From an uncultured Anaerolineae bacterium (GTDB lineage Bacteria; Chloroflexota; Anaerolineae; Anaerolineales; Villigracilaceae), in the NCBI GenBank assembly GCA_903854805.1, contig CAINXK010000529.1, forward strand, positions 1 through 9,390: a stretch of 9,390 bases of DNA, read 5' to 3'. Under the pieces are notes generated by a model. The model was not told the origin of the DNA. It saw nothing but the letters and a program-made list of their open reading frames with translations, and searched no databases. The translations under genes and the position numbers were made by a program. Positions 1 through 9,390 of this stretch are shown one piece after another. Position 1 is the first letter of the stretch; each line of letters starts with the position of its first letter.

Positions 1-1787
1 ACAGCCTGCTCAATATTGAAAATATCATCGGCACGGCCAAAGATGATAACCTGATTGGTTCGGCGGCGGATAACGTCTTCAGCGGCGGCCTGGGCAATGA
101 CTACATGGCCGGTTTGGATGGCAATGACACCTACAAGCTGAGCGACACATCCGGAGATGACACCATCGTTGAACTGGTCAACGGTGGCATTGACACACTG
201 GATTATTCGGCCAAACTGCTGCCGGTTGACCTGACCCTGACCGCTGAGCTGGTTGCGCTGTTTGAGAGTTTCATCGGTGGCAGCGGCAACGATCGCTTTG
301 TCATCCCGAATGGATTGGTTGTACCCGGCCTGCTGGATGGCAGCGGCGGCAATAACACGCTTGACCTTTCAGCCTTTACCGAAAATCTGCCGGTCACCCT
401 GACGGGCGCGGGCAGCCTGGCGGGCTTCAACGGGCAGGTCTCGGTGCTGCCAGGTGGCTTCAGGAACATCACCACCCTGCTCGGCAGCAATGCCAGCGGT
501 AACACCATCACCGGCGCCGATCTGACCGCCAGTTGGACGCTTTCACCCATCCTAACCACGGTCGCTACCAACAACCGCAGTCTGAAGTTCAGCGGCTTTG
601 ACGGCATGACCGGCGGCGCGGGTGATGATAGCTTTACCATCAGCGGCCAGCTCAGCTTCGCGTTGAATGGTGGCGCTGGCAACGATCGCTTCGTCTTCAT
701 GGATGGCTCGGTTCTGCAGGCGGATCTGGAAGGCGGCCCGGGTCAGGATACGCTCGACTTCTCCAATTTCAAGACCGCCCGCAGCATCAGGTTGACCGAT
801 TACTCGCACGAAGATGGCTTCATTGGTCTGGACGTTTCTGATATCCCGGCCCTGACCGGCAGCTTCTCACATATCAACGGGTTGGTTGGCTCGAGCGACC
901 CCAACAACAACGACAGCCTGACCGGTATTGATCACGATGCGCATTGGAACCTGGGCAGCGGCGGCTCTTACGCAGTCAACCCGACCCTGACCTTCAGCTC
1001 CTTCAAAACGCTGGTGGGTGGCAGTGGTTCAGACACCTTCGAGTTGAGCGGTAAGCAAAACGTCAGCCTACAGGGTGGGGCAGGTGATGATGCCTTCATC
1101 TTCAACCCTGATGCACAGGTGAATGGCCTGGATGGCGGCATGGGCAATGACCAGATCGAATACCGCGTCTATGACATGGTCGCGATTGTCCTGGGTGCCA
1201 ATCCTTACGTGCTGACCAGGATTGGTGGAGTGGAAAATGAAATTGTGACCGTGGTCAGCCGTCCGGCAGTCGCTCCGGGTGCCGGCACCAGCACTGAGAA
1301 CAGCTATCACCGCTCAGGCAGCCAGTCGGAGGCGCAGGTCATCTCGCAGAGTGTGGTGTTATCTGACATCACTAACAGCCAGGTGCAACTGGCCAATGGC
1401 AGCCAGGTCAACTTTGTGGCCGGAAGCGGAACGCGCGCCAATGTCAGCCTGCTGCAATCGGGCAACCTGCCCAGCCTGCCCGGCAAGTATGCCTTCCAGA
1501 GCGGTCTCAAGATCCAGGTTTGGAATGGATCGCAAGCCATGACAGTGCTGCAACACGGTCTGACCATCTCTTTCGCACTGCCGCTTGTGACTGGCGCCGG
1601 GCACAGCCTGATCCTGTTCTGGGATCAATCGGCCAACAACGGCCTGGGTGGCTGGGCTGAAGTGAGCACGGTGCTGGTCAGCCGCCTGGTAAATGGCGTG
1701 ATCGTCAGCTCGCTTGAGGTTACCTCCAGCAACACCGGCATCTACATCCTGGTGAGCGAGACCCAACCGGCCGCGGTTGGAAATTGA
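1..1787 (+). CDS. RTX-like repeat surface protein, C-terminal part (5' end outside window)
   Basis: The frame is open from the left edge, so the Met at 105 is internal and only the last ~594 residues are visible. Counting from that Met, glycine/aspartate nonapeptide-like motifs recur: GGSGNDRF (58-65), GGAGDDSF (170-177), GGAGNDRF (189-196), GGPGQDTL (210-217), GGSGSDTF (305-312), GGAGDDAF (324-331) and GGMGNDQI (344-351). They sit in two larger units of about 135-140 residues with matching order (FSGF/FSSF, GG-GxD, then GG-G-D-FxF). Family knowledge: such motifs bind calcium in secreted RTX proteins. Here they are sparse and embedded in beta-rich spacers, unlike tandem RTX arrays. Residues ~385-560 form a repeat-free tail (FWDQSANNGLGGW at 507-519) ending SETQPAAVGN, which I do not recognise. 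No LPXTG motif or transmembrane anchor is seen, so secretion or surface display is inferred. GC is clearly higher than in the genes downstream. Confidence 0.8.
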   Translation, partial: SLLNIENIIGTAKDDNLIGSAADNVFSGGLGNDYMAGLDGNDTYKLSDTSGDDTIVELVNGGIDTLDYSAKLLPVDLTLTAELVALFESFIGGSGNDRFVIPNGLVVPGLLDGSGGNNTLDLSAFTENLPVTLTGAGSLAGFNGQVSVLPGGFRNITTLLGSNASGNTITGADLTASWTLSPILTTVATNNRSLKFSGFDGMTGGAGDDSFTISGQLSFALNGGAGNDRFVFMDGSVLQADLEGGPGQDTLDFSNFKTARSIRLTDYSHEDGFIGLDVSDIPALTGSFSHINGLVGSSDPNNNDSLTGIDHDAHWNLGSGGSYAVNPTLTFSSFKTLVGGSGSDTFELSGKQNVSLQGGAGDDAFIFNPDAQVNGLDGGMGNDQIEYRVYDMVAIVLGANPYVLTRIGGVENEIVTVVSRPAVAPGAGTSTENSYHRSGSQSEAQVISQSVVLSDITNSQVQLANGSQVNFVAGSGTRANVSLLQSGNLPSLPGKYAFQSGLKIQVWNGSQAMTVLQHGLTISFALPLVTGAGHSLILFWDQSANNGLGGWAEVSTVLVSRLVNGVIVSSLEVTSSNTGIYILVSETQPAAVGN

Positions 1788-1853
1788 GCCTGCCGCCACC
1801 TCAGTTGTAAAAATAGCATCTAGCTTGACCTGAATGCATCCCAGGGCTGCCAC

Positions 1854-1878
1854 TATTCGGTATTGTACGAGCCGAATA
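1854..1878. other. Small inverted repeat after the RTX-like gene
   Basis: TATTCGG (1854-1860) and CCGAATA (1872-1878) form a 7-bp stem with an 11-nt loop, 67 bp past the stop at 1787. No T run follows on the + strand, so a terminator role is doubtful. Confidence 0.3.
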
Positions 1879-1879
1879 A

Positions 1880-1987
1880 TGTATCTATCTACGCATTGGG
1901 ATCAACGAGACCGCCACAGGCACGCTTGGTGGTTATAGCAATATCGAGCAGTTTTTGATAAATATTCCTGGTTCTAATGGAATTTGA
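1880..1987 (+). pseudogene. Remnant of a second RTX-like repeat protein
   Basis: The + frame ending at TGA 1985-1987 encodes IGINETATGTLGGYSNIEQF followed by LINIPGSNGI from about 1895. The phrase GGYSNIEQF resembles GGFRNITTL and GSFSHINGL in the preceding gene, where it links repeat units. The frame is closed upstream by TAA at 1877-1879 and has no start codon, so this is a fragment. It probably came from duplication or deletion inside a larger adhesin-like gene. The assignment rests on a short match. Confidence 0.5.
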
Positions 1988-2226
1988 GGTTTTGACAAAA
2001 ATGAAGCATGCTTGGCTAAAATCCCAACCATGAGATAAGCCAAGATGCCTCAACGAAAGTGTATCGAAAGAAAGGCTATTATTACAAATCCTGTCAGTAA
2101 ATATTTGACGCATTGGTGAAAACATCCAGTGCCTGGTGTAAATGCCAGAGTCTCGCGAGAAACGCTAAAAAATAGCGCAGATGGGAAAATGTGCGCTAAT
2201 ACCCTCTCAAGGCTGACTCTACCTTT
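1988..2226. other. Gene-free interval
   Basis: I see no convincing gene on either strand. A TTGACA box (1992-1997) and TAAAAT (2017-2022) are 19 bp apart, longer than the usual 17, and lead to no recognisable gene. A 24-codon ORF (2045-2119) has no recognisable product. TCTCGCGAGA (2151-2160) is a perfect 10-bp palindrome, and CGCTA/TAGCG (2163-2177) is a 5-bp hairpin with an A5 loop. AT content is higher than in the preceding gene. Confidence 0.4.
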
Positions 2227-2250
2227 GATACGTACCCCCTTGGGGGCACA
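2227..2250 (+). repeat. Left copy of a 24-bp direct repeat flanking mntA-hepT
   Basis: It matches 3089-3112 at 20 of 24 positions without gaps: GATACGT, four differences within the next five bases, then CTTGGGGGCACA. The two copies bracket the toxin-antitoxin module and its terminator-proximal spacer, as the ends of an acquired segment might. A chance match of this quality somewhere in a window this size is not excluded. Confidence 0.45.
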
Positions 2251-2295
2251 ACTCTGACCGCCGAAAGGCGGTCGTTTGTTCCAAACAACGCCCCC
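2242..2295. other. Three-way-junction structured sequence
   Basis: An outer stem GGGGGC (2242-2247) with GCCCCC (2290-2295) encloses two adjacent perfect hairpins. The first is GACCGCC-GAAA-GGCGGTC (2256-2273), with a GNRA loop. The second is GTTTG-TTC-CAAAC (2274-2286). It lies about 120 bp upstream of mntA and overlaps the left direct repeat. There is no T run, so it is not a standard terminator. It could be a small structured RNA, a palindromic repeat element or a recombination site, and the sequence does not decide between these. Confidence 0.45.
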
Positions 2296-2380
2296 GTTGA
2301 TGGGATGATGTTTGAATTTGCTTGTCCCAGAGTGCAAAGTGCGCGACGGGGACAAAAAGAACCGCGTTTAGGGTGGATTT

Positions 2381-2411
2381 TTGATTCATGGAGATAGGGT
2401 ATAATTTATTC
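2381..2411 (+). promoter_or_regulatory. Candidate leaderless promoter of mntA
   Basis: A perfect TATAAT lies at 2400-2405 and the mntA ATG begins at 2412. Transcription normally starts about 7 nt after the -10 box, so the mRNA would begin at or next to the start codon. No Shine-Dalgarno sequence fits between them. The -35 element is weak: TTGATT at 2381-2386 is only 13 bp away, and T-rich sequence at 2378-2383 gives 16 bp. Confidence 0.5.
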
Positions 2412-2717
2412 ATGCTTACGACTCATATCAGCATTCATCGACAAGAAATCACTGCGTTCTGCCATCGCTGGTGGGTGGTTGAGTTGGCTTTATTTGGTTC
2501 GGTTTTGCGCGATGATTTTTCTCCAGAAAGCGATGTGGATGTATTGGTGACATTTGCCCCAGAAGCAGAAATCAGCCTGTTTGATATGGCGCAGATGCAA
2601 ATTGAGTTGCAGGGTATTTTCAGCCGTCCGGTGGACATTCTCGAAAAAGATGCTTTGCGCAACCCCTACCGTAAGCGTGAGATTCTCAATACGGCGCAGG
2701 TGGTGTATGCGGCCTGA
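2412..2717 (+). CDS. mntA: MNT-type nucleotidyltransferase antitoxin (MntA)
   Basis: A 101-residue minimal nucleotidyltransferase. The active-site signature is complete: G29-S30, ten residues, then D41-V-D43 (GSX10DXD), with the third acidic residue at D75 in PVDIL. Family knowledge: MntA antitoxins neutralise the partner HEPN toxin HepT by transferring AMP to a tyrosine in its RX4HXY motif. Start choice: an upstream in-frame ATG (2388) would put TATAAT inside the coding sequence, whereas ATG 2412 follows that box directly and gives the usual length. The gene overlaps hepT by 11 bp (2707-2717), which implies coupled translation and one operon. Both catalytic aspartates and the partner are intact, so the module looks functional. 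Confidence 0.88.
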   Translation: MLTTHISIHRQEITAFCHRWWVVELALFGSVLRDDFSPESDVDVLVTFAPEAEISLFDMAQMQIELQGIFSRPVDILEKDALRNPYRKREILNTAQVVYAA

Positions 2718-3048
2718 GGAACGTGACCTGGCTTATTTATGGGATATGCGGGAGGAGGCCAGACAGATTGCAGCCTTTCTCAAAGGGATTCCTTACGCCA
2801 AATTTGTTCAAAATAACATGGTTCGTTATGCAGTCGAGCGTTCCCTAATGATCATTGGCGAAGCCGCGAACCATGTTTCGGATGAATTCCAGGATGCTCA
2901 TCCTGAAATTGCTTGGCGGCAAATCATTGGCCAACGAAATGTATTGGCGCATGAATACGGGGATATAAAAGTAGATCGGATCTGGTCAGCGGCTGCAATC
3001 AGCGTGCCACTGTTGTTGCAAGAGCTGGAAAAACTGGTATCTGATTAA
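2707..3048 (+). CDS. hepT: HEPN-domain toxin ribonuclease (HepT, DUF86)
   Basis: A 113-residue, all-helical HEPN protein. The RX4HXY motif is present as RNVLAHEY (R77, H82, Y84), followed by GDIKVDRIW, typical of the DUF86/HepT family. The conserved IGEAANHVS helix (50-58) is also present. Family knowledge: HepT dimers cut RNA, and AMPylation of the motif tyrosine (here Y84) by MntA silences them. The ATG at 2707 lies inside the end of mntA in a different frame, so translation is probably coupled to the antitoxin. The full length, intact motif and following terminator argue for a live toxin-antitoxin operon. Such modules stabilise mobile DNA and can defend against phage. Confidence 0.9.
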   Translation: MRPEERDLAYLWDMREEARQIAAFLKGIPYAKFVQNNMVRYAVERSLMIIGEAANHVSDEFQDAHPEIAWRQIIGQRNVLAHEYGDIKVDRIWSAAAISVPLLLQELEKLVSD

Positions 3049-3088
3049 CATATAGAATGCCACCCTCTCAGAAATCTATTACATAAAT

Positions 3089-3112
3089 GATACGTGGTCG
3101 CTTGGGGGCACA
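3089..3112 (+). repeat. Right copy of the 24-bp direct repeat
   Basis: This is the partner of 2227-2250, in the same orientation, 41 bp past the hepT stop. It keeps GATACGT and CTTGGGGGCACA but lacks the C run and the three-way junction that follow the left copy. Confidence 0.45.
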
Positions 3113-3133
3113 TTATAGTTGTGTGTTTGAAAC

Positions 3134-3168
3134 GTGAGAGGTTGGTCTAATCCAGCCTCTCACTTTTT
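3134..3168 (+). terminator. Intrinsic terminator of mntA-hepT
   Basis: GTGAGAGGTTGG (3134-3145) pairs with CCAGCCTCTCAC (3152-3163) over 12 bp with one G-U. The loop is 6 nt, and TTTTT (3164-3168) follows at once. It lies 86 nt after the hepT stop with no gene between. Confidence 0.85.
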
Positions 3169-3324
3169 GATTATCACCACAATTATTTACCAGCCGCCGC
3201 CGTACCGGTCAATCCGCGTGATGTGGAAATCTACCGTCTCCACGAAGTCCCCGCGCTTTTCGGGGGTACAGAAGAAAAGCGTACGATCCCATCTTTGGCG
3301 AAAGAGTTTGGGCTTAAGGAATAG
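3169..3324 (+). pseudogene. Orphan C-terminal coding fragment
   Basis: The frame ending at TAG 3322-3324 reads coherently from about 3187: LPAAAVPVNPRDVEIYRLHE, then VPALFGGTEEKRTIPSLAKE and FGLKE. Third codon positions are GC-rich through this stretch, as in a real gene, yet the frame has no credible start and begins just after the hepT terminator. It is best read as the tail of a gene whose body was lost when the toxin-antitoxin segment or another element arrived. I do not recognise the family. Confidence 0.45.
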
Positions 3325-3637
3325 AGCGTTGATCCAGCAGCTTCTTCGGTTTCGACCCAGTTTCGCTAGTCAGACTCTCGAGTTTGGACCCTTCAGGTTG
3401 ATGATTTTGAGGGTGCTGAAGAGATAATGTAGTTTTTCCTGACAATGCTTTTTCTCCATTGCGTATGCTAAAATCAACGAAGTTGCTTCGCATATTTTAA
3501 CCTATCGCAACTTATTGCCTATATTAATTTTGGCGTTTAGATTGTACCAAACCATAGCTCATCAGATGGTAAAACGACAGCTGAAGCAATAGTTGGGCGG
3601 TTGAAAATAAAATTGCCGAATTCTTATGATAAAACCC
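3325..3637. other. AT-rich gene-free interval
   Basis: I find no gene here on either strand. A 5-bp hairpin CGAAG-TTG-CTTCG (3478-3490) is followed by CATATTTT, a weak terminator at most. TTGGGCGG (3593-3600) and CCGCCCAA (3636-3643) form a perfect 8-bp inverted repeat across 35 bp, running into the next spacer element. Confidence 0.4.
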
Positions 3638-3771
3638 GCCCAATTCCGGTGCATCGGATAAATGCGGGCTTTCGCCCACACTTTCGGAGAAGCAGCCCCA
3701 AACGGCGGATTCGGCGTCTGGTGGCTTTTTCCGCCAAATCCTGCCCTTGCCGGTGAAGCCAGCCGTTGGAC
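3638..3771 (+). repeat. attC-like imperfect inverted-repeat spacer A (tentative)
   Basis: On the left are GCCCAAT (3638-3644), a 5-nt gap and TGCATCGG. On the right are CCGGTGAA (3750-3757), a 7-nt gap and GTTGGAC (3765-3771), which fits the GTTRRRY core. The reverse complement of the right inner arm, TTCACCGG, matches TGCATCGG at 6 of 8 positions. Internal stems include GGGC-TTTC-GCCC. The left core ends AAT instead of AAC and one gap is a base too long, so this is a weak candidate. It ends 66 bp before the next gene. Confidence 0.3.
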
Positions 3772-3837
3772 GGCAATACATCTAGTGTAGCAATTGTCTG
3801 ATTGTGCCAATAAAGCGTTAAGAGGAAACAAGCAAGA

Positions 3838-4243
3838 ATGATATATTGTTTAAAGTGCGGGGCGCAGAAGCTTTCCGTGCAGGTGCGGGCTGATGCCCGA
3901 AGGTGAGCAGTCTCGAGGGACTGCACGCACAACAAAGCCCTGGCAGAGCAACTCGCTCAAGTTCACTGCGGCAGGCACTGTGGGCGCCGTGCTGTGCTTC
4001 GTTATCGTTTTCGGCGGCTGGCTCAGCCCCGCACGCCCGGCTGTGGCACTGCTACTTTGCCCCCTCATGGTCGTGGCTGGGCTTTCACTGTGCATGGGCT
4101 TGGTGACGGGGGTCGTCAGTCTCTCTCGTCGCGAAGGCGCTCTCGCAATTGCGGGCCTTGCCATTTCGGTTCTCGGGCTGGCGCTCCTAATGCTCGTTGC
4201 GCTCATGACGGCGTTCGTGGTCATGCCGTTTTCCATAGGGTAG
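3838..4243 (+). pseudogene. Small zinc-ribbon membrane protein with one-base frameshift
   Basis: Two frames combine. ATG 3838, 11 nt after AGAGGA (3821-3826), starts MIYCLKCGAQ, a typical zinc-ribbon opening, but meets a stop soon after. The frame open to 4243 carries FPCRCGLMPEGEQ from about 3871, then three hydrophobic segments (from Met 3893: residues ~28-50, 52-75 and 83-113) and ends MPFSIG. Reading the G run at 3859-3862 as three G instead of four joins them into MIYCLKCGRRSFPCRCG, which gives CXXC and CXC pairs before the membrane part. The helical region resembles DUF4190-like small membrane proteins. If the extra G is real, only the 116-residue part from ATG 3893 could be made. The metal site and function are inferred. 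Confidence 0.6.
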
Positions 4244-4270
4244 GCAATGGCGGCTGCGAGTTAATGCCCC

Positions 4271-4361
4271 GTCGAACAAGCGTATCCAGCAGACGCCTGC
4301 CACGGAAGCGTAGACTGAGCAAGGAAGCAAGTGGGTGCTGGGCGCAACTGATGCGTTTCAT
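4271..4361 (+). repeat. attC-like imperfect inverted-repeat spacer B (tentative)
   Basis: On the left are GTCGAAC (4271-4277), a 5-nt gap AAGCG and the arm CCAGCA (4286-4291). On the right are TGCTGG (4336-4341, perfect complement), GCGCAAC, a 6-nt gap TGATGC and GTTTCAT (4355-4361). The outer heptamers pair at 6 of 7 positions allowing G-U. The 5/6 gap asymmetry suits attC, but GTTTCAT breaks the RRR rule. It lies 27 bp after one gene and 12 bp before the next. Confidence 0.33.
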
Positions 4362-4373
4362 AGAAAGTCTTTA

Positions 4374-4802
4374 ATGGAGTGGCATAATTGTTCTAACAGA
4401 GTCCCCAGCATGCAACGTCAACCTCTTTTCCATCTCAGCCTATCCTTAACTGTCAACATCCTTCTGTGCTGCACACTTGTGCCATTCGTAGTACCACCTT
4501 TTGAAGGTTACTCATTCTCAACATTGCTCGAAGTTCTTCTCTGGCAGGGTATTGGCATGGTTGGGTGGCCATTTGCACTTTTCGGTATGGCTCTTAGCAT
4601 CCCTTTTGGTGCCAAACTTACCAGCGTAGCCTCCTTCCTGTTCATCATCCTATATCCTACTATTCAATTCCTTTTGATCCGTTCCGTGATCTCAAAAGCG
4701 CTGCATCGCTTGGATTTCATTCTGTTGCATGTCTTCGTTATCTTCTCATTTGTCATAGTATGGTACTATGTTCTTAATGGGTATGATTTCATGGCAGGGT
4801 AG
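4374..4802 (+). CDS. Four-helix membrane protein of unknown function
   Basis: A 142-residue protein with four hydrophobic segments at about 19-41, 55-78, 83-104 and 113-135, joined by short loops (PPFEGYSF; SKALHRLD). There is no signal peptidase motif and no recognisable catalytic motif, so it is probably an inner-membrane protein. Start choice: ATG 4335 lies inside the preceding spacer and ATG 4410 is also possible. ATG 4374 is favoured by AGAAAG at 4362-4367, six bases upstream. It stands alone, 130 bp after one gene and 243 bp before the next, with spacer-like inverted repeats on both sides. I do not recognise the family. Confidence 0.65.
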   Translation: MEWHNCSNRVPSMQRQPLFHLSLSLTVNILLCCTLVPFVVPPFEGYSFSTLLEVLLWQGIGMVGWPFALFGMALSIPFGAKLTSVASFLFIILYPTIQFLLIRSVISKALHRLDFILLHVFVIFSFVIVWYYVLNGYDFMAG

Positions 4803-4842
4803 GCAAGATATTGGGATTGCCCACCGATATATGCAGTGGCAA

Positions 4843-5004
4843 ATGAAAACCAAAATTAAAACCTTCTTGCAAAATCTGCCCAACAAAGCTAACACTGGAC
4901 GCTGGGGTAAAGTGCGGCATTTTTTAGCATTTTTCTGGCTTCGAGTTTTTTCTGCTCCCAAACAGAAGCCACGCCAGCCCCAGCGCCACAGCCCGCAGAT
5001 CTAA
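4843..5004 (+). CDS. Possible small basic protein overlapping spacer C
   Basis: A 53-codon ORF from ATG 4843 starts MKTKIKTFLQNLPNK and ends with the basic, proline-rich stretch [12 protein letters not shown] plus HSPQI. No good ribosome-binding site is visible. The same peptide phrase ends the ORF at 6904-7068, because both read through the shared 52-bp repeat in the same frame. It may be a real small protein, or simply an open frame in conserved non-coding DNA. I favour the latter. Confidence 0.25.
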   Translation: MKTKIKTFLQNLPNKANTGRWGKVRHFLAFFWLRVFSAPKQKPRQPQRHSPQI

Positions 5005-5008
5005 TCAG
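4878..5008 (+). repeat. attC-like spacer C, left half intact
   Basis: On the left are GCCCAAC (4878-4884), fitting RYYYAAC, a 5-nt gap AAAGC, then TAACACTGG and GCTGGGG. A central region 4935-4987 follows and is nearly identical to 7012-7063, with TGGCTTC...GAAGCCA forming an inner stem. CCCCAGCG (4978-4985) pairs with CGCTGGGG on the left. The outer right core is missing: ATCTAATC stands where GTTRRRY would be expected. The right boundary is therefore approximate. The site lies 75 bp after a membrane-protein gene and just before the lipoprotein gene. Confidence 0.45.
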
Positions 5009-5032
5009 GGAACATCGCGACTCACTGATAAC

Positions 5033-5038
5033 AAGGAG
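5033..5038 (+). promoter_or_regulatory. Ribosome-binding site fixing the lipoprotein start
   Basis: AAGGAG lies 7 nt before ATG 5046, optimal spacing. It supports that start over any internal Met. Confidence 0.8.
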
Positions 5039-5045
5039 ACCGCTT

Positions 5046-6839
5046 ATGTTCAGTAAACTGCTTTATGCGACAACAATTCTTTTATGCATTCAAAGTTGCA
5101 ATCCAATTGATTTCCAGACAAGAGAACCAACTCGGGCAGTGTCGCCAACTTTTCCCCCACTTCCATCAGCGGTACCCTACACGCCAACGACATCTTCTCC
5201 GATGTTTGTTTCCGCCCACACAAATGCGACCAAAACTCCCACTCTTGTGCCGATCCATTTTAGCGCTAATGCAGGCGGCGGCACGCCTCCATATGATTAT
5301 TATTGGGATTTCGACAACTCAGACGGAATTCAAGTTGATAAAAATCACAAGTCTCCATCATTTGTTTATGGAATCCCGGGAAATTATGCAGTGACGCTTA
5401 CCGTCAAGGACAGTAGAGGAATTTCATCATCAACACAATTAAATATTACTGCCTTGCCTAAACCATACAAATCAGAAAAGCCTATTCGCCTAATTAACAT
5501 TCATGGAACACGTGAAAAACCTATTGTGATCGAAGGATTGGACATTTCAGCGCCCAACGATAATGGCATTGCTCTTGTCAATTGCTCTTATGTCATCATC
5601 CGGGACAACTATATCCACGATGTAAACTATGATGACATCGAAACAGGGATATACGGCAACGCGATCTATGTTCAGGATTCTTCCCACATCGAAATTGCCA
5701 GCAATCTAGTCACCAATAATCTACATGGAATCTATGTTTCATCCACGCCAAATTCGCCACAGATCGAAGATATTAGTATTCACGACAATGTAGTCACGGG
5801 CAACCGCATGAACAACGGCATCCATGTTGACGGCGCAGATGGCGTTGATATCGGTAATAATCATGTCAAAGACAACGGAGATATCCAATTCTTTGAACAT
5901 CACCGCATAATCGGTATAATCGTTTGGGATTCTACAAATATCAAGATACACGACAATATCTCGAACGGCTCAACCAGCGACGGCTTTGGAATTGCCGTCA
6001 GTACTGAGTTTCGAAAAACACACAAGGGGTTTTTCTGCCGCGGGATCGAAATCTACAATAATACGTCCGTTGAAAACGGCGAGCAGGGAATTTGGCTCAG
6101 CACCGTCAGGGATGGAAGTGTCCATGACAATTATCTTGCCCGAAATCGAAATCCACGGGAAGACCTTGGAAGCAGTGGCATCATGATGGAAGGACAGGTT
6201 ACAGGTCTTAAAGTATTCAACAATAATATCCTTGATAATGAAGTGACCGGAATTGGTATTGAATCATCCTGGAATAACGAAATTTATCAAAACAGGGTTA
6301 CGTCACCAAACTCCGGCTGGGGAGCAATCTGGATTAACCAAACTCGCCAACCATATTTTGAATTCCACACCGCCAATGACAACTTAATACGAAACAATAT
6401 TCTCTTCAACAGCTCAGTTGGGATTGGGATTGAAGCCGGTCAGAATAATACGATCACCAATAACACCATTTACAAAAACGGGCCCCACTACACCGGAGCT
6501 GGTGGAATTCTAATCATGCCAGAAGCCGCGGGAACCGTGATAAAAAACAATATTATTGTCTGGAATGACGGCTTCGGAATTTTAGATAAAAGCGGGCAAA
6601 GCCAAGTCGCCTATAATGACTTTTTTCAAAATACGGCAAACATCACCGGCATAAATCTTGATGTGAGCAATATCTTTGATGATCCTCATTTTGTCGATGC
6701 AGAGTCTGGAAACTTCCGGCTTTTACCCAATTCGCCGTGTCGGGATACGGGTAATCCTGCTTCCAATTTCAGTCAAGAGTCATTTCCCAATGGAAGCCTC
6801 ATAGATATGGGTGCTTACGGCAACATCGGAGATTGGTGA
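5046..6839 (+). CDS. PKD-domain / right-handed beta-helix lipoprotein
   Basis: A 597-residue exported protein. Residues 1-17 are a lipoprotein signal peptide with the cysteine at position 18 (IQSC). A Pro/Thr/Ser-rich linker (~25-52) follows. A PKD-like Ig-fold spans ~53-136, with YYWDFD (85-90) and the closing YAVTLTVKD. Residues ~147-560 hold many PbH1-type coils (SYVIIRDNYIHDV, NSSVGIGIEAGQNNTITNN), characteristic of parallel beta-helix proteins such as pectate-lyase-like and NosD-like families. The end (DPHFVDAESGNFRLLPNSP ... DMGAYG) is the usual cap of this class. Family knowledge: such proteins bind or cleave polysaccharides. No catalytic residues can be assigned, so polysaccharide binding is an inference. 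It is clearly more AT-rich than the gene at 1-1787, which suits separate acquisition. Confidence 0.85.
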   Translation: MFSKLLYATTILLCIQSCNPIDFQTREPTRAVSPTFPPLPSAVPYTPTTSSPMFVSAHTNATKTPTLVPIHFSANAGGGTPPYDYYWDFDNSDGIQVDKNHKSPSFVYGIPGNYAVTLTVKDSRGISSSTQLNITALPKPYKSEKPIRLINIHGTREKPIVIEGLDISAPNDNGIALVNCSYVIIRDNYIHDVNYDDIETGIYGNAIYVQDSSHIEIASNLVTNNLHGIYVSSTPNSPQIEDISIHDNVVTGNRMNNGIHVDGADGVDIGNNHVKDNGDIQFFEHHRIIGIIVWDSTNIKIHDNISNGSTSDGFGIAVSTEFRKTHKGFFCRGIEIYNNTSVENGEQGIWLSTVRDGSVHDNYLARNRNPREDLGSSGIMMEGQVTGLKVFNNNILDNEVTGIGIESSWNNEIYQNRVTSPNSGWGAIWINQTRQPYFEFHTANDNLIRNNILFNSSVGIGIEAGQNNTITNNTIYKNGPHYTGAGGILIMPEAAGTVIKNNIIVWNDGFGILDKSGQSQVAYNDFFQNTANITGINLDVSNIFDDPHFVDAESGNFRLLPNSPCRDTGNPASNFSQESFPNGSLIDMGAYGNIGDW

Positions 6840-6903
6840 AATACAAGGTTCACTATAAACAACAGTCTTTGATATTACAATTATTTTTGGAACGAGGAAC
6901 ACC

Positions 6904-7068
6904 ATGAGCGTGATTATTCTCCATGCTGCCAAAAAAAAGCGCGCACTGGATCCTTCGACAGGCTCAAGGCAGGCTGTTGGGGATTCTGCGGCACCTACGG
7001 CAAGCAGATTTCCGGCTTCGAGTTTTTCTGCTCCCAAACAGAAGCCACGCCCGCCCCAGCGCCGGTAA
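6904..7068 (+). CDS. Possible small protein ending in the shared repeat
   Basis: A 54-codon [23 protein letters not shown] onward, ending [19 protein letters not shown] (6894-6899) lies 4 nt before the ATG, closer than usual. The middle is encoded by the dispersed TTCGACAGGCTCAAGGCAGG element and the end by the 52-bp repeat shared with 4935-4987. Only the first ~14 residues are therefore unique. It could be a gene start truncated by repeat insertion. Confidence 0.25.
6949..6972. repeat. Dispersed TTCGACAGGCTCAAGGCAGG-type repeat
   Basis: This short segment matches a class of intergenic repeats that I recall as common in some environmental genomes; read on the minus strand it gives the frequent peptide CLEPVEG. 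It sits where the left arm of spacer D would be expected and may have disrupted it. The class assignment is from memory of the motif only. Confidence 0.4.
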
Positions 7069-7083
7069 CAGCTGACGTTAGGC
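6971..7083 (+). repeat. attC-like spacer D, right half intact
   Basis: The central region 7012-7063 differs from 4935-4987 by two substitutions and one T. CCCCAGCG follows, then CCGGTAACA (7062-7070), a 6-nt gap GCTGAC (7071-7076) and GTTAGGC (7077-7083), a perfect GTTRRRY core. Reverse-complemented, this right end has the same 30-nt layout as the left end of spacer C (GCCYAAC, gap, TNNNACYGG, then CGCTGGGG), with the attC-specific 5 versus 6 gap. Its own left core is absent, replaced by the dispersed repeat. It lies 35 bp before the carbonic anhydrase start. Confidence 0.45.
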
Positions 7084-7118
7084 CTTCCAGGATAGTAGAA
7101 AGTACTCTTTGCATACTC

Positions 7119-7745
7119 ATGAAAAATTTACCCACTCTTTTTGAAAATAACCGAAAATGGGCTTCTCAAACATCTCAAAACAACCCATCGTTTTTTTCCA
7201 AGCTTGCCCAACAGCAAAACCCCGAGTTTCTCTGGATCGGTTGCTCAGATAGTCGAGTTCCGGCAAATGAAATCATCGGTCTGCTACCCGGAGAACTCTT
7301 TGTTCATCGCAACGTCGCCAACCTTGTAATTCATACTGACATGAATTGTCTCTCCGTACTGCAATATGCTGTAGAAATACTAAAAGTCAGACATATCATT
7401 GTTTGTGGTCATTATGGTTGTGGTGGCGTTAAAGCCGCTTTGGAAAGTCAATCGCATGGGTTGATCGACAATTGGCTTCGTCACATTCGTGATATTTATC
7501 AAAGACGGCGAAGCGACTTGGCGCGGTTTTCAACGGCAGAGGACAGGCTCAATCGGCTTTGCGAGTTGAACGTAATTGAACAAGTAAAGAATGTTGGAAA
7601 CACGACCATAATTCAAGAAGCATGGCAAAGAGATCAAAGCGTGACTATCCATGGCTGGATTTATGCGATCTCAGATGGCTTGTTGAAGGATTTGGATGCC
7701 TGTATTTCTTCGATTTCCGACCTGGCAAGCTTGGAAACCCTGTGA
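7119..7745 (+). CDS. Beta-class carbonic anhydrase
   Basis: A 208-residue enzyme interconverting CO2 and bicarbonate in the cytoplasm. Zinc ligands C42, H98 and C101 are visible in CSDSR (42-46) and HYGCGG (98-103). The D44-R46 dyad that gates the active site is intact, as is [13 protein letters not shown] (58-70). The C-terminal [15 protein letters not shown] is typical of the E. coli Can-like clade, and the length is close to that family's ~220 residues. ATG 7119 matches the family N-terminus; no strong Shine-Dalgarno sequence is seen. It stands alone on the + strand between spacer D and an antisense group II intron that begins 38 bp after its stop. It appears functional. Confidence 0.93.
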
Positions 7746-7783
7746 ACAAGCTGTTGGTTCGTGATAGCGGTCAAGACCGGGCT

Positions 7784-7818
7784 GTGATGGTAGGTGGGGC
7801 CATCGCTGACCCCACCTC
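7784..7818 (-). ncRNA. Group II intron domain VI and 3' splice site
   Basis: GGTGGGG and CCCCACC form the core stem around loop AGCGAT. Beyond an A-U pair, the adenosine at 7791 is bulged before CC. Seven bases then remain to the terminal AC at 7785-7784, which places the branch point at the standard 8th position from the 3' end. Confidence 0.85.
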
Positions 7819-7825
7819 CACTTCA

Positions 7826-7859
7826 GAACCGGACGTGCGAATTTCACTGCATCCGGCTC
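7826..7859 (-). ncRNA. Group II intron domain V
   Basis: A 34-nt hairpin on the minus strand: the catalytic AGC triad lies in the opening GAGCCGG, a GAAA loop is at the tip, the CG bulge is in the 3' strand, and it closes with CCGGTTC. This is the catalytic centre and the most conserved part of group II introns. Confidence 0.93.
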
Positions 7860-8551
7860 CTGAGCATAAGGGCCGTTGTCATCGGCACCACAACAATGAA
7901 CCTTACCATTGTCGCGGCTTGACACCTGAACCGGTCAGAATAGCAGAGATGAACTCCGCGGTCTTCAGTACGTCAAAGACGCCTGCCATAAGACCCGTTA
8001 CCTTCCGATGCCTGTGTCTTCCCTTATACCCGCCCCACGTCAGCATATTCCGAGCATTACCCCAGACCTTTGCTTCTTTGGGGGCATCCTACTCCGCTAC
8101 AGCATACGGCTTGGCCGCCTTCTTTTTGCAAAGAGCCATAGCGGGTTTCCCCGTTCCGGGTGTCCCTTGTTTTGTGACTTTAGGATGGTGCTTTACGCCG
8201 GTGTCCTTTCGAGTGGTTACCATGCGCCGATGTACGGCATGGCCTGAACACAGTCCCTTTTGGGCTTGCCTGTCAACCGGTTTGGCAAGTTGTGCATGAC
8301 GACGCTTCAATCGCACCTTCATTCGTTATCCATAGTCACCTGCTCGACGGGATTGCCGTATCGGTTTGCAGCTTACCGCCTTTCCTTTCCGCTTTAGACC
8401 CGCGTTTGCCGGACGCACGCCTGGGGATGGTGCTTTTACTCCACCACCTGGAGAGTAAGACTTTCACTTACAGGGACACTCAGTTGTCAAAGTACAAAGA
8501 CCTTGCCGCTCATCCCCCGGTTTATACCGGTTTCGAGCGAACGGGTCGCAC

Positions 8552-8557
8552 ACAAAG
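8552..8557 (-). other. Candidate IBS1 in the 5' exon
   Basis: Minus-strand CTTTGT ends at the intron's first base. It pairs with intronic GCAAAG (8073-8068) by five Watson-Crick pairs and one G-U. This supports 8551 as the 5' splice junction over the internal GTGCG motifs at 8418 and 8316. Confidence 0.55.
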
Positions 8558-9055
8558 CGTGCTCCGCACCCCGCGCTTCGGCTATCTTCCCGAAGATGCT
8601 CCACGTATCATTGAGTATATGCAAGCCAACGACTCGGTGTTTGCCTTGCCTATCGAGGTGATCCTGCTTTGCGGATTGCGCTGTTCGGAAGTGGCCGGAC
8701 TGAAAGGCAGCGATGTGGACAAGGAGAACCTGGTGCTGCATATCAAGGGTAAGGGCGGGCGCAAGCGCACAGTGGAGCTCCCGGTGGATCTAGCCGAGCA
8801 GTTAAACGAATCGAAGGAATACTTGTTCACCCCCAACCAGGCTTGGAAAAGCAAGTTCTACCAGGCCGTGCGTAAAGCGGCCCGCGCCCTGGGTATCAAG
8901 ATCAGCGGGCTGCACCGCCTGCGCTCAAACTATGCCCAGGATAAATACACAAAGCTGCGTGCGAAAGGGCTGACCGACCGCCAGGCGCGCCAAAAATTGC
9001 ACACGAACTGGGGCATAATCGGATTGATGTGGTCAAGGGCTATATTCCGCTTTGA
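8553..9055 (+). pseudogene. Tyrosine recombinase, catalytic domain only, frameshifted
   Basis: Homology starts close to the intron edge (QSVLRTPRFGYLPEDAPRII) and covers the integrase catalytic domain: the first arginine in LLCGLRCSEVAGL, the beta-hairpin lysine in GKGGRKRTVELP, and HRLR in GLHRLRSNYAQDKY. The frame then runs off. Changing the A5 run at 8992-8996 to six A continues it as IAHELGHNRIDVVKGYIPL and a stop at 9055, restoring the second histidine and the nucleophilic tyrosine. The N-terminal arm-binding and core-binding domains are missing, so the gene is truncated at the antisense intron and then frameshifted. The frame is open upstream across the intron complement to 8292, but that is not coding. 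It lacks the extra helix of integron IntI and has no IntI motifs. It is probably a phage or ICE-type integrase remnant. Confidence 0.8.
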
Positions 9056-9105
9056 GCCAACTCGTTTCCCCCCCCGGCATAGTTGGATTCTGGTTTCATT
9101 GACGC

Positions 9106-9384
9106 TTATTTGTTCAAGATGCTGAGAAGTTGATGATTGGCAAATAGATGATATTTACCAACCACGGCTTCTCTTAAAATACCCAATTCTGCGAGCTGCA
9201 GTAAATATCTGCTGGCAATGGTGTAGTAACAGCAGGTCGCCAAAATCGCTGTTGGTGATCGCAAGCTGCGGGGGTAAGGGTGCAAACCTGTGTGGATATG
9301 TTGGATCGAATGATATATGCTTGCCAAACCATCAGTTTTTCTTGAATTTTGCAATATATCGCATGTCTTGCGGATCAGCTTTCG
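9106..9384 (-). pseudogene. Probable Fic-family protein, C-terminal fragment
   Basis: The minus frame, open from 9384 to TAA at 9108-9106, ends IASRYLLQLAELGILREAVV followed by GKYHLFANHQLLSILNK. The phrase (A/T)xxRYLxxLxELGILRE with a following LFxNxxLLxIL resembles the C-terminal winged helix of many Fic AMP-transferases. The catalytic HPFxxGNGR region is not in the window. An in-frame TGA at 9387-9385 closes the frame upstream, and the neighbouring frame reads ADPQDMRYIAKFKKN there, hinting at a frameshift. The assignment rests on this short helix-turn-helix match. Confidence 0.45.
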
Positions 9385-9390
9385 TCAGAT

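What the first reader, a model, noticed from the sequence alone, without database searches (positions are those of the whole stretch)
7784..8551. Complete-looking group II intron with no reverse transcriptase
Domains V and VI are textbook, the 5' end folds sensibly and an EBS1-IBS1 pairing is visible. Yet only about 768 nt separate the ends and no maturase ORF exists in any frame. Most bacterial group II introns carry one. This copy must be dead or depend on a maturase encoded elsewhere.
Basis: partly seen in the sequence, partly recalled or inferred. Interest (0 to 1): 0.75.

Follow-up and report, generated by a model that had tools for sequence, protein, structure and literature searches.

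The report
Maturase-free group II intron in integron
This is a complete-looking self-splicing group II intron that has lost its own reverse-transcriptase gene and sits in what looks like a gene-cassette recombination site of an integron; relatives in other Chloroflexota show that it belongs to a family that keeps this stripped-down form, so this is more than a single broken copy.

Summary
Confirmed. Window 7784-8551, minus strand, is a whole group II intron (domains I-VI, 768 nt) without an intron protein. Domains V/VI match RF00029 (E 4e-9). The 5' part matches no Rfam model, but homologues prove it: 16 introns give 108 pairs in domains I-III, 74 with compensatory change; the window keeps 99 of 105. 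The missing gene is inherited: nine more full-length ORF-less copies lie in nine Chloroflexota genomes, at several places on a domain I-III tree. RT-bearing relatives encode a 549-aa protein far closer to a IIB (chloroplast-like) maturase than to IIC ones. Two relatives are intermediates: RVT_N plus HNH only. Of 19 copies with 3' exons outside the Ktedonobacteria-size genomes, 14 carry the attC core tail; whole attC sites are shown for five. The window holds attI-like and attC-like sequences, and the intron splits GGGCT|ACAAAGCGTGC. Closest precedent: ORF-less TeI3 introns of T. elongatus, mobilised in trans. New: spread across species, attC setting in a IIB class, HNH-only intermediates, a domain IV swap. 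Splicing of this copy is untested; its exon pairings are 4 of 6 each, and its genome is not held.

The parts
7784..8551 (-). ORF-less group II intron, whole (768 nt), 5' GTGCGAC ... CATCAC 3'
   Evidence: RF00029 hit; homologues over the whole length; structure with covariation
7826..7859 (-). domain V
   Evidence: the window's apical helix has non-standard pairs (A-C at A1 columns 297/307)
7784..7822 (-). domain VI with bulged branch A and 3' splice site
7860..8033 (-). domain IV without ORF, 174 nt between domains III and V
   Evidence: 1701 and 1732 nt in RT-bearing L083 and L046
7980..7995 (-). GGTCTTATGGCAGGCG, identical to the start region of the RT gene in L083: remnant of the lost ORF
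   Evidence: 5' side of domain IV vs L083: 0 of 300 shuffles reach the score
8228..8233 (-). EBS1 (ACATCG)
   Evidence: covariation with 5' exons, z up to 6.6; letters checked
8291..8296 (-). EBS2 (TGCACA), pairs 4 of 6 with exon -9..-14
   Evidence: covariation with 5' exons, z 6.6
8552..8557 (-). IBS1 (CTTTGT), pairs 4 of 6 with EBS1
7779..7783 (+). GGGCT, left part of an attC-like R'' box next to the intron's 3' end
8552..8562 (+). ACAAAGCGTGC, rest of the attC-like left arm; the same 11 nt stand in the attC near IntI of G574 (GCCCAACAAAGCGTGC)
   Evidence: that attC scores 36 in the scan
3450..3598 (+). attI-like region ending GTTGGGC; 3450-3540 is 76% identical over 92 nt to the stretch upstream of an integron integrase gene of G742
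4878..4988 (+). attC-like site 1 (R'' GCCCAAC), right end degenerate
   Evidence: 78% over 104 nt to the attC of G574; repeat of the next
6970..7083 (+). attC-like site 2 ending GTTAGGC
7119..7745 (+). carbonic anhydrase gene in the cassette position between attC-like sites; opposite in direction to the intron
   Evidence: Pro_CA E 1.8e-56, NF007756 307.9 bits
8592..9125 (+). part of a tyrosine recombinase gene; no N-terminal domain found
   Evidence: Phage_integrase E 9e-10; far under the integron-integrase cut-off, 30.2 of 265 bits

Best explanation
A non-autonomous group II intron of the chloroplast-like (CL) IIB class, descended from an RT-bearing integron-dwelling intron whose protein gene in domain IV was deleted (relationship shown, order of steps inferred). 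It inserted in an attC-like end of a cassette, against the cassette's reading direction (read from the flanks). It would fold and splice as the usual lariat-forming ribozyme, helped by the maturase of a related intron acting in trans, and would spread by retrohoming with that protein into attC sites through EBS1/EBS2 pairing (inferred from relatives and the T. elongatus precedent). This particular copy may be weakened: weak exon pairings, a mismatched domain V tip and one base fewer than expected at the 3' junction.
For: Domains V/VI; domains I-III 108 pairs, 74 with double-sided change; domains III-VI 83 pairs, 49 with double-sided change among 9 ORF-less introns; window keeps 99 of 105 and 76 of 83. 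Ten full-length ORF-less copies including the window. Tree: window clade (win, L006, L084, L041) 100%; joined at a 100% node to a group (82%) with RT_L044 and HNH_L166. RT start remnant in domain IV. RT of L083 nearest to 6me0 (E 3e-105; a T. elongatus IIB maturase, recalled) against 1.5e-33 and 4.3e-31 for 7uim and GsI-IIC RT 6ar1. Near-identical copies with unmatched flanks. 14 of 19 3' exons outside Ktedonobacteria-size genomes begin with the attC core tail, background 1.7%; 0 of 5 inside. IntI over cut-off in 8 of 12 host genomes of such ORF-less copies, 0 of 14 controls.
Against: The window's own genome is not held. In 12 host genomes of ORF-less copies outside the Ktedonobacteria-size group no uninterrupted same-family RT was found; G468 holds one split by 2.7 kb. 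Drafts can miss RTs: that of L078 is cut by a contig end. The window has no complete attC at score 30 or more, and its attC-like stretches do not fold clearly better than shuffles (12 and 83 of 200 fold as well). The C-terminal side of domain IV gave no support as an RT remnant (24 of 300). Window EBS1 and EBS2 each pair only 4 of 6.
Confidence: 0.78

Rival explanations
1. A dead copy: a formerly complete intron that lost its gene and is decaying.
For: Exon pairing 4 of 6 at both EBS1 and EBS2; 7 of 83 and 6 of 105 pairs non-standard; 3' exon AGCCC one base short of the TAGCCC of relatives; the attC-like site and the neighbouring recombinase gene are incomplete.
Against: The ORF-less state is shared with L041 and, as far as it is sequenced, L006. 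The number of broken pairs is like that of L041 (5 of 107, 7 of 83) and within the range of RT-bearing introns (0 to 11 of 106-107).
Confidence: 0.3
2. A maturase-independent intron that splices by itself, as reported for C.te.I1 of Clostridium tetani.
For: 0 of 12 host drafts outside the Ktedonobacteria-size group hold an uninterrupted same-family RT; compact domain IV of 160-179 nt in 8 of 8 measured.
Against: New copies at unrelated sites need a reverse transcriptase; drafts are incomplete; the two Ktedonobacteria-size hosts hold 36 and 79 RVT_1 matches, with same-family RT-bearing introns (L055, L054).
Confidence: 0.15
3. A IIC-attC intron, the class known from integrons, minus its protein.
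For: Target ending TTGT and orientation against the cassette.
Against: RT of relatives is IIB/CL by sequence and EBS2-IBS2 covariation is clear, which has not been seen in IIC introns according to PMC7923331 (passages).
Confidence: 0.03
4. A chance join: the 5' part is unrelated sequence next to a domain V/VI fragment.
For: No Rfam model covers the 5' part.
Against: 74% identity over query 6-771 of 777 with L041, covariation in domains I-III, EBS1/EBS2 found by covariation.
Confidence: 0.01

Closest known systems
ORF-less TeI3 introns of Thermosynechococcus elongatus (PMC2882425, passages read)
   Same: Probably the same RT class (nearest PDB protein of relatives is 6me0, a T. elongatus maturase by recall); about 1.5 kb removed from domain IV with ORF remnants; mobilised by other introns' proteins.
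   Different: TeI3 introns are described as one genome with a single deletion; here ORF-less forms occur in many species, at several places on the tree, with HNH-only intermediates and a domain IV swap, and many sit in integrons.
IIC-attC introns (PMC7923331, passages read)
   Same: Insertion at TTGT/T of attC, against the cassette direction.
   Different: IIC class with an RT and no known IBS2-EBS2; here CL/IIB, EBS2 covariation, no protein.
UHB.I2, a IIB1/CL1 intron beside an attC in a soda-lake metagenome (PMC7923331, abstract and section 7 read)
   Same: CL-class intron next to an attC.
   Different: Carries its protein, lies just after the attC and in the cassette direction, with boundaries UUGCG..GU.
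C.te.I1 of Clostridium tetani (PMC4424553, passages read; PMC3919590, search listing only)
   Same: Bacterial ORF-less group II intron without a related protein gene in its genome.
   Different: Single independent case, in a surface-layer gene; here a family, largely in integrons.

Membership tests
Group II intron | Domain V/VI catalytic hairpins with branch A | tested here: met
   RF00029 E 4.1e-9
Group II intron | Domains I-III in order, GUGYG..AY ends | tested here: met
   GTGCG..AC; 108 pairs, 74 with compensatory change over 16 introns
Group II intron | EBS1/EBS2 pairing to 5' exon | tested here: inconclusive
   Family: z up to 6.6 at both; window itself 4 of 6 at each
Group II intron | Splices and reverse-splices | not testable with these tools
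   needs RNA work
Chloroplast-like (CL) IIB class | RT with RVT_N, RVT_1, GIIM, nearest to CL/IIB proteins | tested here: met
   on relative L083 (class of 6me0 recalled; its HNH tail read by eye, no Pfam hit); the window has no protein
IIC-attC introns | IIC-class RT | tested here: not met
   (on relatives)
IIC-attC introns | insertion at TTGT/T of attC, against the cassette | tested here: inconclusive
   5' TTTGT and left arm match; 3' lacks the T; attC incomplete
ORF-less introns mobilised in trans (TeI3 type) | ORF deleted from domain IV, remnants of its ends | tested here: inconclusive
   deletion clear; N-terminal remnant supported (0 of 300 shuffles), C-terminal remnant not (24 of 300)
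ORF-less introns mobilised in trans (TeI3 type) | related intron with intact protein in the same genome | tested here: inconclusive
   window genome not held; 0 of 12 other host drafts, one split copy in G468; present in the two Ktedonobacteria-size hosts
Integron cassette array | intI with attI and attC sites | tested here: inconclusive
   attI-like and attC-like homologues of sites near IntI of G742 and G574; no intI found in the window; no attC at score 30 or more in the window

The most novel reading that the evidence does not exclude
Chloroflexota integrons harbour an old, species-crossing population of RT-less CL/IIB introns in which a compact ~170-nt domain IV is itself a mobile module, passed between introns by recombination or template switching; introns shrink from RT+HNH to HNH-only to ORF-less and persist as attC-specific parasites of RT-bearing kin, with two subfamilies specialised on two different positions of attC.
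Probability: 0.35. Interest if true: 0.8.

Novelty: new variant of a known kind. Interest (0 to 1): 0.6.

Why it matters
A 2015 review calls ORF-less group II introns rare in bacteria and says that known introns were found through the RT gene, though a domain V survey of 225 genomes that it cites also found few (PMC4424553, passages). A family like this could be missed by RT-based surveys. It offers a natural series from complete retroelement through HNH-only intron to bare ribozyme, steps supposed on the way to spliceosomal introns, and links them to integrons, where introns could interrupt or shield attC sites. Among the papers listed by searches (20 of 78 listed), 48, 49, 82, 83 and 87 of the open-access library I saw none on ORF-less attC introns or on ORF-less introns of Chloroflexota; subscription papers are not covered.

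Tried and rejected
Plasmid and phage records: only the domain V/VI end matched, in 22 plasmid records; none in phages. Two viral contigs pattern scans found nothing. A first attC scanner was too strict and failed on its positive control; a second found the two attC of G239 with 0 in shuffles of that locus. Window stretches as DNA hairpins: attC-like 1 and 2 and the 5' exon fold no better than many shuffles (12, 83 and 115 of 200 as good). EBS1 guessed by eye was wrong; covariation placed it elsewhere (up to about 570 positions by 10 offsets were tried, so the z values are maxima). Circular permutation in G398 (domain V upstream of domain I) was rejected: by sequence it is a truncated RT-bearing intron with an HNH tail next to another intron. 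My first reading, four independent ORF losses, was weakened when L077 proved to be a recombinant whose domain IV is 90-95% identical to L006. In one search many of the 65 of 396 matches hit only a 30-nt dispersed palindrome (query 261-291), so that tally is no count of introns. In one search the L090 end was set wrongly and counts as a miss, and the ends of L052, L053 and L054 are rough.

Full report
OBSERVATION. The intron lies on the minus strand, 8551 down to 7784. Rfam RF00029 matches domains V and VI over the full model, E 4.1e-9. The longest ORF overlapping it on the intron strand is 84 aa, and four RT proteins find nothing in the intron. RNA folding is better than 20 of 20 shuffles. No Rfam model matches the 5' part at E up to 1, so it needed proof by homologues.

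HOMOLOGUES. The window's genome is not held. One pattern scan of genome contigs gave one hit, a 4094-base contig titled Anaerolinea thermophila MAG (genome G001). Searches around it matched in 33 of 400 genomes of the phylum sample, 27 of 400 of the order sample, 5 of 21 of one family and 2 of 4 of one genus; many are domain V alone. A class sample searched with L041 matched in 65 of 396, largely through a short palindrome. Full-length introns without an ORF: window 768, L041 861, L049 775, L050 776, L077 810, L079 842, L082 837, L158 783, L159 841, L160 852 nt; ends set by eye from the alignments. Incomplete but ORF-less as far as they go: L006, L080, L081; L042 lacks part of domain I and runs into an ORF-less domain IV; L043 is cut in domain I; L084 and L085 are two contigs not shown to join. 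RT-bearing relatives include L083 (2336 nt, 549-aa protein), L046, L052, L054-L056, L058, L059, L096; L044, L078, L095 and L163 are cut or partial; L048, L088 and L092 hold RT fragments. 'Ktedonobacteria-size' (10-14 Mb) is my label for the genomes of L049-L056, L059, L095 and L096; classes are not told by the tool.

STRUCTURE. Nine ORF-less introns give 83 pairs for domains III-VI, 49 with at least one double-sided change. Sixteen introns, 7 ORF-less and 9 with RT or RT fragment, give 108 pairs for domains I-III, 74 with double-sided change. The window keeps 76 of 83 and 99 of 105. Both structures were predicted from the same sequences, so they lean towards them. EBS1 and EBS2 were located from covariation with the 5' exons of 17-19 introns, z up to 6.6 each, best of several thousand tests. 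The window pairs 4 of 6 at each.

LOSS OF THE GENE. Domain IV between domains III and V is 160-179 nt in 8 of the 10 full-length ORF-less introns (L050 not given, L158 not measured), 435 and 459 nt in L166 and L161, 1701 and 1732 nt in L083 and L046. The window keeps the RT start region GGTCTTATGGCAGGCG of L083 (5' side: 0 of 300 shuffles reach the score; against L166 and L161 10 and 6 of 300), while the C-terminal side is not significant (24 of 300). L161 and L166 encode in-frame proteins of 131 and 123 aa with RVT_N and HNH matches and no RT or maturase match. On a domain I-III tree the window clade has 100% support and joins (100%) a group with RT_L044, HNH_L166, L048, L159, L160 and L169; other ORF-less copies fall beside L083 (L077), with L170 (L158), as their own clade (L079-L082), and with RT_L095 (L049, L050); several deep nodes are weak. 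L077 is a recombinant: first ~550 nt 80-95% to L083, domain IV 90-95% to L006 (71% to L083 where comparable); its end is as close to L041 (82%) as to L083 (81%). So the number of losses cannot be read straight from the tree.

CLASS. L083's protein has RVT_N, RVT_1 and GIIM and an HNH-like tail by eye; nearest solved structure is 6me0 (E 3e-105; T. elongatus IIB by recall), followed by 7uim (1.5e-33), GsI-IIC RT (4.3e-31) and LtrA (1.6e-30).

SETTING. Of 19 copies of any kind (ORF-less, RT-bearing, or domain V/VI fragments) outside the Ktedonobacteria-size genomes, 14 have 3' exons matching T(T)RGNY, background 1.7%; misses are the window, L045, L077, L080 and L090 (the last mis-set). Inside, 0 of 5 match, three of them with rough ends. 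A calibrated scan finds a whole attC across the joined exons of L041, L082 and L046, 3 of 9 joined sites; the 5' exons of L041, L043, L082 and L091 beat 300 of 300 shuffles and L046 296, 5 of 24 tested. In 32 intron loci together 12 attC-like sites at the looser score 28 stand against 4.3 expected, one of them a weak one inside a gene of the window, so the array signal away from the junctions is modest. IntI over cut-off: 11 of 19 genomes and 4 of 6, 0 of 14 controls in each. Of the 12 hosts of ORF-less copies outside the Ktedonobacteria-size group it is over cut-off in 8 (G368, G398, G417, G742, G511, G468, G1029, G864), not in G001, G615, G455, G1090; in G1029 one IntI gene lies on the intron's contig about 11 kb away. 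The two Ktedonobacteria-size hosts have none over cut-off. In the tree group with L044 all six members (L044, L048, L159, L160, L166, L169) have RYYYAAC 7-9 nt before the junction, and the three with known 3' exons (L159, L160, L166) read AGCCGACGC, AGCCGACGC, ACCCGACAG: insertion in the L'' arm instead. The same pattern also fits L082. In the window, 3450-3540 is 76% identical to the stretch just upstream of IntI in G742; 4878-4980 and 7001-7069 are 78-79% identical to an attC (scan score 36) 1.1 kb from IntI of G574; the intron splits GGGCT|ACAAAGCGTGC. No IntI gene was found in the window; the neighbouring recombinase is a fragment. Gene order: attI-like, short ORFs, attC-like, beta-helix gene, attC-like, carbonic anhydrase, intron.

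HELPER PROTEIN. Nine hosts in the order of A. thermophila (G001, G368, G398, G417, G742, G615, G511, G468, G455) and three from the class sample (G1029, G864, G1090) were searched with TIGR04416: only G468 has matches over cut-off. Compared with the L083 protein, the matches of the other hosts are 45% identical or less over short stretches or found nothing. G468 holds on contig C199 a same-family intron start (model 3-522), then RT residues 11-256 at 63% identity, then 2.7 kb of other sequence, then residues 268-542 at 42% and domains V/VI: a split, perhaps composite, RT-bearing intron. So 0 of 12 hold an uninterrupted same-family RT. Drafts break at repeats, so this is weak evidence of absence. 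The two Ktedonobacteria-size hosts hold 36 and 79 RVT_1 matches, among them same-family introns L055 and L054.

VERDICT. A real, inherited ORF-less state in a CL/IIB intron family that largely lives in integron attC sites; mechanism by analogy with T. elongatus (PMC2882425, passages). Activity of this copy is open.

Noticed in passing
L161:2896-4083 and L166:2858-3924: Group II introns whose protein gene is cut in frame to RVT_N plus HNH (131 and 123 aa), RT and maturase domains gone; G824 gave a second match with equal score on contig C15, not fetched.
   Followed up: partly
L044, L048, L159, L160, L166, L169: A related intron group inserted in the L'' arm of attC, RYYYAAC-N7-9 | A(G/C)CCGAC, a different attC position from the window group.
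   Followed up: partly
L077:2910-3719: Recombinant intron: domains I-III like RT-bearing L083, domain IV like ORF-less L006; domains V-VI equally close to L083 and L041.
   Followed up: yes
L174 (G468:C199:14000-23407), 1971-7074: Same-family RT-bearing intron split by 2.7 kb, its two RT halves of unequal similarity (63% and 42%) to L083.
   Followed up: no
L046:184-5048: RT-bearing intron interrupted in its 5' part by another element with an RT of a different class (about 30-34% identity) in opposite direction: perhaps a nested intron.
   Followed up: no
L041 intron positions 261-291; L006: Short palindromes (CACCTGCA..) inside the introns that also occur scattered in many Chloroflexota genomes.
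   Followed up: no
window 2388-3048: Nucleotidyltransferase/HepT-like pair (MNT-HEPN type toxin-antitoxin) next to the array.
   Followed up: no
window 2226-2250 and 3088-3112: Direct repeat TGATACGT..CTTGGGGGCACA (84%) flanking the nucleotidyltransferase/HepT pair, spacing 862.
   Followed up: no
L043:1363-1600: 5'-truncated RT-bearing intron keeping only an HNH-like tail and domains V/VI, beside an intron of the window type in G398.
   Followed up: partly
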